The notes under the pieces were generated by a model, which saw only the letters and a program-made list of their open reading frames with translations, was not told the DNA's origin and did no database searches. The position numbers and the translations under genes are program-made. A stretch of 42,692 nucleotides of DNA. Origin: Longimicrobiaceae bacterium. Lineage in GTDB: Bacteria; Gemmatimonadota; Gemmatimonadetes; Longimicrobiales; Longimicrobiaceae. The stretch spans positions 1 to 42,692 of the forward strand of contig DASRQW010000412.1 of NCBI GenBank assembly GCA_035696245.1, in the 5' to 3' direction. Below, one piece after another: positions 1 to 42,692 of the stretch. Position 1 is the first letter of the stretch. Every line of letters starts with the position of its first letter.

Positions 1-211
1 AGCCCAGCTCGCGCAGCGCCATCCCCCGTTCCTCCGGCGCGCCGCGGGATGCGCGGAGCGTGGCGCGGTCGGCGGCGACCGCCAGCCCTCCCGCCGCAAG
101 GATGCCGGCCAGGTGAAGGAAGGTCACCGCGCCCTGCACCACGGGCTGCTTCTCGTACAGCTCCGACCATGGCTTGGCGAAGGACGCCAGCGCTTCCACG
201 AGTCCGACCAT
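1..211 (-). CDS. Partial hypothetical membrane protein (3' end beyond window)
   Basis: The reading frame runs from ATG at 211 to the left edge, about 70 codons, so the C-terminus is missing. It begins MVGLVEALASFAKPW and has one hydrophobic stretch (FLHLAGILAAGGLAVAAD, about residues 31-48), followed by a charged segment; I take it as an integral membrane protein. Its ATG shares one base with the stop of the gene upstream (TGATG), so the two are almost certainly co-transcribed and translationally coupled. I do not recognise the family. The upstream neighbour is also a small His-containing membrane protein, which suggests a shared role at the cytoplasmic membrane, but no function can be assigned. 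Confidence 0.6.
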   Translation of the reverse strand, partial: MVGLVEALASFAKPWSELYEKQPVVQGAVTFLHLAGILAAGGLAVAADRATLRASRGAPEERGMALRELG

Positions 212-879
212 CAGTTCCTCCGCAAGGGCGGGAGCATGATCGCGTAGCCGACCAGCGTCGCGCCGATGGACGTGTACGCCGCGGCGCGGTGGGCGTTGCG
301 GCGCGAGCGGTTGTCGCGAGCGCCGTTGGCCAGGAGCGCCGTCGCCGCGAACCCGCCGTCGGCCGCCAGCATCAGGAAGCCGTGGGCGAAGCGGCGCGTG
401 CGGTCGTCCGGATCGTGCCGGCCCTCCCACAGGTTCAGCCCGCCCGTATACGTGTTCACCGCGAACAGCCCGCCCAGCGCGACGGCCAGCGGCCCGTGCG
501 CGCTGTGTGCCCATCCCGGCGCGTCCGTGCCCTTGCGCGCCAACTGCTCGCCCGTGATGGCCTGCGCCGCGAAGAGCGGCAGCGTGGCGTAGCTGGCGAG
601 GCGGTGGATGCGCAGCCGCTTGCCGTAGGCTTCCGAATAGTCCACCAGCTTCGGCCTCGGCACCGTGTCTCCTGGCGCGTTCGCCGCCGCCGGCCGGAAC
701 GGCGCGAGTGCCGGCTGGCCCGCGGCGAGCAGGCGGACGGGGGAGACGGGGGTCCCGCGGGCGGCTGCCCCGGCCGTGGCAGCGGCTGTCGTCGCGGCGG
801 CCTGCGGCTCGGGCGGAGGGGCGGCATGGCCCGTGTCCGCTGCGGCAAGGGCCAGCACTGCGCAGGCGATGTGAAGCAT
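211..879 (-). CDS. Exported multi-pass membrane protein with conserved histidines
   Basis: A 222-residue protein. The start at 879 is chosen because GGGAG lies just upstream and a signal-peptide-like N-terminus follows (hydrophobic residues 3-14, Ala-rich cleavage region near 20). Residues 21-75 are a low-complexity Ala/Pro linker. The rest has about four membrane segments with histidines at or near their ends: His92 (IHRLASY), His125 and His128 (HSAHGP), His166 (RRFAHGF) and His197 (AHRAAAY). That pattern recalls small haem b membrane proteins of the cytochrome b561 sort, but this is inference from layout, not a recognised family match. It overlaps the next minus-strand gene by one base. Confidence 0.6.
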   Translation of the reverse strand: MLHIACAVLALAAADTGHAAPPPEPQAAATTAAATAGAAARGTPVSPVRLLAAGQPALAPFRPAAANAPGDTVPRPKLVDYSEAYGKRLRIHRLASYATLPLFAAQAITGEQLARKGTDAPGWAHSAHGPLAVALGGLFAVNTYTGGLNLWEGRHDPDDRTRRFAHGFLMLAADGGFAATALLANGARDNRSRRNAHRAAAYTSIGATLVGYAIMLPPLRRN

Positions 880-1425
880 GTGGCTCCCGCGTGTGGAGGA
901 TGGTGTGGTCCCGGCAGCCAGCCGCCCATGCCGCGGACGGGGTGAGGTACACGGGCGCGGCTTCGGTCGTTCCCCGCTTGCGGCCGGCTCGCGGGCCATC
1001 GTAAACCGTTGTACGGCAACGCGTCTGACGATGAGATGCGAGGTGCCGGATGGCGCCTTTGCCTGCCGGTCCGCTCCGTCTCCGACGAGTCCGGCCCCGC
1101 GTCCGTCACACGGGAGCACGGTGCCGGCCCGTACACGCCGAAGAGCCTTCCACGCCATCCGTGGGAGGCTCGCGGGGCGGACGGCACCCGCACGGCCCCT
1201 GCTCACGAGATCAGCCGCGCCATCGCGAACGCCGCTGCGGCGGCGATCTCCGCCAGCCCGACCCGTCAGCGCGATGCGTGGCGGGACGTCGTCGGCGGAG
1301 AAGGCGTCGGTGAGCCCGAACCGCACGGTTACGGCGTCGGATGTCCGATCACCACGGTCGCTCACGGCATTGGGGGCGGTGAAGCGCTTGACCGTGACGG
1401 CTGGCGGCGCTGGCGAACGCACAAA

Positions 1426-1463
1426 GGGCGCGGGGATGGTCTCCCCTGCGCCCTGTCGGTTTT
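1426..1463 (+). terminator. Candidate intrinsic terminator upstream of rph
   Basis: GGGCGC followed by GGGGA (1426-1436) pairs with TCCCC and GCGCCC (ending about 1453), with one bulged base, and TTTT follows at 1460-1463. No plus-strand gene lies upstream, so it may insulate rph from read-through or be a remnant. Confidence 0.35.
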
Positions 1464-1527
1464 ACATCGGTGCCGGAAGCAAAAAGGGAGTATCCCTCCT
1501 CGCCACGTTCAAATTATAGCTCACCCC

Positions 1528-1546
1528 CCGGCTTGCGGGAAGGCCC
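1528..1546 (+). promoter_or_regulatory. Candidate rifamycin-associated element (RAE)-like inverted repeat
   Basis: The 19 bases CCGGCTTGCGGGAAGGCCC match 16 of 19 positions of the actinobacterial RAE consensus as I remember it (GGGGCTTGCGGCAAGGCCC). The element lies about 70 bp before the ATG of a rifamycin phosphotransferase gene, one of the gene types known to carry RAEs, and directly after an AT-rich -10-like ATTATA (1513-1518). Caution: GCTTGCGGG also occurs in the dispersed palindromes of this window, so part of the match could be coincidence. Confidence 0.45.
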
Positions 1547-1618
1547 GGGTCCGGGTGCAGAGTTGTCGGGCGAAAGTCCTCGGACGGGGCTCGAATCCGT
1601 GGAAACGGGAGGTACGAA

Positions 1619-4210
1619 ATGGACTGCTACGTGCTGGATTTTCAGGAGATCGACCAGACGCAGGTCGCGGTCGTTGGCGGCAAGGCCGCGAACCTGGGGG
1701 AGCTTTCGCGGATCGAAGGCATCCGCGTGCCGGCTGGCTTCTGCGTGACGACGGAAGCCTTCCAGCGGATCATCGCGGAAGCGCCGTCGATCAGCGACCT
1801 GATCGAGCGGCTTTCCCGGCTGAAGCCGGACGACCGGGAGGCGATCCGCACGCTCGGCTTGGAAGTCCGTCGGATCATCGAAGGGATCGCCATCCCCGAC
1901 GATCTGGCGGCGGCGATCATCCGCCCGCTCGCGCGACTCGGCGAGCAAGCCTACGCCGTCCGATCCAGCGCGACGGCGGAGGACCTGCCGACGGCCTCGT
2001 TCGCCGGCCAGCAGGACACGTATCTGAACGTCGTAGGGCGGGCGGCGATCCTCCGGCACGTCAGCCGGTGCTGGGCCTCGCTCTTCACCGACCGGGCCGT
2101 TACCTACCGCCTGCGGAACGGCGTGGACCACCGGAAGGTCCACATGGCCGTGGTCGTGCAGCGGATGGTCTTCCCGCAGGCGGCGGGCATCCTGTTCACG
2201 GCGGACCCCGTTTCGGGCAACCGGAAGGTCGCCTCCGTCGAGGCGAGCTTCGGCCTCGGCGAGGCTCTGGTCTCCGGCCTGGTGAACGCGGACGTCTACA
2301 AGGTGCGCGACGGCGAGGTCGTCGCCGGGGCGGTCGGCACCAAGCGGCTCGCCATCCTCGCCTCCCCGGCGGGCGGGACGCACGAACAGGCGATCGAGCC
2401 GGGGCGGCAGGAGCAGGCGGCGCTGACGGACGCGCAGGTCGTGCGGCTCGCGCAGATGGGCCGGCGGATCGAAGCGCACTTCGGCCGCCCCCAGGACATC
2501 GAATGGTGCCTGGCGGACGACGACTTTCAGATCGTCCAGAGCCGGCCGATCACAACGCTGTTCCCCATCCCCGCGGCCGGCGACGGCGAGAACCACGTCT
2601 ACCTCTCCGTCGGCCATCAGCAGATGATGACCGACCCCATGAAGCCGCTGGGGATCTCCGTCTGGCAGCTGACGGCCATGGCGCCGATGCACGAGGCCGG
2701 CGGGAGGCTGTTCGTGGACGTCACGCGTGCCCTGGCGTCACCGGCGGGCCGCGCGGGGCTGCTGGGGATGGCGGGCAAGTCCGATCCGCTCATCGGGGAC
2801 GCGCTGCAGACCATCATCGACCGCGGCTTCATCCCGTCGCTCCCGGACGCGGGTCCCGGCGGGCCGCCGGCGGGCGGCGCACCCGCACCGATCGAGACCG
2901 ATCCGGCCATCGTCGCCGAGCTGATCGAGCGCAGCCAGGCTTCTCTCGCATCCCTGAAGCGCGACATCCGGACGAAATCCGGACCGGCGCTGTTCGACTT
3001 CCTCGTGGAGGCCTTTCAGGAGCACAAGCGGGTTCTGAGCGAGCCGCGCAGCATGCAGGCGATCATGGCGGGGATGGAGGCCACGTGGTGGCTCAACGAG
3101 CGGCTGCAGGCGTGGCTGGGCGAGAAGAACGCGGCCGACACGCTCACGCAGTCCGTCCCCCACAACGTCACTTCGGAGATGGGACTGGCGCTGCTGGACG
3201 TTGCCGACGTCATCCGGCCGCATCCGGACGTGGTGGCTTTCCTGCAACGCGCCGGCGACAACGAGGGCTACCTCGACGAGCTGCCCGCGCTCGCGGGCGG
3301 GCGGGAAGCGCGAGACGCGATTCAGGGCTGGCTCGACAAGTACGGCATGCGCGGCGTTGGCGAGATCGACATCACCCGGCCGCGCTGGAGCGAACGCCCC
3401 ACCACGCTCCTGCCCATGATCCTCGGCAACGTCAGGAACTTCGAGCCGGGCGCCGGCGCGCGGCGCTTCGAGCAGGGGCGGCGGGAGGCGTGGAAGAAGG
3501 AGCAGGAGCTGCTGGCGCGCCTGCGGGCCCTGCCCGCCGGAGACGCGAAAGCCGAAGAGACCAAGCGGATGATCGACCGGGTCCGGACCTTCGCCGGGTA
3601 CCGGGAATATCCGAAGTACGGCATCGTCAGCCGCTACTTCGTCTACAAGCAGGCCTTGCTGGAGGAAGCCGGGCGCCTCGTGCAGGCCCACGTGCTTCGT
3701 GAGAAGGAAGACATCTTCTGGCTCACGTTCCAGGAGTTGCACGACGCGGTGCGCACGAACCAGGTGGATGACCGGCTCATCCGCCAGCGCAAGGACGCGT
3801 TCCGTTCGTATCAGGCGCTCACGCCGCCCCGGGTGCTCACGTCGGATGGCGAGGCCGTCGCCGGGACGTACCGGCGCGACGATCTGCCGGCCGGTGCGCT
3901 GGTCGGCCTGGCGGTTTCCGCTGGGACGGTCGAGGGACGGGCCCGCGTGATCCTGGACATGGCGAAGGCGGATCTCGAACCGGGTGACATCCTGGTGACC
4001 GCCTACACGGACCCCAGCTGGACGCCCCTGTTCGTTGCGATTGCGGGATTGGTGACGGAAGTCGGCGGCCTTATGACCCACGGCGCGGTGATCGCGCGGG
4101 AGTACGGTCTGCCGGCCGTCGTTGGCGTGGAGCACGCCACCCGCCTGATCCAGGACGGCCAGCGCATCCGCGTCCACGGAACGGACGGGTACGTCGAGAT
4201 CCTGCCCTAG
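1619..4210 (+). CDS. rph: Rifamycin-inactivating phosphotransferase (PEP-synthase-like)
   Basis: An 863-residue protein, close to the roughly 867 residues usual for Rph. It transfers the beta-phosphate of ATP to rifamycins, inactivating them in the cytoplasm. The N-terminus (YVLDFQEID, then GGKAANLGELSRIEG) is the ATP-grasp part typical of Rph and PEP synthase, about residues 1-315, with SSATAEDLPTASFAGQQ as the nucleotide-loop region. The C-terminal swivelling phosphohistidine domain carries GGLMTHGAVIAREYGLP, placing the catalytic histidine at residue 821. GGGAGG lies six bases before the ATG. A RAE-like element upstream and an attC-like structure downstream suggest induction by rifamycins and possible acquisition as a cassette. 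An ordinary PEP synthase is less likely given the length and the N-terminal signature. Confidence 0.88.
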   Translation: MDCYVLDFQEIDQTQVAVVGGKAANLGELSRIEGIRVPAGFCVTTEAFQRIIAEAPSISDLIERLSRLKPDDREAIRTLGLEVRRIIEGIAIPDDLAAAIIRPLARLGEQAYAVRSSATAEDLPTASFAGQQDTYLNVVGRAAILRHVSRCWASLFTDRAVTYRLRNGVDHRKVHMAVVVQRMVFPQAAGILFTADPVSGNRKVASVEASFGLGEALVSGLVNADVYKVRDGEVVAGAVGTKRLAILASPAGGTHEQAIEPGRQEQAALTDAQVVRLAQMGRRIEAHFGRPQDIEWCLADDDFQIVQSRPITTLFPIPAAGDGENHVYLSVGHQQMMTDPMKPLGISVWQLTAMAPMHEAGGRLFVDVTRALASPAGRAGLLGMAGKSDPLIGDALQTIIDRGFIPSLPDAGPGGPPAGGAPAPIETDPAIVAELIERSQASLASLKRDIRTKSGPALFDFLVEAFQEHKRVLSEPRSMQAIMAGMEATWWLNERLQAWLGEKNAADTLTQSVPHNVTSEMGLALLDVADVIRPHPDVVAFLQRAGDNEGYLDELPALAGGREARDAIQGWLDKYGMRGVGEIDITRPRWSERPTTLLPMILGNVRNFEPGAGARRFEQGRREAWKKEQELLARLRALPAGDAKAEETKRMIDRVRTFAGYREYPKYGIVSRYFVYKQALLEEAGRLVQAHVLREKEDIFWLTFQELHDAVRTNQVDDRLIRQRKDAFRSYQALTPPRVLTSDGEAVAGTYRRDDLPAGALVGLAVSAGTVEGRARVILDMAKADLEPGDILVTAYTDPSWTPLFVAIAGLVTEVGGLMTHGAVIAREYGLPAVVGVEHATRLIQDGQRIRVHGTDGYVEILP

Positions 4211-4300
4211 CCGGGCCAACCCGAAAGGCGACGGGTGGTCCCACACACGGCATCCACAGGGGGAGGGCTCACCTGCGGCTGCCGCGATGTTTGCCCAGCG

Positions 4301-4375
4301 GCCTAACGATCAGTATTCAGCTGCGAGGTCCCGAGCGCAGCGAGGGCTTCATCAGCCGCAATATCCAAGTTGGCC
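4301..4375 (+). other. attC-like imperfect inverted repeat after rph
   Basis: It begins with GCCTAAC, which fits the attC R'' core RYYYAAC, and ends with GTTGGCC, near the R' core GTTRRRY but with one mismatch. Inside, TATTCAGCTG (4314-4323) pairs with CAGCCGCAATA (4353-4363), with one mismatch and one extra-helical base, as expected for L''/L' boxes. At 75 bp it is within the normal attC range and is oriented as expected for a cassette carrying the upstream plus-strand rph. No integrase or second site is seen, so this is tentative. Confidence 0.4.
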
Positions 4376-4468
4376 GGCGCCCTACTTGTCAAGACGTCGT
4401 GGCGCCCTCCCGTGTGAACGTCTCACCGCGCTGAAGCTCACCGCCGGGCGAGGATGGCTGGGGTTCGA

Positions 4469-5065
4469 CTACGCCTTGCGTACCGGGTAGCGCAGGTGGG
4501 TGACGCCGACGCCCTGGATCACCGTCGGGTTGCCGAGGACGGATGGCGTGCCGGAGAGGCGGTCGAAGAGTCGAATGCCTGAGCCGAGAAAGACCGCAGC
4601 GATGTCGACGCTGATCTCGTCGAGGAGCCCGGCATTCAGCAACTGCTGGATGGTGTCGGCGCCGTGGACGGCGACGGACTTCCCGCCGGCGGCGGCTTTG
4701 GCTTGGCTCATGGCGCTTTCGATGCCGTCGGTCACGAAGTGTACGGTCGAGTCGGGTCGCGGCCATCCGGCGGGGACGTGGTGGGTAAGTACGAATGCCG
4801 GTCCCCAAGCGTGATTTCCACCCCGGCCGTGGGCCTTGTCGAAGGTGCGCCGGCCGGTGAGCACGGAACCGAGTTCGGACCAGAGACCGCGAAGGTGGTC
4901 GGCGCTCGGCTCGGACACCTTGAACGTCATGGGGTCCGACCCTCCGGTGTGGAATTCGACGTCGCCCGAGCTCATGTACCAGTCGAACACTTCGGCCACG
5001 CCATCGTCGGGGTCGGCGACGTAGCCGTCGAGCGACATGGACATGATTGCGACAACCTTCGACAT
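4469..5065 (-). CDS. RibD C-terminal/DHFR-like reductase (paralogue 2)
   Basis: A 198-residue protein of the dihydrofolate-reductase-like RibD C-terminal family. It starts MSKVVAIMSMSLDGYVADPDDG, the characteristic first strand and SLDGYVA motif. SVLTGRRTFD and, near the end, GLLDEISVDIAAVFLGSG are the other family hallmarks, and the length is normal. The ATG at 5065 is preceded by AAGGAG at good spacing. A frame extends upstream but lacks family sequence. It lies 92 bp after a paralogue in the same direction. Members of this family are NADPH-dependent reductases of mostly unknown substrate; a role in riboflavin or folate synthesis is not implied by context. Confidence 0.82.
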   Translation of the reverse strand: MSKVVAIMSMSLDGYVADPDDGVAEVFDWYMSSGDVEFHTGGSDPMTFKVSEPSADHLRGLWSELGSVLTGRRTFDKAHGRGGNHAWGPAFVLTHHVPAGWPRPDSTVHFVTDGIESAMSQAKAAAGGKSVAVHGADTIQQLLNAGLLDEISVDIAAVFLGSGIRLFDRLSGTPSVLGNPTVIQGVGVTHLRYPVRKA

Positions 5066-5157
5066 CGCATGCTCCTTTCGGGAGATGGAGACCGCGTCCG
5101 GGGGATCGTACGGAGTACGAAAAGAGCTTCGGTGTTCGGCGATCTCACCGCCCATCG

Positions 5158-5718
5158 TCAGCTTTTCGCGCGGTATCGAACGTGAACCATGCCGTTGCCG
5201 AACCTGCGCTCACCGAGAAGCTCGAGCTTCACCGGCACCTTGCCTGACAGATAGGGATTGCCGCTGCCAATGATGATCGGCGCGATCAACAGGTGAAATT
5301 CGTCGACGAGGCCGGCTCGTATGGCATGCGCCGCGAGCGCCGAGCCGCCCACTTCGACATCGCGTGTCGCTGCTGCTTTGAGCTCCCGTACAGCTTCCGC
5401 GTCGAATCTGCGCTCGAGCCGCGTCCTGGCCGTAGAGACCGTCTGCAGCGTCGTCGAGTACACGACCTTCTCAGCCGCCTGCCAGATCGATGCGTACTCC
5501 AGAATGGCCGGTGTCAGAGGGGGCAACACCTCCGGTGTCTCCCAGACGGACATCGTCTCGTACAGCTTGCGGCCAAAGAGATAGGTGCCGATCTGCCTCT
5601 CGCGGCTGATAACGAAGGCGGCCACTTCCTCATCTGGCTCCGTCCAATCGAAGTTGCCGGTTTCATCCGCGACATAACCATCGAGCGACATGACCGCGGA
5701 GTAGATCAGTTTGGCCAT
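5158..5718 (-). CDS. RibD C-terminal/DHFR-like reductase (paralogue 1)
   Basis: A 186-residue protein of the same family as the gene after it. It opens MAKLIYSAVMSLDGYVADETGNF, followed by GTYLFGRKLYETM, VEVGGSALAAHAI and GLVDEFHLLIAPIIIGSGNP, which are the usual NADPH-binding and core motifs. GGAGG sits nine bases upstream of the ATG at 5718. Length and motifs are intact. The two adjacent paralogues have diverged well beyond a recent duplication and probably act on different substrates. Lying near a rifamycin phosphotransferase, they could belong to an accessory detoxification patch, but no substrate is visible. Confidence 0.85.
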   Translation of the reverse strand: MAKLIYSAVMSLDGYVADETGNFDWTEPDEEVAAFVISRERQIGTYLFGRKLYETMSVWETPEVLPPLTPAILEYASIWQAAEKVVYSTTLQTVSTARTRLERRFDAEAVRELKAAATRDVEVGGSALAAHAIRAGLVDEFHLLIAPIIIGSGNPYLSGKVPVKLELLGERRFGNGMVHVRYRAKS

Positions 5719-5995
5719 CGTGCAACCTCCGTCAGTCGATTCCAGCGATCAACAAGAGGCCGGCCACTCTCCCGCGGAGAAGCCTGGGCCAACCTGGGTC
5801 GGGGACGCGACAAACCCCTCCGAAACGGGGAAAATGGTTCGTGGCTTATCACGGGCAACCGGTGAGCGGGCCCAAACCGCGCCCGCAGCCGAGTTGCCAT
5901 GAAACCTGTCACGCGCGCCGCTTCGGGGCGGCAAATCCGTGGCTGTGGACGACGAGCGTGAGCCTTCGAGACCGCCTCGCCCACGTCTCCGAAAG

Positions 5996-6703
5996 TCACG
6001 TCCCCCCATACCATTCGTAGCCCTGGTCGCTCCAGTAGCCGCCGTTGCGGTGGGGGAGGAACACGATCTTGGTGAGGTATTTGGTGTTCTTGTAGCCGAG
6101 CTTGACCGGCGAGTGCACGCGGGCCGGGGCGCCGTGGTAGGCCGAGAGCGGCTTTCCCTCGTGCCCGTAGGCGACCAGCGTCTGCGGGTGCAGGGCACTC
6201 TCCAGGTCCCAGCTCTCGTGGTAGCCGGCATCGAACGATTGGAAGTCCACATACACAGCGTCGGGATTCAGTCCGGCCATGCGCGCCAGCTCGCTCACGC
6301 GCACGCCGGTCCACTGCGTGCGCGCCGTCCATCCCTCCACGCAGTAGTGGTCCACGCGCTGGGTCACGCTCGGCAGCCGCGCCAGGTCCGCCGCGGAGAG
6401 CCGCAGCGGGCGCTTCACCGCGCCGGATACCTCCAGCGCCCACGCGCCGCGCTGGGCCTCGTTCCACACGGGCACGCTGGGCGAGACGAAGTACGCGGGG
6501 AATGCGTTCCCGGCCAGGCGCGCGCCCGCCGCCTCGTCCATCGACGTGTGGCGGAAGAGGGCGCGCTCCACCGCCTCGTTGCGCCGCTCGGCCCAGCGCA
6601 GCACGCCCAGCGCCGCCTTGGGACCCCTGCTGTCGCACGCCGCCAGGAAGGCGGCGGACAGGCCCGCCGCGCCCGCGCCCAGGAACCGCCGCCGGTCCAT
6701 CAT
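5996..6703 (-). CDS. Tat-exported molybdopterin-dependent oxidoreductase lipoprotein (sulfite-oxidase/YedY-like)
   Basis: A 235-residue protein of the oxidoreductase molybdopterin-binding fold. Its N-terminus has a twin-arginine motif (DRRRFLGAG) and a lipobox ending in Cys23 (LAAC), so it should be exported folded and lipid-anchored. VDHYCVEGW gives Cys121 as the likely molybdenum ligand, followed by WTGVRVSELARMAGL and HGAPARVHSPVKLGYK, which are family signatures. GGAGG lies seven bases before the ATG. Its start overlaps the stop of the upstream cytochrome b gene (ATGA), as expected for an enzyme that exchanges electrons with that membrane partner. The substrate is unknown; MsrP-type repair of oxidised methionine or a sulfite-oxidase-like activity are possibilities. 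Confidence 0.85.
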   Translation of the reverse strand: MMDRRRFLGAGAAGLSAAFLAACDSRGPKAALGVLRWAERRNEAVERALFRHTSMDEAAGARLAGNAFPAYFVSPSVPVWNEAQRGAWALEVSGAVKRPLRLSAADLARLPSVTQRVDHYCVEGWTARTQWTGVRVSELARMAGLNPDAVYVDFQSFDAGYHESWDLESALHPQTLVAYGHEGKPLSAYHGAPARVHSPVKLGYKNTKYLTKIVFLPHRNGGYWSDQGYEWYGGT

Positions 6704-7692
6704 CGCCCCGCCTCCTTCGCGGCCGCCCCGCGCGACCGGGGCAGCAGGTGGTAGAACGGCCGCCCGTTGCGCTCCTCGGGCGAGAGCGACGGGTCGTAGC
6801 GGCCGGTGAGCATGGACCGCAGCGAGTACGGGTCCACGGCGAAGACCATGAAGACGTGGCCCAGCGCCAGGATCACCAGCAGCGACATCACCACGAAGTG
6901 CCACCAGCGCGCCCACACGTAGCCGCCGAACAGCGCCGTGAGCGGCGCGAGCTGCACCGGCTTCCAGATGGCGAGGCCGGTGAGCACGGCCAGGACGCCC
7001 ACCAATGGCATGGCGAAGTACGCGCCCTTCTGCAGCGCGTTGTGCTTGCCCTGGCGCGGGTGGTCGCGGCGCGCGAAGAGGTAGAACCTCACCATCTGCC
7101 ATGCGTCGCGCGGGTCGTTGCGGCGAGGCGCCAGGTCGCGCCACTCGCCGTGCAGGTAGATGAACGCCAGGTAGATCAGGCCGTTCACCGCCAGCACCCA
7201 CATCATCGCGAAGTGCCAGTTGCGCGCGCCGCCCAGCCACCCGCCGAAGGTGAGCGCGCGGGGGATCGGCTTCCCCGCCCACGGATAGCAGCAGAAGCTC
7301 TCACCTTTGCGCGCGAACGCCGGGTACGCGTTGAAGATGCGCAGCCCGCTGCCCACCATCACCGCCAGCGCCACCGCGTTCACCCAGTGCGTGAGCCGCA
7401 CGACCCAGTGATGCCGCTTCCGGGGCCGCGCCCCGCCGTCGCCCCCGGCACCCTCGGCCGGCGGATGGTAGATGGGGACCGCCGAGACCGCCTGCATCCC
7501 CAGCGGCGGATCGGCGAGCGCGGAGGCGGACGGCAAGGAATACGACGCCGTGGGATGCGGCGCGGTGGGATGCGTGAAGGGGGCGGCTGGCTCGACTAGA
7601 TCCGGCCGCGTCGGATCGGGAGACGCCTCCAGGGGCGGCGTGTCCGGCGCGGGCTCGTCCGGCGGCGGGGGATGGTCGGGAGATGCGGTCAT
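6700..7692 (-). CDS. b-type cytochrome membrane subunit with Pro-rich N-terminal extension
   Basis: About 330 residues. Residues 1-95 are a Pro/Ala-rich cytoplasmic extension. After RKRHHWVVRLTHWVNAVAL comes a four- to five-helix cytochrome b of the Ni,Fe-hydrogenase/thiosulfate-reductase type, with histidines in the helices (HWVVRLTHW, ARNWHFAMM, WWHFVVMS, ALGHVFMVF) that fit two haem b groups. It overlaps the following molybdopterin gene by four bases, so it is its likely membrane electron partner. I chose the ATG at 7692: GAGG lies upstream, and the more upstream ATGATG at 7785 falls inside a TATGAT -10-like hexamer. DNA of the extension repeats the GGATGCG word common in spacers here. Confidence 0.8.
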   Translation of the reverse strand: MTASPDHPPPPDEPAPDTPPLEASPDPTRPDLVEPAAPFTHPTAPHPTASYSLPSASALADPPLGMQAVSAVPIYHPPAEGAGGDGGARPRKRHHWVVRLTHWVNAVALAVMVGSGLRIFNAYPAFARKGESFCCYPWAGKPIPRALTFGGWLGGARNWHFAMMWVLAVNGLIYLAFIYLHGEWRDLAPRRNDPRDAWQMVRFYLFARRDHPRQGKHNALQKGAYFAMPLVGVLAVLTGLAIWKPVQLAPLTALFGGYVWARWWHFVVMSLLVILALGHVFMVFAVDPYSLRSMLTGRYDPSLSPEERNGRPFYHLLPRSRGAAAKEAGR

Positions 7693-7780
7693 GGGATCCG
7701 CCTCGGGGCGAGGGGCGGCGCGGGCGCGCCGGGAGGAGAGCGTCGTCGTCGGATGCGTGGACGGACGAGGTGACGACAGC

Positions 7781-7786
7781 ATCATA
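7781..7786 (-). promoter_or_regulatory. Candidate -10 box for the cytochrome/molybdopterin operon
   Basis: TATGAT on the minus strand lies about 90 bp upstream of the chosen start at 7692. The -35 region is weak. It argues against the more upstream start codon, which would lie within the promoter. Confidence 0.3.
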
Positions 7787-8122
7787 ACGCGCCGGGATGC
7801 CGTCGCACAGTCGCTCGTCTTCTCGCCCGAGAAGTGTGGGAGCGCACCCGTTCACTCCATCTTCCCTGGATGAGCGGCGCATCGTCAGCGAAGATACGAG
7901 GCCGCGGAAACGAGTGCGCGCTGGCAGTCGCGATGCCTGTTGACCCGTCGCCATCGTCCGACAGATCTTGTCGTGGCCGATGGCGATCCACCGCTCGGCC
8001 GCGGCGCCGCGGCGGCAGGCGCTCGCATCCACGTGCGCGTACGAGCCGTGGGACGCATCTTGCGCGGTCACCCGGAACCACCCGCCGGACCCGGGACCTT
8101 CGCCACGGGAAACCCCCCAGGG

Positions 8123-10999
8123 ATGATCGAGAAAGTGCACCAGGCTGTGCCCGCGGAGCAGCGCGTGGAGCACCCGCTCGGCGACGACCCGCTCTTCGGC
8201 GGGCCGGGAGAGATGCGCGCCCTCTGCCGCGCGTTCGACTGGGCGGCCACCCCGCTGGGCCCCTCGCGCTCGTGGCCGCAGACGCTGCGCACCACCGCCG
8301 GGATCGTCCTCGCATCGCGCAACCCGATGTTCCTGTGGTGGGGGCCGGAGCTGATCCAGCTCTACAACGACGCGTACCGCCCGTCGCTGGGCGAGGACGG
8401 CCGCCACCCGCGCGGGCTGGGCATGCCGGGGCGCGAGTTCTGGACCGACATCTGGGAGACGATCGGCCCCCAGATCGGGCAGGTGATGAGCGGCGGCCCC
8501 GCCACGTGGCACGAGGACCAGTATCTCCCCATCCAGCGCAACGGGCGGCTGGAGGACGTGTGGTGGACGTACAGCTACAGCGCGGTGCACGACGAGGACG
8601 GCGGGGTCGCGGGGACTCTCGTGGTCTGCCAGGAGACCACGCAGCGGGTGCTGGGCGAGCGCGAGCGCGACCGCCTGCGCGCCGAGACCGCGCGCGCCGA
8701 GCGCCTGGCCGCGCGCATCCTGGAGCGGGTGGCCGACGAGCACCTGACCATGGACTCCCAGTTCCGCATCCTCACGCTGAACGCGGCGGCCGAGCGCGCG
8801 CTGGGCGTGACCCGCGGCCAGATGTGCGGCAAGACGCACTGGGAGGCCTTCCCCGCCTCGGTGGGCACGGTGGTCGAGGAGACGTACCGCAGGGTGGCGG
8901 CCGAGGGGACCGAGGCGCACGTCACCCACCACTACCTGGGCGAGGGCTACGACCGCCACCTGGAGATCGACGCCTACCCCACCGGCGAAGGGGGTGTCGC
9001 CGTCTTCTGGCGTGACGTGTCGGCGCGGGTGCACGCCGAGCGGGCGCTGGAGGAGAGCGCGGCCCGGCTGCGCGCCACGTACGACGGCACGTACGAGTAC
9101 ATTGGCCTGATCTCGCCCGACGGGACGGTGATGGACTGCAACCGCGCCTCGCTGGCCTTCGCGGACATGGAGCGCGAGGACGTGGTGGGCCGGCCGTTAT
9201 GGGAGACGCCGTGGTTCACGCACACGCCGGGCGCCCCCGAGCTGCTGCGCGGGTGGGTGGCCCAGGCGGCCGCGGGCGAGTTCGTCCGGCACGAGGCCGC
9301 GCTCCGCCGCCCCGGGGGCGAGGTGCTGGTCTTCGACTTCTCGCTCCACCCCGTGCGCGACGAGCGGGGCCGGGTGGTGCTGATCGTCCCCGAGGGGCGC
9401 GACATCACGGAGCGGCAGCGCTCCGAGGCGGCGCTGCGCGCGAGCGAGAGCCGCTACCACACGCTCTTCGAGTCGCTCGACGAGGGCTTCTGCGTCCTGG
9501 AGGTCATCTTCGACGGCGGCGGCCGGCCGGTGGACTACCGCTTCATCGAGGCGAACCCCGCGTTCGTGGCGCAGACGGGCCTCACGGACGCCGTGGGCCG
9601 GCGCGTGCGCGAGATGGTGCCGGACCAGGAGGCGTTCTGGTACGAGACGTACGGCCGCGTGGTGCTCACCGGCGAGGCCACGCGGTTCGAGGCCCCGGCC
9701 CAGGCGCTGGGCCGCTTCTTCGACGTGTACGCCTTCCGCATCGGCGAGCCGGGCGAGCACCGGGTGGCCGTGCTCTTCAAGGACGTGAGCGCGGCGCGGA
9801 AGGCCGCGGCCGAGCGGGAGCGGCTGCTGGAGGCCCTGGAGGTGGAGCGGGCGCGGCTCCGGGAGGTGTTCCGCCGCGCGCCCAGCTTCATCGTGGCCTT
9901 CCGCGGCCAGGGGCACGTGTACGACTTCGTCAACGAGGCGTACTACCAGCTCGTGGGCCACCGCGAGATCATCGGCAAGCCCCTGCTGGACGCCATTCCG
10001 GAGATACGCGGCCAGGGGTTCGACGCCATCCTCGACCGCGTCCTGGAGACCGGCGAGCCTTGGGTGGGCCGCGAGACGCCGGTGCTGCTCCAGCGGACGC
10101 CGGGCGCGCCGCTGGAGCCGCGCTACCTGGACATGGTCTTCCAGCCGCTCGCCGAGGCAGACGGCACCCGCTCGGGCGTGGTGGTGCACGGGTCCGACAT
10201 CACGGCACAGGTGCTGGCCCGCCGCGACGTGGAGCGGCTGCTGGAGGTGAGCGAGCGGGCGCGCGCCGACGCCGAGGCCGCGCGGGCCGAGGCGGAGGCG
10301 GCCAACCGCGCCAAGGGCGAGTTCCTGGCGGTGATGAGCCACGAGCTGCGCACCCCGCTCAACGCCATCGGCGGCTACGCGGAGCTGATGGAGATGGGGA
10401 TCCGCGGGGCCGTCACGCCCCAGCAGGCCGAGGATCTGCGCCGCATCCAGCAGAGCCAGCGCCACCTGCTGGGGCTCATCAACGAGGTGCTCAACTACGC
10501 CAAGCTGGAGACGGGCACCGTCCACTTCGAGGTGGAGGACGTGCGCATCGGCGAGGCGCTCGCCGCCGCCGAGTCGCTGGTCGCGCCGCAGGCCCGCGCC
10601 AAGGGGCTGGCGCTGGTGGTGGAGGCCCCGGCGCCCATGCTGGCCGCGCGGGCCGACCCGGAGAAGCTGCGCCAGGTCCTGGTCAACCTCCTCTCCAACG
10701 CCGTCAAGTTCACCGACGCCGGCGGGCGGGTGGAGATGTCCGCCGGCCGCGAGGGGGACCGCGTGTGCGTGACCGTGGCCGACAGCGGGATCGGCATCCC
10801 GGCCGACAAGCTGGACGCCATCTTCGACCCGTTCGTGCAGGTCCGCGCCGACCTCACGCGCCCGCACGAGGGCACGGGGCTGGGCCTCGCCATCTCCCGC
10901 GACCTGGCGCGCGGCATGGGCGGCGAGCTGTCTGCCCAGAGCCGGCCCGGCGAGGGGAGCACCTTCACCCTCCGCCTCCCCGCGGCGTCGATCACCTAG
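8123..10999 (+). CDS. Multi-PAS sensor histidine kinase
   Basis: About 958 residues, soluble, with no clear membrane segment. The N-terminal module FDWAATPLGPSRSWPQ is the PAS-like domain common at the front of bacterial hybrid kinases. At least four further PAS/PAC units follow (around residues 200-310, 320-440, 450-560 and 570-690), then a coiled coil rich in Ala/Glu. The HisKA dimerisation box MSHELRTPLNAIGG puts the phospho-accepting histidine at residue 740. The HATPase domain has NLLSNAVKF, DSGIGIP and GTGLGLAIS. No receiver or output domain is attached and no response regulator is adjacent, so its partner is elsewhere. The start is uncertain: ATG 8123 begins a family-like sequence but has only AGGG close upstream. 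Confidence 0.88.
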   Translation: MIEKVHQAVPAEQRVEHPLGDDPLFGGPGEMRALCRAFDWAATPLGPSRSWPQTLRTTAGIVLASRNPMFLWWGPELIQLYNDAYRPSLGEDGRHPRGLGMPGREFWTDIWETIGPQIGQVMSGGPATWHEDQYLPIQRNGRLEDVWWTYSYSAVHDEDGGVAGTLVVCQETTQRVLGERERDRLRAETARAERLAARILERVADEHLTMDSQFRILTLNAAAERALGVTRGQMCGKTHWEAFPASVGTVVEETYRRVAAEGTEAHVTHHYLGEGYDRHLEIDAYPTGEGGVAVFWRDVSARVHAERALEESAARLRATYDGTYEYIGLISPDGTVMDCNRASLAFADMEREDVVGRPLWETPWFTHTPGAPELLRGWVAQAAAGEFVRHEAALRRPGGEVLVFDFSLHPVRDERGRVVLIVPEGRDITERQRSEAALRASESRYHTLFESLDEGFCVLEVIFDGGGRPVDYRFIEANPAFVAQTGLTDAVGRRVREMVPDQEAFWYETYGRVVLTGEATRFEAPAQALGRFFDVYAFRIGEPGEHRVAVLFKDVSAARKAAAERERLLEALEVERARLREVFRRAPSFIVAFRGQGHVYDFVNEAYYQLVGHREIIGKPLLDAIPEIRGQGFDAILDRVLETGEPWVGRETPVLLQRTPGAPLEPRYLDMVFQPLAEADGTRSGVVVHGSDITAQVLARRDVERLLEVSERARADAEAARAEAEAANRAKGEFLAVMSHELRTPLNAIGGYAELMEMGIRGAVTPQQAEDLRRIQQSQRHLLGLINEVLNYAKLETGTVHFEVEDVRIGEALAAAESLVAPQARAKGLALVVEAPAPMLAARADPEKLRQVLVNLLSNAVKFTDAGGRVEMSAGREGDRVCVTVADSGIGIPADKLDAIFDPFVQVRADLTRPHEGTGLGLAISRDLARGMGGELSAQSRPGEGSTFTLRLPAASIT

Positions 11000-11327
11000 C
11001 CCGGTCCTCGTTCGGGTTTCCCCCGGCCTTTCCGTAGACGGAGCCACGGCTCTCGATGGCTCTCGGCCGATTGAAGGGTCGGTCGAGAACCGCTTTGGCG
11101 CATCGGCATCGTTCAGCAGCTCCAGCCGGTGCCGGTGGATCGGCGTTGGACGTGCACGCCGTCGTCTCGTCGTACGTGATGGAAGATGCGGGGACGGCAT
11201 CGTGCCTCCCCCGAGATGCCGTCACGCGCCGGCGGTCGTCGCCGGGAGAAGCACGGAAGCGCGATCATCGCTTCGTGTTCGGTCGATGAGCGGCGAACCT
11301 CGGCCATCGATGGGGATGCGGAACGAC

Positions 11328-11362
11328 GAAGCGCCGGCGGTCGCGATGACCGCCGGCGCTTC
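11328..11362. terminator. Candidate bidirectional terminator hairpin
   Basis: GAAGCGCCGGCGGTC (11328-11342) and GACCGCCGGCGCTTC (11348-11362) are perfect 15-bp inverted arms with a 5-base loop, between two convergent genes. Neither side has a strong T-tract, so termination efficiency is uncertain. Confidence 0.5.
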
Positions 11363-11365
11363 ATC

Positions 11366-11424
11366 ATCTACCTACCCGACATCCATCTACCTACCCCGCA
11401 CCCATCTACCCATCTACCTACCCG
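11366..11424. repeat. Degenerate tandem CATCTACC array
   Basis: The words CATCTACCTACC, CATCTACCTACC and CATCTACCCATCTACC recur within about 60 bases, separated by short C-rich spacers. The same CATCTACC word and its complement GGTAGATG are scattered through other spacers of the window. Confidence 0.7.
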
Positions 11425-11431
11425 GCGGATG

Positions 11432-14400
11432 CTACGGCGCGGGGGCGGTGGCGGGGCCGGAGACGCCGGTGAAGCCGTCGAACGAGACGTTGGCCGGCTC
11501 GTACGTATAGACGCCCAGCGCGCCGGTGGGGATCGCCGAGTCGACGCCGATCACCATCCAGCCGGACGGCTCGGGCGTGCCGTCGGCCCACACCTTCCCC
11601 TGCATCATGCTGCCCGATGCGCGGAACCGCATCCAGTACCACGTGTTCGTGCTGCTGGCGAAGTGCGTGGACGTCATGAACATCCACCCGCCGTTCAGGA
11701 AGCGGTCCATCTCGATCTCGCCCGCGGCGGGGCGCAGGTAGAGCACGTAGGCCGACTCGCTGCCGTTGGTCATGCGGTGGCGCACGGCCAGGCCGGGGCC
11801 GTAGCCGTTGGCGGCGTCGAGCTTGATCTTGACCAGCGCCTCCTGCTCGCCGCCGTCCACGTTCACGTTGTCGGCGCGGAAGATGTGGCGCGCCGTGACG
11901 GTGGTCGCGCCGCGCAGCACCTTCCCGTCGCTTGCGGTGGCGTCCGCCTCCACCGTCCACGCGGACCCGAACGGCGCGGAAGAGGCCGTCCATCCGGCGG
12001 GCTGCGCGCCCACGGCGTCGCCGCCGAACGTGGTGCTCCACACCTGGCTGAGCGGCGCCGGCGGAGCGGCCGTCACCACCACCTTCACCGTGTCCGCCAG
12101 CGTGCCGCCCTGCACCGTGGCGATGGCGCGGTAGGTCCCCGCGGCGGATCCGGCGGTGTACGTGCCTGCCGCGCTCACCGTGCCGCCCGTGCCCGTCCAC
12201 GACAGCGACACGGGCACGCTGTCGCCGTTGGCCAGCACGCCGTAGCCCGCGAGCTGGACGGTCGCGCCCGACGTGGCCGAGGACGAGTCCGGCTTCGCCA
12301 CCACCTGCGCCAGCGTGGCCGGCGGCGGTCCGGCGGAAGGCGTGGGCGCGGTGCCGCCCTGCGTGGCGGCGCTGAAGGCGTCGAAGTCGACCGTGTTGGG
12401 CTCGTACAGGTAGACGCCCACGGAGCCGGCGCCCAGCGAGCCGTCGCCCGTCTGCACGGTCCAGCCGCCGGGCTCGGGCGTGCCGTCGGCCCACACCTTC
12501 GCGCGCAGCGAGCTGCCGATGGCGGCGAAGCGCATCCAGTACCAGGTGCCCGGCGTGTTGGGGAACGGCGCGGCGCCCACCCATCCCCAGGCCCCGCCCA
12601 CGAAGCGGTCGATCTCGATCTCGCCCGTGCCCGAGCGCAGGTAGGCCACGTAGGCGTTCTCGGCGCCGCCGCTCATGGTGTGGCGCACGGCCAGGCCGGG
12701 GCCGTAGCCGTCGTCGTCGCCCATGCGGAAGCGCGTGAGCACCTCCTCGTCGGTCGTCGCGTCGGGAACGCTGTCGAAGCGCAGGATGTGGCGCGCGATG
12801 TTGCCCGCCACCGCCCGCAGCACCCGCCCGTCGGGCACGGAGGGGTCCGGCGCCAGCTGCCAGGTCATGTTCCCCGGAGCCGACGTGGCCGTCCATCCCG
12901 CGGGCGCCGTCCATCCGGCTCCGGCGGAGAACGTGGTCACCCACGTCTGCCCCACCGGCGGCGGCGGCGCCGGCGACACGTCCACCGACCACGTGTCCCA
13001 CTGCATCACGCCGTTGTCGTGGTTCGCCACGCCGGGCCTGCCCGACGGGTATCGCGTGTCGAAGGCGTCTATGCCCCAGGCTCCCGGCTCCAGCACGTCG
13101 CGCGGCCACACGCGCGCCCGGATGTGGCCGCCCGTGGCCACCAGCCGGACCTTGTACCACGCGTTCATTTCCCAGCTCAGCGGCAGGTCGGCGAGCTGCT
13201 GGTACGCGCCGCCGGCCCACGTGGCCAGCACCACGCTGCGCACGCCGGCCGCCTGGTTGTCCACGAAGTACAGCGCGTAGCCGTGCTCGTCCGGCGCGGT
13301 GCCGCCCATGCGCACCGCGGCCGAGCCCAGGTAGTAGAGCGAGGTGCCGCCGCCCAGCGAGCGCACGCGGAAGTCGGTGAGCACCGACTGGTCGCCCACG
13401 TCGCCGAAGCCGTCGAAGCTCAGCCCCCAGCGGTTGCGCGAGGCGCCCACGCTATTCCACTCCAGCAGCTGCCCGCCCGTGGCCGACGGGTCCGTCACGA
13501 CCTTCCAGAACGCCGCCGGGTCCCACTGCTGCGACCACCCCGCCGGCTGCGGGCCGGCGGCGTACGGGCTGAAGTCGGTGGCGAAGGTGCTGCCGGTGGG
13601 CGCGGGCGGCGGCAGCGGCGCCACCTCGGCGCGCCGGTAGGTGCGCGCCAGCCACGACTGGTAGCCCTGCTGGGCCAGCAGCGTGCCGAAGCCGCCGGCG
13701 TTCATCACGTCGTCGTACGCGCGGAAGTAGCGCGTCTTCAGCGCGACGTCCGCGGCGGAGAGGTTGGCGGGGCGGGTGGAGATGTTGTAGTCGGCGTACC
13801 ACCACAGGCTCCAGCCCGCGCCCGTGCCCGCGGCCTTCACCGCGTCGCCCACGGCCGAGTGGTCGGCGTGGTCGCCGGGGTTGAGCGCGCGGTCCCAGTC
13901 CGGCGCGTGCACGCGGGGCTCGGGCAGCCCGCCGCTCTCCAGCTCCACCAGCGCGCGCAGGGTGCCGGTGAGGTCGCCCCAGGTGGCGTAGGCGGTGCTG
14001 CCGTCCATCGCGGCGAGCGCCGTGCCCTGGTCGCGCAGCAGCTCCATGCTGCCGTGGCCGAAGCCCAGCCCGTCGCTGTTTCCGTCCGGCAGGCGCAGGT
14101 AGTAGGCGACCACCTTGCCCTTGGCGCAGCGCCGCAACGCGTGCGCGTTCACGGGCTGCACCGCGCACGCCCACGCCCCCGCGCCCGCCAGCGAGTCCGC
14201 AGACGCCTGGGCCGCCCGCTCGCGGGCGTGCCAGTACGCCGTGTCGTTCCCCGCGTCGCCCGCGGTGGCGTACACCAGCACCACGTGGTCGTCGCCCGGC
14301 AGCGCCGCGGCCACGCGGTCGCCCATGAAGAGCTGCCAGTCGTCCTGGTGCCCGTGGATGAACACGTCCACCGCGGCCGTCGTGACCGCGCGCGCCGCCG

Positions 14401-14557
14401 GGCCCCCGGCGGAGGGACCGCGCGCGCCCAGCGGCTGGTCGTCGCGGCAGGACGCCAGCAGGCCGCCCGCGACGGCGATGGCCAGCGCGAGGGCGCGCGC
14501 ACCCCGGCGGTGCACCCGCGCGGCTGGGTGGGCGGGGCGGACGAGGCGAGTGCGCAT
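11432..14557 (-). CDS. PIG-L/LmbE-type deacetylase lipoprotein with LamG-like and Ig-like domains
   Basis: A 1041-residue exported protein. ATG 14557 follows AGGAGG at eight bases; the N-terminus is a lipoprotein signal with lipobox LLASC (Cys37). Residues 62-310 are a PIG-L zinc-dependent N-acetyl-sugar deacetylase domain, with metal/catalytic residues in GHQDDW (His70, Asp72, Asp73) and DHADHS (His230, His233). Three concanavalin/LamG-like modules follow (about 325-535, 545-745 and 855-1041). A Big_2-like Ig domain (about 765-850) sits before the last module. The second and third LamG modules are close repeats (GYGPGLAVRH, KVWADGTPEP). It probably deacetylates amino-sugar polymers at the cell surface. 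Context is a minus-strand polysaccharide group. Confidence 0.85.
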   Translation of the reverse strand: MRTRLVRPAHPAARVHRRGARALALAIAVAGGLLASCRDDQPLGARGPSAGGPAARAVTTAAVDVFIHGHQDDWQLFMGDRVAAALPGDDHVVLVYATAGDAGNDTAYWHARERAAQASADSLAGAGAWACAVQPVNAHALRRCAKGKVVAYYLRLPDGNSDGLGFGHGSMELLRDQGTALAAMDGSTAYATWGDLTGTLRALVELESGGLPEPRVHAPDWDRALNPGDHADHSAVGDAVKAAGTGAGWSLWWYADYNISTRPANLSAADVALKTRYFRAYDDVMNAGGFGTLLAQQGYQSWLARTYRRAEVAPLPPPAPTGSTFATDFSPYAAGPQPAGWSQQWDPAAFWKVVTDPSATGGQLLEWNSVGASRNRWGLSFDGFGDVGDQSVLTDFRVRSLGGGTSLYYLGSAAVRMGGTAPDEHGYALYFVDNQAAGVRSVVLATWAGGAYQQLADLPLSWEMNAWYKVRLVATGGHIRARVWPRDVLEPGAWGIDAFDTRYPSGRPGVANHDNGVMQWDTWSVDVSPAPPPPVGQTWVTTFSAGAGWTAPAGWTATSAPGNMTWQLAPDPSVPDGRVLRAVAGNIARHILRFDSVPDATTDEEVLTRFRMGDDDGYGPGLAVRHTMSGGAENAYVAYLRSGTGEIEIDRFVGGAWGWVGAAPFPNTPGTWYWMRFAAIGSSLRAKVWADGTPEPGGWTVQTGDGSLGAGSVGVYLYEPNTVDFDAFSAATQGGTAPTPSAGPPPATLAQVVAKPDSSSATSGATVQLAGYGVLANGDSVPVSLSWTGTGGTVSAAGTYTAGSAAGTYRAIATVQGGTLADTVKVVVTAAPPAPLSQVWSTTFGGDAVGAQPAGWTASSAPFGSAWTVEADATASDGKVLRGATTVTARHIFRADNVNVDGGEQEALVKIKLDAANGYGPGLAVRHRMTNGSESAYVLYLRPAAGEIEMDRFLNGGWMFMTSTHFASSTNTWYWMRFRASGSMMQGKVWADGTPEPSGWMVIGVDSAIPTGALGVYTYEPANVSFDGFTGVSGPATAPAP

Positions 14558-14706
14558 CTGCGGGACCTCCTGCGGGGGAAGACGGTGGGCCCTCCCGCGT
14601 CCCCGGCGGCGGGGAAACGGGCGGCGTGCTTGCGGGAGCGCCGGCCTGGGGCGCACGCCTGCACCCGGCAAGTGCGGGGCGCGGCGCGGCCGGCGGGGGA
14701 GCGTGC

Positions 14707-15594
14707 CTACCTGGTTGCTGTCGGGAGAGTTACGGAAGACGGCGGGAAATGCGGGTGCGGCTTCTCGTGGCCGAGCGCCCCCACCCGTGGCGCGGGCGCA
14801 CCATCGCGACCCGCCGCGGGCGGCTCGGCCTCGAGCACGGCGTCGACCACGTTCACGAACAGCTCGCGCGCGGCGGGGAGCCGGGCGAGGAAGTGCAGCC
14901 CCTTCACGCAGCGGTAGTCGCGGCGCACGAAGCGCAGCCCGCTGCGCGCCGCCACTCGCTCGAAACGCCGCAGGGTCATGCGGTTGAGGCCGGACTCCAC
15001 CTCCTCGTACCGCCGCGCGCCGTCGGAGCGGTAGCGGGCGCGCACCGCCATCACCGTGCGCTCGCTGAACAGCAGGTTCACCCACGGCACGCGGGTGAAG
15101 AAGTGCATGTGGCTGCCCGACGGCGCCATCCACGGCGGCCCGAACGTCACCAGCAGCCGCCCGCCCGGCGCCAGGGCGGAGCGCATCGCCCCCAGCACCG
15201 CGGCGGGGTCGCCGAAGTGCTCCATCGCGTTCTGCGAGATCACCGCGTCGAACGTCCCCTCGCCCTCCTCCGGCACGGCGGCCGCGAAGGCCAGGCGGTG
15301 CGGCCCCAGCCCCTCGCGCCGGGCGAGCGCGCGGGCGCCGTCCAGCACGCGTGCGTTCGTGTCCACGCCCAGCACGTACGCCGCGCCCTCGCGCGCCAGC
15401 GCCGCCGCCTGGAAGCCGCTCCCGCAGCCGAAGTCCAGCACCCGCTTGCCGCGGATCCAGCGGTCCAGGTCCGGGAAGCTGCGCCGCAGCGGCCCCAGCG
15501 CGTTCTCCACCGTCCACGGGTCCAGCGCCTCCGCGTAGTCGCCGGTGGATGCGGGGCGCGAGAGGGCGAGGAGGATGCGCTCGGCCGGCCTCAT
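14707..15594 (-). CDS. SAM-dependent methyltransferase
   Basis: A 295-residue class I methyltransferase. GKRVLDFGCGSGFQAAALA is the SAM-binding motif I, VLGVDTNARVL the acidic strand-2 motif, and FDAVISQNAMEHFGDP motif II/post II. The C-terminal half (HMHFFTRVPWVN, then LNRMTLRRFERV) resembles methyltransferases of polysaccharide clusters. Its ATG overlaps the stop of the upstream glycosyltransferase by four bases (ATGA), so it probably modifies the glycan or lipid carrier made by that enzyme. The substrate is not evident. Confidence 0.85.
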   Translation of the reverse strand: MRPAERILLALSRPASTGDYAEALDPWTVENALGPLRRSFPDLDRWIRGKRVLDFGCGSGFQAAALAREGAAYVLGVDTNARVLDGARALARREGLGPHRLAFAAAVPEEGEGTFDAVISQNAMEHFGDPAAVLGAMRSALAPGGRLLVTFGPPWMAPSGSHMHFFTRVPWVNLLFSERTVMAVRARYRSDGARRYEEVESGLNRMTLRRFERVAARSGLRFVRRDYRCVKGLHFLARLPAARELFVNVVDAVLEAEPPAAGRDGAPAPRVGALGHEKPHPHFPPSSVTLPTATR

Positions 15595-16763
15595 GCCACC
15601 GGCTCCGCGTGGAGGTCGTTCAGATGCGAGACGGCGGCGGGGCGGGGGAGAGGACCGGCGTAGAGCGACTCGTACGCGGCGACCATCGTTTCCAGCGAGA
15701 AGCGCTCGGCCACGCGGGCCCTCGCGGCCCGGCCGTCCGCCTCCCGTGCGCGCGCATCCGCCAGCGCGGCGGCCCAGGCGTTCGCCAGTGCTTCGGGGTG
15801 TGCGGGTGCGACGAGCCGGTGCCGGAGGCCGGTGCCGAGCACCGCCGCGTTGCCGCCCACGTCGGTCACCACGGGGCAGATGCCGGCGCTCATCGCCTCC
15901 AGCAGGCTCACGGACGTGCCCTCGCTGTGCGACGAGAGGGTGAAGACGCCGAACGCCGCGTGCAGCGCGTGCACGTCGTCGCGCCATCCCAGGAACCGCA
16001 CGCGGTCGCCGATCTCCATCGCCCGTGCCAGCTCCTCCAACCTTCCGCGCTCCGAACCGTCGCCGGCGAGGACGAGCACCGGGCGGGGGCGCGCATCGTC
16101 CGAGCGGTGGACGAGGGATGCCATCGCCCGCACCATCACGTCGTAGCCCTTGACCGGCTCCAGCCGGCCGATGCTGCCCAGGATCGGCGCGTCGGCCGGG
16201 ATGCCGAGCTCGGCACGGAGGGCGGAGCCGTCGCCGCCGGGGCGGAAGGCGTCCACGCCCACGCCGTTGGGAACGGCGACCACTCGCGCGCGGCCGCCGG
16301 TCACGCGCAGGCGCAGGTGCCGGGCGAGCGCGTCCGACACGGCCACCACCACGTCCGTCCGGCGCGAGGCGGTGCGGTCGATCAGCCGGTCCGAGAGCGG
16401 GTCGGGGAAGCGGCGGCCGTGCTCCGTGTGCACCACGCGCGGCACCCCGGCCATGCGCGCCGCCGTCGCCGCCTTCAGCCACACGCCGCTGTGGCTGTGC
16501 ACCACGTCCGGGGCGATTCGGGCGATCTCGCGCGCGAGCGCCGCCGGGCGCAGGAGCGACCATCGGGGCAGCGGCCCGCACAGGTGCACGCCCGCCACGC
16601 CCGCGATCTCCCGCCCGAAGCGCCCCACGTACTGAAGGCAGAGCACGTGCGGCTCGAAGCGCTCGCGGTCCACGCGCCTCGCCATCTCCGCGATCAGGCG
16701 CTCCATCCCCCCGTAGTTCAGGTTCTGCACCACGTGCAGCACCCGCGTTCGGCGTGCGCTCAC
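15591..16763 (-). CDS. GT4-family glycosyltransferase
   Basis: About 390 residues, GT-B fold. The N-terminal acceptor domain starts RVLHVVQNLNYGGMERLI, with the glycine-rich loop typical of GT4. The C-terminal nucleotide-sugar domain has GSIGRLEPVKGYDVM and the E-x7-E motif in SEGTSVSLLEAMSAG. I placed the start at GTG 16763 because GAGGAG lies just upstream; ATG 16793 would add ten residues but lacks a ribosome binding site. It is translationally coupled to the methyltransferase downstream and acts at the cytoplasmic face on a surface-glycan precursor. Donor and acceptor sugars cannot be deduced. Confidence 0.87.
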   Translation of the reverse strand: MSARRTRVLHVVQNLNYGGMERLIAEMARRVDRERFEPHVLCLQYVGRFGREIAGVAGVHLCGPLPRWSLLRPAALAREIARIAPDVVHSHSGVWLKAATAARMAGVPRVVHTEHGRRFPDPLSDRLIDRTASRRTDVVVAVSDALARHLRLRVTGGRARVVAVPNGVGVDAFRPGGDGSALRAELGIPADAPILGSIGRLEPVKGYDVMVRAMASLVHRSDDARPRPVLVLAGDGSERGRLEELARAMEIGDRVRFLGWRDDVHALHAAFGVFTLSSHSEGTSVSLLEAMSAGICPVVTDVGGNAAVLGTGLRHRLVAPAHPEALANAWAAALADARAREADGRAARARVAERFSLETMVAAYESLYAGPLPRPAAVSHLNDLHAEPVA

Positions 16764-17084
16764 GGCTCTCCTCTCCCCTGCGGCATCGTGCATCTATCGA
16801 ATCTCAGGCTTGCGACGGATCGGCTCCGGCGATTCGGAACGGACGTAGATGAGCACGGCGGTGGATCGAGAACGGCAGTGGATCGTTCAGCAGCGGACGA
16901 ACGGTCTGGCGATGAACCTCGGAAGATGAAGTTCAATCGACGGATGTCGTTCGATGGATGTTGTTCGATCATCTTCGGTAGATGAACAGCGGTAGATGCG
17001 CTCCGGCGATTCCGTCGCGATGTTCGAATCGCGGTCCGCCGGGCACTCGGCGGATGCGGGAGATGCGGGGCCGGCGACGGAGGA
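16764..17084. repeat. Spacer of degenerate GATG/GGTAGATG/GGATCG words
   Basis: No gene is visible. The stretch from about 16790 to 17000 is made of recurring words such as GTAGATGA, GGATCG, CGGAAGATGAA and CGGTAGATG, with lower G+C than its neighbours. The same vocabulary fills the spacers at 21016-21370, 26245-26640 and 33346-33600. Confidence 0.6.
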
Positions 17085-18272
17085 TCAGCGGCGGAGGAAC
17101 CAGTCGATGGTCTCGCGGACGAACGGGGCCGGGTCCGATGCGCGGAGCACCTCGCCGCGCCGGCCGCGCGACCAGGGGGTGAGCACGTGCGCGGCGGTGC
17201 TCAGGCGGCCGGGCGAGCCCGCGGGCAGCGCCAGCTCCGCCGGCGAGCGGCGGATGCGCGTGAGCAGGTGGTCCACGTCGCCCCATTCCCACCGGCTGCG
17301 CACGCCCGGCCGGTACGGCGGCGGCGCTTTCGGGGCGCGGCCCGCCGCGCACTCCAGCAGCAGCGCGGGGAAATCCACCCCCGCATCTACCGCGAGCTGA
17401 AGCGATCCCCAGAAGCGTCCGTTGATCTCCATCAGGTACGGCGTGCCCGTCCCCTCATCGACCTTCATCTCCACCATCGCCACGCCCTGCCAGCGGAACG
17501 ACGCCAGCAGCGCCGCGGCCCGGTCGGCCAGCACCGGGTCCGCCGCCACGCTCTCGCGCAGCACGCTCACGCCGCCGGCGGGGGGCTTCTCCCGCAGCCG
17601 GCGGTGGGCGAAGGACGCACGCACCCGGCCGTCCCACATCAGCAGGAAGATGCCGGTGCCGGGGCCCACCACGCGCTGCTGCACCATCACCGGGTACGCC
17701 TCGGGCGGCAGGTCTTCCAGCACCACGCGCAGCTCCACCCAGTCCGCCGCGTGCTGCACCGGCACCTTGCAGCGCGTCCCCTCGCCCTCGCACACCGAGC
17801 GCGACGGCTTCACCACCACGGGGAAGCGGAAGGTGTCCGGCGCCACGGTAGCCCGGTCCTCCGCCCGCTCGATCACGCGCTGGGCGGGCACGGCGATGCC
17901 CGCGCGCTCCGCCGCCGCCAGCACCCGCCGCTTGTCGCACACCGCGCGGAACACCGGCTCGGTGGGGAAGGGCAGCAGCACGCCCGGCGGCCGCTCGCCG
18001 AACGGGAGCACCGCCAGCAGCGACGCCTCGGAGATGGGCAGCAGCACCTCGACTCTCAGCCGCACGGCGAGCGCCCGCACCTCTGCCGCGAAGGCGGCTG
18101 GCGCGGCGAGCGGATCGGAGACGACGGACCTCGACCGTGCCCAGCGGGAGCTTCCCGCCAGCGTGCGCTCGCGCGGGCCGCACACGTGCACCTCGTGGCC
18201 GGCGCGTCCCAGCGAGCGGACGACCGCCAGGGCGGCGCGCTCGCCGCCGTCGGTGACCAGTACGCGCGGCAT
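17085..18272 (-). CDS. ATP-grasp enzyme (carboxylate-amine ligase-like)
   Basis: A 395-residue ATP-grasp protein. The pre-ATP-grasp N-terminal domain starts PRVLVTDGGERAALAVVRSL. The ATP-binding core includes FPVVVKPSRSV (the lysine contacting phosphate) and the magnesium-binding tail VEMKVDEGTGTPYLMEINGRF, with Glu and Asn ligands. Such stand-alone ATP-grasp proteins are frequent in exopolysaccharide loci and may attach amino acids to sugars, but the reaction is unknown. Its ATG follows the stop of the polysaccharide deacetylase gene by one base, so the two form an operon. Confidence 0.85.
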   Translation of the reverse strand: MPRVLVTDGGERAALAVVRSLGRAGHEVHVCGPRERTLAGSSRWARSRSVVSDPLAAPAAFAAEVRALAVRLRVEVLLPISEASLLAVLPFGERPPGVLLPFPTEPVFRAVCDKRRVLAAAERAGIAVPAQRVIERAEDRATVAPDTFRFPVVVKPSRSVCEGEGTRCKVPVQHAADWVELRVVLEDLPPEAYPVMVQQRVVGPGTGIFLLMWDGRVRASFAHRRLREKPPAGGVSVLRESVAADPVLADRAAALLASFRWQGVAMVEMKVDEGTGTPYLMEINGRFWGSLQLAVDAGVDFPALLLECAAGRAPKAPPPYRPGVRSRWEWGDVDHLLTRIRRSPAELALPAGSPGRLSTAAHVLTPWSRGRRGEVLRASDPAPFVRETIDWFLRR

Positions 18273-18273
18273 C

Positions 18274-19191
18274 TCAGCCCAGTGGCAGGCCCGCGGCCCG
18301 CAGCACGAATCCGTCGTGCGACAGCCCGGCGGGCACGTTCACCCGCGGCACCGCCATCCTCTGCCCCGTGGCCCGCAGCGGCCCGCCGCCCACGCGCACC
18401 GCGCCCTCGTAGCCCGCCGCCGCCGCCGCCCGCTCCACCTCTGCCGAGAACAGGCCGTACGGATACGACAGCCACGGGATCGCGCATCCGAACTTTTGGC
18501 GTAACGCCCGCAGCGGGCGCACCAGCTCGTCCTCCAGCTCGCGGCCGGAGAGCGCCGTGAGGTTCGCGTGCGTCCACCCGTGCGAGCCGAGGGAGATGCC
18601 GGGCGTCCGCCCCGCGGCCCGCATCTCCGCCTCGCCCGCCACCGTCGCGTGCCACGGCAGCGGGTGCGCGCCGGGCAGCGGCACGCTGCGGCGGATGGGC
18701 ACCTCGCGGCCGCCCAGCACGCCCAGCGCGGCGGCCCGGAACGCCTCCGGCAGCCCCGCCGCGCCCGGCTGCACCATCTCGTCCCACCAGTAGCCGTGTC
18801 CAGCGGCCAGGCCGGGGACCACGAAGAACGTGGCCGGCATCCCCCGCTTCGCCAGCTCCTCCAGCCCGGCCGTGAGGGCGCCGCGGTAGCCGTCGTCGAA
18901 CGTGACCACGGCGCGGGGGCGGCGGGAGCGCGCGGGGCGCAGCATCTCGGGCAGCGGCACCACGTCGTGCGTGGCCGCCAGCGCGTCCAGCTGCCGCGCG
19001 AAGTCGTCCTGCGGCAGGTGCAGCGAGCGGTCGCCGGCCGCTCGCTCGCCCCGCGGCACCACGTTGTGGTAGGCGAGCACGACCGTGCCGCGGGCGCCGC
19101 GGCGGAGCAGCGCGGGCACCGGGGTATGGGCCACGAAACGCTCGGCGGCATGTTTCGCGCGGCTGCGAAATGTTGCGTTCGCGCCACACAT
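18274..19191 (-). CDS. Polysaccharide deacetylase (NodB/CE4 domain)
   Basis: A 305-residue CE4/NodB-type protein. TVVLAYHNVVP leads into the catalytic domain. AVVTFDDGYRGAL holds the catalytic and metal Asp pair (motif 1), and LGSHGWTHANLTALS is the H-x3-H zinc motif 2. WLSYPYGLFS corresponds to motif 3. ATG 19191 is preceded by GGGAG at nine bases; a longer open frame reaches far upstream but is meaningless there. There is no evident signal peptide, though residues 1-30 are basic. It should remove N- or O-acetyl groups from a surface polysaccharide or its precursor. It is the first gene of a minus-strand run and diverges from the lipoprotein gene at 19540. Confidence 0.87.
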   Translation of the reverse strand: MCGANATFRSRAKHAAERFVAHTPVPALLRRGARGTVVLAYHNVVPRGERAAGDRSLHLPQDDFARQLDALAATHDVVPLPEMLRPARSRRPRAVVTFDDGYRGALTAGLEELAKRGMPATFFVVPGLAAGHGYWWDEMVQPGAAGLPEAFRAAALGVLGGREVPIRRSVPLPGAHPLPWHATVAGEAEMRAAGRTPGISLGSHGWTHANLTALSGRELEDELVRPLRALRQKFGCAIPWLSYPYGLFSAEVERAAAAAGYEGAVRVGGGPLRATGQRMAVPRVNVPAGLSHDGFVLRAAGLPLG

Positions 19192-19221
19192 TTCCGGACT
19201 CCCGCATACGGTTCGCTGGGA

Positions 19222-19250
19222 TTGCATCTGTAGTCGTATCATGGTATTAT
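19222..19250 (+). promoter_or_regulatory. Sigma-70-type promoter of leader 1
   Basis: TTGCAT (19222-19227) and TATTAT (19245-19250) are separated by exactly 17 bases, about 120 bp upstream of the riboswitch-like leader. Predicted transcription start is near 19257. Confidence 0.5.
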
Positions 19251-19367
19251 CGTGCGTCGAAACGCGGGCGGGCTCCAGCCCCATCCCCCACCGGGCGCAA
19301 CTCGCGCACCGGCAGCGCGGCGGGCCACGCGGCCCTCCGGCGGTTCCACGAACCAGAACTTTACGAA

Positions 19368-19441
19368 GCTGCTCAGAGCAAAGGCGCCGAAAGGCGCCGG
19401 CGCAGAGCCACGGGGCTACCGCGGGGAACCGCCACGCCAGC
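19368..19441 (+). ncRNA. Cyclic-di-GMP-I-like riboswitch, copy 1
   Basis: P1 pairs GCTG (19368-19371) with CAGC (19438-19441). P2 is GGCGCC-GAAA-GGCGCC (19383-19398), a GNRA-capped stem as in the class I aptamer. The strand after it (GGCGCAGAGCCACGGGGCTA) resembles the class I consensus GACGCAAAGCCACGGGCCTA. A short P3 follows (GCGG/CCGC, 19421-19432). The distal part departs from the classic aptamer, so this may be a variant. A terminator hairpin follows immediately, then the lipoprotein gene at 19540. Confidence 0.7.
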
Positions 19442-19443
19442 CG

Positions 19444-19487
19444 AGCCGCCAGCTTCCCGACGAGCGTCGGGAGAGGTGGCTTTTTTT
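19444..19487 (+). terminator. Intrinsic terminator / expression platform of leader 1
   Basis: AGCCGCC pairs with GGTGGCT and CTTCCCGAC with GTCGGGAGAG, capped by GAGC, then a run of seven T (19481-19487). It sits between the aptamer and the lipoprotein start, so ligand-controlled termination is likely. Confidence 0.8.
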
Positions 19488-19539
19488 GTGCCTGTCTCCG
19501 GCGTTCCTTGAGCGAAAACACGGCCCAGGAGCTCGCACC

Positions 19540-21015
19540 ATGAAGGCAGCCAAGATCGTTCCGGTGCTGTTGGCGTTCGCGGGGATGGCGGGGTGCGGCG
19601 GGGGAAGCGACGCGGTGACGGGGCCCACCGGCCCCACCGGCGGCGAAGAGGGGCCCACGCTGGCCGCCGTCGCCATCACGCCGCACACGGCCACGCTGCC
19701 CGCGGGCGGCAGCGTCCAGTTCTCGGCCGCGGCCACCATGAGCGACGGCAGCGCGGCCACGGCGGCGCTGCACTACACCGCCGTGGGCGGCACCGTCACC
19801 GCCGCGGGGCTCTTCACCGCCACGGGCTCGGCCGGCACCGCGCTGGTCATCGCCTCGGCAGACGGAGGGCCGGCGGACACGGCGCACGTCACCGTCACCG
19901 CCCCCACGCCCGTCATCACCCTGAGCGCCGTGGTGGTCGGCCCGGCGGGCGCCAGCGTGGCGGCCGGGGGGACGCTGCAGCTCAGCGCGCAGGGCCGCTA
20001 CTCCAACGGCAGCACCGCCGCAGTGGCGGTCACGTGGACGGCCACCGGCGGCACCGTGAGCGCCGCGGGCCTGTACACGGCCGGCGCCACCGCGGGCACG
20101 TACCGCGTGAAGGCCGCCGCCGCGGGCGGCATCGCGGACTCGGTCGCCGTCACCGTCACCGCGGCGACCCCGGCCCCCACGCCCACGCCGACTCCCACCC
20201 CCACGCCTACTCCGACTCCCGCGCCGGGCGGGACGTTCACGGCGCTGGCGGGCGACGACTGGCACTCGTACGCGAACAAGGCCGCGCTCACCGCCCGCCA
20301 GTACTTCTGGTGGTTCGACTCGCGCGACGTGAACCAGTTCACCGACCTGGCGCAGGACCCCACCTTCGGCCAGGTGCTGCGCATCACCTTCCCGCAGAAC
20401 AGCGGCTCGCCCGGCTCGTCGCCGCGCATGGCGCAGACGCTGCCCGCGCCGCTGGGCGACATGTGGCTGCGCTGGAAGATGAAGTACAACCCGGGCTGGA
20501 CCACGGTGGGCCCGGACCCCGCCGGCTCGGCCAACAGCTACAAGATCGCCTTCTTCGAGTGGGAGAGCGGGTTCAGCAGCCGCGGCGAGCTGGAGCTGTC
20601 CAACACCAGCCAGTACATCACCGGCGTGGGCGTGCAGGACGCATCGGGCGCCTTCCTGCACTACAGCGAGACCCTCCTGCCCGGCAGCGCGGCCGACTTC
20701 GGCAACGTGGGCACCGAGTGGACCGACGGCGAGTGGTGGGAGTACGTGATCCACTACAAGAAGACGGGCGCCAATTCGGCCCTCTACCAGTACTGGCGCC
20801 GCCGTCTCACCTCGGGCGGCAAGGTGGTCGCCAACGGGTGGACGTACCACGGCATGGCCATGAGCGGCGCCACCACGCCCCGCGTGCGGCAGATCGAGCT
20901 CGGCGCGAACAAAAACAAGAACAATCCCACGACCATGTACATCTACTGGGGCCCGTGGGAGGTGGTGGACGGCGGCAGGTACGCCAACCCCTTCTCCATG
21001 CCGAACGCCCAGTAG
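19540..21015 (+). CDS. Secreted lipoprotein: Ig-like domains plus GDDW beta-rich domain (paralogue 1)
   Basis: A 491-residue lipoprotein. ATG 19540 follows AGGAG, and the signal ends in a lipobox (FAGMAGC). Two Big_2-like Ig domains (about residues 43-210) are followed by a Pro-Thr repeat linker (about 210-230). The C-terminal domain of about 255 residues starts at LAGDDWHSY and ends WEVVDGGRYANPF. It is rich in aromatic residues (FWWFDSRD, MWLRWKMKY, GEWWEYVIHYKKTG, YQYWRRR), like a jelly-roll polysaccharide-binding or lyase fold, but I cannot name the family. Expression should be controlled by the leader at 19368-19487. It probably acts on or binds the extracellular polysaccharide. Two other genes in the window carry the same domain. 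Confidence 0.85.
   Translation: MKAAKIVPVLLAFAGMAGCGGGSDAVTGPTGPTGGEEGPTLAAVAITPHTATLPAGGSVQFSAAATMSDGSAATAALHYTAVGGTVTAAGLFTATGSAGTALVIASADGGPADTAHVTVTAPTPVITLSAVVVGPAGASVAAGGTLQLSAQGRYSNGSTAAVAVTWTATGGTVSAAGLYTAGATAGTYRVKAAAAGGIADSVAVTVTAATPAPTPTPTPTPTPTPTPAPGGTFTALAGDDWHSYANKAALTARQYFWWFDSRDVNQFTDLAQDPTFGQVLRITFPQNSGSPGSSPRMAQTLPAPLGDMWLRWKMKYNPGWTTVGPDPAGSANSYKIAFFEWESGFSSRGELELSNTSQYITGVGVQDASGAFLHYSETLLPGSAADFGNVGTEWTDGEWWEYVIHYKKTGANSALYQYWRRRLTSGGKVVANGWTYHGMAMSGATTPRVRQIELGANKNKNNPTTMYIYWGPWEVVDGGRYANPFSMPNAQ
20166..20229 (+). repeat. Pro-Thr linker minisatellite
   Basis: A run of CCNACN hexamers encodes alternating Pro and Thr between the Ig and GDDW domains of the lipoprotein. This is a typical flexible secreted-protein linker and a likely site of length variation. 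Confidence 0.8.
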
Positions 21016-21580
21016 CCGCACCGCCGCTTTCCTCCGCCGCTCGCCCGGCGGAAGGGACGGACGGGTGGATCGAAGATCGGCTCGGCAGATTTCGCTGGAT
21101 GAACGGCCGCTGATCCAAGCGGATCCCAGCCGACAAGCGGGCTCGGTCTCGGTAGATGAACGCCAGGCCACTGCGGATGATCGGCAGACGGCTCGATCGG
21201 ACGATGTTCGGACAGTGATCGGAAGATGGACGGCCGGGAATTGGACGATGTCCGAGAGCGACCGGAAGATGGGCGGCTGCCAGCGGGGATGAGCAGCATC
21301 CGATCATCCCGTATGTTCGATAGACGGACCGTTCGGTAGATGGATAGCGGACGACGGATCGACCTCGTCCGGCAGAATGCAGCGGATGCGGGAGCGCGGC
21401 GGCTCGCGAGGATCGCCTCGGGACGAGGCGGTGGAAGCGCGGAGGACGCAGGGCGGCGGTAGAACGCCGGGCATGGACTGCCCGCGGCGAAGGCCGCGCT
21501 CCCGCGGCGAAAAAACGTCTGGCGGCAGCGCGTGCCGAAAAGACGTAAGTATCGGCAGATGCAAGACATATAGCTTCGGT
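21016..21580. repeat. Spacer of degenerate GATG/GGATCG words
   Basis: No gene is visible. From about 21060 to 21370 the sequence is dense with GGATCGA, GGTAGATGAACG, GATCGG and GGAAGATGG variants. The part from 21370 to 21580 is ordinary GC-rich spacer. Confidence 0.6.
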
Positions 21581-21585
21581 GTCAG

Positions 21586-21601
21586 TGGCACGGGTGATGC
21601 A
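21586..21601 (+). promoter_or_regulatory. Sigma-54-type promoter upstream of leader 3
   Basis: TGGCACGGGTGATGCA fits the -24/-12 consensus TGGCACGNNNNTTGCA with one mismatch: GG and GC are exactly ten bases apart. The aptamer-like leader begins 45 bp downstream. Use would require an enhancer-binding activator. Confidence 0.6.
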
Positions 21602-21644
21602 AACCTGCATCCCCGGCCGCCGACGCAGACGGCCGGAACGGAAC

Positions 21645-21725
21645 GCTGATCAGAGCAACGGCGCCGAAAGGCGCCCGCGCAGAGCCACGGGGCTACCGCG
21701 GGAGACAGTCTCCCGCCATGCCGGC
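21645..21725 (+). ncRNA. Cyclic-di-GMP-I-like riboswitch, orphan copy
   Basis: It has the same architecture as the other two copies. P1 is GCTG (21645-21648) with CGGC (21722-21725), a G-U wobble where the others have a Watson-Crick pair. P2 is GGCGCC-GAAA-GGCGCC (21660-21675). The strand CGCAGAGCCACGGGGCTACC and a longer perfect P3 (GCGGGAGAC / GTCTCCCGC) follow. No gene is directly downstream; the next leader starts 455 bp on. Confidence 0.6.
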
Positions 21726-21727
21726 CG

Positions 21728-21765
21728 AGCCGCCAGCGACTCGAGATCCGTCGACCCTGGCGGCT
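21728..21765 (+). terminator. Terminator-like hairpin without T-tract (orphan leader)
   Basis: AGCCGCCAG (21728-21736) pairs perfectly with CTGGCGGCT (21757-21765), the same stem as in the other leaders, but CTGTGC follows instead of a T-run. It has probably lost termination function. Confidence 0.6.
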
Positions 21766-21769
21766 CTGT

Positions 21770-22119
21770 GCATTCCGGAAACGGAAACCTTGCTCGACGA
21801 AGGATCCGGACAGGCAACCGGCGACGGGCGAAGCGAGCCCTGGGTTACTCCATCCGCCAGATTTCGCGGAACGAGGGAACGCCGAGCCGCGTTGTGCAAA
21901 GTTTCTCGCACAATGCGCAGGTTACCCGAACCATGACAGGCGGACAGGAAGGCCACGCATCGCTCGTAACAATGGGGATTGGCCGGAGTTGTAGATACAC
22001 GGGTGATTGTGAATCATGTGGAGTAGTTCTCGTAAGTTAGCCAGGGCGCGAAATGACGCGCTAAAAACCCTCAAATGCAAACAAATGTCGTAACTGATTG
22101 TCGAATATGGGCTTACGCA
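21770..22119. other. Spacer between leaders; no gene seen
   Basis: There is no supported coding frame. It contains an inverted repeat TTGTGC...GCACAA (21892-21913). An AT-richer stretch from about 22050 leads into the sigma-54-type promoter. Confidence 0.5.
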
Positions 22120-22135
22120 TGGCACACCTCATGCG
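22120..22135 (+). promoter_or_regulatory. Sigma-54-type promoter upstream of leader 2
   Basis: TGGCACACCTCATGCG has TGGCAC at -24 and ATGC at -12 with GG and GC exactly ten bases apart. The expected start is near 22146, about 35 bp before the aptamer-like leader. Confidence 0.6.
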
Positions 22136-22179
22136 ATTTTCCCGCAACGCGGCCGCCGATGATGGCGGACCGACCGGAC

Positions 22180-22259
22180 GCTGATCAGAGCAAAGGTGCC
22201 GAAAGGTGCCGACGCAGAGCTACGGGGCTACAGCGGGGGGCAACTCCCGCCACGCCAGC
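22180..22259 (+). ncRNA. Cyclic-di-GMP-I-like riboswitch, copy 2
   Basis: P1 is GCTG (22180-22183) with CAGC (22256-22259). P2 is GGTGCC-GAAA-GGTGCC (22195-22210), a paired change relative to GGCGCC that keeps the stem through G-U pairs. The conserved strand GACGCAGAGCTACGGGGCTA closely follows class I cyclic-di-GMP aptamers, and a P3 GCGGG/CCCGC stem follows. A perfect terminator and the large lipoprotein gene lie downstream. Confidence 0.72.
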
Positions 22260-22261
22260 CG

Positions 22262-22303
22262 AGCCGCCAGCGACTCGCAGGGTCGAGCTGGCGGCTTTTC
22301 TTT
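22262..22303 (+). terminator. Intrinsic terminator / expression platform of leader 2
   Basis: AGCCGCCAGC (22262-22271) pairs perfectly with GCTGGCGGCT (22287-22296), followed by TTTCTTT. It lies between the aptamer-like fold and the gene start at 22369. Confidence 0.82.
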
Positions 22304-22368
22304 GCCCAAAAACGGGGGAAAAGCCGCGGTTCCGGGAGTCACTAACGCGGTTTCGAGGAGACGTTCAG

Positions 22369-25122
22369 ATGAGAAGCACGGCAGCAAGCAGGAACGGGAA
22401 GGCCATCCTGGCGGCTACGGCGCTCGCGGCGCTGGCGGCCTGCTCCGACCGCACGCAGGCCCCGGTGGGCCCGCTGGACGGCGGCGTGCAGGCAGCCCCC
22501 GCCGTGGCGACCAGCGGGTATAGCGCGGTCGTGGGAGACGACTGGAAGGCGTACCAGACCAAGGACCAGCTCAAGGCCGCCGGCCTGTTCTGGTGGGTCG
22601 ACTCGGCCAACCGGAACGTGTACGACTACGTGGACCTGGTACAGGACCCCACCTTCGGGCAGGTGGTGCGCATCACCTTCCCGGCGAACACCGGCTCGTC
22701 GGGGTCGTCGCCCCGCATCGCCAAGGACCTGCCGGCGCCCATGGACAAGATGTGGTACCGCTGGCGCATGAAGTTCCAGCCCGGCTGGACCACGGTGGGC
22801 CCCGACCCCAGCGGCTGGGCCAACAGCTACAAGATCGCCTTCTGGACCTGGCAGGGCTACGCGGGCCGCGGCGAGATCGAGTACTCCAACACCAGCGAGT
22901 ACATCACCGGCAACGGCGTGAACGACGGCGCGACCGGCGCCAGCCTGTCGTACAAGGAGACGCTCATGCCCGGCAGCGCCGCCAACTTCGGCGTGACCAG
23001 CCAGGAGTGGAGCGACGGCCAGTGGTACGAGTTCGTGGTCTACTACGAGAAGACGGGCGCGACCACGGCCAACCAGTACTTCTGGCGGCGCAAGCTGACC
23101 ACCAACGGGGCCATCAACCCCAACCCGTGGATCTTCCACGGCTACGCCATGAGCGGCAACACCACGCCGCAGGTGGCGCACGTGGAGCTGGGCATCAACA
23201 AGAACAAGAACAACCCCACCACCATGTACCTGTACTGGGGCCAGTGGGAGGTGGTGGACGGGGCCAAGTACCCCAACCCGTTCGGCATGCCCAACGTGAG
23301 CGGCAGCGCCCCGGCGCCCTCGCCCGCCACGGCCACCAAGGTCACGGTGAGCCCCAAGACGGTCTCGCTCGCCCCCTCGGGCACGGCGCAGTTCAGCGCC
23401 ACCGCGCAGATGAGCGACGGCACCACGCAGGCGGCGTCGGTCACGTGGACGGCCACCGCGGGCACCGTGGCGAGCACGGGCGCCTACACCGCGCCGGCCA
23501 GCGCGGGCACGTACAAGGTCGTGGGCACCGCCGCGAACGGCATGGCCGACACGGCCACGGTCACGGTGGCCGCGCAGTCGGCGACGGTGACCAAGGTGAC
23601 GCTGGCGCCCAAGGGCAGCAGCGTGCAGTCCGGCAAGACGCTGCAGTTCAGCGCCACGGCCACCATGAGCGACGGCACGTCGCAGCCGGCGAGCGTGGCC
23701 TACAACGCCACCGGCGGCACCATCAGCGGTGCCGGGCTGTACACGGCCGGCGCAGCCGCGGGCACCTTCCGCGTGATCGCCACCGCCACCAACGGCGTGG
23801 CCGACACCGCCTCGGTCAACGTGACCGCGGCCCCGGCGGCGACGCTGACGGCGGTCGTGCTCAACCCGCCCACCGCGTCCGTGCAGGCGGGCGGAACGGT
23901 TCAGTTCACCACGTCGGGCACGTACAGCGACGGCACCAGCAAGGCCGTGGCGGCCACGTACTCGGCCACCGGCGGGACCATCACCACCGCGGGCCTGTAC
24001 ACGGCGGGCCAGACGGGGGGCACGTTCCGCGTGATCTCGGTCGCGCAGGGCTCCACGCTGGCGGACACGTCCACGGTGACCGTCTCGTCGCCGGCAGCGA
24101 CACGGCCTACGCTCACGAGGGTGGTGCTGAACCCGCCCAGCGCGTCGGTGCAGGGTGGCGGGACGGTGCAGTTCTCCGCCACGGGCACCTACAGCGACGG
24201 GTCGTCCAAGGCGGTCACGGCGACCTACAGCGCCACGGGCGGCACGATCACCACGGCGGGCCTGTACACCGCGGGGCAGACGGCCGGCACCTTCCGCGTG
24301 ATCGCGGTGGGCCAGGGCTCCACGCTGGCCGACACGTCGGCCGTGACGGTCACGGCGTCCACCACGTCGGCGCCGCCGAGCACGGGGGCGTACGCCAAGG
24401 TCGCGGGTGACGACTGGCGCTCGTACGCGGCGGGCAGCTCGCTGCAGCCCACGGGCTACTTCGGCACCTCGGCGGCCACGTACGCCAACGTGTCGCTCGT
24501 CTCGGACCCCACGTTCGGGCAGGTCGCGCGCGTCACGCAGAACGCCGGCACCACCACGGCGCCGGTGCTGAACAAGAAGCTTCCCGCGGCGCTGGACCGC
24601 ATGTGGTTCCGCTTCCGCATGAAGCTCTCGCCGGGCTGGAACGCAGGCAGCGGGTGGACGCTGGCGCGGTGGACGTGGTCCGGATACGGTGGCAGCGGCA
24701 GCCTGGACTTCGAGAACGGCGCGGGCTACGCCAACAACTGGAGCGCCAAGGACGCCGGCAACCAGTACATCCGCTACACCGAGAACCTGCTGCCCGGCAG
24801 CACGGCCTTCGGCACGGCGAGCGCGGAGCTCACCAGCGGCGACTGGTACGAGTACGTGGTGTACTGGCAGAAGACGGGCGCCACCACGGGCCGCCAGCAC
24901 TTCTGGAAGCGCCGGCTCACCAGCGGCGGCACCACGGTGAACAACGCCTTCACCTACTACGGCTACACCGAGGACGGCAGCACCACGCCGCAGGCGGCGG
25001 CCGTGCAGCTCGGCGCCAACCTGCTCAAGGCGCCCGCGGCCACCCAGTACGTGTACTGGGGACCGTGGGAGGTGGTGAACGGCGCCACCTACGCCAACCC
25101 CTTCGGCATGAGCGGCTTCTAG
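22369..25122 (+). CDS. Secreted lipoprotein: two GDDW domains flanking four Ig-like repeats (paralogue 2)
   Basis: A 917-residue lipoprotein. GAGGAG precedes ATG 22369, and the signal ends at lipobox LAAC (ALAALAACSDRT). A first GDDW domain spans about residues 51-310 (VVGDDWKAY to WEVVDGAKYPNPFGM). Four Big_2-like Ig repeats follow (about 321-664), each near 80 residues. The third and fourth are nearly identical at DNA level, both carrying TITTAGLYTAGQT. A second, more diverged GDDW domain (about 674-917, VAGDDWRSY to WEVVNGATYANPFGM) ends the protein. Two copies of a putative glycan-handling module on a flexible stalk suggest cross-linking or binding of extracellular polysaccharide. It is preceded by a sigma-54-type promoter, an aptamer-like leader and a terminator, and followed by a strong terminator at 25170. 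Confidence 0.85.
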   Translation: MRSTAASRNGKAILAATALAALAACSDRTQAPVGPLDGGVQAAPAVATSGYSAVVGDDWKAYQTKDQLKAAGLFWWVDSANRNVYDYVDLVQDPTFGQVVRITFPANTGSSGSSPRIAKDLPAPMDKMWYRWRMKFQPGWTTVGPDPSGWANSYKIAFWTWQGYAGRGEIEYSNTSEYITGNGVNDGATGASLSYKETLMPGSAANFGVTSQEWSDGQWYEFVVYYEKTGATTANQYFWRRKLTTNGAINPNPWIFHGYAMSGNTTPQVAHVELGINKNKNNPTTMYLYWGQWEVVDGAKYPNPFGMPNVSGSAPAPSPATATKVTVSPKTVSLAPSGTAQFSATAQMSDGTTQAASVTWTATAGTVASTGAYTAPASAGTYKVVGTAANGMADTATVTVAAQSATVTKVTLAPKGSSVQSGKTLQFSATATMSDGTSQPASVAYNATGGTISGAGLYTAGAAAGTFRVIATATNGVADTASVNVTAAPAATLTAVVLNPPTASVQAGGTVQFTTSGTYSDGTSKAVAATYSATGGTITTAGLYTAGQTGGTFRVISVAQGSTLADTSTVTVSSPAATRPTLTRVVLNPPSASVQGGGTVQFSATGTYSDGSSKAVTATYSATGGTITTAGLYTAGQTAGTFRVIAVGQGSTLADTSAVTVTASTTSAPPSTGAYAKVAGDDWRSYAAGSSLQPTGYFGTSAATYANVSLVSDPTFGQVARVTQNAGTTTAPVLNKKLPAALDRMWFRFRMKLSPGWNAGSGWTLARWTWSGYGGSGSLDFENGAGYANNWSAKDAGNQYIRYTENLLPGSTAFGTASAELTSGDWYEYVVYWQKTGATTGRQHFWKRRLTSGGTTVNNAFTYYGYTEDGSTTPQAAAVQLGANLLKAPAATQYVYWGPWEVVNGATYANPFGMSGF
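23331..24360 (+). repeat. Four in-frame Ig-like (Big_2) repeats
   Basis: The units begin near 23335, 23587, 23850 and 24115, about 80 codons each. Each has a core reading S(A/T)(T/A)GTYSDG-like text followed by GG(T)I(T)...GLYTAG. The last two are the most similar, pointing to recent internal duplication. Confidence 0.8.
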
Positions 25123-25169
25123 CCCGCGGCTGAAGAACGGACCGCCCGTCGGCCGATCGGCAATGACAA

Positions 25170-25206
25170 GAGGGGGAGTCGCGTGAGCGGCTCCCCCTCG
25201 GTTTTT
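25170..25206 (+). terminator. Intrinsic terminator after the 22369 lipoprotein gene
   Basis: GAGGGGGAG (25170-25178) pairs with CTCCCCCTC (25191-25199) and is followed by GGTTTTT. Confidence 0.88.
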
Positions 25207-25247
25207 GGAAGGATGGGTTCGTGGCGGAAGCAGGCCCCCTCCCCCGG

Positions 25248-25277
25248 CCCCTCCCCCAAAACTGCCTGGGGGAGGGG
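25248..25277. repeat. Dispersed GC palindrome, variant
   Basis: CCCCTCCCCCA (25248-25258) and TGGGGGAGGGG (25267-25277) are perfect inverted arms around an 8-base loop. It is related to the CCCTCTCCCGCTTGCGGG palindromes seen four more times in the window. Confidence 0.65.
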
Positions 25278-25364
25278 AGACCAGAAGTGCGCGGCGCGAG
25301 GTCTGCGCGGTGTCTGCCGGACAACGCCCGGATCGCGTAAGTCTCGCTCCCGCCGTGGAATAAG

Positions 25365-25392
25365 CTCCCCTCTCCCGCTTGCGGGGGAGGGG
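25365..25392. repeat. Dispersed palindrome CTCCCGCTTGCGGGGGAG
   Basis: The arms CTCCCCTCTCCCGC and GCGGGGGAGGGG surround TT. It lies in the spacer before a convergent methyltransferase gene. It is of the same family as the copies at 35903, 42172 and 42497 and is a probable REP-like element. Confidence 0.7.
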
Positions 25393-25458
25393 CGGGGGGA
25401 GGGGGCACCCTCTCCGCAGCCTCCAAGCTCGATCACCCGACGCTTTCCACCACCGAGC

Positions 25459-26244
25459 TCACGCGGAGACTGCGTGGACGGGTTCGGGGGTGATGGATGC
25501 GGAGGATGCCGGCGATGCGGCGCGGACGCGGGGCGTCTTGCGGAGGAGCCAGTTGGGATACGGATCCAGCAGCGACGCGGGCAGGCCCAGGCGAGTGAGC
25601 GCGCGGTGGCGCGGGCGCGAGGTCTCGGGGATCAGCGTGTACGGCGAGCCGAGCGCGTCCACCATCTCCCGAAAGCCGAGACCGCGCCAGCCGGAGCTGG
25701 GCCAGTGCCCATCGGCTGGGAAGCGGCCGCGGCGCACGGCGTAGCGGCGGGCCGTCTCGGCCGGGAGCCAGGGGACGAACCAGAGGCCGGTGGTGTGGAC
25801 GTCCTTCGGCAGGTACTTGTTGGGCGTCTCGTTGACCATCAGGTAGCCGCCGTCGGCCAGCACGCGCCACAGCTCGCGGATGTACGCCTCGCGCGGCTGG
25901 GGGATGTGCTCGATCACCGCGTTCGCGAGCACCATGTCGAACGCGCCGTCCGCGAAAGGCAGCACGCGTGTGTCGGCCACGTGCAGCAGCGTGGCCCGCG
26001 GTCCGAACCCGGCGTGCGCGAGGATGCGGTGCCCGGCGCGCACCCACTCGGCCTCGGGCTCCACGCCCACGACCTCGGCGGCGCCCATCTCCAGCAGCGC
26101 GCAGATGGCTGGGCCGTGCGACGCGCCGAAGTCCAGCACCCGCTTGCCCTCGAACAGGGGGCGAAGCGGCTCCAGCGTCTGCTTGAGCGTGGCGTACCGG
26201 CGCCGCTCCTTGGGGTCGTCCACGCACTCCAGGAACACGTCCAT
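25459..26244 (-). CDS. SAM-dependent methyltransferase
   Basis: A 261-residue class I methyltransferase. GKRVLDFGASHGPAICALL is the SAM-binding motif I (with Ala/Ser in place of the usual CGxG), VVGVEPEAEWV follows, and FDMVLANAVIEHIPQP is motif II. GYLMVNETPNKYLPKDVHTT and LWFVPWLP in the C-terminal half are common in methyltransferases of polysaccharide loci. GGAG lies eight bases before ATG 26244. It stands alone on the minus strand between two plus-strand genes of the GDDW family, so it is probably a glycan- or lipid-modifying enzyme. The substrate is not evident. Confidence 0.85.
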   Translation of the reverse strand: MDVFLECVDDPKERRRYATLKQTLEPLRPLFEGKRVLDFGASHGPAICALLEMGAAEVVGVEPEAEWVRAGHRILAHAGFGPRATLLHVADTRVLPFADGAFDMVLANAVIEHIPQPREAYIRELWRVLADGGYLMVNETPNKYLPKDVHTTGLWFVPWLPAETARRYAVRRGRFPADGHWPSSGWRGLGFREMVDALGSPYTLIPETSRPRHRALTRLGLPASLLDPYPNWLLRKTPRVRAASPASSASITPEPVHAVSA

Positions 26245-26698
26245 GGCTCATCTCCGCGGTGGTTTGCGCATCCGTCTCGTCCTCCCGGCTCGCACACCGC
26301 AATCCATCCGTCCCGCCGCGCATCTCCCGAGAAAAGCAGCGTAGATGCTGGAACCGCAGATGCGCCCCCATCCCGCCCGTGGCGCGACCCGGCAACAGTT
26401 GTCGCGCCACTCGCCGCCTCCGCAGGCCGCACTCCATCACGCATCGGCCGTCGTCTCGTCGATCCGCGGAGAGCGATCGGCGCCGCGCACGGGCGATTCG
26501 GTAGACGACGGGCGATGCGATGCGGATGTCCGCATCTCCAGAAGTCACCGGCGTCTCCTCGCCGGTGTGAATCGCGCCGGGCCGCGCCGACAGTAGATGC
26601 GGGGCGCCGGAGTTGCGCGTCCTGAAGCGTATGTCACGGGCCGATAGGCCGGGCGCGCGACGCGGATGACAGCGCGCAACCCATTGCGGAGGAAAGTC
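26245..26698. repeat. Divergent spacer with inverted repeat and degenerate words
   Basis: No gene is visible. It contains a perfect 10-bp inverted repeat, GTGGCGCGAC (26379-26388) and GTCGCGCCAC (26401-26410). It also holds scattered GTAGATGC, GATTCGGTAGACG and GGATG words of the type seen in other spacers. Confidence 0.5.
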
Positions 26699-27733
26699 TT
26701 GCCCGTCCGGAATCCCCCATCCCGATCTCCCGCGCATCTCCGCGCGATGCGTGGCGTACGCGCAACACCGGGCGTGGGCGCGCGTCGCCGCAGGTTCGGG
26801 CGCGGCGCGGCGTGGATGGCGGCATTCGCGTGCGTCGCGGTGGCAGGGCTCGTGCGCGCGGCGGGGAGCGAGCGGGTGCGCAGGCAGCTGGAGCCCGCGC
26901 TGGCATCGGCCGCGTCGTTGCTGCCGGGCGGGCCGCAGCGCATCTCCCAGACGGGCGCGTACCGCACCGTCGCGGGCGACGACTGGAAGAGCTACGCGTC
27001 GCGCGAAGAGCTGCGGCGATCGGCGTACTTCTGGTGGTTCGATGCGCGCGACGTGTACGGCTTCGTCGACCTGGTGCCGGACGCCACCTTCGGGCGTGCG
27101 CTGCGCATCACCTTCCCGGCGAACGCCGGCTCGCCCGGCTCGTCGCCGCGCATGGCGCAGAAGGTGGCGCCGCTGGACGACATGTGGCTGCGCTGGAAGA
27201 TGCGCTTCGAGCCGGGCTGGACCACGTCCGGCCCCGACCCGGCGGGATCTGCGGACAGCTACAAGCTGGCGTTTTTCCAGTGGGAGGGCTTCGACGGGCG
27301 CGGCGAGCTGCAGTTCTCGAACGGCACGGATTACGTGACCGGCGTGGGCGTGCAGGAGCGCGGCGGGGCGTATCTGCCGTACCTGGAGATGCCGCTGCCG
27401 GGCTCCGCGCCGGACTTCGGCCGCGTGACGACGGAGTGGACGGATGGCGAGTGGTGGGAGTACGCGATCCATTACCGGAAGACGGGCGAGAGATCCGCCG
27501 TCTTCCAGTACTGGCGCCGCCGGCTCACCCGCGGCGGGCGCATCGACCCCGGCGGGTGGACGTACCACGGCATGGAGATGCGCGGCTCGCCCACCCCGCG
27601 CGTGGCGAAGGTGGAGCTGGGGGCGAACAAGAACAAGAACAACCCGCGCGACCTGCATCTGTTCTGGGGGCCGTGGGAGGTGGTGGACGGTTCTCGCCAT
27701 CCCGATCCGTTCGCGCTGCCGAACGCGTTCTGA
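26699..27733 (+). CDS. Secreted GDDW-domain protein (paralogue 3)
   Basis: About 344 residues. I place the start at TTG 26699 because GGAGG lies six bases before it; ATG 26666 and ATG 26747 are in the same frame but have no ribosome binding site. A basic n-region (GARRRRFGRG) precedes one hydrophobic stretch (AAFACVAVAGLVRAA), a Sec signal peptide or membrane anchor without a lipobox cysteine. A single GDDW domain fills residues about 85-344 (VAGDDWKSY to WEVVDGSRHPDPFALP), 60-70% identical by eye to paralogue 1. There are no Ig repeats and no riboswitch-like leader, unlike the other two. It is probably a surface polysaccharide-binding or -cleaving protein. Confidence 0.8.
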   Translation: MPVRNPPSRSPAHLRAMRGVRATPGVGARRRRFGRGAAWMAAFACVAVAGLVRAAGSERVRRQLEPALASAASLLPGGPQRISQTGAYRTVAGDDWKSYASREELRRSAYFWWFDARDVYGFVDLVPDATFGRALRITFPANAGSPGSSPRMAQKVAPLDDMWLRWKMRFEPGWTTSGPDPAGSADSYKLAFFQWEGFDGRGELQFSNGTDYVTGVGVQERGGAYLPYLEMPLPGSAPDFGRVTTEWTDGEWWEYAIHYRKTGERSAVFQYWRRRLTRGGRIDPGGWTYHGMEMRGSPTPRVAKVELGANKNKNNPRDLHLFWGPWEVVDGSRHPDPFALPNAF

Positions 27734-27797
27734 GGCGGTTCTGCCGGGCTGGTGCAGGCGAGTGGTGGCGGTTGAAACCGCGGCAACGACTGCGCAA

Positions 27798-27815
27798 AGT
27801 CCGCCTTCGCGGACT
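27798..27815. repeat. Short perfect hairpin AGTCCGC-CTTC-GCGGACT
   Basis: Seven-base arms and a CTTC loop follow the GDDW-protein gene, with no T-tract. It could be a REP-like element or a weak terminator. Confidence 0.5.
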
Positions 27816-27887
27816 AACGGCAACTGCTTGGAAGACCTGAGGTTCCTCGCATTTTCTGCCCGTCGACATTCCCCGAGCTGGAATCCC

Positions 27888-29444
27888 GTGGCGAAAACTC
27901 AGACATCGGCCGAGGGCCCCGCGGTTCGGGCGGGCATGCGGCGCGCGCGCGTGGCCGTTCCCGCGCTGAACGGGCGTGGCATCGTGGTAGATGCGGAGCC
28001 GGTGAGAGCTGCGGATGCGGTTCCCGGCGCGGAGAAGCTGGGTATCGCGGCGATCCTGCTGGTGGGCGCGGCGCTGCGGATGTGGGGACTGCGAAGCTTC
28101 CCGCTGGACCAGGACGAGCTCTACACGGTGATGGAGGGGCGCGACCTCTTCCACGTGGCGCTGGCGCCGGGGATCCACGCGCGGCCGCTGTACTTCCTGC
28201 TCCAGCACGTCATGCTGTCGCTCTTCCCCGCGACGGAGGGATGGCTGCGGCTGGTGCCGTTCGTGGCGGGCGTGGCGGGCATCTGGGCGGTGTGGGTGCT
28301 GGCGCGGCGGGTGTTCGGTGGCGCGGCGGGGCTGGTGGCGGCGGTGCTGGTGGCCGTTGCGCCGTGGCACCTGCACGAGAGCGGCTTCGCGCGCTACTGG
28401 TCGGTGCTCTTCCTGCTCTCCGCCCTCTTCCAGCGCGCGCTGTGGGAGGCGTACGGGCGGGAGAGGATGCGCGGCTTCGTCGCGGCCCTGGTGCCGCTGG
28501 CGCTGGGGTCGGCCACGCACCCGTCGTTCGCGTTCCCGGCCGCGGGTGCGGCGCTGGGCGTCACGCTCGTGCGGGCGGATGGGCGGTTCGGCTGGCGGTG
28601 GCCGTCGCGGCTGGCGTGGATGGGGCTGTGGATGCCGTACCTGGCGCTCATCGCGGCGGGCTGGGCGGCGCTACGGCTGGGCGGGCACTCCGGCGCGCTT
28701 CAGAACTGGGGCGGGCGCGGCTGGCTCTCCACGCTGCGCCTTGTCCCCGCCGTCGCAGAGTGGCTGTCGCCGGCGATGTGCGTGGCGGGGCTGCTGGGTG
28801 CCGCGGCCGCGCTCGCATCGGGAGATGCGGGGCGGCGGCGCTGGGGCGCGATGGCGGCCTGCGGCGTGGCTGCCACGCTGAGTGGGATGATGATCGCCGC
28901 CTTCCGCACCGACGTGTACGCGGACTACGCGACGGCCATGCTGCCGCTCGTCTTCGTCTCCGCGGGCGGGCTGGTGCAGATGGGCGTGGAGCGGATGGCG
29001 TCCGGACGTGCCCTCGCCGCCTGGGCCGCGACGGCGGTGCTGTGCGCGGCGGTGCTTCCGGCGACCGTATCGCACATCTCCAGCGGAACGCGCTACGACT
29101 ACCGGCCGGCGTTCGCCTATCTGCGGGCGCATGCGGCCGGAGCGCGCGTGCTCACGTGGCCGAGAGTCGTGGCCGACCGCTACGCCGCGGGCCTGAACGT
29201 CCGCGAGATGCGCCACGATCCCGCGTTCCTGGAGCGCGAGCTGGCCGCGGCGGGCGATGTCTGGGTCGTCTCGTCGGTCCAGCGCTACGGCATGGTCGAC
29301 GACGACGAGGGTCTCGTGAGCCGCTGGCTCGCCCACCGCTGCACCGAGGAAGCCGCCTTCGAGCGCCCGCGCTGGGACTACCGCATCTACCGTGTGGTCG
29401 TGCACCACTGCGTACGGACGCCGGGAGCACCGCCGCGGCCGTGA
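27888..29444 (+). CDS. GT39/PMT-like polytopic membrane glycosyltransferase
   Basis: About 518 residues. A hydrophilic N-terminus of about 45 residues precedes roughly ten to eleven membrane helices. The first loop carries FPLDQDELYTVMEG, the acidic loop motif of GT39/ArnT-type enzymes that use polyprenyl-phosphate sugars. HARPLYFLLQHVML and APWHLHESGFARYW are further family-like segments. A soluble C-terminal part of about 120 residues follows. It probably transfers a sugar from a lipid carrier to a glycan, lipid or protein on the periplasmic side. The start is uncertain: GTG 27888 and ATG 27936 are both possible. A strong terminator follows at 29463. Confidence 0.8.
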   Translation: MAKTQTSAEGPAVRAGMRRARVAVPALNGRGIVVDAEPVRAADAVPGAEKLGIAAILLVGAALRMWGLRSFPLDQDELYTVMEGRDLFHVALAPGIHARPLYFLLQHVMLSLFPATEGWLRLVPFVAGVAGIWAVWVLARRVFGGAAGLVAAVLVAVAPWHLHESGFARYWSVLFLLSALFQRALWEAYGRERMRGFVAALVPLALGSATHPSFAFPAAGAALGVTLVRADGRFGWRWPSRLAWMGLWMPYLALIAAGWAALRLGGHSGALQNWGGRGWLSTLRLVPAVAEWLSPAMCVAGLLGAAAALASGDAGRRRWGAMAACGVAATLSGMMIAAFRTDVYADYATAMLPLVFVSAGGLVQMGVERMASGRALAAWAATAVLCAAVLPATVSHISSGTRYDYRPAFAYLRAHAAGARVLTWPRVVADRYAAGLNVREMRHDPAFLERELAAAGDVWVVSSVQRYGMVDDDEGLVSRWLAHRCTEEAAFERPRWDYRIYRVVVHHCVRTPGAPPRP

Positions 29445-29462
29445 TGCGACGCAGGAAGATTG

Positions 29463-29510
29463 GACGAGGGGCACCGGCGCGGATCGCGCGGGTGCCCCTC
29501 GTCGCGTTTT
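29463..29510 (+). terminator. Intrinsic terminator between convergent genes
   Basis: GACGAGGGGCACC (29463-29475) pairs perfectly with GGTGCCCCTCGTC (29491-29503), followed by GCGTTTT. Confidence 0.85.
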
Positions 29511-29530
29511 CTGTGAGGCATCTCCTGCTT

Positions 29531-30799
29531 CTACTCGCGCGGTGAGGCGAGAAGCTCATCGGCCGACACGCCGAAGGCGACGAGCACGTCTCCGCTCGCA
29601 CGGTAGTATCGGCTTTTCCCGGCGGTACGTGTGGCGTGGATCGCCTTCTTCTGCTCCAGGCGCTGAAACAGCTTGCTAACCCCTGCCTGGCTGAGCTTCG
29701 TGGACTTGGCTGCATCAGCAACGCGCACCTCGCCCGCGGCATGGCCGTCGAGGATTCGCTTGAGCTGGGCGAAGTCGTCCTCACCCACACGCTCTCGAAG
29801 CCTGCGTTGGCAGTCCGGGGCCGCCACTCGCCGTACATCTGCCTCGGTCATCGGCCGCACCCCGTGGACCCCTAAGATCGCCTCGGCGGCTTCGGTGAGC
29901 AGGCGCAGGAAGTTGCGAAGGTCTCCCTGGTACAACGCGTACAGCCTTGCCGCTTCCGCGGGCTCGATGGGCGGAGTGACGGAGTGTTTCGCGAGCTTGA
30001 GATGTTCGTACCGCAATGCAAGCAGGCGTTCGACGGATGCCGGGGAGAGCGACTCGAGAACCAGGGCGGCCGGGAAGATCCCGCCTACCTGCTCGTGGGT
30101 TCGGAAGATCGTGGTCTCGATACCCGTGGCTCCCACGAACATCCAGTGCGCACCGGGGATCAGGAGGTAGTCCCGCAGGTCGAGAACCAGCGTGGCCGCG
30201 GCCTGCGCATGCTCGATCGTCAGGGCTTCCAGGTTGTTTATGTGCAGTACCACGGGCGCGCCGATCTCGGCGGCCATGTGGTCCAGCGCGGCGCCGAGGT
30301 GTTCGTACAGCGAGTCGGGTGGAGCTTGAGGCGCTACGTAGCCGCGCGACATCCCTGCTCCCAACCCCATGAGCGATACCGATCCGCCGATCAGTTCGCC
30401 GCCCTCCAGGATACGGGCGGTGCGCGACCAGATTCCGCTCTCGTTGTCGAGCCCCGCACCGAGACGGATTCGCAGGAGCGTTCGCAGCACGTCCGCAATG
30501 AACGAGCTGCGCGTGGTCGTCGACTCGATCCGCACCGGCTGGTCGTACGTGGCGAGCCCGAGACTCGCCAGGTCGGCCTTGAGGCGATTCACGAAAGTGG
30601 TCTTCCCCACCCCCGGTGCCCCTTCGATGATCGTGCGTGTCGCCGTATCCGTCGAGAGACGCCGCCGCACACGCTCAAGCTCGCCATCTCGGCCAACGAA
30701 GAGGCTTACCGGGTGAGCGGAGTCACTCGTACGCAGCTCACTTTGGAAGAACGGATTTCCGCTCAGCCCGAACGGCTCCCACAAAGTAGAGATCGACAT
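29531..30799 (-). CDS. Orc1/Cdc6-like AAA+ ATPase with C-terminal winged helix
   Basis: A 422-residue protein. After WEPFGLSGNPFFQ comes FVGRDGELERVRRRL, the N-terminal sensor of Orc/Cdc6-like ATPases. Walker A is GAPGVGKT (residues 60-67). The Walker B strand reads VVLHINNLEAL, with Asn-Asn where Asp-Glu is usual. A lid region follows, and the last roughly 75 residues form a MarR-like winged helix (AKSTKLSQAGVSKLFQRLEQKKAI). A DNA-binding ATPase regulator is likely. Its promoter (TTGCTT-17-TATAAT) is overlapped by three 18-bp iterons, so autoregulation is probable. It sits between two polysaccharide gene groups and could control them. ATG 30799 is chosen because family sequence begins there; there is no strong ribosome binding site. 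Confidence 0.78.
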   Translation of the reverse strand: MSISTLWEPFGLSGNPFFQSELRTSDSAHPVSLFVGRDGELERVRRRLSTDTATRTIIEGAPGVGKTTFVNRLKADLASLGLATYDQPVRIESTTTRSSFIADVLRTLLRIRLGAGLDNESGIWSRTARILEGGELIGGSVSLMGLGAGMSRGYVAPQAPPDSLYEHLGAALDHMAAEIGAPVVLHINNLEALTIEHAQAAATLVLDLRDYLLIPGAHWMFVGATGIETTIFRTHEQVGGIFPAALVLESLSPASVERLLALRYEHLKLAKHSVTPPIEPAEAARLYALYQGDLRNFLRLLTEAAEAILGVHGVRPMTEADVRRVAAPDCQRRLRERVGEDDFAQLKRILDGHAAGEVRVADAAKSTKLSQAGVSKLFQRLEQKKAIHATRTAGKSRYYRASGDVLVAFGVSADELLASPRE

Positions 30800-30829
30800 A
30801 GGGCTATCATCACCGTTTGAAGGTTGTCG

Positions 30830-30883
30830 GTTATTATAGTCAAATGAGTTATGATAAGCAAATAAGTTATCATAACCAACCGA
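30830..30883. repeat. Three 18-bp AT-rich iterons (operator candidate)
   Basis: GTTATTATAGTCAAATGA, GTTATGATAAGCAAATAA and GTTATCATAACCAACCGA follow each other without a gap at an exact 18-bp period. Each begins GTTAT-N-ATA. Units 2 and 3 also form a perfect 10-bp inverted repeat (GTTATGATAA / TTATCATAAC). They cover the promoter of the AAA+ gene and stand out as AT-rich in a 70% GC region. Confidence 0.85.
30833..30861 (-). promoter_or_regulatory. Sigma-70-type promoter of the AAA+ gene
   Basis: On the minus strand TTGCTT (30861-30856) and TATAAT (30838-30833) are 17 bases apart. The expected start near 30826 gives a leader of about 27 nt. The promoter lies wholly inside the iterons. Confidence 0.7.
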
Positions 30884-31075
30884 ACGCGCTCGGTAATGAT
30901 GGATCCGTAGCGAAATGCGAAACGCTCCCTGCCGCTGTTGGACGCGTGCAACAGTCGGGGGTGCGGGACGACAGGGGGGAGGCAGGGGACCGATTTGTAT
31001 CTCTTTGCAGATGGGAGAGATACGGCGCACGGCGAGCAGGCGGGGCAGGGCACCGGCATTGCGCTTGGGAGCGGT

Positions 31076-31885
31076 ATGAGGACTCGCCCCGAGGTATCCG
31101 TCATCTTCCCGGCCTACAACGAAGAGGCCCGCCTGGAGCCCACCGTCGCTTTGGCGGCGGCGTACTTCGCGCGCACGGGGTGCGCGGCCGAGCTGATCGT
31201 GGTGGACGACGGGAGCCGCGACGGCACCGGCGCGCTGGTGCGCCGCCTCGCGGACCACGTCGACGCGTTGCGGCTGATCCGCCTGCCCGCCAACCGCGGC
31301 AAGGGCTACGCGGTGCGCGCCGGCGTGGTGAACGCGCGCGGCCGGCGCATCCTGTTCGCGGACGCCGACGGTGCCACGCCCATTGAGGAGCTGGAGCGGC
31401 TGGACGCGGCACTGGACCGCGGCGCGGACGTGGCCATCGGGAGCCGGGCGGTGGCGGCGGCGGGCGTGGAGGTGAAGGCGCGGCTGCACCGGCGGCTCAT
31501 GGGGCGCACGTTCCACCTGCTGGTGAGCGCGCTCACCGTGCGCGGGTTCAGCGACACGCAGTGCGGCTTCAAGCTGTTCCGGGCAGACGTGGCGCAGGAC
31601 CTGTTCTCGCGCATGCGCATGGACGGCTTCAGCTTCGACGTGGAGGTGCTGCTCATGGCGCAGCGCCGCGGCTATCGCGTGGCCGAGGTGCCCGTGAACT
31701 GGGCGCACGTGCCCGGCAGCCGCGTGAACCTCGTCGCGGACTCGCTGAAGATGGCGGCGGACCTGTTCGCGATCCGCGGCCACGCGCTGCGCGGGCGCTA
31801 CGACCAGCCGCACCTGGCGCCGCTGGTGGAATCGCCCTTCCTCGCGGTGGATGCCGCGAAGACTCCGGCCGGCGTGGCGGGATGA
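31076..31885 (+). CDS. GT2 glycosyltransferase (dolichyl-phosphate sugar synthase-like)
   Basis: A 269-residue GT-A enzyme. VSVIFPAYNEEARLEPTV opens the GT2 fold, VVDDGSRDGT is the nucleotide-binding motif and DADGAT the metal-binding DxD-like motif. NRGKGYAVRAG and FSDTQCGFKLFR are characteristic of the polyprenol-phosphate mannose/glucose synthase branch. It lacks C-terminal membrane helices. It would load a sugar onto undecaprenyl phosphate, supplying membrane glycosyltransferases such as the GT39-like protein at 27888. GGGAG lies upstream of ATG 31076. Its stop overlaps the next start (ATGA), making it the first gene of the long plus-strand cluster. Confidence 0.87.
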   Translation: MRTRPEVSVIFPAYNEEARLEPTVALAAAYFARTGCAAELIVVDDGSRDGTGALVRRLADHVDALRLIRLPANRGKGYAVRAGVVNARGRRILFADADGATPIEELERLDAALDRGADVAIGSRAVAAAGVEVKARLHRRLMGRTFHLLVSALTVRGFSDTQCGFKLFRADVAQDLFSRMRMDGFSFDVEVLLMAQRRGYRVAEVPVNWAHVPGSRVNLVADSLKMAADLFAIRGHALRGRYDQPHLAPLVESPFLAVDAAKTPAGVAG

Positions 31886-33345
31886 GCTACGCGGCGTATC
31901 CCGCAGCTCCTCCCGCGCGCGGCGGGGCGGCCGGCTTCCCGGCCGCGGGTCCGCGCGCGGCGTACGGACGGCGCGGCTTCGCATCCGCTGGCCCTGCGCC
32001 GGTCTCCGCATCCGCCGCGTCCGCGTCCGCGGGGAAGTGGACGGCGATGGACGGGGCGCTGGCGCTGCTGATCCTGACGTACGTGTGGCGCGTGCAGGAC
32101 CTCTTCTCCGTGCTGCATCCGCTCCAGCTCGCGTCGCTGGGAACGCTGGGCGCCACGGGGCTGTTCGTGGCGGGCGGCGGGATGGCGCGGCTGGAGGTGG
32201 CACGGCGGCAGCCGGTGTACCGCTGGGCCGTGGCGCTGCTGGTGATGATGGTCCTCTCCGTGCCCTTCGCGCTGTTCCCCGGCGCCATCTTCCGCTTCAT
32301 CCTCGAAGACCACCTCAAGACCTTCCTGATGATGACGCTCATCGCCGCATCGCTGCGCGGCGCGGGCGGGGCGTCGCGCATGGCGGGCGTGCACGTGGCG
32401 GGCGCCGTCGTCTACTGCCTGGTCGTCATCTCCCGGTTCCCGATGGTGGGCGGGCGGCTGCAGAGCCTGGTCTACTACGACAGCAACGACCTGGGAATGC
32501 TGCTCGTCTGCACGCTCCCGCTGGCGGTCTACTTCCTCCGGCCGGGCGAGCGCGGATGGGTGCGGCTGATGGCGCTGGGCGGGGCTGGAGTGATCCTGCT
32601 GGGCCTGGTGCGCAGCGGGTCGCGCGGGGGCACGCTGGGGCTGCTCACGGTGTGCGTGTACATGCTGCTGCGGTTCAGCGTCTTCTCGAAGAAGGCGCGG
32701 CTGGGGGCGCTGATGGCCGGCGTGGGCGCGCTCGTGTTCCTGGGCGGCGCGGCGTACCGCAAGCAGATGGAGACCCTGCTGCACCCAACGCAGGACTACA
32801 ACTGGTCCGGCAAGAGCCCCGAGGGGCGCATGGAGGTGTGGAAGCGCGGCGTGGGCTACATGCTCGCCCGGCCGCTGACGGGCGTGGGCGCGTCCGGCTT
32901 CTACGTGGCGGAGGGGACGCTGTCCGAGCGGGCGAAGCGGCAGCAGTACGGCAAGCCGCTCAAATGGTCCGCGCCGCACAACTCGTTCGTGCAGGCGGGG
33001 GCGGAGCTGGGGTTCCCAGGGCTCTTCATCTTCCTGGGCCTGCTGTTCGTCGCCTTCCGGCGGCCGAAGCACGACGGGCCGGTAGATGGAAACCATGCCG
33101 CGCTGGAGCGGGCGCTCTCCGCGTCGATTCTGGGCTATGCGGTGACGGGATTCTTCCTGTCGCAGGCGTACGCGGCGCTGCTGTACACGCTGCTGGGGAT
33201 CATCGTGGGCCTGCGGGCTTTCGCCGCCGTGCCGGCCGCAGCCGCGGCTGCCGCGCAGACCTCCGCAGCACCGGCGCGGGTGAGGGTCTACGGCAGGCGG
33301 GGCGGGGGATGGGGGATGGTCCCGCCGCTGCCGCCCGCCGTCTGA
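31882..33345 (+). CDS. O-antigen ligase/polymerase family membrane protein
   Basis: A 487-residue polytopic protein. Residues 1-55 are a low-complexity Ala/Pro/Gly cytoplasmic segment, then about eleven hydrophobic helices. The large periplasmic loop contains GRMEVWKRGVGYMLARPLTGVGASGFY, followed by WSAPHNSFVQAGAELGFPG. These are the conserved Arg and His-bearing segments of the Wzy_C/O-antigen ligase family. It either polymerises or ligates lipid-linked glycan on the outer face of the membrane. ATG overlaps the stop of the GT2 gene upstream. The C-terminal tail is Ala/Gly-rich. Ligase and polymerase cannot be told apart here; next to an ABC exporter, ligase is the usual expectation. Confidence 0.85.
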   Translation: MSYAAYPAAPPARGGAAGFPAAGPRAAYGRRGFASAGPAPVSASAASASAGKWTAMDGALALLILTYVWRVQDLFSVLHPLQLASLGTLGATGLFVAGGGMARLEVARRQPVYRWAVALLVMMVLSVPFALFPGAIFRFILEDHLKTFLMMTLIAASLRGAGGASRMAGVHVAGAVVYCLVVISRFPMVGGRLQSLVYYDSNDLGMLLVCTLPLAVYFLRPGERGWVRLMALGGAGVILLGLVRSGSRGGTLGLLTVCVYMLLRFSVFSKKARLGALMAGVGALVFLGGAAYRKQMETLLHPTQDYNWSGKSPEGRMEVWKRGVGYMLARPLTGVGASGFYVAEGTLSERAKRQQYGKPLKWSAPHNSFVQAGAELGFPGLFIFLGLLFVAFRRPKHDGPVDGNHAALERALSASILGYAVTGFFLSQAYAALLYTLLGIIVGLRAFAAVPAAAAAAAQTSAAPARVRVYGRRGGGWGMVPPLPPAV

Positions 33346-33627
33346 CCGCCCCGAATCCGCAGAGAAGCCGCGGGGCCGAGCCGCCGCGCATCAGCCGAGA
33401 AGCTGCGGATCGGGGTGGATCGAGGCGATGGTTCGCATCGACCGAAACGCATCTGCTCCGCATCTACGGAAGCGAATCGACGCAGCCCGCATCTACCGAA
33501 AACCGCAGAGCCTTCTTCCGATCTACCGACTACAGCCTGCCGAACCCGGTGGATCGATTCGCCGCCGACGAGGTTCCGGTGACCTCATCTGCTGACTGAA
33601 GTACCGCAGCGCGCGGCGCCCGTCCGG
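33346..33627. repeat. Spacer of CATCTACCG/GGATCG words
   Basis: No gene is visible. Words such as GCATCTACCGA, GATCTACCGA, GGTGGATCGA and GCATCGACCGA recur over about 230 bases between two genes of the cluster. This is the only long break in the plus-strand run. Confidence 0.6.
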
Positions 33628-34569
33628 GTGCCGAATCCGCTCCCTCCGCTCTCCCGAGCCGTGTCCGAAAGCCTCTCCGCCATCCCCGTCCCGCCCGGCC
33701 TCGCGACCGCGAGCGCGGAGCCCAGACGCAGCGTGCTCAGCGACTGGGCCGAGATCGCGCGCGACCTGTCGCAGTATCGCTATCTGCTTCTACAGCTTGC
33801 GCTTCGCGACGTGCGGGTGCGCTACAAGCAGGCGGTGATGGGCGTGGCGTGGGCCGTGTTCATGCCCAGCATGATCGTCCTGGCCGGCCTCGCCGTCCGC
33901 CTGGCGATGGCCGTCCTGTCGCACCGCGCGGTGGAGGGGACCGAGGTGGCGGCGCTGGCAGTGAAGTCTGTGCCCTGGGCCTTCTTCGTGGGCACGCTCC
34001 AATTCGCCACGTCCAGCCTCACCGGCAACGTGAGCCTGGTGACGAAGGTGTACTTCCCGCGCGAGGTGCTGCCGCTGGCGGCCACGCTGGCGCAGGTGTG
34101 GGACGCGGCTATCGCGGGCGCGGCGCTGGTGCTGGTGCTGCCGTTCCTGGGCGTGGCGCCGCACTGGAGCGCGCTGTGGGCCCTGCCGCTGCTGGTGCTT
34201 CTGCTGGCGTTCACGTGCGCGGCGTCGCTGGCGGTGAGCTGCGCCAACCTCTTCTTCCGCGACGTCAAGTACATCGTCCAGGTGCTGCTCACCTTCGGCA
34301 TCTTCTTCACGCCCGTCTTCTTCGAACCGCGCATGTTCGGCGCGGCGGGGGCGCGGCTGCTGTCGCTGAACCCGCTCACGTCGCTGCTGGAAGGGCTGCG
34401 CCTCTCCGTGGTGGACGGCCACAACCTGCTCACGCCGCTGGTGCAGGGCGGCGTGGCGGTGTGGGAGCCGTGGTGGCTGGCGTACGGCGCGGCGTGGGCG
34501 GTGGCCGGGCTGGCGGTGAGCTCCATCCTGTTCCATCGCATGCAGATCCTCTTCGCGGAGTACGCATGA
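33628..34569 (+). CDS. wzm: ABC-2 type polysaccharide exporter permease (Wzm/KpsM-like)
   Basis: A 313-residue protein with six membrane helices after a cytoplasmic N-terminus. LALRDVRVRYKQAVMGVAWAVFMP is the ABC-2 signature preceding helix 1. KVYFPREVLPLA and NLFFRDVKYIVQVLLTFGIFFTPVFF are typical of O-antigen and capsule export permeases. The start at GTG 33628 is tentative; GTG 33661 is an alternative. It overlaps the ATP-binding subunit gene by four bases. With that subunit it should flip undecaprenyl-linked polysaccharide across the inner membrane. The gene symbol is by similarity of role. Confidence 0.88.
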   Translation: MPNPLPPLSRAVSESLSAIPVPPGLATASAEPRRSVLSDWAEIARDLSQYRYLLLQLALRDVRVRYKQAVMGVAWAVFMPSMIVLAGLAVRLAMAVLSHRAVEGTEVAALAVKSVPWAFFVGTLQFATSSLTGNVSLVTKVYFPREVLPLAATLAQVWDAAIAGAALVLVLPFLGVAPHWSALWALPLLVLLLAFTCAASLAVSCANLFFRDVKYIVQVLLTFGIFFTPVFFEPRMFGAAGARLLSLNPLTSLLEGLRLSVVDGHNLLTPLVQGGVAVWEPWWLAYGAAWAVAGLAVSSILFHRMQILFAEYA

Positions 34570-35822
34570 GCAGCCCCGAGATCGTGGCCGACGGCGTCTG
34601 GAAGAAGTTCAACCGCGGCCAGGTGCACGACAGCCTGCGCGACCTGGTGCCCGCGCTCGCGAAGCGCCTCACCGGCCGCGCACCCGCGCAGGCGGAGCTC
34701 ACGCGCGGCGAGTTCTGGGCCGTGCGCGACCTGTCGTTCACGGTGCGGCCGGGCGACTCGCTGGGCATCATCGGGCCCAACGGGGCGGGGAAGAGCACGA
34801 TCCTGAAGCTGGCCACGCGCATCCTGCGCCCCAGCCGCGGCGCCATGCGCGTGCAGGGGCGGGTGGGCGCGCTGATCGAGGTGGCGGCGGGCTTCCACCC
34901 GGACCTCACGGGGCGCGAGAACGTGTTCCTCCAGGGTGCCATCATGGGCATGCGGCAGGGCGAGATCCGCCGCAAGTTCGACGAGATCGTGGACTTCTCG
35001 GGCATCGAGGAGTTCGTGGACATGCCCGTGAAGCGCTACTCCAGCGGCATGAACGCTCGCCTGGGCTTCGCCATCGCGGCGCACCTGGAGCCCGACGTGC
35101 TGATCATCGACGAGGTGCTGGCGGTGGGCGACTTCGCGTTCCAGGAGAAGGCGTTCGGCCGCATCCGCGAGGTCGCCACGCAGGGCATGCCCGTGGTGGT
35201 CGTCTCGCACCAGCTGGACCGGATCGCATCCCTCTGCAACCGCGCGCTGCTCATGGACCGCGGCGCGGTGGTGCGCGAGGGCACGCCGCAGGAGTGCATC
35301 GCGGCATACGTGATGGGCGGTGCGCGCACGAGCGGCGCGGCAGACGCGTCGCATCCCCTGTCGCTGGAACGCGTGGACCTGCTCGCGCGCCAGCCGGTGG
35401 AGTCGGGCTCGCGGATGGCTCTGGCGCTCTCCGGCAGGGTCACACCGCCCGGGCCCGCGTCGCACGAGGTGATCGAGGTGCGGCTGCGCGCCATGGAGAC
35501 GGGGCAGCTCGTGTACGCCACCAGCACCGACCGCTGCGGGGCCGAGCTGCCGCGCACCGGGCCGTTCTCGCTGGAGGTGCAGCTGCAGATGAACGTGCCG
35601 CCCGGCCTGTACGCGGTGGAGACGGCCGTGTACAGCCAGCGCGCCCAGCGCGTGACCGCCCAGGGCCCGTTCGCCACGGTCGAGGTGCGCGAGGGCCCGA
35701 CCTTCTGGGGCGCGGTGCAGCTCAACGCGCGCATGCACTGGATCCGCCGCTCGAACGCCCAGCCCGCCGCCGCGGTCGATCTCGACGCGACGGACCCCAT
35801 GCTCGCCGGGAGCGCATCGTGA
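34566..35822 (+). CDS. wzt: Polysaccharide ABC exporter ATP-binding protein (Wzt-like)
   Basis: A 418-residue protein. Walker A is GPNGAGKST (residues 70-78), the signature YSSGMNARLGFAIA, and Walker B DVLIIDEVLAVGD; the FHPDLTGRENVFLQG segment is typical of Wzt/TagH. After the nucleotide-binding domain (about 1-255), a beta-rich C-terminal domain of about 150 residues resembles the Wzt carbohydrate-binding domain that recognises the finished O-polysaccharide chain. ATG overlaps the permease stop (ATGA), and its own stop overlaps the next GTG start. It powers export of the glycan made by this cluster. Confidence 0.9.
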   Translation: MSSPEIVADGVWKKFNRGQVHDSLRDLVPALAKRLTGRAPAQAELTRGEFWAVRDLSFTVRPGDSLGIIGPNGAGKSTILKLATRILRPSRGAMRVQGRVGALIEVAAGFHPDLTGRENVFLQGAIMGMRQGEIRRKFDEIVDFSGIEEFVDMPVKRYSSGMNARLGFAIAAHLEPDVLIIDEVLAVGDFAFQEKAFGRIREVATQGMPVVVVSHQLDRIASLCNRALLMDRGAVVREGTPQECIAAYVMGGARTSGAADASHPLSLERVDLLARQPVESGSRMALALSGRVTPPGPASHEVIEVRLRAMETGQLVYATSTDRCGAELPRTGPFSLEVQLQMNVPPGLYAVETAVYSQRAQRVTAQGPFATVEVREGPTFWGAVQLNARMHWIRRSNAQPAAAVDLDATDPMLAGSAS

Positions 35823-37555
35823 GCACCCTCATCCGCGCCGTGGACGGCCTCGCCTCAATCGTCTCCCTCCCGCTCATCGATGCGGGGTGCCCCCTCCCTC
35901 AGCCCCTCCCCCGCAAGCGGGAGAGGGGTGCTTGGTCCACGGTGGCGGAGGGTTCGCTCGCGGGGCGGGAAGATGAGGGCGCGGACGATGTGAAAGCCGC
36001 GGATGGCCGGCCGGGAGATGCGCCGTCCGATGATGTTTCGGGAGATGCGGGGCGGGGTGGTTCCGGATCGGGCGATGCGGGATCGAACGGCGGCGGATCG
36101 GGCGAGGTGCCTCCGGCGGATGCGAAGATGGTGGATGCGGTGCCGGAAGATGCGGAGGCGTCGCACATCTCGTGGGCCGATCTGCTGGCGGACGTGGCGT
36201 GCTGCATGTCGGCGTCGGTAGATGCGGACACGCCGTTCGTGCCGCCGCGGTTCATCGCCCGTCCCGCATCTCCCCATTCCCGGCCGTCCACTGCGGATGC
36301 GACGGCGGTCGCGATTTCCGCCGCACCGGCGGATGCGACGCGCGTCGATCCTGCCGCATCTACCGAATCCGCGAGGCGGCGGCTGGTGTCGCGCGGCGTG
36401 CCCGCGGACCGCGCGGGGGTGATGATCGCGGTGCCGTGGGACCAGCCGGACGGCGGCGTCGCGGCGGTGGTCGGCAACCTCGCGACCTTCCTGCGCGAGC
36501 GCGGCCACCCGGTCGTCTTCGTGCACCCGGACGAGGTGCGCGGCGTGGTGCGGCGCACGACGGCGTGGGGCTTCACCGGCTACGCGCTGAACCTGCGCTG
36601 CCCGCGCGTGGACGGGCATCCGCTGCGTGCGCCTGCCGCTTTCGCGGCGACGCTTCCGGCGACGGTGCTGGCGCTGCGGACCATCGCGCGGCGGCACCGG
36701 GTGCGGGTGGTGAACGTGCACTACCCGGTGGAGGCGTTCGGCGCGCTGGCGATGCTGCGCGCCATCGGCGGCGTGCGGCTGGTGACGTCGGTGCACGGGT
36801 CCGACGTGCTGCCCAACGGGGCGCCGCGCCGGTGCCGCGAGCCTGCCGTCCGCGCGCAGCTCGGCATGGCGGACCTCGTCGTCGCGCCGTCGCAGGGCTA
36901 CTTGGACGGGCTGCTCCGGCATTTCCCCGCGGTCGCGGGGCGCTGCGCGGTGATCCACAACGGCATCGACCTGGCCGCGCTGGACCGCGCCGCGCAGACG
37001 GTGGACATCGACCGTCCCTACGTGCTCTCCGTCGCGTCGCTGACTCCGTGGAAGGGCGTGGACACGCTGCTGCACGCCTTCGCCCGCATCGCCCGGGAGC
37101 GGCCGTCGCTGCGCCTGGTCGTCGTCGGCGAGGGGCCGGACCGCGCGGCGCTGGAGACGCTGGCGCGGGAGCTTGGCATCGCGAACCGCGTGGAGATGCC
37201 GGGCGAGATCCCCGCCGCGGACGTGTACCGGCTGATGCACGGCTGCACGCTCTTCGCCCTCGCCTCGCGTGCCGAAGCGTTCGGACTCGCGCTGGCCGAG
37301 GCGATGGCGTGCGGGCGCCCCGTCGTCGCGACCACCGCCGGCGGGATCCCCGAGGTGGTGGACGCCGGCCGCACCGGGTTGCTCGTCCCACCCGACGATC
37401 CACCCGCCCTCGCCGCCGCGATGGAGTCGCTGCTCGCGAATCCATCGCTCGCCGGCAGTTTAGCGGCGGAAGCGCGGCGCGACGTGCGGCAGCGGTTTGC
37501 GCGCGAGCGGACGGGCGAGGCGTACGCGGCCTGGTTCGACAGGCTCCTCTCGTGA
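35819..37555 (+). CDS. GT4-family glycosyltransferase with repeat-derived N-terminal extension
   Basis: 578 residues if GTG 35819 is the start; that GTG overlaps the exporter stop (GTGA). The catalytic GT-B protein begins near residue 200 (MIAVPWDQPDGGVAAVVGNL, ATG 36422). It has the acceptor domain, SVASLTPWKGVDTLL, and the E-x7-E motif in RAEAFGLALAEAMACG. Residues 1-200 are low complexity (Asp/Ala/Gly) and encoded by DNA that holds a dispersed palindrome (35903-35928) and many GATGCGG words otherwise typical of spacers. The true start may therefore be 36422, with 35823-36421 a fortuitously open spacer. The enzyme adds a sugar to the glycan precursor in the cytoplasm; specificity is unknown. 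Confidence 0.82.
   Translation: MSTLIRAVDGLASIVSLPLIDAGCPLPQPLPRKRERGAWSTVAEGSLAGREDEGADDVKAADGRPGDAPSDDVSGDAGRGGSGSGDAGSNGGGSGEVPPADAKMVDAVPEDAEASHISWADLLADVACCMSASVDADTPFVPPRFIARPASPHSRPSTADATAVAISAAPADATRVDPAASTESARRRLVSRGVPADRAGVMIAVPWDQPDGGVAAVVGNLATFLRERGHPVVFVHPDEVRGVVRRTTAWGFTGYALNLRCPRVDGHPLRAPAAFAATLPATVLALRTIARRHRVRVVNVHYPVEAFGALAMLRAIGGVRLVTSVHGSDVLPNGAPRRCREPAVRAQLGMADLVVAPSQGYLDGLLRHFPAVAGRCAVIHNGIDLAALDRAAQTVDIDRPYVLSVASLTPWKGVDTLLHAFARIARERPSLRLVVVGEGPDRAALETLARELGIANRVEMPGEIPAADVYRLMHGCTLFALASRAEAFGLALAEAMACGRPVVATTAGGIPEVVDAGRTGLLVPPDDPPALAAAMESLLANPSLAGSLAAEARRDVRQRFARERTGEAYAAWFDRLLS
35903..35928. repeat. Dispersed palindrome inside the GT4 reading frame
   Basis: CCCCTCCCCCGC and GCGGGAGAGGGG surround AA. 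It is the same family as the spacer copies at 25365, 42172 and 42497, but here lies within an open coding frame. Confidence 0.7.
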
Positions 37556-38592
37556 GCCCGCCTCCCATCGCCCGCATGCGCTGGCACCTGTCCGGCACCC
37601 GCCCGGCGGACTGGGCGCACGCGCTGGAGGCGTGCGGCGGCAGCTTCTTCCACGCGCCGCCCGCGCTAGACGTGAGCCTCCCGGCCGGCGCGCCCATCTA
37701 CGCCCGCCTCCTCCGTGGCGAGCAGACCATCGCCGTCGCGCTCGGAGCCGCCGCGCGGTGCAGGCTGGGTACCGGCGCCACGCACGTGACGTTCGCCGCC
37801 CCGCCGGCCGTCGCCGCCTGGGCCGTGGTGCCGGAGGAAGCCGCCGCCGCCATGCTCGTCCGCGAGCTCCGCACATCCGCCGCTGCGGCGGAGGTGGACA
37901 TGGGCTCGTTCGCCGCCGCCGCGCCGCTCGGCCCTTCCGCCGGGGGGATGCCGAGCCGCGAGCGGCTGGAGGCGGTGGTGCCGCTGGGCCCGGACGGCGC
38001 CGCGCCGGAGGACGTGGGGCGGACGCACCGCCGCCACGCCGCCGCGGGCGACCGCGAGGGGTGGGAGCTGCGCCGCGTCGCGGGCGCCGCCGCGGTGGAC
38101 CTCCTGCACCGAGTCCAGCGCGAGGCCGCACGCCGCGCTGACGAACGCGGCGAGCCGTTCCCGGCGCCCGAGCCGCCATCGTGCGTGGGTGTGGGCGACC
38201 CGACCGACGCGCCGTGGGGCCTGTCGCTCTTCGCCTCGTACGGCGAGGGCGGCGCGCTGGCGGCGGCGCTGGTCGGCTGGGCGAACCGGCGCGCCTTCTA
38301 CCTCATGGGCGGCTCCACGCCCGAGGGCTACACGCGCAGCGCCGCGCCCTGGCTGCACCTCGCCGTCATGCGCCGCCTGGGTTCGGCAGGGATGACGGAG
38401 TACGACATGGGCGGCGTGCCCGCGCCCGCGGCAGACCCGGCGCATCCTTCCAACGGCCTGTACCGCTTCAAGCTCGGGTTCGGGGCGCGCGTGGTGCCCT
38501 GTCGCGGCATGCGGTGGGAGACGGCGCGCCTGCACCTGGGCATCCACCGCGTGTTCCGCGGCATCCAGTCCCTCTCCGGCGCACTCCGATGA
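37552..38592 (+). CDS. FemAB/GNAT-type acyltransferase-like protein
   Basis: A 346-residue protein starting at GTG 37552, which overlaps the upstream stop (GTGA). It has two GNAT-like halves. The C-terminal half carries the FemAB-like features: GEGGALAAALVGWANRRAFYLMGGS, then APWLHLAVMRRLGSAGMTEYDMGGV, and NGLYRFKLGFGARVV near the end. That last F-K-x-G-F-G segment is typical of FemAB-related proteins in exosortase and polysaccharide loci. Such enzymes transfer aminoacyl or acyl groups, so a decoration of the polysaccharide is plausible. Donor and acceptor are unknown. The gene is embedded in a tightly coupled operon. Confidence 0.78.
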   Translation: MSPPPIARMRWHLSGTRPADWAHALEACGGSFFHAPPALDVSLPAGAPIYARLLRGEQTIAVALGAAARCRLGTGATHVTFAAPPAVAAWAVVPEEAAAAMLVRELRTSAAAAEVDMGSFAAAAPLGPSAGGMPSRERLEAVVPLGPDGAAPEDVGRTHRRHAAAGDREGWELRRVAGAAAVDLLHRVQREAARRADERGEPFPAPEPPSCVGVGDPTDAPWGLSLFASYGEGGALAAALVGWANRRAFYLMGGSTPEGYTRSAAPWLHLAVMRRLGSAGMTEYDMGGVPAPAADPAHPSNGLYRFKLGFGARVVPCRGMRWETARLHLGIHRVFRGIQSLSGALR

Positions 38593-39845
38593 GTCTCGCC
38601 CCTCCCGACGCGCTGCCCGGCCGCATCGCCGGGGCGCTGCGTGCGCGCTTCCTGGCGGTGCGCGCGCTGCCCGTCTTCAGCCCCGCGGCCGTGCGCGGCA
38701 CCTTCGCCTCCGGCCGCCATCCCGCCGAGACCTCGCATGTCCCCCACGCGGAAGGCGCGATCGACTGGCTGTGCGCGGCGCAGGACGCGTGCGGCGGAGG
38801 CGGCATCGCGCGGGGCTACAGCCTCACGTACAGCCCGTACTTCCGCTCGCGCGGGTGGCAGCCGGCGTATCCGGAGACCACGGGCTACATCATCCCCACG
38901 CTCCTCTCCGCCGCGCGGTTCTTCGGCCGGCCGGAGCTGGCGGAGCGCGCGTTGCTCGCGGCTCGGTGGGAGGTGCGCGTGCAGCTGGCGGACGGCGCCG
39001 TGCGCGGCGGGGTGATGGGCGAGCCCGAATCGCCCGCCATCTTCAACACCGGGCAGGTGATGCTGGGCTGGCTCGCCTCCTGGGAGGAGCGGGGCGACGA
39101 CGCGTTCGCCGCCGCGCTGGCCCGCGCCGGGCGCTTCCTGGCCGCGTGCGAGCAGGACGGGCGCTTCGTCAAAGGCAACTCCCGCTTCGCCCGTGGGGAT
39201 GCGACCGCCTACAACGCCCGCGCCGCCTGGGCGCTCGCCGAGGCCGGCGTGGCGCTGAACGACGGGGAGATGGTGGATGCCGCCGCGCGCGTCCTCCGCG
39301 ACGTCGCCGCGAGCCAGCACGCGAACGGCTGGTTCCCGCGCTGCTGCCTGAACGACCCGGAGCGCCCGCTGCTGCACACGCTCGCCTACACCGTCCGCGG
39401 CCTGCTGGAAGGCGGGCGCGTGCTGGAAGATGCGGCGCTCGTCGCCTCCGCCCGCCTCGCCGCCGAGCGCCTGGCCGCCGCCGTCGGTCCCGACGGGTGG
39501 ATGCCCGGCCGCTTCTCCTCCGACTGGCGTGGCGCTGCGAGCTGGAGCTGTTTGACCGGCCAGGCGCAGATGGCGAACAACTGGCTGCGGCTTCGGGAGA
39601 TGGAGGGCGGCGACCGGTGGTTGGAGCCCGCGCGGCGCTCGCTCGCGTTCCTGAAGACCACGCAGGACCGCGAGACGCCGGAGCGCGGGGTGCGCGGCGG
39701 CCTGGCCGGCAGCGACCCGCCCGGCGGCGAATACGGCAGGTGGGAGATGCTGAGCTGGGCCGCCAAGTTCTTCGCCGACGCGCTGATGCGCGACCACGCG
39801 GCGCGCGGCCGTCCCGGCGGCGCCCCCGTCTCCCGCCTGGCGTGA
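38589..39845 (+). CDS. VpsJ-like polysaccharide biosynthesis protein (alpha/alpha-toroid)
   Basis: A 418-residue soluble protein. AIDWLCAAQDACGGGGIARGYSL and GWQPAYPETTGYIIPTLL match the VpsJ-type proteins of exopolysaccharide loci. The repeated helical segments with W/F and GxxN patterns (FNTGQVMLGWLASWEE, YNARAAWALAEAG, WSCLTGQAQMANNWLRL) fit a six-hairpin, (alpha/alpha)6-toroid fold like glycoside hydrolases and lyases. It may trim or epimerise glycan chains, but the reaction is not known. There is no signal peptide. ATG overlaps the FemAB-like stop (ATGA). Confidence 0.8.
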   Translation: MSLAPPDALPGRIAGALRARFLAVRALPVFSPAAVRGTFASGRHPAETSHVPHAEGAIDWLCAAQDACGGGGIARGYSLTYSPYFRSRGWQPAYPETTGYIIPTLLSAARFFGRPELAERALLAARWEVRVQLADGAVRGGVMGEPESPAIFNTGQVMLGWLASWEERGDDAFAAALARAGRFLAACEQDGRFVKGNSRFARGDATAYNARAAWALAEAGVALNDGEMVDAAARVLRDVAASQHANGWFPRCCLNDPERPLLHTLAYTVRGLLEGGRVLEDAALVASARLAAERLAAAVGPDGWMPGRFSSDWRGAASWSCLTGQAQMANNWLRLREMEGGDRWLEPARRSLAFLKTTQDRETPERGVRGGLAGSDPPGGEYGRWEMLSWAAKFFADALMRDHAARGRPGGAPVSRLA

Positions 39846-39852
39846 CCGGGCG

Positions 39853-40974
39853 ATGACGCACCTCCACGTCCTCGCCCCCGCGCGCTTCGGCGGGCTGGAG
39901 CGCGTCGTCCTCTCGCTCGCCGGGGGGATGGCGCGCCGCGGCCACGACGTCCACGCCGCCGTCGTCGTCGACGCGGCGGAAGCGGACGGGCATCCCTTCC
40001 TCGCCGCGCTGGCGGACGCGGGCGTGACCGTCCATCGCATCGAGGTCGGGGCGCGCGCGTACGCGGCGGAACGCGCCGCGGTCGCGCGGCTGCGCGAGCG
40101 CATCCGTCCGATCGTGGTGCACACGCATGGCTACCGGGCGGACGTGCTGCACGGGCGTGCGTCGCGCGGGCTGGGCAGGACCGCGATCTCCACCGTGCAC
40201 GGCTTCACCGGCGGCGGGCGGCGGATGAAGACGTTCGAGTGGATGCAGTGCATCGCCCTGCGTGGCGTGGACACCGTCGCCGCCGTCTCCCGCCCTCTCG
40301 CGCGGGCCCTCGCCGCATCCGGCATCTCCCCGTCGCGCATCCGCGTGATCCCCAACGCGGTGGAGATGTCCGCGCCCATGCTGGGGCGAGCGGAGGCGCG
40401 CCGGCGGCTGGGCATCTCCGGCGACGCGTTCACCGTCGGCTGGGTGGGGCGGCTGAGCCGCGAGAAGGGCGCGGACGTGCTGCTGGAGGCGCTGGCCCGC
40501 ATCGACCTCGATCTGCGATGCGTCCTCGTGGGCGATGGGCCGGAGCGAGGCGCGCTGGAGGCGCAGGCGGCGGCGCTCGGCCTCTCCGCGCGCGTCCGCT
40601 TCGCCGGGGCGATGGACGATGCGGCCGCGCTGATGCCCGCGTTCGACGCGTTCGCGCTCAGCTCGCGCACCGAGGGAAGCCCCGTCGCGCTGCTTGAAGC
40701 CGTCGCCGCCGGAGTCCCCGTCGCCGCCGCGGCCGTGGGCGGCGTGCCCGACCTCCTCCGCCCCTCCGAAGCCCTGCTCGTCCCGCCCGCAGATCCCGCC
40801 GCGCTTGCCGCCGCCCTCCGCTCGCTCCACGCCGACCGCGCATCCGCTTCGGCCCGCGCCGCCTCTGCACGCGAGCGGGTGGCGCGCGAGCTTTCGGTGG
40901 ATGCGTGGCTGGACGCGTACGAGGCCGCCTACGCCGGACGTCCCCACCTCACCCCATCTCCCGTAACGCGATGA
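39853..40974 (+). CDS. GT4-family glycosyltransferase
   Basis: A 373-residue GT-B enzyme. HVLAPARFGGLERVVLSLAGG is the N-terminal acceptor-domain start with its glycine loop, VHTHGYRADVLHG the typical histidine region, and GWVGRLSREKGADVLLEAL the nucleotide-sugar domain. The E-x7-E motif is in RTEGSPVALLEAVAAG. It begins seven bases after the VpsJ-like stop and overlaps the next gene by four bases. It adds one sugar during assembly of the cluster's glycan; donor unknown. Confidence 0.88.
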   Translation: MTHLHVLAPARFGGLERVVLSLAGGMARRGHDVHAAVVVDAAEADGHPFLAALADAGVTVHRIEVGARAYAAERAAVARLRERIRPIVVHTHGYRADVLHGRASRGLGRTAISTVHGFTGGGRRMKTFEWMQCIALRGVDTVAAVSRPLARALAASGISPSRIRVIPNAVEMSAPMLGRAEARRRLGISGDAFTVGWVGRLSREKGADVLLEALARIDLDLRCVLVGDGPERGALEAQAAALGLSARVRFAGAMDDAAALMPAFDAFALSSRTEGSPVALLEAVAAGVPVAAAAVGGVPDLLRPSEALLVPPADPAALAAALRSLHADRASASARAASARERVARELSVDAWLDAYEAAYAGRPHLTPSPVTR

Positions 40975-42134
40975 ACGCCGTCCCCCTGGCCGTCCTGGCC
41001 GCAGCCGCCGTCGCCGTGTACGCCTACGCCGGCTATCCGCTGCTGCTGGCGCTGCTCGCCCGCGCGCGGCCGCGGCGGCGCGCGCACGTGCTGCACGAGT
41101 GGCCGCGCATCAGCGTGAGCGTGCCCGCGTACAACGAGGAGCGCCAGATCGCCGCCGCCCTCGACGCCATCCTCGCCACCGACTATCCGCCCGGCCTGCG
41201 GCAGGTCGTCGTCGTCTCCGACGCGTCGACGGACGGGACGGACGCGATCGTGCGCGGCTATGCGGACCAGGGCGTTGTGCTGGTGCGCATGCCCGAGCGC
41301 GGCGGCAAGACGGCGGCGGAGAACGCGGCGGCGCCCTTCCTCACCGGCGAGATCGTGGTCAACACCGACGCTTCGGTGCGGGTGGCGCCGGGCGCGCTGA
41401 TGGCCCTGGTGCAGGCGCTGGCGGACCCCGCCGTGGGCGTGGCGAGCGGGCGCGACGTAAGCGTGGCCGCCCCCGCCGCGAACGCCAACGCGGGCGAGTC
41501 CGGCTACGTGGGATACGAGATGGACGTGCGGCGGCTGGAGTCGCGCATGGGCGGGATCGTGGGCGCCAGCGGGTGCCTGTACGCCATCCGCGCGCGCCTG
41601 CACCGCTTGCCGCTGCCGGAGGGGCTGAGCCGCGACTTCGCCGCCGTGCTCCTTGCGCGCCGCGCCGGCTTCCGCGCCGTCTCGGTGGAGGCCGCGGTCT
41701 GCACCGTCCCCCGCGCCGGTTCCCTCCGCGCCGAGTACCGCCGCAAGGTGCGCACGATGAGCCGCGGCATGCGCACGCTCGCCCACCTGCGCGAGCTGCT
41801 GAACCCCATCCGCCACGGCGCCTTCGCGTGGATGCTCGCCAGCCACAAGGTCGCGCGATGGCTGGTGCCGTGGGCCCTCGCCCTCGCCTTCTCCGCCGTC
41901 GTCGCCCAGGCGCCGGACCAGCCGTGGGCGATGTGGATCGCCGCCGCGGGAGGCGTGCTGCTCGCGAACGCGGGTCTCGCGCTCGCCCTCCCGTCCGAAC
42001 GTCTGCCGCGGGCGATGGCGATCCCGGCCTACGTCGTCCTCGGCAACCTCGCCGCGATCGACGCGGGCATCCGGGCGGTGGCGGGGCGCGGGTACGCCGT
42101 GTGGGAGCCCACGCGGCGGGAGGCGGTGGCGTGA
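40971..42134 (+). CDS. Membrane-anchored GT2 glycosyltransferase
   Basis: A 387-residue protein. An N-terminal helix (LAVLAAAAVAVYAYAGYPLLLALLA) precedes a GT-A domain with ISVSVPAYNEERQI, VVSDASTDGT and the metal site NTDASVR. KVRTMSRGMRTLAHL and about three C-terminal helices (WLVPWALALAFSAVV onward) follow. This layout matches GT2 enzymes that initiate or extend polysaccharide at the membrane, such as the NodC/cellulose-synthase relatives, though the full processive Q-x-x-R-W signature is not evident. ATG overlaps the upstream stop (ATGA). It is the last gene of the run. Confidence 0.86.
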   Translation: MNAVPLAVLAAAAVAVYAYAGYPLLLALLARARPRRRAHVLHEWPRISVSVPAYNEERQIAAALDAILATDYPPGLRQVVVVSDASTDGTDAIVRGYADQGVVLVRMPERGGKTAAENAAAPFLTGEIVVNTDASVRVAPGALMALVQALADPAVGVASGRDVSVAAPAANANAGESGYVGYEMDVRRLESRMGGIVGASGCLYAIRARLHRLPLPEGLSRDFAAVLLARRAGFRAVSVEAAVCTVPRAGSLRAEYRRKVRTMSRGMRTLAHLRELLNPIRHGAFAWMLASHKVARWLVPWALALAFSAVVAQAPDQPWAMWIAAAGGVLLANAGLALALPSERLPRAMAIPAYVVLGNLAAIDAGIRAVAGRGYAVWEPTRREAVA

Positions 42135-42171
42135 GGCGGGGAGGGCCTCACCCGGCTCGTAAAACTCGCCT

Positions 42172-42197
42172 GCCCTCCCCCGCAAGCGGGGGAAGGC
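42172..42197. repeat. Dispersed palindrome
   Basis: GCCCTCCCCCGC-AA-GCGGGGGAAGGC. It lies 38 bp after the last gene of the polysaccharide cluster, where it may also act as a transcript-end hairpin. Confidence 0.65.
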
Positions 42198-42496
42198 ACG
42201 GCGGTGGAGCATGCCGGGGGCTCCGCGCTCTGCGAAACGCCTCCTCACGGCCGGCCCGGTGGCGAACTCGCGCTGCGCGCTGCGTGTGGGCGGGGCGAGC
42301 AGCTTCCGCGCTGCCTGGAAAGGCTCGGACGAGGGGGATTGGCCGACAGCTGCGGACGATCTACCGCGTCGGCATTTGGAGATTCGCGGTTAGCATGTGC
42401 ACGCCGCGAGCTGCGGAGCGACGCGCGGTAGCTTATCCAGCTTCCGGTGTCGGAAACTCATCGCCACCTGCATAACTCACATCTCCGCAAGCAGTT

Positions 42497-42527
42497 CTCC
42501 CCTCTCCCGCTTGCGGGGGCAGGGCTG
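42497..42527. repeat. Dispersed palindrome
   Basis: CTCCCCTCTCCCGC-TT-GCGGGGGCAGGG, nearly identical to the copy at 25365-25392. Confidence 0.65.
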
Positions 42528-42638
42528 TTTCGTTCTCATACCGATACAGAACTGTAACGCTGCGAGTGCAATCAGAGACGATGGTGCGGAGCGTCCAGCG
42601 AAGTGCGCTCACACTCGCACCGGGAGGTTCTCATAACG

Positions 42639-42692
42639 TTGCTCGAAGCCTTTGAGCAGGTGCCGGAGTTCCGTTGCCGCAGTGGGTTACGT
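42639..42692 (+). CDS. Partial transposase-like N-terminus (ISAs1/H-repeat type), truncated by window edge
   Basis: The last 18 codons read LLEAFEQVPEFRCRSGLR. This resembles the N-terminal associated domain of ISAs1/H-repeat transposases (typically LLEAL..VPDPR..RG.RY). GGAGG lies about 11 bases before TTG 42639. The protein continues beyond the window, so the call is tentative. Confidence 0.35.
   Translation, partial: MLEAFEQVPEFRCRSGLR

Follow-up and report, generated by a model that had tools for sequence, protein, structure and literature searches.

A five-site repeat array over the promoter of an AAA_16/winged-helix ATPase gene is a probable private operator in a Longimicrobiaceae bacterium

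We analyzed a 42,692-nucleotide stretch of DNA from a Longimicrobiaceae bacterium (the window; contig DASRQW010000412.1 of assembly GCA_035696245.1), in which short repeats lie directly upstream of a gene for a P-loop protein. These repeats form a dyad-symmetric array that, judging from comparison of sequences, is probably the private operator of this adjacent, probably horizontally acquired gene, where an oligomer of the encoded protein would repress its own gene. Differently spelled, similarly arranged repeats occur at most distant relatives of the gene, which makes self-control by the protein the most likely reading.

The core of the array consists of three gapless units at spacings of 18 and 18 bp (Table 1), just as the original prediction described from their GTTAT-N-ATA heads. 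The GTTATNATA heads are exact in all three units; the description of the triple repeat as exact holds for these heads and not for the tails, since identity to the first unit over the full 18-mers is 78% and 72%. Every head forms one half of an imperfect 11-bp palindrome, GTTATNATAAC. The triple-head pattern had no matches in 100 dinucleotide shuffles of the window, with up to three mismatches permitted. Two further claims, that the repeats form an AT-rich island and that they contain a whole TTGCTT-17-TATAAT promoter, also hold. The lowest-GC 54-mer of the window starts at 30831 (GC content, 26%, versus 72% for the window), and the coordinates of the two boxes on the minus strand place the entire promoter within the array. 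Our promoter scan does not call this promoter because its −35 box fits the consensus at only three of six positions.

Table 1. Positions of the repeat array, predicted promoter elements, and ATPase gene in the window
Feature	Position	Strand	Remark
Core array, three 18-bp units with GTTATNATA heads	30830..30883	+	Unit starts 30830, 30848, 30866
Predicted −10 box TATAAT, within unit 1	30833..30838	−	Consensus match only
Predicted −35 box TTGCTT, within unit 2	30856..30861	−	Sequence; matches consensus 3/6
Outer site GGTAATGATG, 2 mismatches to GGTTATNATA	30892..30901	+	27 bp center-to-center from third unit
Outer site GGTGATGATAGCC, 1 mismatch to GGTTATNATA	30802..30814	−	Mirror position, ends just 5′ of start codon
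Gene for 422-aa AAA_16/STAND-type P-loop protein with C-terminal MarR-like winged helix	29531..30799	−	ATG at 30799
Walker A GAPGVGKT, residues 60-67	30599..30622	−	
Walker B region HINNLEAL, residues 186-193	30221..30244	−	N-N in place of usual acidic pair
Winged-helix region, about residues 353-410	29570..29743	−	MarR_2/ArsR-type matches

The repeat is larger than originally described, with five sites rather than three. Scanning with GGTTATNATA identified one additional site on either side of the core, each 24 bases from the core edge. These outer sites are exactly mirror-symmetric about the core, and an equally good mirrored pair was found in 0 of 20,000 flank shuffles. Site centers follow a 27-18-18-27 pattern, and the array is therefore dyad-symmetric. 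Altogether, the five sites extend for ∼100 bp, with the upstream promoter edge at one end and the start codon at the other.

Pattern searches of the entire 5.65-Mb assembly (561 contigs) found GTTATNATA in the array only, as the three forward heads and one reverse match within the third unit. The perfect palindrome GTTATNATAAC occurs once in the assembly and, with one mismatch, in just three locations beyond the array. We found no other promoter in the genome with the motif, and single-mismatch matches are few. Homologues in two other genomes (G009 and G014) likewise have motifs almost confined to their own promoters. With each motif all but restricted to its own promoter, a wider regulon is unlikely.

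The protein encoded beside the array matches Pfam AAA_16 (37.8 bits versus a gathering score of 32.6). Across 20 homologues, AAA_16 was matched in 18 and the winged-helix family MarR_2 in 11 (E ≤ 0.001), in keeping with the earlier reading of an ATPase with a winged helix; the MarR_2 match of the window protein itself is weak (0.0011, under the curated cut-off). The earlier Orc/Cdc6 label is not supported: the curated orc1/cdc6 model (TIGR02928) scored 15.7 bits (cut-off, 181), aligning with the P-loop stretch alone (32-79), and the acidic Walker B is absent. Walker A is intact, and the Walker B consensus of the 20 homologues is LHLNNLENL, in which the second Asn is invariant and the first nearly so (N188-N189 in the window protein). 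This Asn-Asn pair is also common to an archaeal relative. A PDB search returned P-loop and winged-helix matches only, and a structure prediction from a two-sequence alignment gave an unusable model (pLDDT, 36). We found no description of this P-loop/winged-helix family in a literature search.

The ATPase gene has a GC3 of 0.78, compared to 0.91 to 0.95 in neighboring genes, which together with its patchy occurrence suggests that it was probably horizontally acquired. Homologues are present in 8 of 61 near relatives and in 30 of 395 Gemmatimonadota genomes, weak matches included (∼8%), with up to three divergent copies per genome. Broader scans identified relatives in one archaeal MAG and on one Curtobacterium plasmid, the latter without AT-rich repeats, and in no phage or viral contig. 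Local identity is highest (53%) for a homologue (L018, G008:C453, 9431-10409) that is frame-broken, with its 5′ part swapped for permease-like sequence, and is apparently a decayed copy.

In the window, the gene is monocistronic and stands alone amid an exopolysaccharide cluster (GT2, Wzy_C, and ABC-transporter genes), with no restriction-modification genes among its neighbors. It is convergent with a long plus-strand ORF without a Pfam match (27444-29444), which on reading appears to encode a membrane glycosyltransferase-like protein. On its other side it is divergent from a GT2 gene, with the exopolysaccharide operon beginning 193 bp from the core array, at 31076 on the plus strand. This divergent arrangement and the nature of the neighbors would suit an operator shared by both sides, through which the protein also controls the exopolysaccharide operon, but we regard such sharing as unlikely: in relatives a tandem upstream gene is commoner than a divergent one, no neighbor is conserved, and the sites overlap the ATPase promoter rather than a recognizable plus-strand promoter. 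Elsewhere in the window, three c-di-GMP-I riboswitch aptamers lie within 3 kb on the plus strand (19367-19453, 21644-21737, and 22179-22271), the second and third of them overlapping, or immediately 5′ of, the start called for an Ig-like (Big_2) protein ORF (22075-25122).

The original prediction offered a model in which multimers of the protein bind their own iterons, acting either in autorepression or like a replication initiator. Autoregulation of this kind appears well supported by the comparison of homologues described below, whereas initiator-like behavior is unsupported. A lack of iterons in homologous genes, named in the prediction as a refuting observation, was not borne out for most homologues. 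An iteron-type replication origin of an integrated element, with the protein as its Orc/Cdc6- or Rep-like initiator, would explain why direct repeats adjoin a P-loop ATPase with a winged helix, and it is in keeping with the AT-rich island and with the occurrence of one distant relative on a plasmid. Nevertheless, it is extremely unlikely. Cumulative GC skew, which had been proposed as a check, climbs from 27 to 36 kb without a turn at the repeats; the Orc1/Cdc6 model finds no match past the P-loop; and the gene is patchy, multicopy in some genomes, and placed within an exopolysaccharide cluster with no accompanying element genes. In addition, phage and viral relatives were not found, the repeats of relatives cover the promoter in an operator-like six-half-site symmetry, and the plasmid relative lacks AT-rich repeats. 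Skew, patchiness, copy number, and the genomic setting thus led us to reject a replication origin.

We read the upstream regions of 28 homologues, the first 23 of which were used in a test for repeated 8-mers on either strand; about half of these 23 regions beat all 60 dinucleotide shuffles. Most homologues carry repeats of their own in the same place, where the original prediction had proposed looking for the same iterons. We scanned a four-half-site model, with two sites in each orientation and a single repeat distance D, over D values of 15 to 45. The mean score of the 28 homologues was highest at D = 29, which was the best distance in 10 of 28 homologues versus 2 of the 116 upstream regions that served as controls (Mann-Whitney, p ∼ 1e-5). 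A large group of homologues has six half-sites in dyad symmetry with 28- to 29-bp repetition (e.g., GCGAGATAAATAATTTTCTCGC repeating at 29 bp in L037), a geometry that is rare in control promoters. The outer half-sites of this group, which were outside the fit, occupy the predicted mirror positions in almost every member (combined Fisher p of 5e-13 and 2e-14, values that cover the outer sites only because the inner sites of these sequences had been used to select the group); the misfits are 2 of 15 sequences, L034 and L090. The outer-site pattern had been partly spotted by eye in four homologues before the test, and group members are not fully independent because they share ancestry.

Phylogenetically, the window protein groups with L017, L025, L026, and L039 (support, 100/100). 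Arrays with 18-, 19-, or 36-bp spacing are present in four of these five: besides the window, L017 has GCATNATGC on a 9-bp grid (spacings 27-9-9-18-9-9-27), L026 has GGTTATNAT in both orientations at 36 to 37 bp, and L039 has CTATNATAG at 19 bp. The 18-bp array of the window is therefore its clade's variant. The departure of this clade (18/36/19 bp) from the 28- to 29-bp group counts against a self-operator; the window array and that group share dyad symmetry and ∼24 bases between facing outer half-sites. L025 has no AT-rich array, and those of L020, L023, and L035 are weak, which likewise speaks against a self-operator. In place of AT-rich repeats, L025 carries a long GC-rich inverted repeat (GTGGTAGGCCGGTCGGGCGTGTTA ... 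TAACACGCCCGACCGGCCTACCAC) upstream of 1501. The archaeal relative (L066) has a near-palindrome, TTTTATAAAGTTGGAAACTTTATATAA, on a TATA-like box just 5′ of its gene (about 3937-3963; 0 of 100 shuffles).

Half-site sequences differ among homologues, even within one genome, while the geometry is kept. Similarity of half-sites follows identity of winged helices (Mantel r = 0.29, p = 0.005; partial on the ATPase domain, p = 0.025). This covariation is modest and partly phylogenetic, and some of it could stem from the shared ancestry of promoter and gene, yet it is the pattern that a winged helix reading the half-sites should produce. The same comparison bears on whether the repeats might instead be sites of an unrelated host regulator, or chance repeats in an AT-rich promoter. 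The overlap of AT-rich repeats with the promoter and the absence of repeats from some homologues would agree with either, but both are very unlikely given that the motif is at no other promoter in the genome, that shuffles of window and flank exclude chance, that homologues of one genome keep the geometry with different sequences, and that repeats covary with the winged helix.

We propose that several ATPase subunits would bind the array via their C-terminal winged helices and sit symmetrically on the promoter, blocking RNA polymerase and thereby repressing their own gene. Assembly of the subunits is probably the task of the nucleotide-binding domain, which may also switch release or rearrangement of the complex; with Asn-Asn at Walker B, the protein may bind ATP without efficient hydrolysis. 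Such a regulator would work like the controller (C) proteins of restriction-modification systems or like RptR. Because the window copy is monocistronic, it would be a regulator of itself only, which counts against the self-operator. An activator could show an identical array architecture, and the protein might activate its own promoter in positive feedback, as some C proteins do, with nucleotide state as the switch; the weak −35 box (3/6) is compatible with this, and C proteins that are both activators and repressors are known (PMC3695507). Self-activation is nonetheless fairly unlikely, and occlusion is favored because the sites span the −10 box and the start region up to the start codon.

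Over 26 loci, for which gene starts were set by rule, neighbor ORF calling was crude, and assemblies were fragmented, we found no conserved neighbor or operon partner except at two restriction-modification loci and at three loci adjoining PilB/PilT/PilC-like genes. The former (L058, 2371-11285, and L059, 2571-11397) are from two genera and encode, on the same strand and in the same order, a DrmD-like SNF2 helicase, the AAA_16/winged-helix ATPase, a type III methylase, and a type III restriction enzyme, such that the ATPase promoter region stands ahead of the methylase and nuclease genes. The ATPase copy of L058 has a 29-bp array, and that of L059 (L034 above) is a poor fit to the model. HipA-like (L051) and DpdE-like (L056) neighbors each occur once. 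The PilB/PilT/PilC-like genes adjoin ATPase homologues in L051, L053, and L063, from different genera; Pfam confirms only the T2SSF (PilC-type) match of L051. The putative link to defense draws on two related loci and a few loose neighbors, a further point against the proposal. In solitary copies, the protein would either serve a second function or be a controller whose cargo has been lost or not yet captured.

It is possible, though doubtful, that these proteins constitute an undescribed, horizontally spread family with private operators of conserved six-half-site geometry and freely diverging sequence, which would insulate copies in the same genome from one another. The geometry would then come from an ATP-assembled hexamer or trimer of dimers on the promoter DNA, and the family would supply an interchangeable controller able to capture defense genes, type III restriction-modification among them. 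Without a curated name other than AAA_16, the family gains a testable function from the self-operator reading. The ∼28 natural protein-operator pairs, about half with one fixed geometry, lend themselves to deciphering a winged-helix recognition code and to exploring how six half-sites accommodate an ATP-binding assembly. With the type III restriction-modification cases, the family would represent a new class of defense controller.

Among known systems, RptR represses its own defense-island promoter via three direct repeats, each based on a 6-bp palindrome (PMC12255303). Here, too, the regulator gene adjoins its own promoter, three direct repeats on short palindromes cover that promoter, and there is an association with restriction-modification, in the L058 and L059 relatives. 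In contrast to the 422-aa P-loop protein, RptR is a small dimeric repressor with no ATPase domain described and with one conserved site, TAGCTA (PMC12255303). The window array does not contain TAGCTA, its counterparts diverge among homologues, and restriction-modification genes are usually absent. C proteins are autoregulated, with symmetric operator half-sites that overlap their own promoters and operators that differ by system. The window array and its relatives appear similar in their symmetric half-sites over the gene's own promoter and in operators that differ between homologues. C proteins (reviewed in PMC3874152) are, however, small helix-turn-helix proteins without an ATPase domain, mostly of type II systems, whereas the window protein has a P-loop domain. 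Their linked restriction-modification genes are absent beside the window gene and present in L058 and L059. MalT, AfsR, and archaeal MNS-type ATPases are STAND/AAA_16 P-loop NTPases with DNA-binding domains, a combination that the window protein shares through its above-cut-off AAA_16 match and its winged helix. It differs from them in its Asn-Asn Walker B, its lack of sensor repeats, and an apparent target that is its own promoter only. BrxR and CapW bind one inverted repeat as a dimer. Like the autorepressor proposed here, these WYL-domain regulators of defense loci (PMC9122601, PMC9122588) are of the winged-helix autorepressor type, with inverted-repeat operators near defense genes; they carry a WYL domain and use one inverted repeat, whereas the system described here combines an ATPase domain with a multi-site array.
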